Position numbers and translations under genes: made by a program. Source: Sphingomonas naphthae (lineage in GTDB: Bacteria; Pseudomonadota; Alphaproteobacteria; Sphingomonadales; Sphingomonadaceae). From it: a stretch of DNA of 64,000 bases. Shown piece by piece: positions 1 to 64,000 of this stretch. The notes beneath the pieces were generated by a model, which was not told the origin of the DNA, ran no database searches, and was given only the letters and a program-made list of their open reading frames with translations. The stretch spans positions 2,604,001-2,668,000 of the forward strand of contig NZ_CP117411.1 of the NCBI RefSeq assembly GCF_028607085.1. Direction: 5' to 3'. Each line of letters begins with the position of its first letter. The first letter of the stretch is position 1.

Positions 1-921
1 GCAGGCGTAAGGCGCCGGGGCACCCATGGCGCGCACGCTGTCGAGGATGTTGCCCTGTTCGGCGTCGAACATCACCGTCAGCTTGCGCCCGTCAAGGATC
101 ACGCCCATCCGCCGCCCGGCCGCCGCCTGCGCCTTGGCGTGGGCCGCCTCGTCCAGCACGGGGCTGGAACCGGCGCTGATGAAGCGTTCGACGAGGATCC
201 TGCCGGCATCGACCCCGGCCGCCAGCAAGGCGCCTTCGGCGGCATCCATCATCCCTTCGGGGCCGCAGATGAAGGCCGCGTCGATCGCGGCGGGATCGAT
301 CAGGGTGGAGAGGATCTCATCGCACTTGGCGCGATCGAGCCGCCCATTGAAGAGGGCGATATCCTCCTCTTCCAGCGTCAGGAAATGATAGACTTCCAGC
401 CGGCCGAGGAAGCGATCCTTCAGCGCCGCGAGCGTTTCCAGAAACAGGATCTGGCTCGACATGCGGTTGCCGTAGAACAGGGTGAAGCGGCTCTCCGGCT
501 CGGTCAGGAGCGCGGTGCGGATCAGCGACAGCACCGGGGTGATGCCCGAGCCGGCGGCGAAGGCGGCGTAGCGCCCCGATCGTTCGGGCGAGAATTCCCA
601 GGTGAAATGGCCGGCGGCCGCCAGCACGTCGAGCGTGTCGCCGCTCTTCAGCCGTTCGTTGGCGAAGGTCGAGAAGCGCCCGCCGCCCAGCATCTTCACC
701 GCCACGCGCAACTCGCCGTCGAGCGGCGAGACGCACACCGAATAATTGCGGCGGATATCCTCGCCCGCGATGTCGGTGCGCAAGGTGAGATACTGGCCCG
801 GCGCGAAGGCGAAGGTGTTCGACAGATCGGCGGGCACATCGAACAGGATCGACACGGAATCGCTGGTTTCCCGGCGGACTTCGGCGACGCGCAGCGGATG
901 GAAATCGGTCTTGGCGGTCAT
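1..921 (-). CDS. paaE: Phenylacetyl-CoA 1,2-epoxidase reductase subunit PaaE (partial, 3' end outside window)
   Basis: Reductase that passes electrons from NAD(P)H through FAD and a [2Fe-2S] centre to the PaaAC oxygenase. The frame starts MTAKTDFHPLRVAEV and runs 307 codons to the left edge. Visible are the FAD motif RNYSV near residue 60, the nucleotide motif AAGSGITPV near residue 120 and CGPEGMMD near residue 220. The last codon in the window is the Cys of APYAC, probably the first ligand of the C-terminal plant-type [2Fe-2S] domain, so about 50 residues are missing only because the window ends. It is the last gene of paaABCDE, 10 nt after paaD. Confidence 0.93.
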   Translation of the reverse strand, partial: MTAKTDFHPLRVAEVRRETSDSVSILFDVPADLSNTFAFAPGQYLTLRTDIAGEDIRRNYSVCVSPLDGELRVAVKMLGGGRFSTFANERLKSGDTLDVLAAAGHFTWEFSPERSGRYAAFAAGSGITPVLSLIRTALLTEPESRFTLFYGNRMSSQILFLETLAALKDRFLGRLEVYHFLTLEEEDIALFNGRLDRAKCDEILSTLIDPAAIDAAFICGPEGMMDAAEGALLAAGVDAGRILVERFISAGSSPVLDEAAHAKAQAAAGRRMGVILDGRKLTVMFDAEQGNILDSVRAMGAPAPYAC

Positions 922-931
922 TGCGGCGGTC

Positions 932-1426
932 CTAGAGGCATTTGAAGCGGTCGAACGGTTCACGGCAGTCGAGGCAGCGCCACATCGCCTTGCACGGCGT
1001 CGATCCGAAGCGGCTGACTTCCTCGGTGTGGGTGGAGCCACAGCGCGGGCAGGCGGCGGGCGGATCGCCGCGCAGGCGGCTGGCCGCCGCCCCCTTTTCG
1101 GGCGGGGCGATGCCGTAGACGCGCAATTTCTCCCGGCCCTCGTCGCTGATCCAGTCGGTCGTCCAGGGCGGCGAAAGTTCGGCGCGGACGCCCACGCCCT
1201 CCAGCCCCGCCCCGTCGAGCGCGCCGCGCACCATCATCTCGATCGCGAGCGTCGCCGGGCAGCCGGTGTAGGTCGGCGTCAGCGCGACATCGCGGCCGCC
1301 GTCCGGCCGGGGGCGCACCCCGCGCACGATGCCGAGATCGCCCAGCGTGACCGCCGGTATCTCCGGATCGGGCACGTTGCCGGCCACGTCGAGGATGTGG
1401 CGGTCGAGCGCGGCGCCTTCCAGCAT
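932..1426 (-). CDS. paaD: Phenylacetate-CoA oxygenase subunit PaaD
   Basis: 164-residue PaaD. The N-terminal half is an MIP18/DUF59-like domain (HILDVAGNVPDPEIPAV; TPTYTGCPA), the class linked to iron-sulfur maturation, so the usual inference is that it matures the PaaE cluster or the oxygenase. The C-terminus has paired cysteines (CPRCGS, then CLDC, and a final FKCL) that suggest a small zinc ribbon. The frame is open well upstream inside paaC, but the ATG at 1426 is chosen because homologues begin here and it lies 5 nt after the paaC stop. Confidence 0.93.
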   Translation of the reverse strand: MLEGAALDRHILDVAGNVPDPEIPAVTLGDLGIVRGVRPRPDGGRDVALTPTYTGCPATLAIEMMVRGALDGAGLEGVGVRAELSPPWTTDWISDEGREKLRVYGIAPPEKGAAASRLRGDPPAACPRCGSTHTEEVSRFGSTPCKAMWRCLDCREPFDRFKCL

Positions 1427-1431
1427 CGCGC

Positions 1432-2196
1432 TTACCAGACCGCGTCGGGATAGGCTCGCGGCAGGAACTGCATCTCGGACAGGATATGGCCGAGATGCTC
1501 GCTGTGCCGCCCGGCACGCCCGCCGGTCACGCCCCGGCCGATCGTCGGCCGGGCGAGCCCGGCCTCGGCCAGCACGGCATCGACGGCGGCATCCCACGCC
1601 GGGCGCAGCGCGGCGCGATCCACCGCCTCGCCGGCCTCGACCAGCATAGCCTCCGCCGGATCACTTTCGAACAATTCGTCGACAAAGCGCCAGCACCAGG
1701 CGAGTGCCGCCTCCATCCGCCGCTTGCTCTCGGCCGTGCCATCGCCGAGGCGGACGATCCATTCGCCCGAGAAGCGGACATGATAGGCGATTTCCTTGAC
1801 CGCTTTCTCCGCGACATCGGCGATGCGCCGGTCGGCCGAGGCGGCGAGCCCCTGCATCAACGGCAACTGCCATGCCGAAAACAGATACTGCCGCGCGATC
1901 GTCCGCGCGAAATCGCCGTTGGGCTGTTCGACCAGCAGGCAGTTGCGAAAATCATAGACGTCGCGGCGGAAGGCGAGGCCGTCGGCGTCTTGCCCCTTGC
2001 CCTCCAGTTCGCCGGCATAGCCCAGGAAATGCTGTGCCTGGCCGATCAGGTCGAGCCCGATGTTGGTGAGTGCCAGATCGACCTCGAGGGTCGGCGCATG
2101 GCCGGCCCATTCCCCCAGCCGCTGGCCGAGGATGAGCGCGTCGTCCCCCAGCCGGAGGCTCTGCGCGAAGCGCGCGGCGGCGAGAGCGTCGGCCAT
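1432..2196 (-). CDS. paaC: Phenylacetyl-CoA 1,2-epoxidase structural subunit PaaC
   Basis: 254-residue ferritin-like subunit that pairs with PaaA to form the epoxidase core. In characterised systems PaaC lacks the di-iron site and is structural. The start at 2196 (MADALAAARFAQSL) shares one base with the paaB stop in a TGATG overlap, so translation is probably coupled. Family blocks such as LGQRLGEWAGHAP and KEIAYHVRFSGEW are present, and the length is normal. Confidence 0.94.
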   Translation of the reverse strand: MADALAAARFAQSLRLGDDALILGQRLGEWAGHAPTLEVDLALTNIGLDLIGQAQHFLGYAGELEGKGQDADGLAFRRDVYDFRNCLLVEQPNGDFARTIARQYLFSAWQLPLMQGLAASADRRIADVAEKAVKEIAYHVRFSGEWIVRLGDGTAESKRRMEAALAWCWRFVDELFESDPAEAMLVEAGEAVDRAALRPAWDAAVDAVLAEAGLARPTIGRGVTGGRAGRHSEHLGHILSEMQFLPRAYPDAVW

Positions 2197-2480
2197 CAGA
2201 TATGCTTGATATTGTCGGGAACGACATAAAAGGTCGGGTGACGATAGACCTTGTCCGCCGCCGGCTCGAACAATTCGGCCGCGTCGCCCGGATCGGAGGC
2301 GGTGATCGCCGCCGAGGGCACGACCCACAGGCTCACGCCTTCCATCCGCCGCGTATACACGTCGCGCGCGCCCGCCACCGCCATCGCCGCGTCCGAAGCG
2401 TGGACGCTGCCGACATGGCGGTGCGACAGTCCGTTTTTCGCGCGGACAAACACTTCCCAAAGCGGGAATTCGCCGTTCAT
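2196..2480 (-). CDS. paaB: Phenylacetyl-CoA 1,2-epoxidase subunit PaaB
   Basis: 94-residue PaaB beginning MNGEFPLWEVFVRAKNG, a signature of the family, followed by LSHRHVGSVHA and ending with DNIKHI. PaaB bridges the PaaAC heterodimers in the multi-subunit epoxidase. It lies 24 nt after paaA and overlaps paaC by one base. Length and order are as in other paaABCDE operons. Confidence 0.95.
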   Translation of the reverse strand: MNGEFPLWEVFVRAKNGLSHRHVGSVHASDAAMAVAGARDVYTRRMEGVSLWVVPSAAITASDPGDAAELFEPAADKVYRHPTFYVVPDNIKHI

Positions 2481-2504
2481 GATCCTACCCCCGATAGTCG
2501 GCCG

Positions 2505-3500
2505 TCAGGCGGCCAGACGTTGCGACCGCTGCTTCGCGGCATGTTCCATCGCGGCATCGCGCACCCAGGCGCCATCGTCCCACGCCTTGCGGCGCGCTTC
2601 CATCCGCTCCATCGCGACCGGGCCTTCGCCCCGCACGACGGCGTAAAATTCGTCCCAGTCGGGCGTGCCGAAATCATAGCCGCCCTTGGCCTCGTTCCAC
2701 ACCAGATCGGGATCGGGGATCGTCAGGCCGAGCGCCTCGGCCTGCGGCACCGTCACGTCGACGAATTTCTGGCGCAGCTCGTCATTGGTCTCGCGCTTGA
2801 TCCGCCAGCGCATCGACTGGGCGGTGTTGGGCGAATTGTCGTCGGGCGGGCCGAACATCATCAGCGAGGGCCACCACCAGCGATCGAGCGCGTCCTGCGC
2901 CATCGCCTTCTGCTCGGGCGTGCCGGCGGCGAGCGCCATCACCGCCTCATAGCCCTGGCGCTGGTGGAAGCTCTCCTCCTTGCACACCCGCACCATCGCG
3001 CGGGCGTAGGGGCCATAGGACGTCCGCTGCAACGGCACCTGGTTCATGATCGCGGCGCCATCGACCAGCCAGCCGATCGTGCCCATGTCGGCCCAGGTCA
3101 GCGTCGGATAGTTGAAGATGGTGGAGTATTTCGCCTTCCCCGCCAGCAGCGCCTGCGTCATCTCGTCGCGCGAGATGCCGAGCGTCTCGGCGGCGCAATA
3201 GAGGTAGAGGCCGTGGCCCGCCTCGTCCTGCACCTTGGCCATCAGGATCGCCTTGCGGCGCAAGCTCGGCGCGCGCGTGATCCAATTGCCCTCGGGCAGC
3301 ATGCCGACGATCTCGCTGTGCGCGTGCTGCGAGATCTGGCGGATCAGGGTGCGGCGATACGCCTCCGGCATCCAGTCCTTCGGCTCGATGAAATCGTCGG
3401 CGGCGACCCGCGCGTCGAATTCGGCAAGCCGCGCCGCATCCTCGACGCCCTCGGCGGCGGCGATGCGGGTGGGAGTCGCGCTCAGCTCGGTGGTGTACAT
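2505..3500 (-). CDS. paaA: Phenylacetyl-CoA 1,2-epoxidase catalytic subunit PaaA
   Basis: 331-residue di-iron subunit that epoxidises the aromatic ring of phenylacetyl-CoA. Two ExxH iron-ligand motifs are visible, EAGH in [12 protein letters not shown] near residue 115 and ESFH in [14 protein letters not shown] near residue 185. The ATG at 3500 ([18 protein letters not shown]) is preferred to an in-frame ATG 51 nt upstream because the longer form would start inside the palindromic operator at 3532-3551. First gene of the paaABCDE operon. Confidence 0.95.
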
Positions 3501-3531
3501 GGCCGATCCTTTCGTTGATCCCCGGATATCA

Positions 3532-3551
3532 TTAGCCGACCGGTCGGTCAA
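3532..3551. promoter_or_regulatory. Putative TetR (PaaR-type) operator upstream of paaA
   Basis: The centre is a perfect 12-bp palindrome, CCGACCGGTCGG at 3536-3547, extended to an imperfect 20-bp inverted repeat. It lies 31 nt upstream of the paaA start. A closely related site sits between paaJ and paaG. Palindromes of the ACCGACCGGTCGGT type are known for TetR-family phenylacetate regulators; assignment to the TetR gene at 8124 is inference. Confidence 0.65.
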
Positions 3552-3567
3552 CTAATCATTCACAGCA

Positions 3568-4770
3568 TCACACCCGCTCGATGATCATGGCGATGCCCTG
3601 CCCCACGCCGATGCACATCGTACACAGGGCGAAGCGCTTGCCGCTGCGCTGAAGCTCCTCGGTGGCCGTCAGCACGAGGCGCGCGCCCGACATGCCGAGC
3701 GGATGGCCGAGCGCGATCGCCCCGCCGTTGGGGTTCACATGATCGGCATCGTCGGCCAGGCCGAGCTGGCGCAGCACCGCCAGCCCCTGCGACGCGAACG
3801 CCTCGTTCAGTTCGATCAGGTCGATCTGATCGAGCGTCATCCCCGCCTTGGCGAGCACGGACAGGCTGGCCGGCGCCGGCCCGATACCCATGATTCGCGG
3901 CGGCACGCCGACCACGCTGGTCGCGACGACTCGCGCGCGCGGGGTGAGGCCATGCCGCTTGGCCGCCGCCTCCGACGCGACGAGGATCGCCGCCGCGCCA
4001 TCGTTCACGCCCGATGCGTTGCCGGCGGTCACCGTGCCGTCCGGGCGGACGATCGGCTTCAGCTTGCCCAGCGTCTCGACAGTGGTGGCGCGGGGATGCT
4101 CGTCGCGATCGACGACGACCGGATCGCCCTTGCGCTGCGGGATCGTGACGGGAACGATCTCGGCATCGAAGCGCCCAGCGGCCTGCGCGGCGGCGGCGCG
4201 CGCCTGACTGCGGACGGCGAAAGCGTCCTGATCGGCGCGGCTCACGCCGAAATCCTGCGCGACGTTCTCGGCCGTCTCGGGCATCGAATCGACCCCGAAG
4301 CGAGCCTTCAGCAGCGGATTGATGAAGCGCCAGCCGATCGTCGTGTCGAATATCTCGGCGCTGCGGGAAAAGGCGCTCGTCGCCTTGCCCATCACGAACG
4401 GCGCGCGGGTCATGCTCTCGACGCCGCCGGCGATATAGAGCCCCGCCTCGCCCGCCTTGATGGCCCGCGCGGCGGTGCCGACGGCATCCATCCCCGATCC
4501 GCACAGGCGGTTCAGCGTCGTGCCCGGCGCGCTCTCGCCGAGCCCCGCCAGCAGCGCCGCCATCCGCGCGACGTCACGATTGTCCTCGCCCGCCTGGTTG
4601 GCGCAGCCCAGCACGATATCGTCGAGCAGTGCCCAATCGACACCCGGATTGCGCGCCTTCAGGGCGGCGATCGGAATGGCCGCCAGATCGTCCGCGCGGA
4701 CGCCGGCCAGCGCGCCGCCGTAGCGGCCGATCGGCGTGCGCACCGCGTCGCAGATGAAGGCGTCGGTCAT
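3568..4770 (-). CDS. paaJ: 3-oxoadipyl-CoA / 3-oxo-5,6-dehydrosuberyl-CoA thiolase
   Basis: 400-residue type II thiolase. The nucleophilic cysteine is Cys90 in LNRLCGSGMDAV, and the second site has GGAIALGHPLGMSGAR and CTMCIGVGQG. In phenylacetate breakdown it cleaves 3-oxo-5,6-dehydrosuberyl-CoA and then 3-oxoadipyl-CoA, releasing acetyl-CoA and succinyl-CoA. The close homologue PcaF makes only the second cut in the beta-ketoadipate pathway; the paa context favours PaaJ. The start at 4770 (MTDAFICDAVRTPIGRYGG) matches the family; an ATG 129 nt upstream would overlap the divergent regulatory region. Confidence 0.92.
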   Translation of the reverse strand: MTDAFICDAVRTPIGRYGGALAGVRADDLAAIPIAALKARNPGVDWALLDDIVLGCANQAGEDNRDVARMAALLAGLGESAPGTTLNRLCGSGMDAVGTAARAIKAGEAGLYIAGGVESMTRAPFVMGKATSAFSRSAEIFDTTIGWRFINPLLKARFGVDSMPETAENVAQDFGVSRADQDAFAVRSQARAAAAQAAGRFDAEIVPVTIPQRKGDPVVVDRDEHPRATTVETLGKLKPIVRPDGTVTAGNASGVNDGAAAILVASEAAAKRHGLTPRARVVATSVVGVPPRIMGIGPAPASLSVLAKAGMTLDQIDLIELNEAFASQGLAVLRQLGLADDADHVNPNGGAIALGHPLGMSGARLVLTATEELQRSGKRFALCTMCIGVGQGIAMIIERV

Positions 4771-4833
4771 TCCATCTCTCCCGAAACTCTGTTCGCGCTC
4801 CATCCTAGGCATCGTCCGGGCGCTGCGCAATAA

Positions 4834-4853
4834 TTGACCGACCGGCCGTTCTA
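4834..4853. promoter_or_regulatory. Putative TetR (PaaR-type) operator between paaJ and paaG
   Basis: TTGACCGACCGGCCGTTCTA is an imperfect palindrome (7 of 10 pairs) that shares its left half, TTGACCGACCGG, with the site before paaA read on the other strand. It lies 45 nt upstream of paaG and 64 nt upstream of paaJ, where one repressor could control both directions. No experimental evidence is implied. Confidence 0.55.
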
Positions 4854-4897
4854 CTTTAACGCGGACGGCCATAAGACCCGAGGGAGAGCCGGCGGCC

Positions 4898-5686
4898 ATG
4901 GACTATGAAACGATCCTCTTCTCGCTGGAGGATGGCGTCGCGCGGCTGACGCTCAACCGGCCGGATCGGCTCAACAGCTTCACCACCGTCATGCACGGCG
5001 AGGTGCAGGAGGCCTTGTCCCGCGTCGAGGCCGAGGGCGCCCGCGTATTCCTGCTGATCGGTTCGGGCCGGGGCTTCTGCGCCGGGCAGGATCTCTCCGA
5101 TCGCGCCGTGTCGCCCGGCGACGCGCCGGTCGATCTGGGCACATCGGTCGAGAATTTCTACAATCCGCTGATCCGCCGGCTGGTCGCCCTGCCGATGCCG
5201 GTGATCTGCGCCGTCAACGGCGTGGCGGCCGGCGCCGGGGCCAGCATCGCGCTGGCCGCCGACATCGTCATCGCCGCGCGGTCGGCCAAATTCATCCAGT
5301 CCTTCGCGGCGATCGGCCTGATCCCCGATTCCGGCGGCACCTGGATCCTGCCGCGCCTCGTCGGCCACGCCCGCGCGATGGGCATGGCGCTCACCGGCCA
5401 GCCGATCCCCGCCGAAACCGCCGCCGACTGGGGCCTGATCTGGCAGGTCGTCGACGACGCCGATCTGGCCGCCACCGCCGACGCGCTCGTCGCCAAATTC
5501 GCCACCGCGCCCACCGCCGGCCTCGCCGCGACCAAGGCGATGATCCGCGAAAGCTGGGCGCACGGGCTGGACGAGGAACTCGATCTCCAGCGCGACGCCA
5601 TGCGCCGGCTGGGGTTCACCGAAGACTATCGCGAGGGCGTCGCCGCCTTCCTCGAAAAGCGCACGCCGGCCTTCAAGGGCCGCTGA
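4898..5686 (+). CDS. paaG: 2-(1,2-epoxy-1,2-dihydrophenyl)acetyl-CoA isomerase PaaG
   Basis: 262-residue crotonase-fold enzyme that converts ring-epoxyphenylacetyl-CoA to the oxepin-CoA and also acts later as a double-bond isomerase. The oxyanion-hole region GRGFCAGQDLSD and the helix start GVAAGAGASIALA are present. Asp144 in IPDSGGTW is at the position of the catalytic Asp of PaaG. A strong Shine-Dalgarno (AGGGAGAG at about 4881) precedes the start. paaZ follows after 19 nt. Confidence 0.92.
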   Translation: MDYETILFSLEDGVARLTLNRPDRLNSFTTVMHGEVQEALSRVEAEGARVFLLIGSGRGFCAGQDLSDRAVSPGDAPVDLGTSVENFYNPLIRRLVALPMPVICAVNGVAAGAGASIALAADIVIAARSAKFIQSFAAIGLIPDSGGTWILPRLVGHARAMGMALTGQPIPAETAADWGLIWQVVDDADLAATADALVAKFATAPTAGLAATKAMIRESWAHGLDEELDLQRDAMRRLGFTEDYREGVAAFLEKRTPAFKGR

Positions 5687-5705
5687 TCCGAACGGAGAGA
5701 CGAGA

Positions 5706-7721
5706 ATGAAGCCTCTGCATCTGATGAGCTATGTCCAGGGCGGCTGGTATGCCGCGCAGGACCGGCTGGAAACCGTCGCCTCGGCCGTCACCGGCGAGAC
5801 CGTCGCCGAACTCGGCACCGCCGGCATCGATTTCGCCGCCATGGCGCGCCACGCCCGCCAGATCGGCGGCCCCGCGCTGCGGGCGATGACCTTCCACGAG
5901 CGCGCCCGGATGCTGAAGGCGCTGGCCGAGGCGATCATGGCCCGCAAGGAGGAATTGTACGCCCTCTCGGCCCACACCGGCGCGACGCGCGGCGATGGCT
6001 GGATCGACATCGAGGGCGGCGCCGGCACGCTCTTCGCTTATTCGTCCAAGGGCCGCCGCGAACTGCCCAACGACACCGTCCTGCTCGACGGGCCGCCCGA
6101 AATCCTGTCCAAGCGCGGCACCTTCCTCGGCCAGCATATCTATACCCCGCTCCAGGGCGTCGCGGTCCATATCAACGCCTTCAACTTCCCCTGCTGGGGG
6201 ATGCTGGAGAAGCTCGGGCCGACGTTGCTCGCCGGCGTGCCCGCGATCGTGAAGCCCGCCTCGTCCACCGCCTACGTCACCGAAGCCTGCGTGCGGATCA
6301 TGCTGGAGGCGGGCGTGCTGCCCGACGGCGCGCTGCAATTGCTGAGCGGATCGACCGGCGACCTGCTCGATCATCTCACCTGCCAGGATATCGTCTCCTT
6401 CACCGGATCGGCCGCGACCGCGCAAAAGATCCAGTCCAACCCGGTGTTCGCGCGTGAGAGCGTGCGCTTCGTCGCCGAGCGCGACAGCCTCAACGCCACC
6501 GTCCTCGGCCCCGACGCGACGCCGGACGCGCCCGAATTCGACCTGTTCGTGAAGGAGGTCGTCCGCGAGATGACCACCAAGGCGGGCCAGAAATGCACCG
6601 CCATCCGCCGCACCTTCGTCCCCCGCCCGCTGATCGACGCGGTCGAGCAGGCGATCGCAGCCCGGCTCGCCAAGGTGGTCGTCGGCGATCCCGCGCAGGA
6701 GGGCGTGACGATGGGCGCGCTCGTCAGCGAACGCCAGCTGCGCGATGTCCGCGCGACCGTCGCCGAACTCGCCCGCGAGGCACGCATCGTGTTCGGCGAT
6801 CCCGATGCCGATCCGCTGCCCGGCGGCGCCTTCCTCTCGCCGATCCTGCTGCGCTGCGATGCCCCTTGGGAGGCCGCCGGCGTCCACGACAAGGAAGCCT
6901 TCGGCCCGGTCTCGACCCTGATGCCCTATGACGACGTCGCCGACGCGATCGCGCTGTGCAATCGCGGCCAGGGTTCGCTCGTGATGTCGCTGTTCACCTA
7001 CGATCCCGCCGTCGCCGCGCAGGTGGTGGCGGGCGCCGGGGCCTGGCATGGCCGCGTGCTGATCCTCGATCGCGATTGCGCGCGGGAGTCGACCGGCCAC
7101 GGCTCGCCGCTCCCCGGTCTCGTCCACGGCGGCCCCGGCCGCGCCGGTGGCGGCGAGGAGATGGGCGGCATCCGCGGCGTCCACCACTATATGCAGCGCA
7201 CCGCGCTTCAGGGCAGCCCGCGCATGCTCGCCGCCGTCGGCCACCGCTGGGTCGCGGGCGCGCCGGTCGCCGACACGCCGCCGCACCCGTTCCGGCTGCG
7301 CTTCGGCGAACTGGAGATCGGCAAGACCGTCGTCACCGAAGCGCGCACGATCAGCCTGGCGGACATCGAGCATTTCGCCGAATTCACCGGCGACACCTTC
7401 TACGCCCACATGGACGAGGAGGCGGCCGCCGCGAACCCCTTCTTCCCGGGCCGGGTGGCGCACGGCTATCTTATCCTGAGCTTCGCCGCCGGCCTGTTCG
7501 TCGATCCCGCCCCCGGCCCGGTCCTCGCCAATTACGGGCTGGATTCGCTGCGCTTCCTCAAACCCGTCTCGCCCGGTGACGCGATCCGCGTGCGCCTGAC
7601 CGCCAAGGCCAAGAGCCAGCGCAACGAGGAATATGGCGAAGTCCGCTGGGACGCGCTCGTCACCAATCAGGAAGACGAGACGGTCGCGACCTACGAACTC
7701 CTCACCATGAACGCGCTGTGA
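5706..7721 (+). CDS. paaZ: Bifunctional oxepin-CoA hydrolase / 3-oxo-5,6-dehydrosuberyl-CoA semialdehyde dehydrogenase PaaZ
   Basis: 671 residues in two domains. Residues 1 to about 520 are an aldehyde dehydrogenase with Glu258 (AERDSLN) and nucleophile Cys297 (KAGQKCTAIRR). Residues about 525 to 671 are a MaoC-like hydratase with Asp563 and His568 (TGDTFYAHMDEE). These positions match the catalytic residues known in E. coli PaaZ within two residues. The enzyme hydrolytically opens the oxepin-CoA ring and oxidises the resulting aldehyde. GGAGAG lies just upstream of the chosen start; Met7 is an alternative. Confidence 0.95.
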   Translation: MKPLHLMSYVQGGWYAAQDRLETVASAVTGETVAELGTAGIDFAAMARHARQIGGPALRAMTFHERARMLKALAEAIMARKEELYALSAHTGATRGDGWIDIEGGAGTLFAYSSKGRRELPNDTVLLDGPPEILSKRGTFLGQHIYTPLQGVAVHINAFNFPCWGMLEKLGPTLLAGVPAIVKPASSTAYVTEACVRIMLEAGVLPDGALQLLSGSTGDLLDHLTCQDIVSFTGSAATAQKIQSNPVFARESVRFVAERDSLNATVLGPDATPDAPEFDLFVKEVVREMTTKAGQKCTAIRRTFVPRPLIDAVEQAIAARLAKVVVGDPAQEGVTMGALVSERQLRDVRATVAELAREARIVFGDPDADPLPGGAFLSPILLRCDAPWEAAGVHDKEAFGPVSTLMPYDDVADAIALCNRGQGSLVMSLFTYDPAVAAQVVAGAGAWHGRVLILDRDCARESTGHGSPLPGLVHGGPGRAGGGEEMGGIRGVHHYMQRTALQGSPRMLAAVGHRWVAGAPVADTPPHPFRLRFGELEIGKTVVTEARTISLADIEHFAEFTGDTFYAHMDEEAAAANPFFPGRVAHGYLILSFAAGLFVDPAPGPVLANYGLDSLRFLKPVSPGDAIRVRLTAKAKSQRNEEYGEVRWDALVTNQEDETVATYELLTMNAL

Positions 7722-7731
7722 GGCCGGCGCG

Positions 7732-8037
7732 ATGACCGTGAAGCTGATCGCGCTCTACCAGCGCCCCGACGATGTCGATGCCTTCCTCGATCACTATCGG
7801 CAGGTCCACCTGCCGCTGATCGAGAAGGTGCCCGGCCTGCTGCGGACAATCGTCAATCACACCGACAAGGTGCTGATCGGCGACACCGCCCCCTTCCTGA
7901 TCGCCGAGATGCACTTCGCCGATCCGGCCGCCTTCGACGCCGCCATGGCCTCCCCCGAAAACCGCGCCGCCGGCAAGGATCTGATGGGTTTCGCCAAGGG
8001 CCTCGTCACCCTGATCGCGGCGGCCAGCACGGATTGA
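7732..8037 (+). CDS. EthD-domain small protein in the paa cluster
   Basis: 101-residue protein of the EthD/dimeric alpha-beta barrel type: MTVKLIALYQRPDDVDAF at the start, HYRQVHLPLIEKVPG near residue 22, and an ALKAxDPxAFDAAMASPE-like end (seen as FADPAAFDAAMASPE). It starts 10 nt after the paaZ stop, so it is probably co-transcribed. EthD-type proteins are small accessory or detoxifying proteins next to catabolic genes. Its substrate is unknown; a role with unstable PaaZ intermediates is inference. Confidence 0.75.
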   Translation: MTVKLIALYQRPDDVDAFLDHYRQVHLPLIEKVPGLLRTIVNHTDKVLIGDTAPFLIAEMHFADPAAFDAAMASPENRAAGKDLMGFAKGLVTLIAAASTD

Positions 8038-8123
8038 GGATCAGCCGGTCCGCTTGCAGTTTACCGCCGCTTGCTCAATGTGATCGCGCGGCGGATCGAT
8101 CCGGCGCCTTACGGAACGGATAG

Positions 8124-8729
8124 ATGGCGCGCACCCAGGCGGCGGATTACGATCAACGGCGCGAGGCCATCACGGCCACGGCGGCCGGGCTCTATGCCCG
8201 GCATGGCTTCCTCGGCGCGTCGGTTTCGCAGATCGCGGCGGCGTGCAAGACGTCCAAGTCGCTGATCTACCATTATTATCCGTCGAAGGAGGATATCCTG
8301 TTCGACGTGATGGACCTGCACGTCCAGAGTCTGGTGCAGGCCGCGCGCGAGATCGACGAGGGGGCGGGCAGCCCGCGGGAGAAGATCGCCCTGCTCGCCC
8401 GCGCGCTGATGGACCGCTACGCGGGCGCCGAGGACCAGCACAAGGTGCTGCTCAACGAACTCATCAACCTGCCGCCCGAGCGGCGCGCGATCATCGTCGA
8501 GCATCAGCGCAACCTGCTCGATATCTTCGATCGGCTACTGAGCGAGGCCCAGCCCGGCCTCGGCGACGATCACCCCCGCCGCCGCGCGCTGACGATGCTG
8601 TTCTTCGGCATGGTCAACTGGACGCACACCTGGTTCGATCCCAGCGGGCCGCTACAGGGCGCCACCATCGCCGACATGGCCTCCACCATGTTCCTGCACG
8701 GCGTGGAAGATGCCGCCAAGGTCGGCTGA
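8124..8729 (+). CDS. TetR/AcrR-family regulator, probable PaaR
   Basis: 201-residue TetR protein. The N-terminal helix-turn-helix is clear (ATAAGLYARHGFLGASVSQ, then SKSLIYHYYPSKEDIL near residues 45-60). The C-terminal ligand domain is typical in length. It lies 86 nt after the EthD gene in the same direction. Its position and the two TetR-like palindromes make it the likely phenylacetyl-CoA-responsive repressor of the cluster. No matching palindrome was seen immediately upstream of the gene itself. Confidence 0.82.
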   Translation: MARTQAADYDQRREAITATAAGLYARHGFLGASVSQIAAACKTSKSLIYHYYPSKEDILFDVMDLHVQSLVQAAREIDEGAGSPREKIALLARALMDRYAGAEDQHKVLLNELINLPPERRAIIVEHQRNLLDIFDRLLSEAQPGLGDDHPRRRALTMLFFGMVNWTHTWFDPSGPLQGATIADMASTMFLHGVEDAAKVG

Positions 8730-8737
8730 GGTTCGGC

Positions 8738-10027
8738 TCAGGCGATAGCCCGGGGTTTCGGCCCGCCCGTCGCCCAGTCGAGCAGTTCGACGGTGTGGAC
8801 GATCGGGATGCCGGTGCGCTGGCCGATCTGCATGGCGCAGCCGATGTTGCCGGTGGCGATCACGTCGGGCGCGAGCTTCGTGATGTTCGCGACCTTGCGG
8901 TCGCCCAACTGGCCCGCGATCACCGGTTGCAGGATATTGTAGGTGCCGGCCGATCCGCAGCACAGATGCGCCTCCGCCGGGGTGCGCACCGTGAAGCCCG
9001 CCAGCGCGAGCAGCTTCTTGGGCGCCTCGGTCACCTTCTGCCCGTGCTGGAGCGAGCAGGCGGCGTGATAGGCGACCGTCAGCCCGCCCACCTCGCCCGC
9101 CGCCGGCAGGCCGGCATCGATCAGGAATTCGCTGATGTCCTTTGCCAGCGCCGACACGCGCGCGGCCTTGTCGGCATAGGCCGCGTCGTCGCGCAGCATG
9201 AATCCGTAATCCTTGATCGTCGTGCCGCAGCCGGACGCGGTGACGAGGATCGCCGCCAGCCCCCGGCTCTCGATCTCGGCCATCCACGCATCGACGTTGC
9301 GGCGCGCGGCATCGAGGCTCTCGGCCTCGCGCCCCATATGGTGGACCAGCGCGCCGCAGCAGCCCTCGCCGGGCGCGAAGATCACGTCAAAACCGGCGCG
9401 GTTGAGCAACCGCACCGCCGCCGCGCGGAATTCGGGGCGTAGCACGGGTTCGGCGCAGCCCTGCAACAGCGCGACCCGTCCCCTGGGCGTGGCGATCAGG
9501 CCGTCGCGCCTCGACGCCCTGGCCGGCACCGTATCCGGCGCCAGCGCGAGCATCGCCGCCATCGGCTCCAGCGCTGGCAGCTTCGCCAGCACCGGCCGGG
9601 CCGGGCTCACCAGTCGGGCCAGCCGCAGCGCCAGCCGGAAGCGCCCCGGATGCGGCAACACCCACGCCAGCAGCGACCGGAACAGCCGCTCCTTCCACGG
9701 CCGGCGATACCGCTCCTCGATATAGGCGCGGGCATGATCGACGAGGTGCATGTAGTTCACGCCCGAGGGGCAGGTCGTCATGCACGACAGGCAGGAGAGG
9801 CAGCGGTCGATATGCTTGACCACCTCGGGCGTCGGCTCGCGCTCCTGCTCCAGCATCTCCTTCATCAGATAGATGCGGCCGCGCGGGCTATCGAGTTCGT
9901 CGCCGAGCAGCACATAGGTCGGGCAGGTCGCGGTGCAGAAACCGCAATGGACGCATTTGCGGATCACGGCTTCGGAGGCGGCCATCGCCGGATCGGCGAG
10001 CAGCGCGGGCGAGAAATCGGTCTTCAT
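8738..10027 (-). CDS. glcF: Glycolate oxidase iron-sulfur subunit GlcF
   Basis: 429-residue GlcF. Two 4Fe-4S motifs are near the N-terminus (CVHCGFCTATCP near residue 24 and CLSCLSCMTTCP near residue 75). Two CCG (DUF224) cores follow (CCGALVHHMG and CCGSAGTYN). It transfers electrons from the flavin subunits to the membrane. The start at 10027 overlaps the glcE stop by 4 nt (ATGA type). It converges with the TetR gene, with an 8-nt gap. Confidence 0.93.
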   Translation of the reverse strand: MKTDFSPALLADPAMAASEAVIRKCVHCGFCTATCPTYVLLGDELDSPRGRIYLMKEMLEQEREPTPEVVKHIDRCLSCLSCMTTCPSGVNYMHLVDHARAYIEERYRRPWKERLFRSLLAWVLPHPGRFRLALRLARLVSPARPVLAKLPALEPMAAMLALAPDTVPARASRRDGLIATPRGRVALLQGCAEPVLRPEFRAAAVRLLNRAGFDVIFAPGEGCCGALVHHMGREAESLDAARRNVDAWMAEIESRGLAAILVTASGCGTTIKDYGFMLRDDAAYADKAARVSALAKDISEFLIDAGLPAAGEVGGLTVAYHAACSLQHGQKVTEAPKKLLALAGFTVRTPAEAHLCCGSAGTYNILQPVIAGQLGDRKVANITKLAPDVIATGNIGCAMQIGQRTGIPIVHTVELLDWATGGPKPRAIA

Positions 10028-11166
10028 GCGAAACGCCCCGTCTCGAACACGCCGGCCGGATCGAACGCGCGGCGCACCCGCGTTTCCAGCGCCGCCAGCA
10101 CCGGCGGCTGGGGCTGGAACGCGGGGGTCGCGGCGCGCTCGCCTTCGCTGCCGCGCACCAGGATCGCATGGGCGCCGACCGCCGCTGCCGCGTCGCGCAC
10201 CATCGACGCCTCGCCCTCGATCGCCGCCCACAACAGCGCCCCGGCCCAGTCGATCAGCAGCCGCGCACCGGCCGCCTCCAGCGCGGCGACGAGCGCGCGC
10301 ACGCCGAGCAAAGGCACGCTGATCCGCCACAACGTCCCGTCACCCAGCGGCGCGAGGGTCCGCATGTCGCCCCAGAAGGCGTCCGCTTCCTCCACTCCGG
10401 CAGGCGCGGTCTGGCCGAAATCCGCCATCAGCCGATCGAGCAGCCCCAGCCGCGCCGCGACCGAGGGGCCGAAGCCCTCCAGCCGGAACGCCGTCACGCC
10501 ATCGGCCGGCCGATGCGCGGCGGCGGCCACCTCGGCCTGTGCCCCCATCGCCGTGGCCATCGCCCGCAGCGCCTGTTCGGCGCTCAGCCCGCGCAGCAGG
10601 CGGGTGGCGGTCTCGCGGGGGCGCGGCAGCACCTTCAAGGTCACCTCGGTCAGCGCGAACAGGCGGCCCCAGCTGTTGCAGGCGAGCTTGGGCAGATCGT
10701 AGCCGGTGACGTTCTTCACCACCTTGGCGCCCGCGACGAACCGCTCACCCCGCCCGGAGACGGCGGTGAACCCCAGCAGATGATCGCGCGCACCGCCCGC
10801 CGACACCCGCCGCGATCCGCCGACCCCCGCCGCCAGCACCCCACCGATCGTGCTGGCGCCCGCCGGCCCGCCGAAAATCGGGCCATGATCGAACGGATCG
10901 AACGCCAGCATCTGGCCCTCGCCCGCCACCAATGCCTCGATGTCGGCCAGCGGCGTGCCCGCCCGCACTGTCAGCACCAGTTCGGCCGGATCGTAATCGA
11001 CGATCCCGCTCAGCCCGCGCAGGTCGATCCGGTCGCCCGTGCGCGCGGGGGCGCCGATCTCGGCCTTGCTGCCGCCGCCGACGATCTCCAGCGTGCCGCC
11101 GGCCGCAGCCGCGTCGGCGACGATCGCGACGACATCCTCGGCGCTCGTGGGAGAATGAACCGCCAT
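10024..11166 (-). CDS. glcE: Glycolate oxidase FAD-binding subunit GlcE
   Basis: 380 residues. An FAD-binding PCMH domain occupies the first half (GGGSKAEIGAP, FGGPAGASTIGGVLAAG, AKVVKNVTGYDLPKL), and a shorter C-terminal part ends DPAGVFETGRFA. It works with GlcD and GlcF to oxidise glycolate to glyoxylate. The frame is open far upstream inside glcD, but the ATG at 11166 shares one base with the glcD stop and gives the family's usual N-terminus. Confidence 0.92.
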   Translation of the reverse strand: MAVHSPTSAEDVVAIVADAAAAGGTLEIVGGGSKAEIGAPARTGDRIDLRGLSGIVDYDPAELVLTVRAGTPLADIEALVAGEGQMLAFDPFDHGPIFGGPAGASTIGGVLAAGVGGSRRVSAGGARDHLLGFTAVSGRGERFVAGAKVVKNVTGYDLPKLACNSWGRLFALTEVTLKVLPRPRETATRLLRGLSAEQALRAMATAMGAQAEVAAAAHRPADGVTAFRLEGFGPSVAARLGLLDRLMADFGQTAPAGVEEADAFWGDMRTLAPLGDGTLWRISVPLLGVRALVAALEAAGARLLIDWAGALLWAAIEGEASMVRDAAAAVGAHAILVRGSEGERAATPAFQPQPPVLAALETRVRRAFDPAGVFETGRFA

Positions 11167-12659
11167 CAGAAGCGCGGCAGTTCGGGGAAGGGCACCTGCC
11201 CCCGGTGGACATGCATCCGCCCGAGTTCGGCGCAGCGATGGAGCGTCGGGAAGACCTTCCCGGGGTTGAGCAGCAATTCGGGATCGAACGCGCATTTCAG
11301 CCGCTGCTGGTGGCGCAGATCGGTCTCGCTGAACATTTCGGGCATCAGGTCGCGCTTCTCGACGCCGACGCCATGTTCGCCGGTCAGCACGCCGCCCACC
11401 TTCACGCACAGCCGCAATATGTCGTTGCCGAACGCCTCGGCCTTGTCGAGTTCGCCCGGCACATTGGCATCGTAGAGGATCAGCGGGTGGAGATTGCCGT
11501 CGCCCGCGTGAAACACATTCGCCACGCCCAGGCCGTAGTGCGCCGACAATTCCTTCATGGCATCGAGCACGTCGGGCAGGCGGCGGCGCGGAATGGTGCC
11601 GTCCATGCAATAATAATCGGGCGACAGCCGCCCGACCGCCGGGAAGGCCGCCTTGCGCCCCGCCCAGAAGGCGACCCGCTCCTCCTCGCTCTGCGAGATG
11701 CGCGCCGAAACCGCGCCGTTCGCCAGCGCGATCCGCTCGATCTCGCCGATCAAGTGGCTGCATTCGGCCTCCGGCCCGTCCAGTTCGACGATCAGCAGCG
11801 CCTCCACATCGAGCGGATAGCCGACGTTGACGAACGCCTCGGCCGCATGGATCGCCGGCCGGTCCATCATCTCCATGCCCGCCGGGATGATGCCACCCGC
11901 GATCACGTCGGCCACGCACTGCCCCGCGCCCTCGACGGTGGAGAAACCGATCAGCACCGCGCGCGCCGTCTCGGGCTTGGGCAGGATGCGGACGGTCACC
12001 TCGGTCACGACGCCGAGCATCCCCTCGGAGCCGACCACCACGCCGAGCAGGTCGAGCCCCTGCGGATCGAGCGTCTCCCCGCCGATCCGCACGATCTCGC
12101 CATCCATCGTCACCAGCTCGACGCCGAGGACGTTGTTGGTGGTCAGCCCATATTTCAGGCAATGCACCCCGCCCGAATTTTCGGCGATATTGCCGCCGAT
12201 CGAACAGGCGATCTGGCTCGACGGATCGGGCGCGTAATAGAAGCCCATCTCCTCCACGGCGCGCGTGATGGCCAGGTTAGTGACCCCCGGCTGCACCACC
12301 GCCAGCCGCGCCTCATAGGAGATGCCCAGCACGCGGTTGAGCTTGCCCAGCCCCAGCAGCACGCCATCCGCCAGCGGCAGCGCACCGCCCGACAGCGAGG
12401 TGCCCGAACCGCGCGGCACCACCTTAACGCCATTGTCGTGGCACCAGCGCAGCACCGCCGCGACTTGGGCGGTATCGCTCGGCAGTACGACGACCATCGG
12501 CGGCTGGCGATAGGCAGTCAGCCCATCCGATTCATAGGGCCGCAGCGCATCCACATCGTCGATCACCCCCTCGCCCGGCACGATCGCCCGCAACGCGGCG
12601 ACGATCTCCGTGCGGCGGGCCAGCACCGCCTGATCGGGCTCGGGCATTTTCAGCGACAT
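11166..12659 (-). CDS. glcD: Glycolate oxidase FAD-linked subunit GlcD
   Basis: 497 residues with a PCMH FAD domain (VPRGSGTSLSGGALP; GGNIAENSGGVHCLKYG) and the FAD-oxidase C-terminal domain (GNLHPLILYD; TGEHGVGVEKRDLMPEMF). This is the catalytic flavoprotein of glycolate or 2-hydroxyacid oxidation. It lies 13 nt after the GlcG-like gene and directly precedes glcE. Confidence 0.94.
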   Translation of the reverse strand: MSLKMPEPDQAVLARRTEIVAALRAIVPGEGVIDDVDALRPYESDGLTAYRQPPMVVVLPSDTAQVAAVLRWCHDNGVKVVPRGSGTSLSGGALPLADGVLLGLGKLNRVLGISYEARLAVVQPGVTNLAITRAVEEMGFYYAPDPSSQIACSIGGNIAENSGGVHCLKYGLTTNNVLGVELVTMDGEIVRIGGETLDPQGLDLLGVVVGSEGMLGVVTEVTVRILPKPETARAVLIGFSTVEGAGQCVADVIAGGIIPAGMEMMDRPAIHAAEAFVNVGYPLDVEALLIVELDGPEAECSHLIGEIERIALANGAVSARISQSEEERVAFWAGRKAAFPAVGRLSPDYYCMDGTIPRRRLPDVLDAMKELSAHYGLGVANVFHAGDGNLHPLILYDANVPGELDKAEAFGNDILRLCVKVGGVLTGEHGVGVEKRDLMPEMFSETDLRHQQRLKCAFDPELLLNPGKVFPTLHRCAELGRMHVHRGQVPFPELPRF

Positions 12660-12672
12660 GGCGGAGCGCCGC

Positions 12673-13101
12673 TCAGCCCTGCGCGGTCAGGCCAGCGGCG
12701 GCGATGCCCGCCAGCGCGCAGATCTCGTCATTGTCGGACGTGTCGCCCGTCACGCCGACCGCGCCGATCGGCGCGCCCTCGCCATCCACCACGATCACGC
12801 CGCCCGCCGCCGGGATCACGCCATGCGGCGCGATCGGCCCCAGCGACGCGACGAAACTCGGCCGCTCCGCCGCCATATCCGCGATCTTGCGCGACGAGAT
12901 GCCGAGCGCCAACGCCCCGCCCGCCTTGCCGCTCGCGATCTGCAACCGCAGCGTCGAGGCGCCATCCTGCCGGGCGAAGGCGATCAGATGCCCGCCGGCA
13001 TCCAGCACCGCGACGCTGAGCGGCTTGAGCCCCAGCGCGCCCCCCTTGTCGAGCGCGGCGGCGATGATGGCGTTGGCCTGGGCGAGGGAAATGCGGCTCA
13101 C
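12673..13101 (-). CDS. GlcG/HbpS-family protein heading the glc operon
   Basis: 142 residues starting at a GTG with AAGGAG just upstream. The fold signature is visible: LSVAVLDAGGHLIAFARQDGA, then ALALGISSRK and the glycine-rich GAVGVTGDTSDNDEICA. The family (GlcG in E. coli glcDEFGB; HbpS in streptomycetes) is associated with haem or redox sensing or of unknown function. Being first in the operon and 13 nt before glcD, it is probably co-expressed with glycolate oxidase. Confidence 0.85.
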   Translation of the reverse strand: MSRISLAQANAIIAAALDKGGALGLKPLSVAVLDAGGHLIAFARQDGASTLRLQIASGKAGGALALGISSRKIADMAAERPSFVASLGPIAPHGVIPAAGGVIVVDGEGAPIGAVGVTGDTSDNDEICALAGIAAAGLTAQG

Positions 13102-13139
13102 GGATCGGCTCCTTGCGAAAGGAAGGCTTGTACCATGGG

Positions 13140-13160
13140 ATTATATGGGCCGGTCAGACC
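13140..13160 (-). promoter_or_regulatory. Possible glc operon promoter -10 and small dyad
   Basis: On the minus strand TATAAT occupies 13145-13140, 38 nt or more before the GTG start of the GlcG-like gene. GGTC-A-GACC at 13152-13160 lies next to it and resembles the core of FadR-type GntR operators (GGTnnnACC). No clear -35 was found at 17 nt. It is a reading of sequence only. Confidence 0.35.
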
Positions 13161-13216
13161 CCCACTAGCCGATATAAATAATGAGCTGTCGTTCCCTCAA
13201 GGAAAAGATGGGCGTC

Positions 13217-13681
13217 TTAATCGGCGGCGGCACTCGTCGATCCGCCGCCCGCGATCGCATCGATCCGGCGGAGCATCGACACGAAGGTCGCCAGCTCGGC
13301 CTCGCTGAAACCGGCGAACAGCCGCGCCTCGATCTCCAGCGCCTTGGGGGCCACCTGATCGTACAGCGCGCGTCCCTCGGCAGACAGCGTCAGCAGATGC
13401 GATCGGCGGTCATCCCGATGGGGCAACCGCGATAGCAGCCCGCGCTGGGTCAGGGCGATGGCGCTGCGGCTGACCGTCACCTTGTCCATGCGGGTGAGCT
13501 GGCCGATCTCCTGCTGGGAAATCATCTCGCGCTCGGCCGTTACGGCAATGATGCGCCACTCCGGGATCTTCAGGTCGAACAGATCGGCATAGATCGACGC
13601 GACCCGGTCGCTCACGAGGTTGGAGGTGAAGGACAGCCGGTAGGGCAGGAAGGTGTCGAGGGTCAGCGTGCGGGCGGCCAT
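13217..13681 (-). CDS. MarR-family regulator divergent from hppD
   Basis: 154-residue winged-helix protein. DNA-binding parts are QQEIGQLTRMDKVTVSRSA and the wing LSRLPHRDDRRSHLLTLS, typical of MarR. The ATG at 13681 (MAARTLTLDTFLPYRLSF) is preferred; an upstream ATG at 13747 would run into the hppD promoter. The 127-nt divergent gap to hppD suggests that it controls hppD-hmgA-fahA and itself. Confidence 0.86.
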   Translation of the reverse strand: MAARTLTLDTFLPYRLSFTSNLVSDRVASIYADLFDLKIPEWRIIAVTAEREMISQQEIGQLTRMDKVTVSRSAIALTQRGLLSRLPHRDDRRSHLLTLSAEGRALYDQVAPKALEIEARLFAGFSEAELATFVSMLRRIDAIAGGGSTSAAAD

Positions 13682-13747
13682 CACCGATCGTACCATTCGC
13701 GCGGCCGGCCGCAATCGGGGACCGCCTGCACTGGAATATCGTAACAT

Positions 13748-13776
13748 TTGACACCAATTCGCCGGAAGCGCAATAT
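13748..13776 (+). promoter_or_regulatory. Putative hppD promoter
   Basis: A perfect -35, TTGACA, at 13748-13753 is followed by exactly 17 nt and CAATAT at 13771-13776. hppD starts 32 nt downstream. It is the best sigma-70-like promoter seen in the window. Confidence 0.65.
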
Positions 13777-13784
13777 CGTCTCAA

Positions 13785-13794
13785 ATGATACCAT
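13785..13794. promoter_or_regulatory. Possible MarR operator before hppD
   Basis: ATGATACCAT is a near-palindrome (8 of 10 positions) lying just downstream of the putative -10, where a bound repressor would block transcription. The divergent MarR gene is the obvious candidate ligand. Confidence 0.35.
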
Positions 13795-13808
13795 AAATGG
13801 AGAGTGTG

Positions 13809-14906
13809 ATGAACGGCAGCGCCACCCTCGATCGCCCGGCGGTCGATGCGAGCAACCCCCTCGGGCTCGCCGGCTTCGAATTCTGCGAATTCACCTCGCC
13901 CGATCCCGAGGCGATGGCGCGCCAGTTCGAGCAATTGGGCTTCGTCCCCGCCTCGATCCACCCGACCAAGGCGATCGTCCGCTACAAGCAGGGCCGCATC
14001 AACCTGCTGCTGAACCGCGAGCCGACCGGCCAGGCGGCCGATTTCCGTCGCGATCATGGCCCGTCGGCCAGCGGCATGGCATTCCGCGTGGCCGACGCGA
14101 AGCAGGCGTTCGCCGCCGCGCTCGATCGGGGCGCCAAGGCGGCGGATGCGGCCTCCGGCGCGCTCGGCGAGGGCATCTATGTTCTCGAGGGGATCGGCGG
14201 CTCGCTGCTCTATCTGGTCGATCGCCATGGCGCGGCGGGCAGCCTGTATGACGATTGGGATGCGGTGCCCGGCGCGGCGCAGGCGGAGGCCGAGAATTCG
14301 GTCGGGCTCGATCTGCTCGACCATCTCACCCACAACGTGAAGCGCGGCCAGATGCGCGTCTGGTCCGAATTCTACGGCAAGCTCTTCGGCTTCGAGGAGC
14401 AGAAGTACTTCGACATCAAGGGCAAGGCGACCGGCCTGTTCAGCCAGGCGATGATCGCCCCCGACGGCGCGATCCGCATCCCGCTGAACGAGAGCCAGGA
14501 CGACAAGAGCCAGATCGAGGAATTCATCCGCGATTACAATGGCGAGGGCATCCAGCACCTCGCTCTCTCGACCAACGATATCTACACGACGGTCGAGAAA
14601 CTGCGCGCGCGCGGCGTGCGGTTGCAGGATACGATCGAGACCTATTACGAACTGGTCGACAAGCGCGTGCCCGGCCATGGCGAGGATCTGGCGCGTCTGC
14701 GCCGGAACCGCATCCTGATCGACGGCGACGTGAAGGAGGAGGGGCTCCTGCTCCAGATCTTCACCGAGAATATGTTCGGCCCGATCTTCTTCGAGATCAT
14801 CCAGCGCAAGGGCAACGAAGGCTTCGGCAACGGCAATTTCCAGGCGCTGTACGAGTCGATCGAACTCGACCAGATCCGTCGCGGGGTCATCACCGTCGAT
14901 GGCTGA
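13809..14906 (+). CDS. hppD: 4-hydroxyphenylpyruvate dioxygenase
   Basis: 365 residues. Converts 4-hydroxyphenylpyruvate to homogentisate. The expected two-His-one-Glu iron ligands are seen in [20 protein letters not shown] and [14 protein letters not shown]. The ATG at 13809 ([15 protein letters not shown]) is chosen because GGAGAG lies 5 nt before it; an in-frame ATG at 13797 has no such site. The last 8 nt overlap hmgA. First gene of a four-gene catabolic operon. Confidence 0.95.
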
Positions 14907-16212
14907 CGGGGCCATCCTTCCGGCGGGCGGCATGATGCCGGGCTTCGGCAATCACTTCGCGAGCGAGGCGGTGGCCGGTGCCTTGCCGGTCGGGCGCAAC
15001 AGCCCGCAGAAGGTGCCGTACGGCCTCTACGCCGAGCAGCTTTCCGGCACGGCCTTCACCGCGCCCCGCGCCGAAAACCGCCGTTCGTGGCTCTATCGCC
15101 TGCGGCCGACCGCCAATCATCCGCCGTTCCGCCCCTACGCCCGGCCCGGTCTGATCCGCTCCGCGCCGTTCGACGAGGTGCCCCCCTCGCCGAACCGGCT
15201 GCGCTGGGATGCCCTGCCCCTGCCCGCCGATCCCGTGGATTTCATCGACGGGCTGGTCACCTATGCCGGCAACGGCGATGTCGGCGCGGGCACGGGCCTC
15301 GCCATCCACGCTTATGCCGCCACCGCCTCGATGGTCGATCGCGCCTTCTTCGACGCCGATGGCGAGCTGCTGATCGTGCCGCAGCAGGGCACGCTGCGGC
15401 TGGTGACCGAACTGGGCGTGATGACCGTCGCGCCGCAGTCGATCGCCCTGATTCCGCGCGGGATGCGCTTCCGCGTCGAGCTGATCGACGGGCCGGCGCG
15501 CGGCTATGTCTGCGAGAATTACGGCGCCTTGTTCCGCCTGCCCGATCTCGGCCCGATCGGCTCCAACGGCCTCGCCAACCCCCGCGATTTCGAGACGCCG
15601 GTGGCCGCTTTCGAGGACGAGGACCGGCCGCACGAAATCGTCCAGAAATTTCAGGGCGGGCTGTGGACGACGACGCTCGATCATTCGCCGTTCGACGTGG
15701 TCGCCTGGCACGGCAATCTCGCGCCCTGCCGCTATGATCTCACCCGCTTCAACACGATCAACACGGTCAGCTTCGATCATCCCGATCCGTCGATCTTCAC
15801 CGTCCTGACGTCGCCCAGCGACACGCCGGGCACGGCCAATTGCGATTTCGTGATCTTCCCGCCACGCTGGATGGTCGCGGAGGACACGTTCCGCCCGCCC
15901 TGGTTCCATCGCAACGTGATGAGCGAGTTCATGGGGCTGATTCACGGCAGCTACGACGCCAAGGAGGGCGGCTTCATCCCCGGCGGCGCCTCGCTCCACA
16001 ATCAGATGAGCGGCCACGGCCCCGATCAGGCGAGCTACGAGAAAGCGGTCGCCGCGCCGCTCGCACCGCACAAGATCGAGCGGACGATGGCCTTCATGTT
16101 CGAAAGCCGCAACGTCCTCCGCCCTACCCGCTGGGCCAGCGAAACCCCGCTCGCCCAGCCCGACTACGACCATGTCTGGTCGAATTTCACGAAGGGCAAC
16201 CCGCCGCAATGA
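14899..16212 (+). CDS. hmgA: Homogentisate 1,2-dioxygenase
   Basis: 437 residues, starting [18 protein letters not shown] with the typical [10 protein letters not shown] block. The Fe(II) ligand region is [18 protein letters not shown] with a downstream [13 protein letters not shown]. Opens homogentisate to maleylacetoacetate. It overlaps hppD by 8 nt and fahA by 4 nt (ATGA), which implies tight co-translation. Confidence 0.96.
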
Positions 16213-17510
16213 TCGCCATCGACGACACCCACGATCCGGCGCTGACGAGCTGGGTCGCCTCGGCCAACGGCCATGCCGATTTCCCGATCCAGAACCTGCC
16301 GTTCGGCATCTTCTCCCCCGCCGGCGGGGCGGCCCGGCCGGGCGTCGCGATCGGGGAGAGCATCCTCGATCTCGGCGGCGTGGCGGCGCTGCTGCCCGAC
16401 GCGGTCGCGCCGACGCTCTCGGGCCACACACTCAACGCGCTCTTCGCGCTGCCCGCCGCCGACCGGCTGGCGCTGCGCCGCCGCCTGTCGAGCCTGCTCG
16501 CCGACGAAAGCCATCGCGCGATCGTCGCGCCGATGCTGCACGACACGGCCGGCTGCACGCTGCACCTGCCCGCCGCGATCGGCGACTATTCCGATTTCTA
16601 CGTCGGCATCCACCATGCCAACAATGTCGGCAAGCAGTTCCGCCCGGACAATCCGCTGCTGCCCAATTATAAATATGTGCCGATCGGCTATCATGGCCGC
16701 GCCTCGTCGATCCGCCCATCGGGCGTGCCGGTGATCCGCCCCCAGGGCCAGCGCAAGGCCCCCGATGCCGACGCGCCGACCTATGGCCCGTCGCGCCGGC
16801 TCGATTACGAACTGGAGCTGGGCGTGTGGATCGGCACCGGCAATCCGCTGGGCCAGCTGGTGCCGGTGGCCGAGGCGGGCGGCCATATCGCCGGCTTCTG
16901 CCTGCTCAACGACTGGTCGGCGCGCGACTTTCAGGCGTGGGAATATCAGCCGCTCGGCCCCTTCCTCTCGAAGAGCTTCCATTCGACCATCTCGCCCTGG
17001 GTCGTCACGGCCGAGGCGATGGCGCCCTTCCGGACCGCGCAGCCCGCCCGGCCGGACGGCGACCCCGCGCCCCTGCCCTATCTGTGGGACGAGGCGGATC
17101 AGGCCAAGGGTGCGCTGGCGCTCGATCTGGGCGTCGCGATCCGCACGGCGGCGATGCGGTCGGCCGGCCTCGATCCGCATCCGCTGAGCCGGGGCGTAGC
17201 GACCGACATGTATTGGACGGTCGCGCAGATCGTGGCGCACCACGCCTCGAACGGCTGCAATCTCAACCCCGGCGATCTGCTCGGCACGGGCACGATCAGC
17301 TCGGCCGATCGCGACGGCCTCGGCAGCCTCATGGAGCTGAGCCGGGGCGGCGCCGAGCCCGTCGTCCTGCCCGGCGGCGAGACGCGCGGCTTCCTGGAGG
17401 ATGGCGACGAGATCATCCTCTCGGCCACCGCCCGCGCCGCCGGCTTCGTGTCGATCGGCTTCGGCGCCTGCGTGGCCACCATCCTGCCGGCCCGTCCGGC
17501 ACTGCCTTGA
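16209..17510 (+). CDS. fahA: Fumarylacetoacetase
   Basis: 433 residues. Family blocks include [58 protein letters not shown] and DLLGTGTIS. Hydrolyses fumarylacetoacetate to fumarate and acetoacetate. The ATG overlaps the hmgA stop. No maleylacetoacetate isomerase gene follows, so that step must be encoded elsewhere or be glutathione-independent. Confidence 0.95.
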
Positions 17511-17896
17511 GCGAGACGCCGTCGAGCGCGCGGCTGTGGGCGACCCCGGCCGGCATCCGCCTCGGCCCGCTCGACCTGATCGCCGATGGCGCCGCCCGCA
17601 ACTTCGTCCTCCAGATGAGGGCCGGCCGCTTCCACGGCTTCGCCCTCCGCCGGGGCGATCGCGTCCACGGCTATGTCGATCGCTGCCCGCACATGGGCGT
17701 ACCACTCGCCCAGCACCTCGACCGCTATCTGACGCCCGATGGCGACCTCGTCCTGTGCAGCTGGCACGGCGCCCTGTTCGACCCGGAAACCGGCCTGTGC
17801 GTCGGCGGGCCGTGCGCGGGCCAGCGCCTGACGCCCTGGCCGCTCGCCGTGGTCGACGGCGCGATGGTCACCGCCGCGCCGTCGATCACCCCCTGA
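17507..17896 (+). CDS. Small Rieske [2Fe-2S] protein in the homogentisate operon
   Basis: 129 residues if it starts at the TTG at 17507, which overlaps the fahA TGA (TTGA). The Rieske ligands are complete: CPHMGVPLAQH and CSWHGALFDPETG about 25 residues later, then GGPCAGQRLTPWPL. It resembles free-standing Rieske ferredoxins rather than an oxygenase alpha subunit. Its partner is unknown. The TTG start is inferred from the overlap, as no ATG or GTG fits better. Confidence 0.82.
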   Translation: MSETPSSARLWATPAGIRLGPLDLIADGAARNFVLQMRAGRFHGFALRRGDRVHGYVDRCPHMGVPLAQHLDRYLTPDGDLVLCSWHGALFDPETGLCVGGPCAGQRLTPWPLAVVDGAMVTAAPSITP

Positions 17897-17984
17897 CCCG
17901 CGTTCGATTGCCGCCCCCGCGCAGGCCGTGGAACGCCGTCGCCAATCCTGATAGGGCGGCGTTGAAACAGGCGGAGATCGAGCG

Positions 17985-18494
17985 ATGCTGGCAAACCCGT
18001 GGCACCGGGCGATGTGGAGCGGCGCGGCCCTGCTGCTCGCCCTCCCCTTCCTCGCGATGCAGGTGACCGGCGAAGTCCGCTGGAGCCCCGCCGACTTTCT
18101 GGTCGCCGCCATCCTGCTCGGCGGCGTGTGCGGCATCTACGAAGTCGCGACCGTATGGCAGGCGAACCGCAGCTACCGCCTCGGGGTCGGCCTCGCCCTC
18201 TTCACCGCGCTTTCGCTGATCTGGGTCAATCTGGCGGTCGGCATGATCGGCAGCGAAGCCAACCCCGCCAACCTCGTCTTCGCCGGCGTGCTGCTGGTGG
18301 CGGCGGGCGGCGCGATCGGTGCCGGGCGACGGCCGGAGGCTCTGTCGCGCGCGATGGCCGCGACGGCGGGCGCGCAGGCGTTGACGGCGCTCGTGGCATT
18401 GAAGGCGGGCGCCGAACCGCTCGCTACCGTCGCCATCGCGGTCTTTACGGGGATGTGGCTGGCCTCCGCCTGGCTGCTGCGCCGGGCGGCCTGA
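17985..18494 (+). CDS. Unknown integral membrane protein
   Basis: 169 residues, no family recognised. About five hydrophobic segments are visible (residues 10-27, 38-55, 68-85, 96-110 and 145-163), with a polar loop EVATVWQANRSYR. A GGCGGAGA sequence lies upstream of the ATG. It lies 88 nt after the Rieske gene and could belong to the same unit, but nothing ties its function to aromatic catabolism. Confidence 0.7.
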   Translation: MLANPWHRAMWSGAALLLALPFLAMQVTGEVRWSPADFLVAAILLGGVCGIYEVATVWQANRSYRLGVGLALFTALSLIWVNLAVGMIGSEANPANLVFAGVLLVAAGGAIGAGRRPEALSRAMAATAGAQALTALVALKAGAEPLATVAIAVFTGMWLASAWLLRRAA

Positions 18495-18502
18495 ACCCTC
18501 GT

Positions 18503-18571
18503 CGTCATTGCGAGCGTAGCGAAGCAATCCAGGTTCCGCCGCTGGATTGCTTCGCTGCGCTCGCAATGACG
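18503..18571. repeat. Dispersed inverted repeat, GTCATTGCGAGCG type
   Basis: Two 30-nt arms (18503-18532 and 18542-18571) are complementary with a single mismatch and separated by 9 nt. It lies between convergent genes and could act as a bidirectional terminator. Elements with arms of this kind are widespread in proteobacterial intergenic regions. Confidence 0.85.
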
Positions 18572-18617
18572 GATCGATGCCCCTCCCCCGGATCACCGAG
18601 GGAGGGAACAGGGCATC

Positions 18618-19139
18618 TTACTGCGGCACCACCGTCACGGCGCGGCGGTTTTCCGCCCAGGCGGATTCGTCGGAGCCGTTGGCGACCGGGCGTTCCTTGC
18701 CGTAGCTGATCGTCGACAGGCGCGAGGACGAGATGCCCTGGCTGACGAGGAAGTTCTTCGCGGCATTGGCGCGGCGGTCGCCCAGCGCGAGGTTGTATTC
18801 GCGGGTGCCGCGCTCGTCGGCATGGCCCTCGATCGTGACGGCGACGGCCGGATAGCGCTTCAGCCAGACGGCCTGCTTGGACAGGATCATCTGCGAATCC
18901 GAATCGATATCGTACATGTCGGTGCCGAAATGGACCGTGTCCGTGCCCGACTGGGCGAGGAAGTCCGCGCGCGAGCCCGGAACCACCGAGCTGCCGACAT
19001 CGGACGGCGGCGGCGGCGGGGTCGGCTCGGTCGAGGTGGCCGGGGCCGGCGGAAGCTGGGCCGGCGGCTTCTTGGCGCAGCCCGCGATCGCGAGCAGGGC
19101 GGCGCCCACCAGCAGCGTCTTCGTCATGGTCTTGGTCAT
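18618..19139 (-). CDS. pal: Peptidoglycan-associated lipoprotein Pal
   Basis: 173 residues. Signal peptide with lipobox (LLAIAGC), a Pro/Thr linker, and an OmpA-like peptidoglycan-binding domain (TVHFGTDMYDID; ITIEGHADERGTREYN-like block, seen as VTIEGHADERGTREYN; GDRRANAAKNFL). It anchors the Tol-Pal complex between outer membrane and peptidoglycan. The start at 19139 has AGGAGAAGG just upstream; Met5 is a second option. Last gene of the tol cluster. Confidence 0.95.
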   Translation of the reverse strand: MTKTMTKTLLVGAALLAIAGCAKKPPAQLPPAPATSTEPTPPPPPSDVGSSVVPGSRADFLAQSGTDTVHFGTDMYDIDSDSQMILSKQAVWLKRYPAVAVTIEGHADERGTREYNLALGDRRANAAKNFLVSQGISSSRLSTISYGKERPVANGSDESAWAENRRAVTVVPQ

Positions 19140-19171
19140 AGCCTTCTCCTCAAATCGTCGTCGGGTCGTGT

Positions 19172-20509
19172 TCAGGGGAGTAGCGGCCCCCAGGCGGGAT
19201 CGGAGCCGTCGAGCGGCGTTGGCACTGGCCGCGCGTTGACGCCGGTAAGATCGACCGACCACAGATCGGCCTTCCCCGATCCCTGGCCCGTGCGGAAAAA
19301 CAGTATGACGCGGCCGTTGGGCGCCCAGGTGGGGCCTTCGTCCTGCCAGCCGTTGGTGAGAATCTTCTCGTTGCCCCCGCTGGGCGACATGACGCCCACG
19401 TTGAAGCCGCCGCTGGTGCGGGTGAAGGCGATCAGGTCGCCGCGCGGGCTCCACACCGGGGTCGCGTAGCGGCCCGCGCCGAAGCTGATGCGCTGCTGGT
19501 TCGATCCGTCGGCGTTCATCACATACAGCTGCTGGCCGCCCGACCGATCGCTCTCGAACACGATCTTCGATCCGTCCGGCGAGAAGGAGCCGCCGGTGTC
19601 GATGCCGGGCGAGGTCGTCAGCCGGGTCGCCGCGCCGCCGCCGGCCGGCACGCGATAGATATCCGTATTGCCCGCCACCGACATCGAGAAGATGATCGAC
19701 GAGCCATCGGGCGAAAAGCGCGGCGCGAAGGTCATGTTCGGCTGGCTTACCACCAATCGTTTCGTGCCCGAACCGATATCGTAGACATACACGCGCGGCC
19801 GATCATTCTCGAAGCTCATGAACACCAGGCTCTGCCGGTTGGGGGCAAAGCGCGGGGTGAGCGAGATCGACTGGCCGTTGGTGATGAAGCGGTGGTTCGC
19901 CCCGTCCTGGTCCATGATCGCCAGCCGCTTGGTGCGGCGGTTCTTGGGGCCGGTTTCGGAGACGTAGACGACCTGACTGTCGAAATAGGGGCCTTCGCCC
20001 GTCAGCCGGGTGTAGACCGTGTCGGCGCATTTGTGCGCGCCGCGCCGCCAGTCGGACGGGCGGACGACATAGCCCTGCCGCGTCAGTTCGGACTGGCTGA
20101 ACACGTCGTAGAGATAGCAGCCGACCGTGAGCGTGCCGTCGCCGTTGGACTGGACGAAGCCCTGCACCAGCGCCTGAGCGCCGGTGGTGGCCCAGGCGCC
20201 ATATTCGGGCGCGGTCACCTGCGGGAAGGCGACCGGGCGCAGCTGCGCGGGAGCGAGCGGCGAGAAGAGCCCGCTGTTCTTCAGATCGTTGGTGATGACA
20301 TCCGACACGCGCTGGCCGAGCGCGGAGGTGTCGCCGGCGGGGGTGTCGACCGTCTGCGGGGTCGGCATCGCGGGAATCGCGATCGGCATCGGCGCGGAGA
20401 TGCCGCCGGTGATATCGACGCGCACCTGCGCCGGCGCCACCGCCGCCATGCCCGCCAGAGCGAGGCCCATCGCCACCTTGATCTGTGAAGTTCCGATCAT
20501 ACCGCTCAT
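19172..20509 (-). CDS. tolB: Tol-Pal system periplasmic protein TolB
   Basis: 445 residues with a cleavable signal peptide (IKVAMGLALAGMAAVAPAQ), an N-terminal alpha/beta domain and a beta-propeller built from repeats such as RFSPDGSSIIFSM, SFSPDGSKIVFESDRSG, PVWSPRGDLIAFT and WAPNGRVILFF. It binds Pal and TolA. Met4 is an alternative start. It lies 33 nt before pal and 41 nt after tolA. Confidence 0.95.
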   Translation of the reverse strand: MSGMIGTSQIKVAMGLALAGMAAVAPAQVRVDITGGISAPMPIAIPAMPTPQTVDTPAGDTSALGQRVSDVITNDLKNSGLFSPLAPAQLRPVAFPQVTAPEYGAWATTGAQALVQGFVQSNGDGTLTVGCYLYDVFSQSELTRQGYVVRPSDWRRGAHKCADTVYTRLTGEGPYFDSQVVYVSETGPKNRRTKRLAIMDQDGANHRFITNGQSISLTPRFAPNRQSLVFMSFENDRPRVYVYDIGSGTKRLVVSQPNMTFAPRFSPDGSSIIFSMSVAGNTDIYRVPAGGGAATRLTTSPGIDTGGSFSPDGSKIVFESDRSGGQQLYVMNADGSNQQRISFGAGRYATPVWSPRGDLIAFTRTSGGFNVGVMSPSGGNEKILTNGWQDEGPTWAPNGRVILFFRTGQGSGKADLWSVDLTGVNARPVPTPLDGSDPAWGPLLP

Positions 20510-20550
20510 GCAACCATCCCGTCAGTTGTGCGTATCGCGCGCCGAGCCGT

Positions 20551-21432
20551 TCAGTTCCCGATTTGGCTGAAAGTCGGCTCAATATCTTCCCATCCGCCCT
20601 TATAAAGCTCCGCCGGGAGCTTGAGCGGCGTACATTCCATCACCGCCGCGATCGCGACTTCGGCCGCGCGCTTGGCGTAACGGCCGTTCTGTTCGTCGAG
20701 GCCCGTCTGTTCGGACACGGTCGGCCGCGCCTCCAGCGTGCCATCCGGGTTGAAACGCAGGCGCAGCACGGTGCGGATACGCTCGCCGCCGGGGCCGACG
20801 AGGCCCTTGCGCTCGTAGCAGGGCTGCACCTGCCGCTTGATGGCGGCGCCCAGCCCGTTCATCGCCGCCTGGCCGACCGCCGCGCGCGGGGCGTCGGCCT
20901 TGCCGCGCCCGTTCTGGACGACGTCCTTAAGGAAATCCTTGCCCAGCCGCGATCCGGTGGTCTTTTCGGCCTTGCCGCTGCCGCCCTCGCGCCTGGCCTC
21001 GGCCCGCACCGATTTCAGGAAGCTGTCATCCAGTGGCGTGCGCGACTTGGCGGGCGGGGTGGGCTTGGCCTTCTCCGGCGCGGGCTTTTCGGCGACCGGC
21101 TTCGGCTCGGGCTTGGGCGGGGTCTTGCTGGGTGGCGCCGGCGGGGGCGGCGTCGGCTTGGGGGCCGGCGGGGTCGGCACCGGCTCGGGCGCGGCGGGGG
21201 CGGCTTCCTCGGCCTTGCCGATCTCGGGCGCTTCCGACGAGGAGGCTTCCTCGGTCGACACCACCGGCGCGGTGGAGCGCAGGCCGACCAGATCGGTCAG
21301 CTGCACGTCCATCGTGTCCATGGCCTTGGGGATCGGGCGCGGCCGGGCGAGCAGGCCGAACGACAGCGCCGCCAGCACCACCACATGCGCCGTGATCGCG
21401 ACGCCGAACCCGAGACGATCGGCCTTATCCAC
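20551..21432 (-). CDS. tolA: Cell envelope protein TolA
   Basis: 293 residues from a GTG at 21432 whose first 8 nt overlap the tolR stop. An ATG at 21471 would add 13 basic residues ahead of the membrane helix. One transmembrane segment (FGVAITAHVVVLAALSFGLL) is followed by a long Pro/Ala/Lys-rich linker and a C-terminal domain with LQPCYERKGLV-like and LRLRFNPDGTLEA blocks. It links the inner membrane TolQR motor to TolB and Pal. Confidence 0.88.
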   Translation of the reverse strand: MDKADRLGFGVAITAHVVVLAALSFGLLARPRPIPKAMDTMDVQLTDLVGLRSTAPVVSTEEASSSEAPEIGKAEEAAPAAPEPVPTPPAPKPTPPPPAPPSKTPPKPEPKPVAEKPAPEKAKPTPPAKSRTPLDDSFLKSVRAEARREGGSGKAEKTTGSRLGKDFLKDVVQNGRGKADAPRAAVGQAAMNGLGAAIKRQVQPCYERKGLVGPGGERIRTVLRLRFNPDGTLEARPTVSEQTGLDEQNGRYAKRAAEVAIAAVMECTPLKLPAELYKGGWEDIEPTFSQIGN

Positions 21433-21916
21433 CCGCGCGCGTCGTCCCTGCCGGGGTAGCGGCGCCGCCACCGGGCGCGGCGGTATCGGCGGCGCTGTTG
21501 GTCACCAGCGCCACCTTGTTCAGCCCGGCGTGGTTGAGTTCGCCCATCACCGCCATCACCCGCCCGTAATCGAGCTGCGTGTCGGCGCGCAGGAACACCT
21601 GCGGCGGCTCCTTGCCGGCGGCGGCGGCCGCCACGGCGGCGAGGCGCGAGGCGAGCTGGGGCAGCGCCACCTCCTCCTCGTCGATATAGATCGATCCCCT
21701 GGCGTCGAGCGACAGTTGCAGCGGCTTCTGCTCCTGCTCCAGCGCACCGGCGCGGCTGTCGGGCAGCTTCACCGGCACGCCCGCCATCAGCAGCGGCGCC
21801 GTCACCATGAAGATGATGAGCAGCACCAGCATCACGTCCACCAGTGGCGTGACGTTGATCTCCGCCATCGGCGCGCGCTTGCCGCCGTTGCGGCCGGATA
21901 CGGGGCCCATCGCCAT
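21425..21916 (-). CDS. tolR: Biopolymer transport protein TolR (ExbD family)
   Basis: 163 residues. A single transmembrane helix carries the conserved Asp: INVTPLVDVMLVLLIIFMV. The periplasmic domain includes FLRADTQLDYGRVMAVMGEL. It works with TolQ as a proton-driven motor. It has a somewhat longer Ala/Gly-rich C-terminal tail than usual. Met3 is an alternative start. Confidence 0.93.
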   Translation of the reverse strand: MAMGPVSGRNGGKRAPMAEINVTPLVDVMLVLLIIFMVTAPLLMAGVPVKLPDSRAGALEQEQKPLQLSLDARGSIYIDEEEVALPQLASRLAAVAAAAAGKEPPQVFLRADTQLDYGRVMAVMGELNHAGLNKVALVTNSAADTAAPGGGAATPAGTTRAGG

Positions 21917-21980
21917 CAGCGCGTGCCCCCCGCGCTATCGCGGGAGCACGGCGGATGATGGGGTGGGGTCACAGCCACCC

Positions 21981-22669
<689 letters not shown>

Positions 22670-22679
<10 letters not shown>

Positions 22680-23131
22680 CTGTTCCCTTTCATCCGCTGG
22701 AAAGTCTCGACCCACTCGGCCGGCTGGCGTTTGGGGCGCCCGTCCAGCGAGGTGAACACCACGACTACGTCCGCTTGCGCCAGCACATCCGCCCCGCGCA
22801 TGACTCTTTGCTGAATGACCGACGATGCGCCGCCCAGTTTCACCAACTGACTGACCACCACCAGTTCGTCATGCAGCATTCCCGGCTTCAGGAAACGCAG
22901 CTGTACTTCCGCGACCACATATTGCCCGACGCCGGCGTCGCGCGCGGCGCGCTGGTCGGTGCCGAGCAGGGTGAGCATGTTCGATCGGCCGCGCTCCATG
23001 AAGCGCAGATAATTGGCGTGATAGACCACGCCGCCGGCATCGGTGTCCTCATAATAGACCCGGAGCGGCAAGCGGTGCTCGGTGCCCGCGAAGCGACCGG
23101 CGCTTGGGCGATCGTCGGTGGCGTCGTCCAT
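22670..23131 (-). CDS. ybgC: Tol-Pal associated acyl-CoA thioesterase YbgC
   Basis: 153-residue hotdog-fold thioesterase with the signature RVYYEDTDAGGVVYHANYL (catalytic Asp) and FMERGRSNML. The family precedes tolQ in most Proteobacteria. The ATG at 23131 has AAAGG at the right distance; the in-frame ATG at 23149 does not. It overlaps tolQ by 10 nt. Confidence 0.92.
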
Positions 23132-23224
23132 CGCGCTACCTTTAACCATGTTGCGGCGCGATGGCACCCCCTGACTTGGGGTGACGGTTTTACCCCTTGG
23201 ATCGGCCGGAAGACCTTCCCTCAA

Positions 23225-23295
23225 CCGTTCGTGTCGAGCGAAGTCGAGACACCTGCGCGCGGGGCACGTCCCCCGATCTCGCTCGGGACGAACGG
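23225..23295. repeat. Dispersed inverted repeat, CCGTTCGT type, copy 1
   Basis: Starts CCGTTCGTGTCGAGCG and ends with the near-complement CGCTCGGGACGAACGG, so it can fold as a long imperfect hairpin. Two further copies are at 47803-47873 and 49103-49186. It lies in the ruvB-ybgC gap. Confidence 0.85.
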
Positions 23296-23315
23296 AGCAT
23301 TATCAAGGCCGGGCA

Positions 23316-24335
23316 TCAGAAAAGTTCATCCTGCCCGCCCGCCGGGATCGGCAAACCGAGGTGGGTCCACCCACGCCCGTTGAGGCAGCGCCCCCGCGCC
23401 GTCCGCGCGATCAGGCCGAGCTGGATGAGGTAAGGCTCGATCACCTCCTCGATCGTGTCGCGCGGTTCGGAGAGGCCGGCGGCGAGCGTCTCCACCCCCA
23501 CCGGGCCGCCGCGATATATGTCGGCGATCATGTGGAGGTAGCGCCGGTCCATCGCGTCGAGGCCGAGCCCGTCCACCTCCAGCCGGGTCAGCCCGCCGTC
23601 CGCCATCTTAGCGTCGACCACCGGCACGCCCGCGACATCGGCGAAGTCGCGCACCCGGCGCAGCAGCCGGCCGGCGATGCGCGGCGTGCCCCGCGCGCGC
23701 TTGGCGATCTCGCGCGCGCCATCGGGGGCGATCGCCAGGCCGAGCAGCCCGGCGGCACGGCGCACCACCGATTCCAGCTCGTCCACGGTGTAGAATTGCA
23801 GCCGCACCGGAATGCCGAAGCGATCGCGCAGCGGCTGGGTCAGCAGCCCCTGCCGGGTCGTGGCGCCCACAAGGGTGAAGCGCGGCAGATCGATCCGCAC
23901 CGATCGCGCCGACGGTCCCTCGCCGATCATCAGATCGAGCGCGCGATCCTCCATCGCCGGATAGAGGATTTCCTCCACGGCGGGCGCGAGGCGATGGATT
24001 TCATCGATGAAGAGGACGTCGCCATCCTCCAGATTGGTCAGCAGCGCCGCCAGATCGCCGGCCTTGGCCACCACCGGGCCGGATGTGGCGCGGAAACCCA
24101 CGCCCATCTCACGCGCCATGATCTGGGCGAGCGTCGTCTTGCCGAGCCCCGGCGGGCCGAACAGCAGCACATGATCCAGCGCCTCGCCCCGCGCCTTGGC
24201 CGCCGCGATGAACACGCGCAGATTATCCCGCGCGGCCTGCTGCCCGACGAATTCGTCGAGGCTCTTGGGGCGGAGCGCCGCATCGACATCCTCGGGGCGG
24301 CGGCTGGCGGTCAACAGGCGATCGGCGTCGCTCAT
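23316..24335 (-). CDS. ruvB: Holliday junction branch migration helicase RuvB
   Basis: 339-residue AAA+ motor. Walker A is [12 protein letters not shown] near residue 62 and Walker B is [11 protein letters not shown] near residue 107. The winged-helix C-terminal part contains [13 protein letters not shown] and [10 protein letters not shown]. Normal length and start ([20 protein letters not shown]). It is separated from ruvA by two genes, which is unusual. Confidence 0.96.
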
Positions 24336-24344
24336 GGCGTCATG

Positions 24345-24692
24345 TCATTCGGCATATCCGATGATCGTATCGCCATTTACCGAAAGGTGCACCACGGACG
24401 TTGCCGTCGCATAGCATTCCACCGCAAGCGCGGGGGTGGCCGCGATCGATCCGGCATCCCAGCGCACCGTCATGCCGCGTCCGCCCGGCTCCACCACCGC
24501 CGCCGCGCGGGGCAGGCCATCGGGATATTGCACTGCGTAGAGGCTGGTGGCGAAGGCGGCGGTGCAGGCATCCGTCGCGATCGCCTGCCGGGCCACCGCC
24601 TTCTCGCCGACCAGCTCGGGTCGCGGCAGACCCTCCTCCTTCGCATAGGAAACACCAACAATCGCCACGATCATCATGAATCCCTTGAGCAT
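24345..24692 (-). CDS. Small exported protein of unknown function
   Basis: 115 residues from an ATG at 24692 with a GGAGGG site about 9 nt upstream. It starts MLKGFMMIVAIVGVSYA, a short hydrophobic leader, then a soluble domain with two cysteines (ATDACTAAF, AVECYATATS). No family recognised. It ends 9 nt before ruvB and may be co-transcribed with it. Confidence 0.62.
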   Translation of the reverse strand: MLKGFMMIVAIVGVSYAKEEGLPRPELVGEKAVARQAIATDACTAAFATSLYAVQYPDGLPRAAAVVEPGGRGMTVRWDAGSIAATPALAVECYATATSVVHLSVNGDTIIGYAE

Positions 24693-24821
24693 TTTTGCCC
24701 TCCCTCTCTGATCGTTTCGGGAAGGGAATCCTTTTTCGTTTCGCTGGCAAGCAATTTTGCGACGCGCCACCGATGACCGGGGCGGTGGCCGACCACGCGG
24801 CATATCGCTAGAAGATCGGAA

Positions 24822-25724
24822 ATGGCTCAAAATCCCGATTTATACCTGATGGCGCCGCTGATCCCGCATACGGTGGCCGCGCTCGAAAGCCGCTTCCGCA
24901 TTCACCGCAGCGATCCGCCGCCCTCCACCCGCGCCATCGCGTGCGGCGGAACGACGGTGATCGACGCGGCGTCGATGGATCGACTGCCGAACCTGGGGAT
25001 CATCGCCTGCTGCGCCGTCGGCTATGACGGGGTCGATACCGCCGCCGCCGCCGCGCGCGGCATCCGCGTGACCAACACGCCCGACGTGCTGACCGACGAC
25101 GTCGCCGATCTCGCCATCGGGCTGATATTGGCGCTGGAACGGCGCATCGCCTTCGCCGACCGGCTGGTGCGCGGCGGCGGCTGGGCGATGCCGCTCAGCC
25201 GCAAGGTGAGCGGGCGGCGGATCGGCATCTTCGGCCTCGGCCGCATCGGCCACGCCATCGCCCGCCGCGCCGCGCCCTTCGCCGGCGAGATCCTCTACAC
25301 CGCCCGTTCGGAGAAAGCGGACGTGCCATACCGCTACTGCCCCGACATCACCGCTCTGGCGGCGGCGAGCGACATATTGGTCCTCGCCGCCCCCGGTGGC
25401 GACGCCACGCGCGCGATAGTTGACGCGAACGTGCTGGCGGCGCTCGGCGCGGACGGCGTGCTGGTCAACGTGTCACGCGGCAGCCTGGTGGACGAGCCCG
25501 CGCTGATCGCCGCGCTGGAGGCGGGTGGTATCGCGGGTGCCGCGCTCGATGTGTTCGCGGACGAACCCCATGTGCCCGAGGCGCTCAGGGCGATGGATCA
25601 GGTGGTGCTGACGCCGCATCTGGGCAGCGCCACGCAGGACACGCGCCGGGCGATGGGCGAGCTGACGGTGGCGAATCTGGATGCCTTCTTCGCGGGGAAA
25701 CCGCTCCTCACGCCCGTTCCCTGA
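24822..25724 (+). CDS. D-isomer-specific 2-hydroxyacid dehydrogenase
   Basis: 300 residues. The NAD-binding motif is GIFGLGRIGHAIAR near residue 137. The catalytic trio is Arg in NVSRGSLVDEP, Glu in FADEPHVPEAL and His in LTPHLGSATQ. Closest to the GyaR/GhrB hydroxypyruvate-glyoxylate reductase group by motifs and length; the actual substrate cannot be read from sequence. It is transcribed against its neighbours and splits ruvA from ruvB. Confidence 0.88.
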   Translation: MAQNPDLYLMAPLIPHTVAALESRFRIHRSDPPPSTRAIACGGTTVIDAASMDRLPNLGIIACCAVGYDGVDTAAAAARGIRVTNTPDVLTDDVADLAIGLILALERRIAFADRLVRGGGWAMPLSRKVSGRRIGIFGLGRIGHAIARRAAPFAGEILYTARSEKADVPYRYCPDITALAAASDILVLAAPGGDATRAIVDANVLAALGADGVLVNVSRGSLVDEPALIAALEAGGIAGAALDVFADEPHVPEALRAMDQVVLTPHLGSATQDTRRAMGELTVANLDAFFAGKPLLTPVP

Positions 25725-25752
25725 TCCGTTCATCCCAAGCGCGAGAGCGGCC

Positions 25753-26358
25753 TTACCGCTTGGCCGCCTTCCGCAACGCCAGCCGCACGGTCGCGTCCAG
25801 CCCGCCATCCTCGCCCAGCTCGTCGATCGCCGCCGCCACCGCCGCGCTCGCCTCGGCCGGCCGGAAGCCGAGATTGGCGAGCGCCGACAGCGCGTCCGCC
25901 GCCGTCCCGCCGGACGCGGCGGTCGCCACCGATCCGCCGCCGGGGCCGATCGCGATGCCGCCCACCTTGTCCTTCAACTCGCGCACGATCCGCTCGGCCA
26001 GCTTCGGCCCGACACCGTTGGCCCGCGCCACCATCGCCTTGTCCTGGGCCCCCACGGCGCGCGACAGATCGGCCGGCTCCAGCACCGACAGGATCGCCAG
26101 CGCCACCCGTGCGCCGACCCCCTGCACGCCCGTCAGCAGCCGGAACCAGTCCCGCTCGCTGGCGGTCGCGAAGCCGACGAGGCGGAGGAAATCCTCGCCC
26201 ACCAGCATCTCGGTATGCAGCATCGCCGCCTCCCCCACCGGGCCGATCGCGGCCAGGGTGCGCGAGGAAGCCCCGACGAGATAGCCGACACCGCCCACGT
26301 CGATGACGGCGGAATCACTATCGGTGGAGACGAGGCGGCCCTTGAGATGCGCGATCAT
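25753..26358 (-). CDS. ruvA: Holliday junction branch migration protein RuvA
   Basis: 201 residues with the three RuvA parts: an N-terminal OB fold ([20 protein letters not shown]), tandem helix-hairpin-helix motifs ([28 protein letters not shown]) and the C-terminal RuvB-binding UBA-like domain ([16 protein letters not shown]). It converges with the dehydrogenase gene. ruvC is not in the window. Confidence 0.95.
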
Positions 26359-26451
26359 GCGGGGGTGATAGCGGAGGCGCGGGCGGGCGTCATGGGTTCA
26401 ACCCGCCAAGCCTGATGATCGACTGTACCACCACACTGCGGGATCAAGCAC

Positions 26452-28098
<1,647 letters not shown>

Positions 28099-28186
28099 TT
28101 AAGCCGTCCCCGGCGGAAAGGGCAAGGGCACGAATCCCGCGCTGGCGGGGATAAGTGCGTCAAGGGGGGATATGCCGCCTACCCGC

Positions 28187-28213
28187 CCCGATCGCGTGAA
28201 CGACGCGATCGGG
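28187..28213 (-). terminator. Strong hairpin between secG and pyrG
   Basis: CCCGATCGCGT and ACGCGATCGGG form a perfect 11-bp stem with a 5-nt loop, 15 nt beyond the secG stop. No T-tract follows on the minus strand, so it may be a weak terminator or an RNA-stabilising hairpin rather than a classic intrinsic terminator. Confidence 0.5.
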
Positions 28214-28228
28214 TACTAGATCAATAGC

Positions 28229-28582
28229 TTATCGCGCGAGCGGGACCGCGTTGTTGTCGGCCGGCGCCGGGGCGGCGGCGGGCGCTTCGGCCGCGCCGGG
28301 GGTGGGCGCCGCCTCGCCGGGCTTGCGCGCCAGGCTGGTGTCGATCGTGGCGCCGCGATTGAGCGTGGCGGCATAGCCCGCCAGGAAGATGCTCATCACC
28401 ACGAAGGCGGTGGCGAGAATCGTCGTGGCGCGGGTGAGGAAATCCGCCGCGCCGCGCGCGCTCATCAGGCCGGACGGGCTGCCCGACGAGGTGAGGCCGC
28501 CACCCTCCGACCGCTGCATCAGGATCACCGCGACGAGGGCGGCGGCGATCAGCGTGTGGACGACGAGCAGGAAGGTGAACAT
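28229..28582 (-). CDS. secG: Preprotein translocase subunit SecG
   Basis: 117 residues. Two transmembrane helices (FLLVVHTLIAAALVAVIL; LATAFVVMSIFLAGYAATL) flank the conserved cytosolic loop with QRSEGGGL and SGSPSGLMSARGAADFLTR. The tail is long and rich in Ala and Pro, typical of alphaproteobacterial SecG. It stabilises the SecYE channel. Confidence 0.93.
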   Translation of the reverse strand: MFTFLLVVHTLIAAALVAVILMQRSEGGGLTSSGSPSGLMSARGAADFLTRATTILATAFVVMSIFLAGYAATLNRGATIDTSLARKPGEAAPTPGAAEAPAAAPAPADNNAVPLAR

Positions 28583-28891
28583 GATGCGGCGCGTTTCCGG
28601 TCTATGCGGGGATTGAACGCGCGCCCCTACTATAAGGGCCGCCCGCGCTCAACCGTCGCGGTGGATCGCCGCGCCGCGATCCACCCCGCGATCATCGCCA
28701 TTGGCGCAATGGACGATGCGCCAAGCGAGACAGTGCATTGCAAGGTAGGAATATGCTTGCTAACCGGCCCGCGACAAACGGCGGGCGGCATACTCTGGGG
28801 AGAGGCCGAACCTGCCGTCTCGGCACAGGCACGGCCCTTCTGCGAATCACGCACATGGGCTGGCCGGCACTGGCTGGAGGATATGGGGCGC
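28583..28891. other. 309-nt divergent intergenic region, secG/atpH
   Basis: No gene or tRNA was recognised here. It holds a 10-bp perfect stem (28660-28669 with 28676-28685, loop of 6) and, on the plus strand, TTGCAA at 28738-28743 followed by 17 nt and TAACCG at 28761-28766, a weak candidate for the atp operon promoter. GGAGG at 28876-28880 is the likely atpH ribosome site. Confidence 0.5.
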
Positions 28892-30978
<2,087 letters not shown>

Positions 30979-30991
30979 CGCCTAAGGCCCC

Positions 30992-31615
30992 ATGACGCCC
31001 ACCTCCTCCCTTCTGGCCTGGACGCTGCTTTCGGTGGCGATCGTGCTGTCGCCGGGGCCCGACACGATCCTCGTGGCGGGCAATGCGGCGCGGCGCGGTC
31101 TGCGCGCGGGGCTCGCGGCCATGGCCGGGATCGAGGTGGGTGGCCTGTGGTACATGGCGCTGTGCGGTTTCGGCTTCCTCTCGGTGCTGAACGCGGTGCC
31201 GGGCCTGTTCGCGGCCGTCCGCATCGTCGGCGCGCTCTACCTGGCGTATCTCGGCTACAAGCTGCTGCGCGGCGTGGTGAAGGCGGCGCCGGCGGATGGC
31301 GCGGCCAAGCCGGTCGCGATCGGCGCGCCGTTCCGTCAGGGGCTGCTGACCAACGTCCTCAACCCCAAGCTCGCGATGTTCCTGCTCGCCGCGCTGCCGC
31401 AGTTCGTCGGCAGCGGGCCGGACGCGCCGTTGCAGGGTGTGCTGCTGATCGGCATCACCTATGCCTTCGGCTTCGTCTGGCTGACGCTGGTCGCGCTGTT
31501 CGCCGCCAAGGCCGGCGCGAAGGTCGGCCAGAGCCCGGCGATGCGCTGGATCGAAGGCGCTCTCGGTGTCGCGTTCCTCGGCTTTGCCGGCAAGCTCGCT
31601 CTTTCCCGGAATTGA
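30992..31615 (+). CDS. LysE/RhtB-family exporter inserted in the atp operon
   Basis: 207 residues and about six membrane segments. The family signature VLSPGPDTILVAGNAARRG is near residue 20, with GALYLAYLGYKLLRG near residue 80 and LTNVLNPKLAMFLLAALPQF near residue 120. These proteins export amino acids or their derivatives. It sits between atpA (13-nt gap) and atpG (6-nt gap), same strand, so it must be transcribed with the ATPase genes. Substrate unknown; no functional link to ATP synthase is known to me. Confidence 0.9.
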   Translation: MTPTSSLLAWTLLSVAIVLSPGPDTILVAGNAARRGLRAGLAAMAGIEVGGLWYMALCGFGFLSVLNAVPGLFAAVRIVGALYLAYLGYKLLRGVVKAAPADGAAKPVAIGAPFRQGLLTNVLNPKLAMFLLAALPQFVGSGPDAPLQGVLLIGITYAFGFVWLTLVALFAAKAGAKVGQSPAMRWIEGALGVAFLGFAGKLALSRN

Positions 31616-31621
31616 TGATCC

Positions 31622-32506
31622 ATGCCCAGTCTTAAGAGCCTCAAGGTCCGCATCACCTCGGTGAAGTCGACGCAGAAGATCACCAAGGCGATGAAGATGG
31701 TCGCCGCCGCCAAGCTGCGCCGCGCGCAGATGGCCGCCGAAGCCGGCCGCCCCTATGCCGAGCGCCTCAACGCGGTGATGGCGAGCCTCGCCGCCAAGGT
31801 GCAGATCGGGCCGAACAGCCCGAAGCTGATCGCCGGCACCGGCGCCGACAAGCGCCACCTGCTGGTCGTCGCCACCTCCGAGCGGGGCCTGGCGGGCGCG
31901 TTCAACACCAATATCGTCCGCGCCGCGCGCAAGAAAGCCGAAGAGCTGATCGCGCAGGGCAAGGATGTGAAATTCTACCTGATCGGCAAGAAGGGCCGTG
32001 GCCCGCTCAACCGCTTCTTCCCCGGCCGGATCGTGCATCAGGTCGATCAGACCCACATCAAGACCGTCGGCTTCGGCGACGCGCTGGAAGTGGCCAGGGA
32101 TCTGACCGCGCGGTTCGAGGCAGGCGAATATGACATCGCCCACCTCTTCTACGCCCGCTTCCGATCGGCGCTGGTGCAGGAGCCGACCGAGCAGCAGATC
32201 ATCCCGGTGTCGATCCCGGCCGTGACCGGCACGGTGGACGCGGGCGCCTCGGCGGTGGTGGAATATGAGCCCGACGAGGAGACGATCCTGGCCGAGCTGC
32301 TGCCGCGCAACGTGGCGGTGCAGCTGTTCCGCGCGATGCTGGAGAATGCCGCGTCCGAGCAGGGCAGCCGCATGACCGCGATGGACAATGCGACGCGCAA
32401 CGCCGGCGACATGATCAAGCGCCTGACGATCCAGTACAACCGCACCCGCCAGGCCGCGATCACGACCGAACTGGTCGAGATCATCGCGGGCGCGGAGGCG
32501 CTGTAA
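31622..32506 (+). CDS. atpG: F1 ATP synthase gamma subunit
   Basis: 294 residues, starting [20 protein letters not shown], with [16 protein letters not shown] and the C-terminal [19 protein letters not shown] and [23 protein letters not shown]. Central rotating stalk. It is followed by 111 nt that carry a REP-like hairpin before atpD. Confidence 0.96.
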
Positions 32507-32514
32507 GAGTTTTA

Positions 32515-34262
<1,748 letters not shown>

Positions 34263-34263
<1 letters not shown>

Positions 34264-34526
34264 TGGCGCTCCACTTCGAACTCGTCACGCCCGAGAAGCT
34301 CCTCCGTTCGGAGGACGTGCATATGGTCGTGGTGCCCGGCACCGAGGGGGACTTCGGCGTGCTGGCGGGCCATGCGCCCTTCATGTCGATCATCCGCAAT
34401 GGGGATCTGACGATCTATTCCGGCCCCAACAGCATCTCGGGCCGCATCCATGTGGAAGGCGGTTTCGCCGAAGTCAGCGAGAAGGGCCTGACGGTCCTCG
34501 CCGAGAAGGCGACCGAAGCGGCGTGA
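34263..34526 (+). CDS. atpC: F1 ATP synthase epsilon subunit, N-terminal domain only
   Basis: 87 residues, starting [20 protein letters not shown] with the usual [20 protein letters not shown] and [20 protein letters not shown]. That is the whole beta-sandwich, but the C-terminal two-helix domain (usually 45-50 more residues) is absent. The ORF ends naturally and overlaps the next gene by 4 nt, so it is not an obvious truncation by mutation. A GTG one codon earlier is an alternative start. Confidence 0.93.
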
Positions 34527-35155
34527 TCGCGCGCGGCGCCGCGACGGCCTTCCTGGCCCTCGCCGCCGCGTCCGCCCCCTATGCGGCGGCCTTGGCCGCT
34601 GCCAGCGACATCTCCGATGCGGCAGTCCCTGCCCCGTCCAGCGACATTCCCGAGAGCGACCGGACCCGGGAGGCGGTGTCCGTGGCGATCGCCGCGTGCG
34701 AGACGTGGCTGTTGCATCCCTCGACCTGGTCGGAGGGGATCGATCGCTTCCCCGCGCGCGCCAATCTGGCCGCCAAGGGGCTGGTGGCGGTGGCATCCGT
34801 GCCCGACGCCGCCTTGCCCCCGCCCGAGGCGCGGCAGGCGCTGCATTACTGGCGGGTCGCGGCGGGCGACGGCGGGGTGTTCGTCGTCACATCCGACAAG
34901 CAACCGATCTGCCATGCCACGGGCGGTGGATCGCAGGATTTTCAGCCGGCGATCGAGGCGGTGCTGGCATCGGCGATCTTCCAGCTCGATTGGGTCGGCG
35001 GCGGCGAGGACGTGGCGGGCGACATGCGATCGGGCCGCTATAATTACCGGGTCGATCGCATCATGGAGATGCTGGTGTCGCGCGCCACAACGGCGCAGGC
35101 GCGCACGGACCGGCCGCAACTGGTGCTGACCGCCCAATATGCCATCGGGCGTTAA
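34523..35155 (+). CDS. Exported protein of unknown function coupled to atpC
   Basis: 210 residues from a GTG at 34523 that overlaps the atpC stop (GTGA). Residues 4-27 form a signal peptide ([21 protein letters not shown]). The mature part has [18 protein letters not shown] and [20 protein letters not shown] with two cysteines and no recognised domain. Being last in the atp unit suggests co-transcription, not necessarily shared function. Confidence 0.72.
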
Positions 35156-35235
35156 GCCCGGCCTGCCCCGATCGCCGTCAGCGGGCTGGCGGGGAGCCGA
35201 TCAGGGCCTATCGGTGCCAAATCGGATCATGACAA

Positions 35236-35267
35236 ACCGTCGCCCCGGCGCAGGCCGGGGCGACGGT
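35236..35267. terminator. Bidirectional hairpin between convergent units
   Basis: A 14-bp perfect stem (ACCGTCGCCCCGGC with its complement) and a GCAG loop separate the atp unit from the converging dipeptidase gene. There is no T-run, but the location fits a shared terminator. The sequence also belongs to the REP-like CCCCGGC family seen elsewhere in the window. Confidence 0.6.
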
Positions 35268-35275
35268 CACAGGGG

Positions 35276-36523
35276 TTACGACTTGGCGGCCGCGCCCTTC
35301 GCGTAGATTTCTGCCGCCTTCAGCACGCGCAGCACATTGCCCGACCAGATGTTGGCCAGATCCTTGTCGCTGTAGCCGGCGGCCTTGATGACGGCGGTGA
35401 TCTTGGGGATGTCGGTCACGTCCTCCATGCCGATCACGCCGCCGCCGCCGTCCCAGTCGAGGCCGATGCCGACATGCTCCGGGCCGACCAGCTTCAGCGC
35501 GTGGAGCAGATGCTTGGCGAACATGTCGAAATCGGGCCGGCTGCCGGGATATTTGGCGAGGATCGCGCGGCGCTCCTTCATCAGCGCGGCGACCTCGGCG
35601 GGCGGCAGATCGCGGCGGTTGCCGACCTTGGCCATCAGCGCCTTCATCTCGGCATCGCGCGCCGGGCTCGCGACGGCCTTGGCGATATAGTCGCCATAGC
35701 TGTTGATCTGGATGACCCCGCCCTTGGCCGCCAGCGCCTTCAGCCGCGCGTCATCGACGTTGCGGGGGTGATCGTAGACCGCCTTGCAGCCCGAGTGGGA
35801 GAGGATGATCGGGGTGGCCGACAGGGCCAGCATCTGATCGAGCACGTCATCCGACGAATGGCTCGCGTCGAGGATCATCCCCAGCCGGTTTGCCTCCGCC
35901 ACGAACGCCTTCCCCGCCGGGCTGAGACCATGCCATTCGAGCCCGGCCGGATCGGTCGAGCTGTCCGCCCAGTCGTTATTGCGGAAATGCGCCGGGCCGA
36001 TCATCCGCACGCCGAATTTGTAGAAGGTCGCCATCAGGCCGATGTCGCCCGACAGCGGATAGCTGTTCTCGATGCTCTGGTAGACGATCACCTTGCCCTT
36101 GGCGGCGATGCGCGCGGCATCGTCGGCGGTGAAGGCCAGTTCCATCCGGTCGGGATGGGCCGCGACCATCTCGCGGATGTCCATCGCGCGGACGAGCGCG
36201 GCTTCGCGCGCGGCGCGGATGCCCTCCGGCGTGCGCGGGCCCTGGGCGGTGTAGATGGCGAAGAAGCCGCCATCGAGCCCGCCCTTGGCCATGCGCGGCA
36301 GATCGACCTGGCTGAAATCCTCATGCCCGTCGTGCCCGGCCGTGAAATCCCAGCCCGGCCGGCTGAAATTGGCCGGCGTATCGAGATGGGTGTCGAGCGT
36401 GATGAGCTTCTGGTGGAGCGCCATCACCGCCGGGCTCACCACCGGCCCCGGCCCGGCCGCCGCCGGCATCGCCACCGATGCCGCCAGCGTTACGCACAAA
36501 GCTACAAACGACTTCACTCGCAT
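35276..36523 (-). CDS. Exported membrane dipeptidase (peptidase M19)
   Basis: 415 residues. Signal peptide (VKSFVALCVTLAASVAMPAAA), then the M19 zinc site: HLD in TLDTHLDTPANF, Glu in VYQSIENSYPLSGD, His in LDASHSSDD and ILSHSGCKAVYDHPRN, and Asp in IGLDWDGGGG. Family members cleave dipeptides, including D-amino-acid-containing ones. The start overlaps the TonB receptor stop by one base (TGATG), so the two form an operon. Confidence 0.9.
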   Translation of the reverse strand: MRVKSFVALCVTLAASVAMPAAAGPGPVVSPAVMALHQKLITLDTHLDTPANFSRPGWDFTAGHDGHEDFSQVDLPRMAKGGLDGGFFAIYTAQGPRTPEGIRAAREAALVRAMDIREMVAAHPDRMELAFTADDAARIAAKGKVIVYQSIENSYPLSGDIGLMATFYKFGVRMIGPAHFRNNDWADSSTDPAGLEWHGLSPAGKAFVAEANRLGMILDASHSSDDVLDQMLALSATPIILSHSGCKAVYDHPRNVDDARLKALAAKGGVIQINSYGDYIAKAVASPARDAEMKALMAKVGNRRDLPPAEVAALMKERRAILAKYPGSRPDFDMFAKHLLHALKLVGPEHVGIGLDWDGGGGVIGMEDVTDIPKITAVIKAAGYSDKDLANIWSGNVLRVLKAAEIYAKGAAAKS

Positions 36524-38841
36524 CAGATCTTCCCCGTGAGCGTCAGCTGGAACGTGCGATCGGGCCCGGGACGGAAGGTCGCCAGCGTGTTGATGGTGGT
36601 GTTGATCGTGCCGAGATAATCCTTGTTGAAGATATTATCGACGTTGAAGCGCAGCCGCGCCTGCTTGAGGAAGCCGAGGTCCAGCCCCTCGCCCAGATCC
36701 ACATAGGCGCTGGTGACGATATAATCCTTGGTCAGCTCGCTGTTGACGAAATTGCTGTAGCGGCTGCTGAGGTAGCGCGCCGAGAAATTGGCGACGAGCC
36801 ACGGCGCGGGCTCCACCGTCACGCCCGACTGGACCAGCCACTTGGCGTTGTCCGGCACGCGCTTGCCCTTGATGACGAAGGTCGAGAAATTGTCCTGGAA
36901 TTTCGCGATGTTGTAGGTGACGTTGGTGTTGAAATAGGCCAGCCCGTTCAGCACGTTGGGCTTGAACGTGCCGCTGAATTCGGCGCCATAGGATTTCACC
37001 CCGCCGACATTCTGGAAGAAGGTCTCGGTCGTCGTCGATCCCGGCACGATCGAGGCGAAGGATTGCAGGCGGTTGTCGAACGCGGTGTAGAAGCCGGCCA
37101 GCGCCAGGTTGAACTGGGCGCGGTTGGTGCGGAAGCCGATCTCGTAATTCTTCGCGGTCTCGGGCTTGGGGCCGGTCACCAGCGGGCTGGCGGCCGAGAA
37201 GATGTCGTCGGCGCCGCGCGGCAGGGCCATATTCTCCGCATAGGAGGCGAAGATCTGCTCACGCGCGGTGAGGTTGAAGACCACGCCAGCCTGCGGGAGG
37301 AAATAATCCTTCCAGCGGTCGTTCAGCTGCGGCGTGCGGCGGTTGATATAGTCCGCCGGGTTGCGATAGCCGTAGATCTTGAAGCCCACGTCGAGCGTCT
37401 TGAAGCCCAGCTCGACCTTCAGCCGATCCTCGACGAAGCCCAGGGTCGCCTTGGCGAACAGCTGGATCGTCTCCCGCTTGGAGCGGTAATCGCGCTGGAG
37501 GTGGACCGGCTCGTTGAGCAGCGGCTCGCCATCCGGGCTGCCGCCGACCTGGTTGTAGCGCGCCTGGGTGCGGTGATAATCGTCGGTCTCGGCCCAGAAG
37601 CCGGCCTCCAGCTTGTGCGCACCGAAATCCCAGGTGGCATTGCCGGTTATGCCCTGCCGCGTGCCATCGATGCCCGACAGGCCATATTGCAGGCCCTTCG
37701 GCGCGGTGAGCCCCGCCACGATCAGCCGCTCGGCGTTATAGCTGGCGAGCGAGGTGGCATAAGCCTCGGGCGACACGCCGTAGCCCTTCTTGTCCTCCCA
37801 ATAGCCGGTCACCGCGAAGCTCAGCGCGTCGGTGATGCCGAAGCGGCCAGCCAGGCTGTAGAGCCGATCGTTGCGCGAGTTGATCGCCTGCTTGAAATAT
37901 TGGTTATAGCCGGTGTTGGAGTAGGTGATCCCCGGCGTCGTCACCGGCAGCACCGGCACCGTGCCGAGATAGGCGAAATAGCGCCCCGATCGGCCGAAAA
38001 GCGGATCGGATCCCGGAACGCCGGCATATTGCGCCTTGGTGATCGCCGGGCTGTCGTAGTCGAAATAATCGTTGTCGAGGAAGCTGAAGGTGATGTCCGA
38101 CCTGTCGTCGATCTCGTAGCGGACCTTCGCCTCGATATGCTCGCGATCGATCGTGCCGGGGCCACGCCAGACGTTGGCGTCCAGCTTCGATCGGCTGATG
38201 AAGGCCGAGAAGCCGTTCCAGGTGCCCGTGTCGAGGCGGATGTAGCTGCGGCGCTGGTGATCGCTGCCGATCGTATATTGCGCCATCACGCCCAGATCGG
38301 CCTCCGGCTTGGTGGTGATATATTGCACGATCGGGCCGAGCGAGGCGTAGCTGGGCAGTGCCGCGTCGCCCGCGCCCTGGCTGGCCGTGACCCGCTGGAG
38401 ATTCTCGTTCTCGACATAGCGGAAGATCGGGCTGCCGCCGAACTGGTCGCTGCGGCCCATCGGCACGCCATCGAGCAGGAAGCCGATCTGCTGGAAGTTG
38501 AAGGCGCGCACGAATACCGAATTGCCGAATTCATACATGCCGAGCGCGTCGTTCGCCTGTACGTTGAAGCCGGGCAGGCTCTCCAGCATCTTCAGGCCGG
38601 AAATGCCGGCGGGGGCGGAGAGCAGGGCCTCGCGCGTGATCGAGATGGTGTTGCGCGTCTGATCGGTGCCGATCGCGACCGATGCCTCGGACGCGCGGCG
38701 GCCGGTGACGACCAGTTCGGTGCTGGGCTCCTCGGCGGTTTCGGCGGGGGCGGGCGGCGGGGTCTGCGCGAAGGCGGGGGCGGCGATGCTCGCGGCGGCC
38801 AGCGCAAGGATCGATGTGAGACGGCGTGACGAAACGAACAT
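36523..38841 (-). CDS. TonB-dependent outer membrane receptor
   Basis: 772 residues. Signal peptide ending APAFAQ, a TonB-box-like ELVVTGRR near residue 42, the plug domain (LESLPGFNVQANDALGMY, VFVRAFNFQQIGFLLDGV) and a long beta-barrel with alternating aromatic strands up to DRTFQLTLTGKI. The C-terminal residue is Ile rather than the usual Phe. Pairing with the M19 dipeptidase suggests uptake of a peptide-like compound. The start at 38841 follows homologues; an ATG 102 nt upstream exists. Confidence 0.9.
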   Translation of the reverse strand: MFVSSRRLTSILALAAASIAAPAFAQTPPPAPAETAEEPSTELVVTGRRASEASVAIGTDQTRNTISITREALLSAPAGISGLKMLESLPGFNVQANDALGMYEFGNSVFVRAFNFQQIGFLLDGVPMGRSDQFGGSPIFRYVENENLQRVTASQGAGDAALPSYASLGPIVQYITTKPEADLGVMAQYTIGSDHQRRSYIRLDTGTWNGFSAFISRSKLDANVWRGPGTIDREHIEAKVRYEIDDRSDITFSFLDNDYFDYDSPAITKAQYAGVPGSDPLFGRSGRYFAYLGTVPVLPVTTPGITYSNTGYNQYFKQAINSRNDRLYSLAGRFGITDALSFAVTGYWEDKKGYGVSPEAYATSLASYNAERLIVAGLTAPKGLQYGLSGIDGTRQGITGNATWDFGAHKLEAGFWAETDDYHRTQARYNQVGGSPDGEPLLNEPVHLQRDYRSKRETIQLFAKATLGFVEDRLKVELGFKTLDVGFKIYGYRNPADYINRRTPQLNDRWKDYFLPQAGVVFNLTAREQIFASYAENMALPRGADDIFSAASPLVTGPKPETAKNYEIGFRTNRAQFNLALAGFYTAFDNRLQSFASIVPGSTTTETFFQNVGGVKSYGAEFSGTFKPNVLNGLAYFNTNVTYNIAKFQDNFSTFVIKGKRVPDNAKWLVQSGVTVEPAPWLVANFSARYLSSRYSNFVNSELTKDYIVTSAYVDLGEGLDLGFLKQARLRFNVDNIFNKDYLGTINTTINTLATFRPGPDRTFQLTLTGKI

Positions 38842-38906
38842 GGCTGGCCCCTCGAGAATTGGTCCTGCCCTTGGCCATCCTCCGGGTCGCTCTGCGGCGC
38901 CGCTCC

Positions 38907-39018
38907 TGTGACAGATATGTGACCGATCGGTATAGAAGCGCAACCGTAACGATGATGCGCGTGGTCGCGACGCCCAACCTGTGACGGAAAAGCCGCACTT
39001 TTCCGTTCATCGTGTGAC
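38907..39018. promoter_or_regulatory. Cluster of four TGTGAC elements upstream of the TonB receptor
   Basis: TGTGAC occurs on the plus strand at 38907, 38918, 38980 and 39013. The first two are 11 nt apart (one helical turn) and the last two 33 nt apart. The region is between two minus-strand genes. It may be a regulator-binding array; half sites resemble CRP-type TGTGA but no inverted partner is present. Confidence 0.35.
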
Positions 39019-39023
39019 GGCGA

Positions 39024-39812
39024 TCAGGGGCCGAACGGCGGCGGAGCCGGCGGAAAGGCGAGCGGCGGCACGGCCGCTCCCGGCGAACCGGAGGTGACCG
39101 CGCGGTAGACGGCCAGGCCCGGCGCGCTGAAGGCGATCAGGTCGATCGCGATCTGGATGACGAGGATCGTACCCGCCCCCCACAGCCAGGCGCGATGGAC
39201 GCGGCCGGTGCGGCGGCGATCGGCGATCATGCCGGCGAGCGGGAACAGCATGACCGCCACGAAGACGCCCCACCCCGCCCAGGGGATCATCAGCGGCATC
39301 GGCAGCAGACGACCGAGGCCGGGGCCCGTCAGGATCGCCATGCCGCAGAACAGTAGCCGCCGATGCCAGTCGGTCCGCCGCCGCATCGCGATCGCCGCCG
39401 CCGTCAGCCCGCCGAAGGCCAGCACGGTCAGCGAGTTCATGAAGAGGAAGTAATTGGGCTGGAAGAAGAAGGGCGCCCCGCCCCGCCGGACCATCATCGC
39501 CGTGGTATAGATGCCGACGACGACCACCGCCGCCGCCCAGCCCGCGCCGATCCACCCGAGCCGGCGATGCAGCGCGCTGGAACCGCTCGCCGCCAGCGCC
39601 GCCTGCGCCACGAAGAAGAAGGTCCAGCCGAAGAACAGCAGGGCATGGATATGGATCGCCACCGGGACGGCGAACGAGGATCGCCCCATCGCCAGTTGGG
39701 TCGAAAAGCCCGCGACGATCACCGCCGCCATCACGATCGCCCCGATCAGGAAGAACCGCGCATCCCCCGCCTGCCGCGCCCGCCCCGCCATCGTCGCCAT
39801 GGTCGCCCCCAT
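39024..39812 (-). CDS. Unknown seven-helix membrane protein
   Basis: 262 residues, about seven hydrophobic helices. Conserved-looking histidines sit at helix ends: AIHIHALLFFGWTFFF near residue 52, LHRRLGWIG near residue 82, DWHRRLLFC near residue 148 and RVHRAWLWG near residue 205. The pattern is reminiscent of small haem or quinone-binding membrane proteins, but no family was recognised. The C-terminus is Pro-rich. Met5 is an alternative start. Confidence 0.72.
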   Translation of the reverse strand: MGATMATMAGRARQAGDARFFLIGAIVMAAVIVAGFSTQLAMGRSSFAVPVAIHIHALLFFGWTFFFVAQAALAASGSSALHRRLGWIGAGWAAAVVVVGIYTTAMMVRRGGAPFFFQPNYFLFMNSLTVLAFGGLTAAAIAMRRRTDWHRRLLFCGMAILTGPGLGRLLPMPLMIPWAGWGVFVAVMLFPLAGMIADRRRTGRVHRAWLWGAGTILVIQIAIDLIAFSAPGLAVYRAVTSGSPGAAVPPLAFPPAPPPFGP

Positions 39813-39925
39813 CGCTGTTGCTGGCGGAGGGTATCCGAAACTGTGAGAGGGTCAATCGAGCGTGGCCAATTCCTCGACGTCCGGCCGGATAATGCCGACG
39901 TGGGACGGTTCTTTCCGTCGTGGCT

Positions 39926-41983
39926 TTAGTTGAGACTGGTCAGCGCACCCGGCGTCAGCACCTGCGGCAGCACCTTGGGCTCCCCGCCGCCGGCCGGGTA
40001 ATAGAGGTAGAGCGGCACGCCCGACCGGCCGTGGCTCGCCAGGAAGCGGCCGATCGTGGCGTCGCCCGAGGTCCAGTCGCCGACCAGCACGGCGACATTC
40101 TTCGCCTTGAAGCTGTCGGCCACGTCGGCGCGCTCGATCGAGGTCTTTTCGTTGACCTTGCAGGTGAGGCACCAGTCGGCGGTGAAGTAAGCGAACACCG
40201 GCCGCCCCTCGGCGCGGAGGGCGGCGAGGCGGGCTTCGCTGAAGGGTTCGGTGCCCATGGCGACATCGGCCTTCGCGGCCTCGGCGGGCGCCTTGGGGAC
40301 GATCGCGAGGGCGGCAAGGGCGAGGGCGGCGGCGGGGAGCGCGGGCCACCAGGCGCCGCCTTTGCCGCCTTGCTGGCGCCGGCCGACCCACCACAGGCCC
40401 AAGGCGAGCAGCAGCGCGGCGGCGAGGCCCAGGGTCATGCCGTCCACCCCGGCCTGCCGCCCGAGGATCCAGGCGAGACCGACGGCGGTGAGGAACATCG
40501 GGATCGACAGGATGTGCCGGAACGTATTCATCCACGCCCCCGGTTTGGGCAGCCGCCGCCGCAGCGCGGGGATGAAGCCGAGCGCGAGGAAGGGCAGCGC
40601 GAGGCCCAGCCCCAGCCCGGCGAAGATCGCGATCGCCGCCGCCGCCGGCAGCACCAGCGCCGCGCCGAGCGCCGCGCCCATGAACGGCCCGGTGCAGGGG
40701 GTGGCGACGAAGGCCGCCAGCGCGCCGGTCCAGAAGGCGCCGCCCGCGCCGTCCGCCGCCGCGAGCCGGCCGCCGGCGGAGAAAGTCGGCAGCTCGAACA
40801 GGCCCGCCAGATTGAGCGCGATGGCGGCGACGAGCAGCAGCAGCACGAGGATCACGCGGGCATCCTGCAACTGGAACGCCCAGCCCGCCGTCGCGCCCGC
40901 CGCGCGCAGCGCCAGCAGCGCCCCGCCGAGCGCCACGCAGACGAGAATCACGCCCGCCGCATAGGCCAGCGCCTCGATCCGCGCGCCGCGCTCGCTCTCG
41001 CCCTGCCGGACGAGGCTCATCGCCTTCAGGCTCAGGATCGGAAAGACGCAGGGCATGATGTTGAGCAGCAGCCCGCCGAGGATCGCCCCGCCCAGCGCGA
41101 GCAGGATGGTGACGGCCATGCCGCCTTCCCCCGCCGCCGCGCCTTCGCCCAGCGGCGTGCCGCCGGCCGGCACCGTGCCCGGCGTGGCGGTCAACTCGAG
41201 GCCCTGCCCCTCGCCGACGCGCAGCACGCCGGCGATGGTCTTGAGCGCGGCATCCGGGCCGGCCTTGGTCTCGATCACGAGCCGGTCGCCGTCGCGGGTC
41301 GCGGTCTGCGGCGCGGCATAATCGATCGCGCCATCGGTCAGCGGGAAGAAATAGGGGTCGGCGACCGAGGCCGAGGCGGGCAGCGGCACGCTGATACGGA
41401 TGCGGCCGTTTTCGATCTGGAAGGTGGCGGGGGAGCCCAGCGGCTTGGGCAGCGCGGCACGATAGCCGTCGAACTGCGCGACCGCCGCCGCCGAGGGTGC
41501 GCCCGTGCCGACGATCAGGTCGAGCGCCACCTCGGCGCTCGCCGGCACGCAAATCTCCTGCGTGCATTCGAGCCAGTCGACCTTGCCGCGCAGCGGCAGC
41601 AACGTCCCCACCGTCAGCGCCCTTGGCAGGGTCAGCGCGATCGGCTGGGCGTAATCGCCTTCATAGACGTAGTTCATCAGGCCGGAGATCAGCAGCGGAT
41701 GCGGCACCGGATATTGCAGGGGGCCGGCGGTGACGCCCTTCGGCAAAGTCCAGGCGATGCTGGTCTCGACCCCGCTGTCGCCGGGATTCTTCCAGTAACC
41801 GTGCCAGCCGGGTTCGGCCTTCATCACGAGCGCGAGGCTGACGGTCGAGCCCGGCGCGGGGGTGGCGTGTTCGGCCACGAGCGTCGGTTTGATGTGCGGC
41901 CCGGCCGCCCATGCGGGGGCGAGGCCGAGGATGGCCAGAAAAAGCGTCACAAACCGGAAACAGTGCATCGCCATCCGCTTCAT
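39926..41983 (-). CDS. DsbD/ScsB-like protein-disulfide reductase
   Basis: 685 residues. Signal peptide (FVTLFLAILGLAPAWA), an N-terminal periplasmic beta domain, a membrane domain of about eight helices with two buried cysteines (NIMPCVFPILSLKAM and VATPCTGPFMGAALGAAL) and a C-terminal thioredoxin domain with YFTADWCLTCKVNEK. Moves reducing power across the inner membrane. The long N-terminal domain fits ScsB/DsbD-II better than classical DsbD. Substrates unknown. Confidence 0.88.
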   Translation of the reverse strand: MKRMAMHCFRFVTLFLAILGLAPAWAAGPHIKPTLVAEHATPAPGSTVSLALVMKAEPGWHGYWKNPGDSGVETSIAWTLPKGVTAGPLQYPVPHPLLISGLMNYVYEGDYAQPIALTLPRALTVGTLLPLRGKVDWLECTQEICVPASAEVALDLIVGTGAPSAAAVAQFDGYRAALPKPLGSPATFQIENGRIRISVPLPASASVADPYFFPLTDGAIDYAAPQTATRDGDRLVIETKAGPDAALKTIAGVLRVGEGQGLELTATPGTVPAGGTPLGEGAAAGEGGMAVTILLALGGAILGGLLLNIMPCVFPILSLKAMSLVRQGESERGARIEALAYAAGVILVCVALGGALLALRAAGATAGWAFQLQDARVILVLLLLVAAIALNLAGLFELPTFSAGGRLAAADGAGGAFWTGALAAFVATPCTGPFMGAALGAALVLPAAAAIAIFAGLGLGLALPFLALGFIPALRRRLPKPGAWMNTFRHILSIPMFLTAVGLAWILGRQAGVDGMTLGLAAALLLALGLWWVGRRQQGGKGGAWWPALPAAALALAALAIVPKAPAEAAKADVAMGTEPFSEARLAALRAEGRPVFAYFTADWCLTCKVNEKTSIERADVADSFKAKNVAVLVGDWTSGDATIGRFLASHGRSGVPLYLYYPAGGGEPKVLPQVLTPGALTSLN

Positions 41984-42046
41984 CCAGAGCCTTGAACGTG
42001 CCTATATGGCGGCGGCCGGGCAAAGGCCAATTCCTCGGGAGCATCC

Positions 42047-43675
42047 ATGCCGAAACATGCCGTCGCGGGCTTCGCCCTCCTTCTCTCCGGCCCGGCGCTC
42101 GCCGCGCCGCCGCCCGCGCCCAAGCTGATCGTGGCGATCGCGGTCGATCAATTCTCGGCCGATCTCTACGGCGAATATCGCGGCGTCTTCACCGATGGGA
42201 TGAAGCGGCTCGGCAGCGGCGTGGTCTTTCCGCAGGGCTATCAGAGCCATGCCGCGACCGAGACCTGCCCCGGCCATTCGACCATGCTGACGGGATCGCG
42301 CCCGGCCCGCACCGGCATCATCGCCAACACCTGGTTCGATCAGTCGATCGCCCGCGCGGACAAGGCGGTCTATTGCGCCGAGGACGAAAGCGCGCCCGGC
42401 AGCAGCGCGAAGGATTATGTCGCCTCGGTCGGCCATCTGAAGGTGCCCACTCTGGGTGACCGGATGAAGGTCGTGACACCGGCCAGCCGCGTTGTGGCGG
42501 TCGCGGGCAAGGATCGCGCCGCGCTGATGATGGGCGGGCACAACACCGATCAGCTGTGGTTCTGGGCCGGCAAGAGCTTCGTCACCCTGGCCGATCGCAC
42601 CGCGCCGCCGCCCGCCACCGTCACGCGGGTCAATTCGCTGGTCGAAAACCAGCTCGCCCGCCCGGCGAAGATCGCGCTGCCGCCGGTCTGCGCGGGCCGC
42701 AGCGTCGCGGTGCCGCTCGGCGAGCGGAGCGTCGGGACGCTGCCGGAGGTGAAGGCGGGCGATGCCGGCGCCTTCCGCATGTCGCCCAGCTTCGACGCCG
42801 ACGTGGCGGACCTCGCCATCGGCCTGCTCGACGAGATGAAGCTGGGGCGCGGCGCCGCGACCGATCTGCTCACCGTCTCCTTCTCGGCGACCGATTATGT
42901 CGGCCACGGGCGCGGCACCGAGGGGGCGGAAATGTGCACCCAGCTGATCGCGCTCGATCACAGCGTCGGCCGGCTGCTGACCGCGCTCGACAAGAGCGGC
43001 GTGCCCTATGTGGTCGAACTGACCGCCGACCATGGCGGCCACGATCTGCCCGAGCGCAACACGGCGCGCGGCATCGCCGACGCCCAGCGGGTCGAACGCG
43101 CGCTGGCGCCGAGCGAGCTGGCCAAGGTGCTGGCGGCGGAATTTCCGGCGCTGAAGGACATCAAGCCGCTGCTCTACGGCGACGGGGCGTTCGGCGATTT
43201 CTATCTGTCGAAGGCGGTGCCCGCCACGATCCGTCCGCAGGTGCTGTCGTCGCTCCGCGCGAAACTGCTGGCGCACGATCAGGTCGCCGAGGTGCTGACG
43301 GCCGAGGAACTGCGCAAGATGGCGATGCCGCAGCCGCCGGTGGACGAATGGTCGCTGGCCGAGCGCGCCCGCGCGTCGTTTGACGCGGACCGGTCGGGCG
43401 ATCTGGTCGTGCTGCTGAAACCGCACGTCACCCCGATCAGCGATACGAAGGGCTCGGTCGCGACGCACGGCTCGCCGTGGAATTACGACCGGCGCGTGCC
43501 GATCCTGTTCTGGTGGCCGGGCGCCACCGCCTTCGAGCAGCCGCTGCCGACCGAGACGGTGGATATCCTGCCGACGCTGGCCGCGCTCATAAAACTGCCG
43601 GTGCCGGCCGAGGAAATCGACGGCCATTGCCTCGATCTGGATGCGGGCGCGGGGACGACCTGCCCGGTGAAATGA
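42047..43675 (+). CDS. SPAP-type alkaline phosphatase
   Basis: 542 residues with signal peptide (AVAGFALLLSGPALA). Alkaline-phosphatase superfamily site: Asp33 in IAVDQFSADL, probable nucleophile Thr73 in TETCPGHSTML, Asn94, and the Lys155-x-Arg157 pair in VAGKDRAALM, as in PafA/SPAP enzymes that act on phosphomonoesters. Second metal site: FSATDYVGHGRG, LTADHGGH and THGSPWNYDRRVPILFWWPG. Exported phosphate scavenging is the likely role. Residue assignments follow known relatives, not structure. Confidence 0.88.
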   Translation: MPKHAVAGFALLLSGPALAAPPPAPKLIVAIAVDQFSADLYGEYRGVFTDGMKRLGSGVVFPQGYQSHAATETCPGHSTMLTGSRPARTGIIANTWFDQSIARADKAVYCAEDESAPGSSAKDYVASVGHLKVPTLGDRMKVVTPASRVVAVAGKDRAALMMGGHNTDQLWFWAGKSFVTLADRTAPPPATVTRVNSLVENQLARPAKIALPPVCAGRSVAVPLGERSVGTLPEVKAGDAGAFRMSPSFDADVADLAIGLLDEMKLGRGAATDLLTVSFSATDYVGHGRGTEGAEMCTQLIALDHSVGRLLTALDKSGVPYVVELTADHGGHDLPERNTARGIADAQRVERALAPSELAKVLAAEFPALKDIKPLLYGDGAFGDFYLSKAVPATIRPQVLSSLRAKLLAHDQVAEVLTAEELRKMAMPQPPVDEWSLAERARASFDADRSGDLVVLLKPHVTPISDTKGSVATHGSPWNYDRRVPILFWWPGATAFEQPLPTETVDILPTLAALIKLPVPAEEIDGHCLDLDAGAGTTCPVK

Positions 43676-43743
43676 GGGGTTCCGCAGAGGGGGCGTAGCG
43701 CCCCCTCGCCTCGCGCGCGCGGCGCTGCTATCGCACCTGCCAG

Positions 43744-45999
43744 ATGACCGACCCGCTCGACCAGATCGTGGATGCGCCCTTCGATAGCGCGCTATCCGAA
43801 CGCTACCTCGTCTATGCCATGTCCACCATCACCGCGCGCTCGCTGCCGGATGTGCGGGACGGGCTGAAGCCGGTGCATCGCCGGCTGCTGTGGGGGATGC
43901 GGCTGCTGCGGCTCGATCCGGCGGCCGGCTACAAGAAATGCGCCCGCGTCGTCGGCGACGTGATGGGCAAATACCACCCGCACGGCGACGCATCGATCTA
44001 CGACGCGATGGTGCGGCTCGCCCAGCCCTTCTCGCTGCGTTACCCCCTGGTCGACGGCCAGGGCAATTTCGGCAACGTCGACGGCGATAACGCGGCGGCC
44101 ATGCGCTATACCGAGGCGCGGCTGACGGCGGCGGCGGGCGAGCTGATGGCGGGGCTCGACGAGGGCACCGTCGCCTTCCGCCCGACCTATAATGGCGAGG
44201 AGGAAGAGCCCGAGGTCTTCCCCGGCCTGTTCCCCAATCTGCTGGCCAATGGCGCGAGCGGCATCGCCGTCGGCATGGCGACGTCGATCCCGCCGCACAA
44301 CGTGGCCGAGCTGGTCGATGCCGCGATCCACCTGATCGACCGGCCCGAGGGCGATCCGCGCGAGCTGATGGCGTTCGTGAAGGGGCCGGACTTTCCGACC
44401 GGCGGCTTCGTGGTGGACAGCGCCGCCGCCATCGCCGAGGCCTATGCCACCGGGCGCGGCAGCTTCCGCGTGCGGGCGCGCTGGGCCGAGGAGCGCGAGA
44501 AGGGCGGCGGCTGGACCATCGTCGTCACCGAGACGCCCTATCAGGTGCCCAAGGCCAAGCTGATCGAGCAAATTGCCCAGCTGATCGCCGACAAGAAACT
44601 CCCGATCCTGGCCGACGTGCGCGACGAGAGCGACGAGGCGATCCGCATCGTGATCGAGCCGCGCAGCCGCACCGTCGACCCCAGGGTGCTGATGGACGGT
44701 CTGTTCCGCATGACCGATCTGGAAGTGCGGGTGCCCTTGAACCTCAACGTGCTCGACAAGGATCGCACGCCGGGGGTGATGGGGCTCAAGCAGGCGCTGA
44801 CGGCGTGGCTGGAGCATCAGTTCGACGTGCTGGTGCGCAAATCGCGCTGGCGGCTGGAGAAGATCGCCGACCGGATCGAACTGCTCGACGGTTACCTTAT
44901 CACCTACCTCAATCTCGACCGGGTGATCGCGATCATCCGCGAGGAGGACGAGCCCAAGCCGGTGCTGATGGCCGAATTCGACCTGACCGACCGGCAGGCC
45001 GAGGCGATCCTCAACATGCGGCTGCGATCGCTCCGCAAGCTGGAGGAGATGGAGCTGCGCAAGGAGCGGGCGAAGCTCGACGAGGAGGGCAAGGGCCTCC
45101 AGGCGCTGATCGACAGCCCGGCGCGGCAGCGCACGCGGATGAAGCGCGATCTGGAGAAATTGAGGGAGCGCTACGGCCCGGAGACCCCGCTCGGCCGCCG
45201 CCGCACCGACATCGAGGAACAGGGCCTCGCCCGCGAAATCCCGCTGGAGGCGATGATCGAGCGCGAGCCGATCACCGTGATCCTGTCGCAGCGCGGCTGG
45301 ATTCGCGCGATGTCCGGCCACCGCGATCTCGCCGCCGCAGATACGCTGAAGTTCAAGGAGGGCGACGGCCCCGCCTTCGCCTTCCACGCGCAGACGACCG
45401 ACAAGGTGCTGATGGCGACCGATACCGGCCGCTTCTACACGCTGGCGGCCGACAAACTGCCCGGCGGGCGCGGGTTCGGCGAGCCGGTGCGGCTGATGGT
45501 GGACGTGGAGAATGACGCGCAGGTGATGGCGCTGTGGACGGCCAAGCCCGCGCAGAAGCTGCTGCTGGCGGCATCCGACGGCAAGGGCTTCGTCGCGCTG
45601 ACCTCCGAACTGCTCGCCGAGACGCGCAAGGGGCGGCAGGTCGTCAACCTCAAGACTGGCATCAAGCTGAAGATCGTCCGGGCCATCGCCGCGCAGGACG
45701 ATTATATCGCGGCGATCGGCGACAATCGGAAGATGGTGGTGTTCCCGATCGGCGAGCTGCCCGAACTGGCGCGCGGGCAAGGCGCGCAGATCCAGCGCTA
45801 TCGCGACGGCGGGCTGTCCGACGCGATCAGCTTCCGCCTGTCGGACGGGCTGAGCTGGGCGATGGGCGGCGACAGCGGGCGGACGCGGACCGAGGCCGAT
45901 CTGGGCCCCTGGCGCGCGGCGCGGGGGGCGGCGGGCCGGATGCCGCCGACCGGATTCCCGCGCGACAACCGCTTCCAGATTGGCCCGGAAAGAGCATGA
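43744..45999 (+). CDS. parC: DNA topoisomerase IV subunit A
   Basis: 751 residues. The catalytic tyrosine is Tyr122 in [12 protein letters not shown]. The N-terminal GyrA/ParC block [16 protein letters not shown]-type sequence is seen as [19 protein letters not shown]. The C-terminal part has degenerate beta-propeller blades, and there is no GyrA box, supporting ParC over GyrA. In the quinolone pocket the sequence is [13 protein letters not shown], with Ala83 where E. coli ParC has Ser80. Preceded by a short GC-rich gap after the phosphatase. Confidence 0.95.
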
Positions 46000-46030
46000 T
46001 TTGTTAACCAACTCGTGCGATTAACGTCAA

Positions 46031-47755
46031 ATGCACGCTGCCAAGGCCCAGTGGGACGACCCGACCGGAACGATCGCGACGATCATGCGCGACGTCCCCT
46101 CGTCGGCTGACGAGAGTGACTGGGGCCGCCGGCGCCAGCTGCTGCTCGATGCCCTGCCGATCGCATCCGGCATCTTCGAGGCGCGCGAAAACTGCGTCGT
46201 CGCCACCGCCACCAACAGCCGGCTCGACAATCTGCTCAACGCCGGGCTCGACGGGGTCGACGCGCACTGGCTGAACCACGCGCTCGAGCATTTCCTCGCC
46301 ACCGGGGACGAGAGCCTCGAGCTGGAATGGCAGCGCGAGGAAGTCGGCCAGCGCCACTTCACCGTCCGCCTCCACCGCATCGCGCCGACCGACAATACCG
46401 CCCGCTGCGTCGCCAGCTTCGTCGATCGCACCGCGCAGGTCGAAACCGAACGCTCGCTCCGCACGGAGATGCTGCACGACAGCCTTACCGGCCTGCCCAA
46501 CCGCCTCGCCTTCAACGAAGCGGTGGACGAGGCGATCGCCGGGGAAGAGGATAAGGAGGCCTATGCCGTCCTGATCGTCGATCTCAAGCGGTTCAGCCGG
46601 ATCAACGAATGTATGGGATCGATGGCCGGCGACGAGCTGATCATCACCGTCGCGCGCCGCATGATGGCCAGCCTGCGCGACGGCGACATTCTCGCCCGCC
46701 TCGGCGGCAACGAATTCGGCATATTGCTGCGGCTGGGCGACGGCCCCGGCGACGCGCTGCATGCCGCCAAGCGGATTTCGGCCGCGCTCGCCTCGCCGAT
46801 CCGCCTGTCCGAACTGGAGATCCGCATCGATTGCGCGGTGGGCTGCGCCCTCCTCAGCCGCCAGGTGGCGGGTGCGGGCGATCTGATCCGCAACGCGCAG
46901 GTCGCGCTGAAGCGCGCCAAGAATACCGGCAAGGTCGAAGTCTATCAGCCGGGCGAAGTGAACGCCGCGCGCCGCCGCTTCAGCCTGGAAACCCAGCTGC
47001 GCCGCGCGATCGACGCCGACGAGCTGAGCCTCCACTTCCAGCCGCTGGTCGATCTCGACAAGGGCGGCATCTCCGGCTTCGAGGCGCTCGCGCGCTGGAC
47101 GCCGCCGGGTGGCGCGCCGATCTCGCCGGTGGAATTCATCCCCGTGGCCGAGGAATGCGGCCTGATCGTGCCGCTGGGCCGCTGGGTGATGGACGCCGCC
47201 GCGCGCACGCTCGCCGATTGGGATCGCCAGCTGGGGGCGCCGAGCGACCTCTATTTCTCGGTCAACGTGTCGGCCGTGCAGCTCCAGCGCGACGATGTGG
47301 CGGGCCATGTCGCATCCGTGCTGGCCGATCACCGCATCGCCGGCAGCCGGATCACGCTGGAACTCACCGAAAGCTCGATCATCGCCGATCCCGAGCGCGC
47401 CAAGCGCGTGGTGGTGGCCCTGAAGGATCTCGACGCCGCGATCGCAATGGACGATTTCGGGACGGGCTATTCCAGCCTCGCCTTCCTACAGAAGCTGCCG
47501 ATCGACATCTTGAAGATCGACCGCAGCTTCGTGTCGGGGATGCTGGGCGACCGCGACGCCGTCGCCATCGTCCGCGCCGTACTCAGCCTCGCCGACGCGC
47601 TGGGGATGCGGACGACCGCCGAGGGTATCGAGACGGTCGAACTGGCGCAGACCCTGACGGCGCTGGGCTGCACGACGGGCCAGGGCTATTATTGGTCGAA
47701 GCCGCTGCCGGCCGACCAGGCGCTGGATTATTATCGGGCACGGCACGTCGGCTGA
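46031..47755 (+). CDS. EAL-domain c-di-GMP phosphodiesterase with degenerate GGDEF
   Basis: 574 residues with three parts: a PAS-like N-terminal region (about 35-140), a GGDEF domain (about 145-305) with the active site changed to GGNEF at residues 225-229, and an EAL domain from about 315 with intact E351-A-L, ENSVSAVQL-type and DDFGTGYSSLAFLQKLPID and KIDRSFV motifs. The EAL part should be catalytic; the GGDEF part may bind GTP or be inert. No transmembrane segment. Divergent neighbours give no clear target. Confidence 0.9.
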   Translation: MHAAKAQWDDPTGTIATIMRDVPSSADESDWGRRRQLLLDALPIASGIFEARENCVVATATNSRLDNLLNAGLDGVDAHWLNHALEHFLATGDESLELEWQREEVGQRHFTVRLHRIAPTDNTARCVASFVDRTAQVETERSLRTEMLHDSLTGLPNRLAFNEAVDEAIAGEEDKEAYAVLIVDLKRFSRINECMGSMAGDELIITVARRMMASLRDGDILARLGGNEFGILLRLGDGPGDALHAAKRISAALASPIRLSELEIRIDCAVGCALLSRQVAGAGDLIRNAQVALKRAKNTGKVEVYQPGEVNAARRRFSLETQLRRAIDADELSLHFQPLVDLDKGGISGFEALARWTPPGGAPISPVEFIPVAEECGLIVPLGRWVMDAAARTLADWDRQLGAPSDLYFSVNVSAVQLQRDDVAGHVASVLADHRIAGSRITLELTESSIIADPERAKRVVVALKDLDAAIAMDDFGTGYSSLAFLQKLPIDILKIDRSFVSGMLGDRDAVAIVRAVLSLADALGMRTTAEGIETVELAQTLTALGCTTGQGYYWSKPLPADQALDYYRARHVG

Positions 47756-47802
47756 CGAATTGCCGTTCGATCGAAGAGGCTGACCTCACACTTTCCACCC
47801 AA

Positions 47803-47873
47803 CCGTTCGTGTCGAGCGAAGTCGAGACACCTGCGCATGGCGCACGTCCCTCGACTTCGCTCGGGACGAACGG
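47803..47873. repeat. Dispersed inverted repeat, CCGTTCGT type, copy 2
   Basis: Begins CCGTTCGTGTCGAGCG and ends CGCTCGGGACGAACGG, almost the same as copy 1 at 23225-23295. It lies between the convergent EAL gene and the CCA gene, where a hairpin could end both transcripts. Confidence 0.85.
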
Positions 47874-47890
47874 CGGAATGGGGAGCCGGC

Positions 47891-49099
47891 TCAGCCCCGC
47901 TCCATCACCGCTCGCACCGCCGCATCGGCGATCTCCGCCTGCCGCGCCTCCCCCGGAAAATCCTCCGCCACCCATATCCGCTCGACCGCCTTCAACGTCG
48001 CCGCCACCTGTGGCCCGGCGGTGAGGCCGCGTGCGATCAGGTCGCCGCCGCCGATGGCGAGGCGCGGACGGGTCCAGTCCAGCACCGCCGCCGCGTCCGC
48101 CACCGGCCCGTCGCCGAGCAGGATGCGATCAGCCGTGGCGAGGCCGCCGATCTCGAAGGCGGTGTGCAGCGGGCGCGGGGCGACCTCACCCTTCCCCGCC
48201 AGCACGAGGCGCTGTTCGATCGCCTTGGACAGTTTCAGCCGCCGCGCGATGCCGGCCGCCGCGTCGGCGGGCACCAGCGCCGCCAGCCGCCGCACCGGAT
48301 CGCCCGCCACCCCGGCCTCGCCCTCGCGCGCGACCAGCCGCGCCAGCCGGTCGAGCCCCGCGCCGTCGATCTCGGGCAGCACCGGGCGCAGCACCTGCCC
48401 CTCCAGCATCAGCCGCACCGCCGGCACCGGATCGGCGACCGCCAGCAGCTTGGTCAATTCCCCCGCGATCCGCTCGCGCGACAGCGCCATCAGGTCGTTG
48501 GCCCGCGCGACGCAGGCGTCGTAGGAGGCGGCGTCGGGCGCGCCCCGGCCGAAGCGGGCGTGGAAGCGGAAGAAGCGCAGCAGGCGGAGATGATCCTCGG
48601 CGATGCGGGTCAGCGGATCGCCGATGAAGCGGACGAGGCCGGCGGCCAGATCGCCCAGCCCATCGAAATAATCATGCACCGCGCCGGTCAGGGGGTCGGC
48701 CGAGAGGGCGTTGATGGTGAAGTCGCGCCGCGCGGCATCCTCCGCCCAGTCGGTGGTGAAGGCCACCGTCGCGCGGCGGCCATCGGTGGTGACGTCGCGG
48801 CGGAGCGTGGTGATCTCGGTCGGGTGGCCGCCGGCCGTCGCGGTGACGGTGCCGTGGGCGATCATGGTCGGGGTGCTCCAGTGCGGCAGGCCCGCCGTCT
48901 TGAGCCGCGCGACCACCGCCTCGGGCTCCAGCCGGGTCGCGCAGTCGATATCGTCGGGCGCCAGCCCCAGCAACGTATCGCGCACCCAGCCGCCGATATA
49001 GCGGGTCGCGCCGTCGCCCGCGTCGAGCGCGGCCATCAGCGCGGCCATCGCGACGGGGTCGCGGGTGGCGGGGGGGACCGGAACCCGATCGCCCCCCAT
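47891..49099 (-). CDS. cca: CCA tRNA nucleotidyltransferase
   Basis: 402 residues from the ATG at 49099. Nucleotidyltransferase head with RYIGGWVRDTLLGL and DDIDCATRL (the two catalytic acids), REFTINALSADPLTG-type block (seen as RRDFTINALSADPLTG), and the RNA-binding neck with RFIGDPLTRIAEDHLRLLRF. Adds or repairs the tRNA 3' CCA end. Length is normal for the alphaproteobacterial class II enzyme. Met19 (49048) is a possible shorter start. Confidence 0.93.
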   Translation of the reverse strand: MGGDRVPVPPATRDPVAMAALMAALDAGDGATRYIGGWVRDTLLGLAPDDIDCATRLEPEAVVARLKTAGLPHWSTPTMIAHGTVTATAGGHPTEITTLRRDVTTDGRRATVAFTTDWAEDAARRDFTINALSADPLTGAVHDYFDGLGDLAAGLVRFIGDPLTRIAEDHLRLLRFFRFHARFGRGAPDAASYDACVARANDLMALSRERIAGELTKLLAVADPVPAVRLMLEGQVLRPVLPEIDGAGLDRLARLVAREGEAGVAGDPVRRLAALVPADAAAGIARRLKLSKAIEQRLVLAGKGEVAPRPLHTAFEIGGLATADRILLGDGPVADAAAVLDWTRPRLAIGGGDLIARGLTAGPQVAATLKAVERIWVAEDFPGEARQAEIADAAVRAVMERG

Positions 49100-49102
49100 C
49101 AC

Positions 49103-49186
49103 CCGTTCGTCCCGAGCGAAGTCGAGGGACGTTCCCCAAGCGGTGCGTCCAGTGGCACGTCCCTCGACTTCGCTCGGGACGAACGG
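49103..49186. repeat. Dispersed inverted repeat, CCGTTCGT type, copy 3
   Basis: Arms CCGTTCGTCCCGAGCGAAG and its complement at the right end pair almost perfectly over about 28 nt, with a longer middle than the other copies. It lies in the 99-nt gap between nudL and cca and stops only 3 nt before the cca start codon. Confidence 0.88.
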
Positions 49187-49198
49187 GCTACCTTACTT

Positions 49199-49792
49199 TC
49201 ACACATGGCCGAGCCGCATCCCGACATTGCCCAGCATCGCGGCCGTTGCGCCCCACACCCGCCATTCGCGCCACATCATCGCGCGGAAGTGGCGGATCGC
49301 GCCCATATGTTCGGCGCTTTCCTCGGTCCAGCTTGCCGGATCGAACAGGGTCGCCAGCGGCACCTCGAAGATGGCATCCACCTCCGCCTCGCGCCGCACC
49401 AGCGGCAGATCGGGCGGGACCACGCCGATCACGGGGTGGATCAGGAAGCCGCTGCCGGTGCGATAGGGCTCGATCCGCCCGACCACTTCCACGTCGGTCG
49501 CGCGCAGGCCGACTTCCTCCCACGCCTCGCGCAGCGCCGCCGCCTCCAGGCTGGCGTCGGCGGGATCGACCTTGCCGCCGGGCAGCGCCACCTGCCCCGC
49601 GTGATCGCGCAGGCCGGCGTGGCGCTGGGTGAGGATCACGCCGGGATCGGGCCGGTCGGTGATCGCCACCAGCACGGCGGCCGCGCGCGGATCGGGCAGA
49701 TCCTCCAGTTCGGGCAGATCGGCACGATACAGCACCGCCCCCTCGGCCAGCGGCCGCGCGAGCGCCGCGCGCAGGCGATCGGCCAACCTCAT
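49199..49792 (-). CDS. Nudix hydrolase, NudL/CoA-pyrophosphatase-like
   Basis: 197 residues. The Nudix box is at about residues 74-96 (GGKVDPADASLEAAALREAW, then EEVGL), with QVALPGG ahead of it, the arrangement of CoA diphosphatases. Probable role is hydrolysis of CoA or another nucleoside diphosphate derivative. The start at 49792 overlaps the DUF1285 stop by 4 nt. Start chosen from overlap and from homologue-like MRLADRLRAALA. Confidence 0.88.
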   Translation of the reverse strand: MRLADRLRAALARPLAEGAVLYRADLPELEDLPDPRAAAVLVAITDRPDPGVILTQRHAGLRDHAGQVALPGGKVDPADASLEAAALREAWEEVGLRATDVEVVGRIEPYRTGSGFLIHPVIGVVPPDLPLVRREAEVDAIFEVPLATLFDPASWTEESAEHMGAIRHFRAMMWREWRVWGATAAMLGNVGMRLGHV

Positions 49793-50355
49793 GCGGAGAA
49801 AGCGAAGAAGGCGCCGGCGCTCCAAAGGCCGGGCGGATCGCCTGCTTCCGCCAGCGCGAGTTCGGCCAGTTCGTAATAGACCGGGCGCGCCAGCAGCGCC
49901 TCCAGCCCGCCGCGCACCTCGAGATAGGGCTGCGCGCCCTCGCCCCGATCGTGGAAGCGCAGCGGATGCGCCGGCCCGGCCACCACCAGATCGCCGGTGT
50001 TCAGCCGGAACGCCAGCCGCCGCGCCGGCCCCTCGCCCTCGCTCACCACCTCGACCGCGACGAAGGCGGCATCCTCGACCGCGATGTCCAGCTTCTCGAC
50101 CGGCGTGACCAGCACATGCCGCCCATCCGCCTCGCGCCGCAGGATCGTCGAGAACAGCCGCACCATCGCCGGCCGCCCGATCGGCGAGCCCTCGTGAAAC
50201 CACGTCCCGTCGCGCGCGATCCGCATCTGGCTGTCGCCGCAATGCGCCGGATTCCATTTCTCCACCGGCGGCAACCGCCGCTCCTCCACCGCGCGCGCGA
50301 TCTCGGCGAGCGACAGGCTGGCGATCTCTTCGGGCGGGGGGGCGCTCTCGGGCAT
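49789..50355 (-). CDS. DUF1285-family protein
   Basis: 188 residues. Starts MPESAPPPEEIASLSLAEIA; the family block PPVEKWNPAHCGDSQMRIA, with TWFHEGSPIGRPAMVRLFS, is near residues 29-65. DUF1285 proteins have no assigned biochemical function. It is commonly followed by a Nudix gene and cca in alphaproteobacteria; here it overlaps nudL, so these are one unit. Confidence 0.87.
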   Translation of the reverse strand: MPESAPPPEEIASLSLAEIARAVEERRLPPVEKWNPAHCGDSQMRIARDGTWFHEGSPIGRPAMVRLFSTILRREADGRHVLVTPVEKLDIAVEDAAFVAVEVVSEGEGPARRLAFRLNTGDLVVAGPAHPLRFHDRGEGAQPYLEVRGGLEALLARPVYYELAELALAEAGDPPGLWSAGAFFAFSA

Positions 50356-50464
50356 GGCGATGCCCTATCGGCTTTCCGGGGCGGTGGTAAGGGGGCGGGC
50401 GCCGCGCCGCCGGTTGCGATCGCCCCGCGCACGATGCAGGATCGTGCCTTCCGGGGGGATGAGC

Positions 50465-51748
50465 ATGGCGGATCACACGATCGCAAACCGGGCCGCGCCC
50501 ATCGCGCCGGCCGAGCGGATCGACACGCTCGATGTGCTGCGCGGGGTCGCGATCTGCGGCATCCTGCTGATGAACATTCCGTGGATGGGGTTGAGCTGGA
50601 ACCTCGGCCATCCGCCCTTCCCCGCCGTGCCCGATCGCGACTGGATCGCTTATTCTGTGCAGTCGCTGCTGTTCGAGGGGACGATGCGCGGGCTCTTCAC
50701 GCTGCTGTTCGGCGCGGGGATGCTGCTGATGCTGCGGCGGGTGGAGGTGGACGGGCTGGCCGCGCCGGTCGAGGCGTGGGTGCGGCGCTGTTGCGCGCTG
50801 CTGCTGCTCGCGATCGTGCAGTTCGGATTGCTGCTGTGGCCGGGCGAAATCCTGTTCAACTACGGCATCACCGGCCTCTTCCTGCTGCCGTTCCGCCGCA
50901 TCCGCCCGCGCTGGCTGATCGCCATCGCCGCGTGCCTGCTGACGCTCCATGCCGTGCATGACGGGATCGACAGCGCGCATGAGGCGGCGGTCGTCCGCGC
51001 CGGGGATGCCGCGCTGGCCGCGCCGCTGCCCCGCAGCCCCCAGCAGGAGCGCCGCATCATCGCGCGCGCCGAAGTCCTCTCCGGCATCGAGCCCACCGCC
51101 GAATCGCTGGCCGAGGAGCGCGAGCAGCGGCTGCATTTCCCCTCGGTCTGGCGGTGGAGCGTCGAGAATTGGGCCTATTACAATGTCGAGTTCAATGCCT
51201 GGCCGTCGATCCTGGAATCGCTCGGCTTCATGCTGGTCGGCATGGCGCTGTTCCGCGCCGGCATCCTCACCGGGCAGCGGCGAACGGGCTTCTACGCGGG
51301 GCTGGCGGCGGGCGGCTATGCCATCGGGCTGGCGCTGCGCGGCGTGGCGCTGTGGCTCGACTGGCGCGCGGGCTTCCATATCGATCCGACCGCGACGACC
51401 TATCACGGCATCGTCTATGAGCCCGCGCGGCTGGCGATGACGATCGGCAATGTCGGCGCGGTGATCGCCTTGCTCAAGGCCGGGTGGATCGGCCGCGCGG
51501 CGCCGTTGAAGGCGTTGGGGCGGATGGCGCTTACCACCTACCTCCTCCAGTCGCTCGTCACCGCGATCCTCTTCTACGCGCTGGGCTATTACGAGGCGTT
51601 CGGCTTCGCCACGCTGATGGGCGTCGCGGCGCTGATCTGGGTCGTGACGGCGGCCTTCGCCATGTGGTGGCTGAGGCGGCACGCGATGGGGCCGGTCGAA
51701 CGGCTGCTGCGGATCATGGCCTATGGCCGCCCGGCGGTGGCGGGCTGA
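50465..51748 (+). CDS. DUF418-family membrane protein (YeiB-like)
   Basis: 427 residues with about nine membrane segments. The N-terminal signature is RIDTLDVLRGVAICGILLMN, and the C-terminal DUF418 domain includes LGRMALTTYLLQSLV and LLRIMAYGRP. ATG 50465 is preferred because the GGGGGG run lies 5 nt before it; an ATG at 50459 is too close to that run. Function of the family is unknown; it is thought to be a transporter or acyltransferase-like protein. Confidence 0.85.
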   Translation: MADHTIANRAAPIAPAERIDTLDVLRGVAICGILLMNIPWMGLSWNLGHPPFPAVPDRDWIAYSVQSLLFEGTMRGLFTLLFGAGMLLMLRRVEVDGLAAPVEAWVRRCCALLLLAIVQFGLLLWPGEILFNYGITGLFLLPFRRIRPRWLIAIAACLLTLHAVHDGIDSAHEAAVVRAGDAALAAPLPRSPQQERRIIARAEVLSGIEPTAESLAEEREQRLHFPSVWRWSVENWAYYNVEFNAWPSILESLGFMLVGMALFRAGILTGQRRTGFYAGLAAGGYAIGLALRGVALWLDWRAGFHIDPTATTYHGIVYEPARLAMTIGNVGAVIALLKAGWIGRAAPLKALGRMALTTYLLQSLVTAILFYALGYYEAFGFATLMGVAALIWVVTAAFAMWWLRRHAMGPVERLLRIMAYGRPAVAG

Positions 51749-51873
51749 AGTCCGTTGCAAATTGCGCGGGCGGGGGGTTTCCGCTAAGGCGCCCGCTCCC
51801 GCCTCGGCCGCGCGTCACCCGCTGACGCTGCGGCCGGGGCGCCTCTCTTTAGCAGCCTCCCGAAGGAGAGCCG

Positions 51874-52653
51874 ATGACCCGCCGCCGCCAGATCTACGAG
51901 GGCAAGGCCAAGATCCTCTACGAGGGCCCCGAGCCCGGCACCCTGATCCAATATTTCAAGGACGACGCCACCGCGTTCAACGCCCAGAAGAAGGGCACGA
52001 TCTCCGGCAAGGGGGTACTGAACAACCGCATCTCCGAGCATCTCTATACGCTGCTCGGCCATATCGGCATCCCGACGCACTTCATCCGGCGGCTCAACAT
52101 GCGCGAGCAGCTGATCCGCCAGTGCGAGATCGTGCCGATCGAGGTGGTGATACGCAACGTCGCCGCCGGCTCGATCGTCAAGCGCCTCGGCATCGAGGAA
52201 GGCACCCAGCTGCCGCGCACGATCATCGAATATTATTACAAGGACGATGCGCTGGGCGACCCGATGGTGGCCGACGAGCATATCGCCTGCTTCGGCTGGG
52301 CCAGCCAGGAGGAGATGCACGACATTTCCGACATGGCGATCCGGGTGAACGACTTCCTGTGCGGCCTGTTCGCGGCGGTCGGCATCAGGCTGGTCGATTT
52401 CAAGCTGGAGTTCGGCCGGGTGTGGGAGAATGATTATTCCCGCCTGATCCTGGCCGACGAGATCAGCCCCGACGGCTGCCGCCTGTGGGACATGGCCACC
52501 AACGAAAAGCTCGACAAGGATCGCTTCCGCCAGGACCTGGGCGGCGAGGTCGAGGCCTATCAGGAGATCGCGCGTCGGCTGGGCCTGTTGCCGGAGGGCG
52601 CGGATACGACGGTGCTCGATCTGGAGAAGCATCGGAAGAACCGGGGGAAGTAA
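51874..52653 (+). CDS. purC: Phosphoribosylaminoimidazole-succinocarboxamide synthase
   Basis: 259 residues starting [20 protein letters not shown], with ECVVRNVAAGS-type block (seen as [19 protein letters not shown]), [12 protein letters not shown] and DFKLEFGR. Purine synthesis step 7. Preceded by GAAGGAG 7 nt before the start. It lies alone on the plus strand, followed by a repeat and the opposite-strand hisI. Confidence 0.96.
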
Positions 52654-52672
52654 GGCCGATCCGCGATATATA

Positions 52673-52763
52673 CGTCGCCCCGGCGCAGGCCGGGGCCTCG
52701 TCAGGCTTGGGGCGACGGCGGTGGCCACCTCCCGAGACCCCAGCCTTCGCTGGGGTGACGGTC
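52673..52763. repeat. REP-like GC-rich repeat between purC and hisI
   Basis: Contains CGTCGCCCCGGCGCAGGCCG, matching the stem of 35236-35267, and a second hairpin CCCCAGCCTTCGCTGGGG. It sits in the convergent purC-hisI gap and may terminate both. Confidence 0.75.
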
Positions 52764-52783
52764 CCTTTTGTCGGTACGACGCC

Positions 52784-53146
52784 TTATGCGTCCCGCACCA
52801 GGGCCCCGCCCTCGATCCGCCGGTAGAAGCAGCTCCGCTCGCCGGTGTGGCAGGCCGGGCCGGCCGGTTCGCAGCGGAGCCAGAGCGCGTCCTGGTCGCA
52901 ATCGATCCGCATCTCGACGACGCGCATCACATGGCCGGACGTCTCGCCCTTCTTCCACAGCCGCCCGCGCGAGCGGGAGAAGAAGGTGGCTTCGCCGCTG
53001 GCGATCGTCGCCTCCAGCGCCTCGGCGTTCATGTGGGCGAGCATAAGGACTTCGCCGCTCGCATGATCGGTCACCACCGCCGTGACCAGCCCGGCGGCGT
53101 CCCATTTGGGCATCAAACGCGTGCCCTGCTCCCGATCCGAATCCAT
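52784..53146 (-). CDS. hisI: Phosphoribosyl-AMP cyclohydrolase
   Basis: 120 residues. Zinc ligand cysteines are in [13 protein letters not shown] and [12 protein letters not shown]; the substrate loop is [18 protein letters not shown]. Third step of histidine synthesis. It has no hisE part and is separate from the his operon, as usual in alphaproteobacteria. Met12 is an alternative start. Confidence 0.93.
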
Positions 53147-53242
53147 CGATCGCGCCTAAGCGGCACGGCCCCTACGATCAAGGCGCGACAAATCGATGAC
53201 GCGCCCCTATATGGCCGCTGACTCGAGGCACCTGGGGGCCAG

Positions 53243-54706
53243 ATGCTCACCACACATCCGTTCGACGACGACAAGCTGCGCGAAGAGTGCGGCGTTTTTG
53301 GCATCTGGAACGCGGAGGCCGCCTCCGCGATGGTGGCGCTGGGTCTCCACGCCCTCCAGCATCGCGGGCAGGAGGCCGCCGGCATCACGAGCTGGGATGG
53401 CCACCAGTTCCACACCCATCGCGCGATGGGCCATGTCGCGGGCAATTTCGACCGCGACGACGTGATCCGCAAGCTGCCCGGCAATGTCGCCTGCGGCCAT
53501 GTCCGCTATTCGACGGCGGGCGAGACGGCGCTGCGCAACGTGCAGCCGCTGTTCGCCGAACTGTCCTCCGGCGGCTTCGCGATCGCGCATAACGGCAATC
53601 TTTCCAACGCGATCAAGCTGCGCCGCGAGCTGGTACGCCGGGGTTCGATCTTCCAGTCGACCAGCGACACCGAGACGATCATCCATTTGGTCGCGACATC
53701 CGCCTATCGCACCCTGCTCGATCGCTTCATCGATGCGCTCAAGCGGATCGAGGGGGCCTATTCGCTGGTGGTGATGACGCCGGAGGGCATGATCGCCTGC
53801 CGCGATCCGCTGGGCATCCGCCCGCTCGTGATGGGCAAGCTGGGCGACACGACGATCTTCTCCTCCGAAACCGTCGGCCTCGACGTGGTCGGCGCGCATT
53901 TCGTGCGCGAGGTGGAGCCGGGCGAGCTGATCGTGATCTCCGAAGGCGCGATGCGCTCGATCCGGCCGTTCGCCGAGGTGAACCCCCGCCCCTGCATCTT
54001 CGAGCATGTCTATTTCTCGCGGCCGGATTCGGTGTCGGGCGGCACGTCTGTCTATTCGGTCCGCAAGGCGATCGGCGCGGAGCTGGCGCGCGAGAGCCCG
54101 GCCGAGGCCGATCTGGTCATCCCGGTGCCCGATTCGGGCGTGCCGGCGGCGATCGGCTATGCGCAGGAGAGCGGGATTCCGTTCGAGCTGGGCATCATCC
54201 GATCGCATTATGTCGGCCGCACCTTCATCCAGCCGGGCGATCAGGTGCGCCATCTGGGCGTGAAGCTGAAGCACAACGCCAATCGCGCGCTCATCACCGG
54301 CAAGAAGATCATCCTGATCGACGATTCGATCGTGCGCGGCACGACCAGCGTGAAGATCGTCCAGATGATGCGCGATGCCGGCGCGGCCGAGGTCCACATG
54401 CGGATCGCCAGCCCGCCGACGCGGCACAGCTGCTTCTACGGGGTCGATACGCCCGAGCGCGCCAAGCTGCTCGCCGCGCAGATGACGGTGGAGGACATGG
54501 CCCGCTACATCAACGCCGACAGCCTGGCCTTCGTGTCGGTCGACGGCCTCTATCGCGCGCTGGGCGAGCCGGGGCGCAACCCCGAGCGGCCGGCGCATTG
54601 CGACGCCTGCTTCACCGGCGACTACCCGACGCACCTGACCGACCATGAGGAGCTTTCGCCCCCGATCGACCAGTTCGCGCTGACCGCCGAGCGGTTCGTC
54701 GCGTGA
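53243..54706 (+). CDS. purF: Amidophosphoribosyltransferase
   Basis: 487 residues. The N-terminal nucleophile is Cys16 (REECGVFGIWN), so a short propeptide would be removed as in the Bacillus-type enzyme. The C-terminal part carries the PRPP loop ILIDDSIVRGTTSVKIVQ and cysteines HSCFYG and HCDACF consistent with a 4Fe-4S cluster. First step of purine synthesis. It overlaps an SDR gene by 4 nt. Confidence 0.95.
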   Translation: MLTTHPFDDDKLREECGVFGIWNAEAASAMVALGLHALQHRGQEAAGITSWDGHQFHTHRAMGHVAGNFDRDDVIRKLPGNVACGHVRYSTAGETALRNVQPLFAELSSGGFAIAHNGNLSNAIKLRRELVRRGSIFQSTSDTETIIHLVATSAYRTLLDRFIDALKRIEGAYSLVVMTPEGMIACRDPLGIRPLVMGKLGDTTIFSSETVGLDVVGAHFVREVEPGELIVISEGAMRSIRPFAEVNPRPCIFEHVYFSRPDSVSGGTSVYSVRKAIGAELARESPAEADLVIPVPDSGVPAAIGYAQESGIPFELGIIRSHYVGRTFIQPGDQVRHLGVKLKHNANRALITGKKIILIDDSIVRGTTSVKIVQMMRDAGAAEVHMRIASPPTRHSCFYGVDTPERAKLLAAQMTVEDMARYINADSLAFVSVDGLYRALGEPGRNPERPAHCDACFTGDYPTHLTDHEELSPPIDQFALTAERFVA

Positions 54707-55413
54707 GCGGTCGGCTGGACGGCAAGCTCGCCCTCGTCACCGGGGCGAGCCGGGGGATCGGTGCCGCGACCGCGAAGGCGCTGGCGCAGGACGGCGCCCA
54801 CGTCATCCTCACCGCGCGCACGGCGGGCGGGCTGGAGGAGGTGGAGGATGCGATCCACAAGGCCGGCGGCAGCGCCACGATCGCCCCGCTCGACCTGATC
54901 GACGGCGATTCGATCGGCCGGCTGGCCGCCGCGATCGGCAGCCGCTGGGAAGCGCTCGACATCCTGGTGCTGAACGGCGCGATGCTGGGCTCGCTCTCGC
55001 CCGTTCCGGCGATCGACGCCAAGGAATTCGGCCGCGTGCTGACGCTCAACGTGGGCGCGCAGCAGGCGATGATCGCCGCGTTCGATCCGATGCTGCGCAT
55101 GAGCGCCGCGCCGCGCCTGATCGGCCTCACCTCCAGCGTCGGCGCCGCCCCGCGCGCCTATTGGGGCGCCTATGGCGCATCCAAGGCGGCGTTCGACAAT
55201 CTGCTGCTCACCTATGCCGACGAGATGGCCGAACTGACGCCCTTGCGGGTGGCCATCGTCGATCCGGGTGCCACGGCGACGCGGATGCGCGAGCTGGCGT
55301 TTCCGGGCGAGGATCAGGCGACGCTGAAATCGCCGGACGTGGTGGGCGAGGCGATCGCCCGGCTGGCGGGGACGGATTACCCGACCGGCCATCGCTATCG
55401 GGTGGATGGCTGA
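54703..55413 (+). CDS. Short-chain dehydrogenase/reductase
   Basis: 236 residues from a GTG that overlaps the purF stop (GTGA). Cofactor motif GASRGIGAATAKAL near residue 16, NGAM near residue 88, and the active-site pair YWGAYGASKAAFDNL near residue 150. The N-terminal motif without an acidic residue after strand beta2 suggests NADP use. Substrate unknown. A purF-SDR pair is common in sphingomonads as far as I can judge, but the functional link is obscure. Confidence 0.88.
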   Translation: MSGRLDGKLALVTGASRGIGAATAKALAQDGAHVILTARTAGGLEEVEDAIHKAGGSATIAPLDLIDGDSIGRLAAAIGSRWEALDILVLNGAMLGSLSPVPAIDAKEFGRVLTLNVGAQQAMIAAFDPMLRMSAAPRLIGLTSSVGAAPRAYWGAYGASKAAFDNLLLTYADEMAELTPLRVAIVDPGATATRMRELAFPGEDQATLKSPDVVGEAIARLAGTDYPTGHRYRVDG

Positions 55414-55542
55414 GCGGCCAACGGGGCGTTCCGCGACGCGACCGGTCGGGCCGAGCGTGGCGCTATCTGATCGGGCGGTTCCTTCGGGCCGGCCGCTGCC
55501 CGCCGCAGCGCCGCCCCGCCGACTTCAAACCCCGATGCCGCC

Positions 55543-55716
55543 CTAGAGCGGCAGGCCGAGCAGCAGCGCGTTGCCCAGCATCACGGCGGCGCAGACCAGC
55601 ATCAGGATGCCGCGCTTGCGGTCCTCCGGGCGGCGCGCGGCCGCGACCCCGCCGAGCGTCATCAGGATGGCGCCGATCACGAGTAGCGAGGGGATCAGCG
55701 GGGGGACGCCGGGCAT
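55543..55716 (-). CDS. 57-residue membrane protein of unknown function
   Basis: Two hydrophobic helices (PSLLVIGAILMTLGGVAA and GILMLVCAAVMLGNALLL) flank a charged turn RRPEDRKR. AAAGGAA lies 9 nt upstream of the ATG, and the frame is open upstream but without a good site. Too small for family assignment. Confidence 0.6.
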   Translation of the reverse strand: MPGVPPLIPSLLVIGAILMTLGGVAAARRPEDRKRGILMLVCAAVMLGNALLLGLPL

Positions 55717-55799
55717 GTGCGATTCCTTTCTCGTCGATTGGGAGTGGCGGAGCGGCCGTTGGGCGACCGCGCTGCCCCATCCAACCCATCCGCAGTGCC

Positions 55800-56015
55800 T
55801 AACCCATCTTCGCCATCCCCGCGAAGGCGGCGATCCATGGCTCTCTCCATCCGCCACGGCGGCCCGGGAGGATGGAGCCATAGGCCCCGCCTTCGCGGCG
55901 GCGACGGGTGGGTATCAGTCCAAGGTTGTGCTCCTGCGGAGACAGGAGCCTTAGGCGGCAATCGCTGCGCCCCGTAACCCTGGGCTCCTGCCTTCGCGGG
56001 AGCACGCGCTCAAGG
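55800..56015. repeat. GC-rich cluster of short hairpins upstream of petC end
   Basis: No gene was seen between 55717 and 56096. The segment holds several hairpins, among them GCTCCTG/CAGGAGC at 55930-55949 and GCTCCTG/CGGGAGC at 55984-56003, plus CCGCGAAGGCGG-like units. It looks like a mosaic of small dispersed repeats. Confidence 0.65.
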
Positions 56016-56036
56016 CGAGGCCATCCCGCCCAAACG

Positions 56037-56065
56037 AAAAGGGCGGAAGCAGCTTCAAGCCGCCC
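56037..56065 (-). terminator. Terminator of the petABC operon
   Basis: On the minus strand GGGCGG pairs with CCGCCC over a 13-nt loop, followed by TTTT and more T-rich bases, 32 nt after the petC stop. This is the most classical intrinsic terminator in the window. Confidence 0.6.
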
Positions 56066-56096
56066 CCGCCCCGATCCCGTCCGGCGTTGCCGCCGA

Positions 56097-56939
56097 TCAG
56101 TGCTTCTTGCCGGCCCAGATATTCTTGTAGGCGCCGAAGGCGAGGCCCGTGGCGATCAGCAGGAAGATCACGACCGCGATGCCGGTGCGGCGGCGCGTTT
56201 CGAGCTTGGGCTCGGCGGTCCATTCGAGGAACGCGGCGACGTCCTCGGCCATCTGGGGCACGGTGGCCTTGGTGCCGTCCGAATAGGTCACCTGGCCCTC
56301 GGCCACCAGCGGCGGCGGCATGGCGATGTTGAGGTTGGCGAAATAGGGGTTGTAGTGCAGCCCCGCCGGCGTCTTGGCATCCGGGAACTTCGCGAGAAGC
56401 TCGGCCGGCTGCGGGCCATAGCCCGACAGCAGCGACGCGATATAGGCCGGGCCGTCCTCACGCGCCTTGGCCATCAGCGACAGGTCCGGCGGCAGCGCGT
56501 TGTTGTTCGCGGCGCGCGCGGCGACTTCGTTCGGGTAGGGCGTCGGGATGCGATCCGACGGCAGGCTCTTGCGGGTCGCCGCCTCGCCCGTGTCGGGGTT
56601 CACCGACGGGGTCTCGGTCGCCCACTGGGTGGCGATCGCCTTCACCTCGGGCTTGGTGAAACCGATCTCCTCCAGGTCGCGGAAGGCGACGAGGTGGGCC
56701 GAGTGGCAGGCCGAGCAGACTTCCTTGTAGACCTGGAAGCCGCGCTGGAGCTGCCGGCGATCGAACTTGCCGATGACCGGGTTGTTGAAGGAGAAGTGGA
56801 TCTCCCGCGGATGCTTGTGGAACTCGTGGGTCGCGCTTTCCACCGCCGCTTCGCGCGGCATGAGGAAGGCGATCACGAGGGCCGACACGAAGCCGAGGCC
56901 GACCAGATATTTGATCGCCGGAGCGAAGATGCGGAGCAT
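56097..56939 (-). CDS. petC: Cytochrome c1 of the bc1 complex
   Basis: 280 residues. Haem attachment VCSACHSAHLVAFRDL near residue 76; a Met axial ligand is likely in the region NIAMPPPL near residue 198. One transmembrane anchor near the C-terminus (GIAVVIFLLIATGLAFGAY) and a hydrophobic N-terminal segment. Complex III electron transfer to cytochrome c. Last gene of petABC. Confidence 0.94.
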   Translation of the reverse strand: MLRIFAPAIKYLVGLGFVSALVIAFLMPREAAVESATHEFHKHPREIHFSFNNPVIGKFDRRQLQRGFQVYKEVCSACHSAHLVAFRDLEEIGFTKPEVKAIATQWATETPSVNPDTGEAATRKSLPSDRIPTPYPNEVAARAANNNALPPDLSLMAKAREDGPAYIASLLSGYGPQPAELLAKFPDAKTPAGLHYNPYFANLNIAMPPPLVAEGQVTYSDGTKATVPQMAEDVAAFLEWTAEPKLETRRRTGIAVVIFLLIATGLAFGAYKNIWAGKKH

Positions 56940-56960
56940 GGTCTGTCTGTCCCCCGAGGA

Positions 56961-58244
56961 TCAGGCCGGCGTGCCGACGGGCGCGACTTCACCATGCTTC
57001 GCCAACACAGCCTCGGTGATCGAGTTGGGCAGCGGCAGGGTCTTTTCGAAGCGCGCGATCAGCGGAACGATGATGAGGAAGTGGGCGAAATAATAAGCCG
57101 CGGCGAACTGGCCGATGCGGACATAGGGCTCTTCCGCCGGGCTCCTGCCGATCCAGCCCAGCACCAGCACGTCCAGCATCAGCACCCAGAAGGCGATGCG
57201 GTAGGCCGGACGATATTTGGCCGAGCGGATCGGCGACTTGTCGATCCAGGGCAGGAAGAACAGAAGCGCGATCGCCCCGAACATCGCGATGACGCCCCAC
57301 AGCTTGGCCGGCACCCAGAACCAGTTGACGGTGAAGGCGCGCAGGATCGCGTAGAACGGCCAGAAATACCATTCGGGCACGATGTGCGCCGGCGTCGAGA
57401 GCGGGTTCGCCGCGATATAATTGTCCGGATGGCCCAGCGCGTTCGGCGCGAAGAACAGCAGGAGCGAGAAGCACACCAGGAACACGCCCAGGCCGAAGCC
57501 GTCCTTGGCGGTGTAATAAGGATGGAACGGCACCGTATCCTGCGGGCCCTTCACGTCCACGCCGGTCGGGTTGTTGGAACCCGGAATGTGCAGCGCCCAG
57601 ATGTGCAGGATAATGACGCCCGCGATCACGAACGGCAGCAGATAGTGGAGCGAGAAGAAGCGGTTGAGCGCGGCATTGTCCGGCGCGAAGCCGCCCAACA
57701 GCCACTGGCGCACCGGCTCGCCGACGACGGGTATCGCCGAGAAGAAGCCGGTGATGACCTGCGCGCCCCAGAAGCTCATCTGGCCCCACGGCAGCACGTA
57801 GCCCATGAAGGCGGTGGCCATCATCAGCAGGAAGATCACCACGCCGAGCAGCCACACCATCTCGCGCGGGGCCTTGTACGATCCGTAATAGAGGCCGCGG
57901 AAGATGTGCAGATAGACGACGATGAAGAAGAAGCTCGCGCCGTTCATGTGCGCGTAGCGGATCAGCCAGCCCGAATTGACGTCGCGCATGATATGCTCAA
58001 CGCTCTCGAAGGCGACCAGGCCGTTGGCGGCATAATGCATCGCCAGGATGATGCCGGTCAGGATCTGGATGCCGAGCGCGGCCCCGGCGAGGACGCCGAA
58101 GTTCCACATGTAATTCAGGTTGCGCGGAACCGGGTAACCGGCGCCGACGGCGTTGTAGACGAGGCGCGGCACGGGCAGCTTCTCGTCGATCCAGCGCGTC
58201 AGCGGGTGCTTCGGCGCGTAATTCTCAGCCCAGGGAAAGCTCAT
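56961..58244 (-). CDS. petB: Cytochrome b of the bc1 complex
   Basis: 427 residues, about eight to nine membrane helices. Haem-ligand His pairs are in [22 protein letters not shown] and [21 protein letters not shown], and the Qo-site PEW is in [16 protein letters not shown]. Central subunit of complex III. It is 11 nt after petA and 21 nt before petC. Confidence 0.95.
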
Positions 58245-58255
58245 CTTGGTCTACC

Positions 58256-58849
58256 TCAGCCGATCTGCACGACGGTGTCGGACTTGAACGAATATTCCGG
58301 CACGACGAGGTTGGTCGGCGCGGGGCCCTTACGGATGCGGGCGGCGGTGTCGTAGACCGAGCCGTGGCACGGGCAGAAATAGCCGCCGAACTCGCCCTTG
58401 ATCTCGCCCTCGCCGGCGCCCAGCGGCACGCAGCCGAGGTGGGTGCACACGCCCAGCGTGATGAGCCAGTTCTTCTTGCCGGGCTTGGTGCGATCGGCCA
58501 GCGACTGCGGATCGCGCAGCGAGGCGACGGGCACCGCGTCGGCCGACTTGATCTCGGCGGGCGTCAGGTTGCGCAGGAAGACGGGCTGCTTGCGCCACAT
58601 CGTCTTGATAGCCTGGCCGGGCGCGATCTTCGAAATGTCTACCTCGATCGAGGCGAGCGCGAGCACGTCGGCCGAGGGGTTCATCTGGTTGACCAGCGGA
58701 ATCACCACCGCCGCCGCGCCGACGCCGGCGAAGCTGACGGCCGCGATGTTCAGGAAATCCCGGCGGCGCGGGCCCTGCCCGTCTTCCTCGGGTCCACCGA
58801 TCACCGGCGGACGCTGATTCGGATCTTCGACGTATTCGGCCGTCGCCAT
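58256..58849 (-). CDS. petA: Rieske iron-sulfur subunit of the bc1 complex
   Basis: 197 residues. A Tat-like N-terminal segment (RRRDFLNIAAVSFAGVGAAA) gives the membrane anchor. The [2Fe-2S] ligands are CTHLGCVPLG and CPCHGSVYD. The hinge TMWRKQPVFLRNLTP is typical. It takes electrons from ubiquinol at the Qo site. First gene of petABC; no clear promoter was identified in the 271-nt gap upstream. Confidence 0.95.
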   Translation of the reverse strand: MATAEYVEDPNQRPPVIGGPEEDGQGPRRRDFLNIAAVSFAGVGAAAVVIPLVNQMNPSADVLALASIEVDISKIAPGQAIKTMWRKQPVFLRNLTPAEIKSADAVPVASLRDPQSLADRTKPGKKNWLITLGVCTHLGCVPLGAGEGEIKGEFGGYFCPCHGSVYDTAARIRKGPAPTNLVVPEYSFKSDTVVQIG

Positions 58850-59120
58850 CTAAACCGACCCCCATAAGCTCTTATAAGACGACGCCGGCCCGACTATCTT
58901 GTCGTCGATCAGGCGCCGTTCAGCCGCATCCTTACAGACGCGGCCGATTGGGCTGATAGCGTCGGCTTGTGCCGATTGCCAATATCTATCTTGCCGCTTT
59001 GCGGCATTGCGAGACGTTCGCAATAAAGCACGGGGATTCGCGAACTATCGGGCGGCGCTTGAATGTGCGGCCGGTGCGGTGCATCGGCGCCGCGACCCGT
59101 ATCCGCGAAGAAGGCCGGCC

Positions 59121-59972
59121 ATGATCTCTCTCGACCCGCAGCAACAGTCCGCGCGCGACTGGTTCGAGGGGCTGCGCACCCGCATCTGCGCGGCCTTCGA
59201 GGCGATCGAGCGCGAGGCCGACAGCGACGCCGCCTTCACCTTCACGCCGTGGGACCGGGTGGACGAGAGCGCCGGGCCCGAGGGCGGCGGGGGCGGCGTG
59301 CAGGGGCTGTTGAGGGGCCGGGTGTTCGAGAAGGTCGGCGTCAACGTCTCGACCGTGGGCGGGCGATTCTCCCCGGAATTCGCCAGATCGATCAATGGGG
59401 CCGGCGATGACCCGCGCTTCTTCGCGACCGGCATCAGCCTCGTCGCGCACATGGCCAATCCGCATGTGCCCGCCGTCCACATGAACACGCGCTACCTGCG
59501 GACGACCAAGAGCTGGTTCGGCGGCGGCGCCGATCTCAACCCGCCCCTGCCCCAGCCACAGGATACCGACGATTTCCACGCCGCCTTCCGCGCCGCCTGC
59601 GAGGCGCATGGCCAGGTCGCGGACTATCCGAAGTTCAAGAAATGGGCCGACGATTATTTCTGGATTCCGCACCGCAACGTGCATCGCGGGGTCGGCGGCA
59701 TCTTCTACGATCATCTCGAAAGCGATTTCGAGCCGACCTTCGCCTTCACCCGCTCGGTCGGCGAGGCGTTCCTCGATATCTTCCCGGCGATCGTTCGTCG
59801 CCGCATGAGCATGGCCGCGAGCGAGGCCGACCGGGCGGCGATGCTCGCCTATCGGGGCCGCTACGCCGAATTCAATCTCGTCTACGATCGCGGCACGTCC
59901 TTCGGTCTCAAGACCGGCGGCAATGTCGATGCGATCCTGATGAGCCTGCCGCCGGTCGCGACATGGGCGTGA
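59121..59972 (+). CDS. hemF: Oxygen-dependent coproporphyrinogen III oxidase
   Basis: 283 residues from the ATG at 59121. Family blocks: EKVGVNVSTVGG, VHMNTRYLRT, WFGGGADLNP, HRGVGGIFYDHL and NLVYDRGTSFGLKTGGN. Converts coproporphyrinogen III to protoporphyrinogen IX. The upstream frame is open but has no family homology. It diverges from petA, which fits haem supply to cytochromes, and overlaps the next gene by 10 nt. Confidence 0.95.
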   Translation: MISLDPQQQSARDWFEGLRTRICAAFEAIEREADSDAAFTFTPWDRVDESAGPEGGGGGVQGLLRGRVFEKVGVNVSTVGGRFSPEFARSINGAGDDPRFFATGISLVAHMANPHVPAVHMNTRYLRTTKSWFGGGADLNPPLPQPQDTDDFHAAFRAACEAHGQVADYPKFKKWADDYFWIPHRNVHRGVGGIFYDHLESDFEPTFAFTRSVGEAFLDIFPAIVRRRMSMAASEADRAAMLAYRGRYAEFNLVYDRGTSFGLKTGGNVDAILMSLPPVATWA

Positions 59973-60583
59973 CGGGCGGCGCCATCGGCCAGCCCGGCCT
60001 CGACGACATCCCCGGCGATCTGCTGGCGGCGGTCGTCACCTTCCTCGAGCGGACCGAGAAGCCCCGGCCCGCGCCGATGCCCGCCTCGCCGCTGCGGCTG
60101 AAGCGGTGGAACCCTTCCGCCGAAGCCTATCGCACCCTCTTCCGCCGGGTCGGCGCGCCGTGGCTGTGGTTCTCGCGGCTGGCGATGAAGGACGAGACGC
60201 TGGAGGCGATCCTCACCGCCCCCACCACCGAAATCTACGCCGCCTGCGATCGGCAGGGCATCGAACTGGGGTTGCTGGAGCTGGATTTCCGGCCGGGCGG
60301 CGAGACCAATCTGGCTTTCTTCGGCCTCGTTCCCGAACTGGCGGGCAAGGGGCTGGGCCGCTGGCTGATGGCCAATGCCTTCGCGCTGGGCTGGCGCGCC
60401 GATACGGTGAAGATGAGCGTCCACACCTGCTCGCTCGATCATCCGAAGGCGCTCGGCTTCTATCGGGCGCAGGGTTTTGTGGCCTACAAGCGCGCGATCG
60501 AACGCTTTCCCGATCCACGCGTGCTGGGTCTCCTGCCGCGCGACATGGCGCCTCAGATTCCCCTGCTCGCCCCGGAGAGCTGA
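59963..60583 (+). CDS. GNAT-family N-acetyltransferase
   Basis: 206 residues. The acetyl-CoA loop is ELAGKGLGRWLMANAF near residue 130, with TCSLDHPKALGFYRAQGF at the end of the domain. A proline-rich N-terminal extension of about 40 residues precedes it. Substrate unknown. The start overlaps hemF by 10 nt, and its 3' end overlaps the convergent membrane-protein gene by 31 nt. Confidence 0.87.
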   Translation: MGVTGGAIGQPGLDDIPGDLLAAVVTFLERTEKPRPAPMPASPLRLKRWNPSAEAYRTLFRRVGAPWLWFSRLAMKDETLEAILTAPTTEIYAACDRQGIELGLLELDFRPGGETNLAFFGLVPELAGKGLGRWLMANAFALGWRADTVKMSVHTCSLDHPKALGFYRAQGFVAYKRAIERFPDPRVLGLLPRDMAPQIPLLAPES

Positions 60584-61365
60584 CGATAGATCTGGGCGAC
60601 GATCAGCACGAGCGCCGCATTGGCGACCGCGCCCAAGGTCGCCGCCAGCAGGCCGGCCACCGCCTCGGCCAGCCCCACCGCGCCCATCATCCGGCCGAGC
60701 AGGATCAGCACCGATCCCACGGCGGTGACGATCGCGATGTTGACGATCCACGTCGTCAGGAAGAACAGCGCGAGGAAGCCGAGCAGCCGCCAGAAATGGC
60801 CCGCCGTCAGCCGCCACGTCGCCCGCAGCGCCGCCACCGGGCCGACCGGGCGATCGACCATCAGCGGCAGCAGCGGCGCCATCCGCGCGATCACCACCAG
60901 CATGCCGATGAAGCCGATCGCCATCAGCGCCGCGCTCAGGCTGCGCACCGGCAGCGCCGCGAGCGCGACCCCGGCGATGATCGAGAAGATCAGGAAGGCC
61001 AGCATCCAGCCGAAGAACAACAGCAGCCCCGCGCCGATGATCGCGGGCAGCCGTCGCGCCGCCAGCCGCATCGCATCCTGCACCGTGGCGCGCGGCACCA
61101 CCGCCAGCGCCGTCAGCACCATGCCGCCGAACACGCTGACCAAGAGCGCCAGGAAGGCGACCAGCACCAGCCCGGCGGGGATCTGCGCGGCGCCGGCCGA
61201 AAGCATGTCGAGCCGCAATTTCTCCGGCCAGACGAGGTTGACCAGCAGCGCCGGCACCAGCTGGAACGCCAGCGTGACCGGCACGACCAGCCACTGTTCG
61301 GAGCGGCCGAAATTCCGCGCGGCGGTCAACGCCTGCTCGATCGACAATCTGGGGGAAAGCGCCAT
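60553..61365 (-). CDS. Unknown polytopic membrane protein
   Basis: 270 residues with about six long hydrophobic segments (for example [59 protein letters not shown]-like). An N-terminal amphipathic stretch ([19 protein letters not shown]) resembles the YciC/DUF975-type membrane proteins, without certain assignment. The ATG at 61365 is preferred to one 57 nt upstream in the lipB promoter area. Confidence 0.7.
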
Positions 61366-61436
61366 CGCCCCCGCATATCGCGACTTGCGCCCCCGCTTGC
61401 AACCGGCGCGACACGGGTCCACTTCGCGATCCTGCT

Positions 61437-62105
61437 ATGACGATCCCCGACGACATCGAATGGACCATCGAACCCGGCCTGCTGCCCTATCCGCAGGCCG
61501 TGGCGACGATGGAGGCGCGCGCCGCCGCGATCCGCGCCGGCGAGGCACGCGAGCTGATCTGGCTGGTCGAGCATCCGCCGCTCTACACCGCCGGCACCAG
61601 CGCGGCGGCCGACGAACTGCTCACCCCGCAACGCTTTCCGGTCTATGACGCCGGGCGCGGCGGGCGCTACACCTATCATGGCCCCGGCCAGCGGGTCGGC
61701 TACGTGCTGCTCGATCTGGAAAAGCGCGGGCGCGACATCCGCCATTTCATCCACAGCCTGGAGCGCTGGCTGATCGCGGCGCTGCGCGAATTGGGCGTCG
61801 AGAGCCGGGCGATCGACGGGCGGGTCGGCATCTGGACCGATCTGGCGGACGGATCGGAGGCCAAGATCGGCGCGATCGGCGTGCGCGTGCGGCGCTGGGT
61901 GACCTTCCACGGCTTCGCCCTGAACGTCGATCCCGATCTGTCGCATTTCGGCGGGATTGTGCCGTGCGGCCTGCCCGATTACCCGGTCACCAGCCTCGCC
62001 CATCTCGGAAAAGCGGCCGGGATCAACGATCTGGATCGGGCGCTTCAGGCGGAACTGCCGCATTTTCTCGGCGAATTGTGCAGGTGCGGTGAACCCTTGA
62101 GGTGA
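61437..62105 (+). CDS. lipB: Octanoyl-[acyl carrier protein]:protein transferase LipB
   Basis: 222 residues. Acyl-binding block [15 protein letters not shown], catalytic Lys in [12 protein letters not shown] and catalytic Cys in [15 protein letters not shown]. Transfers octanoyl groups to lipoyl domains. It is divergent from the membrane protein gene with a 71-nt gap. Confidence 0.95.
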
Positions 62106-62188
62106 TCGAGCATTATGCTAAGCTCGAAATGATTTGGGGATGAGGGGGCCAACTCCCGTCCAAATCGCAATGCTAGGGAGCTTGGACC

Positions 62189-62410
62189 ATGCGTAATCTC
62201 TTCACGAAGACCACCACCGTCGCCCTCATCGCCGGCGCCGCCCTCAGCCTGGCCGCCTGCGGCAAGAGCGAGACCGCGACCAACAACACCGTCGACAACA
62301 CCGCCATGACCGACATGAACGCGATGATGCCCGCCGAAGGCAGCATGAACGACATGTCCGCGATGTCGTCGAACGACATGATGATGGATAACGCCACGAA
62401 CGAGATGTAA
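62189..62410 (+). CDS. Met/Asn-rich small lipoprotein
   Basis: 73 residues. Signal peptide with lipobox LAAC and lipidated Cys24. The 50-residue mature part has 11 Met plus many Asn and Asp (for example MTDMNAMMP, SMNDMSAMSSNDMMMDN) and no other Cys or His. Low complexity, no recognised domain. Met-rich periplasmic peptides often bind Cu(I), but this is inference. Confidence 0.72.
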   Translation: MRNLFTKTTTVALIAGAALSLAACGKSETATNNTVDNTAMTDMNAMMPAEGSMNDMSAMSSNDMMMDNATNEM

Positions 62411-62627
62411 GCATCGGTCCGTTCAGGGTTTTCAAGGGCCGGGCGCAGCGATGCGGCCGGCCCTTTCGATTCCGCAACGATCGCGGGCTGCCCGCCCCCC
62501 GTGCGATGGAATGCGCGCCCCGCGCGAAATCCCTTTATGTTCGGGGCGGTTTCGGTTTAGATTCAGGCATGTGCCGCAGGGGGGCGGAGCTTCGGTTCCG
62601 CCAGCGGCAGAGCGGAGGAACGTACAG

Positions 62628-63275
62628 ATGCCGTCTTGGACCCGCAGGCTCGCCGGGCTTGCCACCGTCGTCGCGACTCTCGTGGCGGCCGCCCCCGCGC
62701 AGGCCTATCTCTATTGGGTGACGCCCGATTTCCGCGGCCAGCCGGTGCGCGGCAACGAACCCGGCATCGGCCAGCCGATGCCCGGCGCCACCGACAAGGA
62801 ATTGCAGGCGCACCTCATCTGGAACCTGCGCGCCGGCCTCAACGTCGCCGCGCTCCAGTGCCAGTTCGCGCCGGTGCTGATGACGGTGAGCAATTACAAC
62901 GCGCTGCTGTTCAACCACGCCAAGGAGCTGACGGCGGCCTACACCGTGCTGACCGGCTATTTCAAGCGCACCGACCCCAAGGGCTGGCAGCGCTCGCTGG
63001 ATCAATATACCACCCGCACCTACAACGGCTTCTCGACGCTCCACGGCCAGCTCGGCTTCTGCGACGTCGCCGCCCAGATCGGCCGCGACGCGCTCGATCA
63101 GGACAAGGGCAAGCTCTACAAGGTCGCCGAGGATCGGCTGGCCGAATTCCGCAACAGCCTCGCCTACCGCCCCGACGGGGTCTACATCATGAGCCGGGGC
63201 CTCACCTTCACCCTGCCGCCGAACTTCGGCGCCTGCGTCGACAAGAAGGGCCGCGAGATCGCCTGCAAGGCGTGA
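62628..63275 (+). CDS. Exported protein of unknown function
   Basis: 215 residues from an ATG with GGAGG 9 nt upstream. Signal peptide ends PAQAYLYW. The mature part has AHLIWNLRAGLNVAALQCQF, KELTAAYTVLTGYFKR and GFCDVAAQIG, with four cysteines that could pair (LQCQF, LGFCDV, GACVDKK, IACKA). No family recognised; a sphingomonad-restricted protein is likely. It is isolated between two intergenic gaps. Confidence 0.75.
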   Translation: MPSWTRRLAGLATVVATLVAAAPAQAYLYWVTPDFRGQPVRGNEPGIGQPMPGATDKELQAHLIWNLRAGLNVAALQCQFAPVLMTVSNYNALLFNHAKELTAAYTVLTGYFKRTDPKGWQRSLDQYTTRTYNGFSTLHGQLGFCDVAAQIGRDALDQDKGKLYKVAEDRLAEFRNSLAYRPDGVYIMSRGLTFTLPPNFGACVDKKGREIACKA

Positions 63276-63428
63276 GGTTTGCTCCTCCCCGGCGGGGAGG
63301 GCGAGCATGCGCGCTGTGCGGAAGGGGGCTCCGCATCCATCGGACGTCGCGGTGTGCCGCCGTCGGCCGCCTGCCCGTGTCGGGGAGGATTTGCCCGCAT
63401 CGCCCTCACCCGCTAACATAACAGGAAC

Positions 63429-64000
63429 ATGGCCCCCTGCCCCGCCCTCCACGCCACCCACGGCGGCATCTGGATCGCTAGGGGCAACGAGGTGCGGGCC
63501 ATCACGCGCGGCGAGGCGATCGCGCTGACGGCGGAGACGCCGACGATCCTGCTCAACGCGCCGGCGATGGCGACGCGGCTGGGCTATGGCGAACTCTCCG
63601 GGCTGGATCTGCTCGAACTGTTCGCCTTCGTCCACCCCGCCACCTTCGCGGTGCCGACCCCCGCCGGCCTCGCCCGCGCGCTCGGCCTGCCGCCGCCCAC
63701 CGACGACACCGCCGCCGCGCGCTTTATGGCGCAGGCGGCCGATGCGATGCTCGCTACGCTGGAAGACCCGAACTGGGCCGCCCGCGAGGGGGCGTGGACC
63801 TCCGCCCAGACCCTGCTCCGCCTGCGCTGGCCCTGGGCGCAGATGGTGGCGCCGCGCATCGCCAAGCCCGAGCGCGCCGAACGCTGGCTCTTCTCGCGCC
63901 TGCCCGAATGGCAGGATGCCCCGCCCCGCCCCGCCCCGCGCACGCTCGTCCTCTCCGATACCGAGACGCAGAGCGAACTCGCCCGCCTCGTCGGCCAGCG
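63429..64000 (+). CDS. DinG-like ATP-dependent DNA helicase (partial, N-terminus)
   Basis: 190 codons in the window, open at the right edge. The start MAPCPALHATHGGIWIARGN and RLGYGELSGLDLLELFAFVHPA are the N-terminal region seen in alphaproteobacterial DinG/YoaA-type helicases. The helicase motifs lie beyond the window, so the assignment is moderate. A GGAA lies just upstream of the start. Confidence 0.7.
   Translation, partial: MAPCPALHATHGGIWIARGNEVRAITRGEAIALTAETPTILLNAPAMATRLGYGELSGLDLLELFAFVHPATFAVPTPAGLARALGLPPPTDDTAAARFMAQAADAMLATLEDPNWAAREGAWTSAQTLLRLRWPWAQMVAPRIAKPERAERWLFSRLPEWQDAPPRPAPRTLVLSDTETQSELARLVGQ

Follow-up and report, generated by a model that had tools for sequence, protein, structure and literature searches.

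The textbook route of homogentisate degradation relies on Fe(II) dioxygenases that are sensitive to oxidation. For another dioxygenase, catechol 2,3-dioxygenase, the ferredoxins XylT and CdoT serve as reactivating partners, and Tropel et al. reportedly described in 2002 how a ferredoxin reactivates chlorocatechol 2,3-dioxygenase. Extradiol dioxygenases lose activity when their ferrous iron is oxidised, and ferredoxins reverse this loss, as stated in an excerpt of PMC3222310; an excerpt of a second paper gives “C23O-reactivating ferredoxins” as a known strategy and describes nahT as a chloroplast-like ferredoxin (PMC5336314). A further small electron carrier, the flavodoxin FldX1 of Paraburkholderia xenovorans, is reported to improve catabolism through homogentisate, but in the accessible part of that report it is a flavin protein connected with MhaAB and with oxidative stress, and not with the reactivation of HmgA (PMC10983741). 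A search of the titles and abstracts of open-licence papers found no description of a Rieske gene in the homogentisate operon, and the excerpt of the Phenylobacterium zucineum genome paper lists pathway enzymes among which the Rieske gene does not appear (PMC2529317).

The window, a stretch of 64,000 nucleotides from Sphingomonas naphthae, carries hppD, hmgA and fahA followed by a gene for a small Rieske protein (Table 1). Like the XylT/NahT/CdoT-type proteins, this is a small [2Fe-2S] ferredoxin that is encoded with an Fe(II) ring-cleavage dioxygenase, is optional, and has no dedicated reductase noticed alongside it. XylT, NahT and CdoT are plant-type ferredoxins (chloroplast-like, Fer2), whereas the operon protein is a Rieske protein with PF00355 as its sole Pfam family, and their partner dioxygenases belong to families other than HmgA and HppD; the proposed likeness is one of working, not of membership. 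The sequence comparisons below strongly support that the Rieske gene belongs to this operon, and in part of the Sphingomonadaceae and Caulobacteraceae its ferredoxin is best regarded as a true accessory component of the tyrosine/homogentisate operon.

Table 1. Coordinates of the operon genes and of other features discussed in the text. Positions are those of the window unless a contig or locus is named.
Feature	Position	Strand	Details
MarR-family regulator gene, divergent	13217..13747	-	upstream of hppD
hppD, 4-hydroxyphenylpyruvate dioxygenase, Fe(II)	13797..14906	+	TIGR01263 (4HPPD), 402.5 bits
hmgA, homogentisate 1,2-dioxygenase, Fe(II)	14899..16212	+	TIGR01015, 696.5 bits
fahA, fumarylacetoacetase	16209..17510	+	TIGR01266, 516 bits
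Rieske [2Fe-2S] ferredoxin gene	17507..17896	+	129 aa, TTG start; PF00355, 34.1 bits
Second Rieske-domain gene in the window	58307-58537	-	33.7 bits
maiA, window's genome	G000:C1:2600897-2601517	-	278.4 bits, cut-off 171.05
Second Rieske copy, window's genome	L050:8861-9238; G000:C1:1304866-1305225	-	60% identical
Rieske relative in G011	L054:8506-8853	-	47% identical
Operon with a phenylalanine hydroxylase-like gene (by eye) in G235	L180:3038-9196		Rieske gene last

Operon layout and identity of the Rieske protein

The first-pass annotation had described hppD, hmgA, fahA and the Rieske gene as overlapping head to tail and had placed the last as fourth gene of the homogentisate operon. Its coordinates and gene order proved correct, and operon membership is strongly supported by the same placement in many genomes. 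The hppD and hmgA genes overlap by 8 nt and hmgA and fahA by 4 nt (ATGA), and the TTG start of the Rieske gene shares 4 nt with the TGA stop of fahA. The scores of the three enzymes all lie above the NCBIfam cut-offs, and no ferredoxin reductase gene was noticed within the operon. From its position, the divergent MarR-family gene is the probable operon regulator, and at many of the 80 named loci described below the operon also has a MarR-family gene next to it; regulators of the LysR and MarR families have been predicted for the pathway in gammaproteobacteria, according to an excerpt of PMC5343134.

The Rieske protein exceeds the Pfam cut-off for PF00355 (20.3 bits) and matches none of the NCBIfam models. 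Its cluster motif reads C60-x-H62 ... C84-x2-H87, and the four ligands are invariant across 54 aligned rows, as are two non-ligand cysteines, C98 and C103, of a CxxGPC motif. Among the 80 named loci, the CxH...CxxH motif is readable in 77 (L133 fits too, by eye); the spacing from the histidine of CxH to the cysteine of CxxH is 21 residues in 76 of these 77, and the CxxGPC motif is present in all of them. The AlphaFold2 model (pLDDT 92.0, pTM 0.85) predicts a soluble single-domain fold, with 129 aa and no additional domain, whose best solved structural matches are the ferredoxin components of dioxygenases (VIA: 5bok with Z 13.1 and rmsd 2.3 over 102 residues, CarAc and BphF with Z 12-13; best Foldseek E 3.1e-6). 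Judged by domain, ligands and predicted fold, the gene product is a soluble oxygenase-type Rieske ferredoxin.

Described members of that type, namely CarAc (1vck), BphF (1fqt) and the ferredoxins of nitrotoluene dioxygenase (5bok) and Sphingomonas yanoikuyae B1 (2i7f), share the fold, the similar size and the soluble single-domain build, but their sequences match the operon protein only weakly (best E 6.4e-05, 18-25% identity). Unlike them, the operon protein has no dioxygenase partner of this kind in its operon, and it carries the CxxGPC motif and the 21-residue spacing. Its cluster loops, CPHMG and CSWHGA, are without the second cysteines of bc1-type Rieske proteins. Absence of these extra loop cysteines goes with a low redox potential, the bc1 Rieske proteins being high-potential, and this suggests that the operon protein is of low redox potential, fitting a low-potential donor. 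A cytochrome bc1 Rieske subunit is excluded by the hppD-hmgA-fahA context, with no cytochrome b/c1 encoded alongside, and by the fold. The window holds a second Rieske-domain gene elsewhere, whose product is perhaps, at a guess, the bc1 Rieske subunit.

Placement and occurrence across genomes

A scan of GTDB contigs gave 159 relatives, and the best 80 of these, referred to here as the named loci, are mostly from Sphingomonas, with some from Sphingobium, Caulobacter (including C. vibrioides T5M6 and C. segnis) and Phenylobacterium. In 77 of the best 80 loci, hppD, hmgA or both lie a short way upstream of the Rieske gene in the same orientation, with differing genes in between, a figure biased upwards because only the best 80 of 159 were taken and the query alignment consisted mostly of operon-linked members. 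In the other three of the best 80 (L096, L111 and L131) the Rieske gene lies away from pathway genes. Chance neighbourhood or a misannotated reading frame is ruled out by the conserved placement and by the invariant cluster ligands in relatives: a close relative at the same site in many genomes exceeds what chance would give.

The gene directly before the Rieske gene could be measured in 73 of the named loci, seven being left out for want of a motif match (L116, L133, L140), of an upstream pathway gene (L096, L111, L131) or of a start (L167). It is maiA in 29, hmgA in 24, a short FAA hydrolase gene in 10, fahA in 8 and hppD in 2. With the start codon taken as the one closest to the preceding stop, a choice that favours overlaps, 66 of the 73 loci show a 4-nt overlap between that stop and the Rieske start; the other seven comprise one 1-nt overlap, one 10-nt gap and five gaps of 32-109 nt. 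Two loci have hppD and the Rieske gene without hmgA, and one has hmgA, fahA and the Rieske gene without hppD. Since the preceding gene varies and either hmgA or hppD may be missing, the association is with the pathway and not with a single neighbour, and the Rieske gene appears as the constant end of a block whose contents change. In one locus (L180), genes assigned by eye to phenylalanine hydroxylase and an aminotransferase stand with hppD, hmgA and fahA, and the Rieske gene comes last; this operon apparently encodes the entire phenylalanine route. Here and below, the names gpsA, yciI, EVE, tsaD, LysR, malate synthase, short FAA hydrolase, putrescine operon, nif and phenylalanine hydroxylase were given by eye from translations.

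A fairer count than the named loci, with which it overlaps in genomes (e.g. G021, G027, G028 and G399), comes from scanning the family (397 genomes), with close Rieske relatives called at E<1e-30 and hmgA at E<=1e-100; at most 10 Rieske candidates were scored per genome, so that further copies may be missed. Rieske matches occur in 34 of the 397 genomes at E<=1e-15 and in 32 at E<1e-30, the two genomes left out (G075 and G079) having weak matches of E about 1e-18. hmgA is present in 162 of the 397 and in all 32 that bear the Rieske gene (naive hypergeometric P 4.7e-14). Counted by genus, 11 of 11 Rieske-bearing genera have hmgA, against a background of 43 of 96 (P 6.5e-5); both P values are too small because the genomes are related. 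The Rieske gene and hmgA lie on the same strand within 2.0 kb of each other in 28 of the 32 genomes, and in G399 the Rieske gene directly follows hppD while hmgA is elsewhere, which brings to 29 the genomes with the gene beside hmgA or hppD. It stands away from pathway genes in the remaining three (G011, G285 and G358).

Of the family's 162 genomes with hmgA, 130 have no close Rieske relative (at E<1e-30); the pathway therefore does not strictly require the protein, and HmgA works without it. The first-pass annotation had held that strains without the gene, if their growth on tyrosine were unaffected, would speak against its idea; strains without the gene are indeed common, which bears on the absence part of that statement. 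The 23 hmgA loci of family genomes that were read, all without an adjoining Rieske gene, carry an HppD label beside HmgA in 10 cases and a FahA label in 9; a Rieske label beside hmgA appears in none of the 23, gene calling being poor in L187, L198 and L199. Since it is optional, the gene must have a supportive function and cannot provide a catalytic step.

On an HmgA tree (a quick method, with 100 rows and many open forks), the label “Rieske beside hmgA” needs 9 changes, and none of 500 label shuffles gave a number as low. Gain and loss are indistinguishable on this tree, 76 of whose 100 rows, the window's included, come from Rieske loci and are a non-random choice; two rows scored as minus, L067 (G011) and L181 (G285), belong to genomes that carry the Rieske gene elsewhere.

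Distant relatives and a second copy

Across the class, a scan of 385 genomes found a match to the Rieske alignment (E<=1e-20) in 107, hmgA in 51 and both in 17, with at most 11 Rieske candidates scored per genome, so that further copies may be missed here too. The two genes are adjacent in 2 of the 17, both from the window's family (the window's genome and G114), and lie far apart on one contig in 2 and on different contigs in 13, which in fragmented assemblies does not strictly exclude adjacency. Scores reach at least 166 bits in the two genomes with adjacent genes and in G482 and G695, and at most 119 bits in all others. In G482 and G695, which belong to another family, the relative (166-172 bits) follows a gpsA-like gene and hmgA is elsewhere. 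Distant relatives were likewise found near gpsA-, yciI- and EVE-like genes (L056, L057, L059, L208, L209, L210, L215, L217 and L218).

This wider alphaproteobacterial group belongs to the same family as the operon protein, with about 30-59% identity in aligned loci, but unlike the operon members its genes were not seen beside hmgA. We infer from these sequence relationships that the sphingomonad and Caulobacter lineages probably recruited a member of an older Rieske ferredoxin family to their homogentisate operon. In G011, the relative lies inside a cluster that by eye resembles one for putrescine degradation.

The window's genome itself has a second Rieske copy, which adjoins LysR and malate synthase-like genes (by eye). 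In 22 of the best 80 loci the homogentisate operon is itself bordered by these LysR and/or malate synthase genes, and the second copy may therefore mark a former operon site.

Candidate roles of the Rieske ferredoxin

Of the two guesses in the first-pass annotation, that the protein serves a hydroxylase or that it keeps the Fe(II) dioxygenases reduced, the second appears to be the better remaining one. We tentatively propose, with a confidence just short of even, that the protein is an accessory ferredoxin that re-reduces the oxidised iron of HmgA and/or HppD, by analogy with the reactivation of catechol 2,3-dioxygenase by XylT-type ferredoxins. The Rieske protein would receive its electrons from an NAD(P)H-ferredoxin reductase whose gene lies elsewhere; the mononuclear iron of HmgA and/or HppD would be oxidised to Fe(III) during turnover; the reduced Rieske protein would pass single electrons to this Fe(III); and the active Fe(II) enzyme would be restored, the presumed recipient being HmgA, HppD or both. 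Reactivation fits best because the ferredoxin is translated with two Fe(II) dioxygenases, is optional and needs no ring-hydroxylating oxygenase. The stronger form of the proposal is a dedicated Rieske reactivase, specific to these lineages and derived from the older alphaproteobacterial family, with the non-haem Fe(II) enzyme HmgA, HppD or both as partner; also argued by analogy, it is possible but more doubtful. If it were true, Rieske ferredoxins would rescue iron enzymes from oxidation besides feeding oxygenases and respiratory complexes. In Sphingomonas, Caulobacter and Phenylobacterium an optional carrier is conserved and translated with the dioxygenases, which suggests selection for the upkeep of their iron; a reactivating partner could help enzymes that lose activity in biocatalysis.

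Because the wider family occurs in other gene settings across the class, the job of the protein may be more general. It could be a general-purpose ferredoxin, for repair of Fe-S or other metalloproteins or for another redox task, attached to the operon only through shared aerobic catabolic conditions. The unrelated gpsA-, yciI- and EVE-like neighbours of the wider family and the putrescine-type setting in G011, all assigned by eye, are in line with this reading, but in the window's family the close relatives are confined to genomes with hmgA (32 of 32) and the gene stays with the pathway through several operon rearrangements, and we regard a general-purpose role as rather unlikely.

Alternatively, the Rieske protein could donate electrons to a hydroxylase that feeds the pathway or to a ring-hydroxylating oxygenase elsewhere in the genome, as would suit its nearest solved folds, the ferredoxins of carbazole, biphenyl, nitrotoluene and naphthalene dioxygenases. 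The window's genome encodes seven PF00848 oxygenases, and the L180 operon includes the phenylalanine hydroxylase-like gene. However, PF00848 was found in only 21 of the 32 Rieske-bearing genomes and in none of the other 11 (among the 28 of good quality, 10 have no match), although some Rieske oxygenase subfamilies escape the model, and reading the neighbouring genes at a set of loci showed no oxygenase gene next to the Rieske gene. A Reductase_C (PF14759) ferredoxin reductase is present in 10 of the 11 genomes without PF00848, the eleventh being an 80%-complete assembly, and the window's own genome has four; a reductase without a PF00848 oxygenase fits another electron acceptor. The hydroxylase guess is accordingly disfavoured as far as ring-hydroxylating oxygenases are concerned, within the subfamilies that PF00848 covers; such a partner is unlikely as the general role, and we hold electron donation to a hydroxylase or oxygenase to have a low probability overall.

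It is quite improbable that the protein instead reduces benzoquinone acetate formed by auto-oxidation of homogentisate, thereby limiting pyomelanin and reactive oxygen species. Direct reduction of quinones by ferredoxins is seldom encountered, and the sequence offers no support for it, but the link to the pathway and the optional presence of the gene are consistent with such a role; FldX1, too, is described in the accessible part of its report as having helped growth of P. xenovorans via homogentisate with less oxidative stress (PMC10983741).

That the Rieske protein replaces maleylacetoacetate isomerase, as the lack of maiA inside the window's operon might suggest, or that it has a non-redox role is hardly credible, since its cluster ligands are conserved and maiA stands directly before the Rieske gene in 29 of the 73 measured loci; as a general role, replacement is refuted by the presence of maiA in the same genomes. 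The isomerase, described as missing at first pass, is indeed absent from the operon but not from the genome, where the suggested search placed maiA, above its cut-off, about 16.3 kb upstream of hppD and 2.5 kb ahead of the window start. maiA scores above cut-off in 31 of the 32 Rieske-bearing genomes of the family, G358 being the exception, and the Rieske protein is therefore no stand-in for the isomerase.
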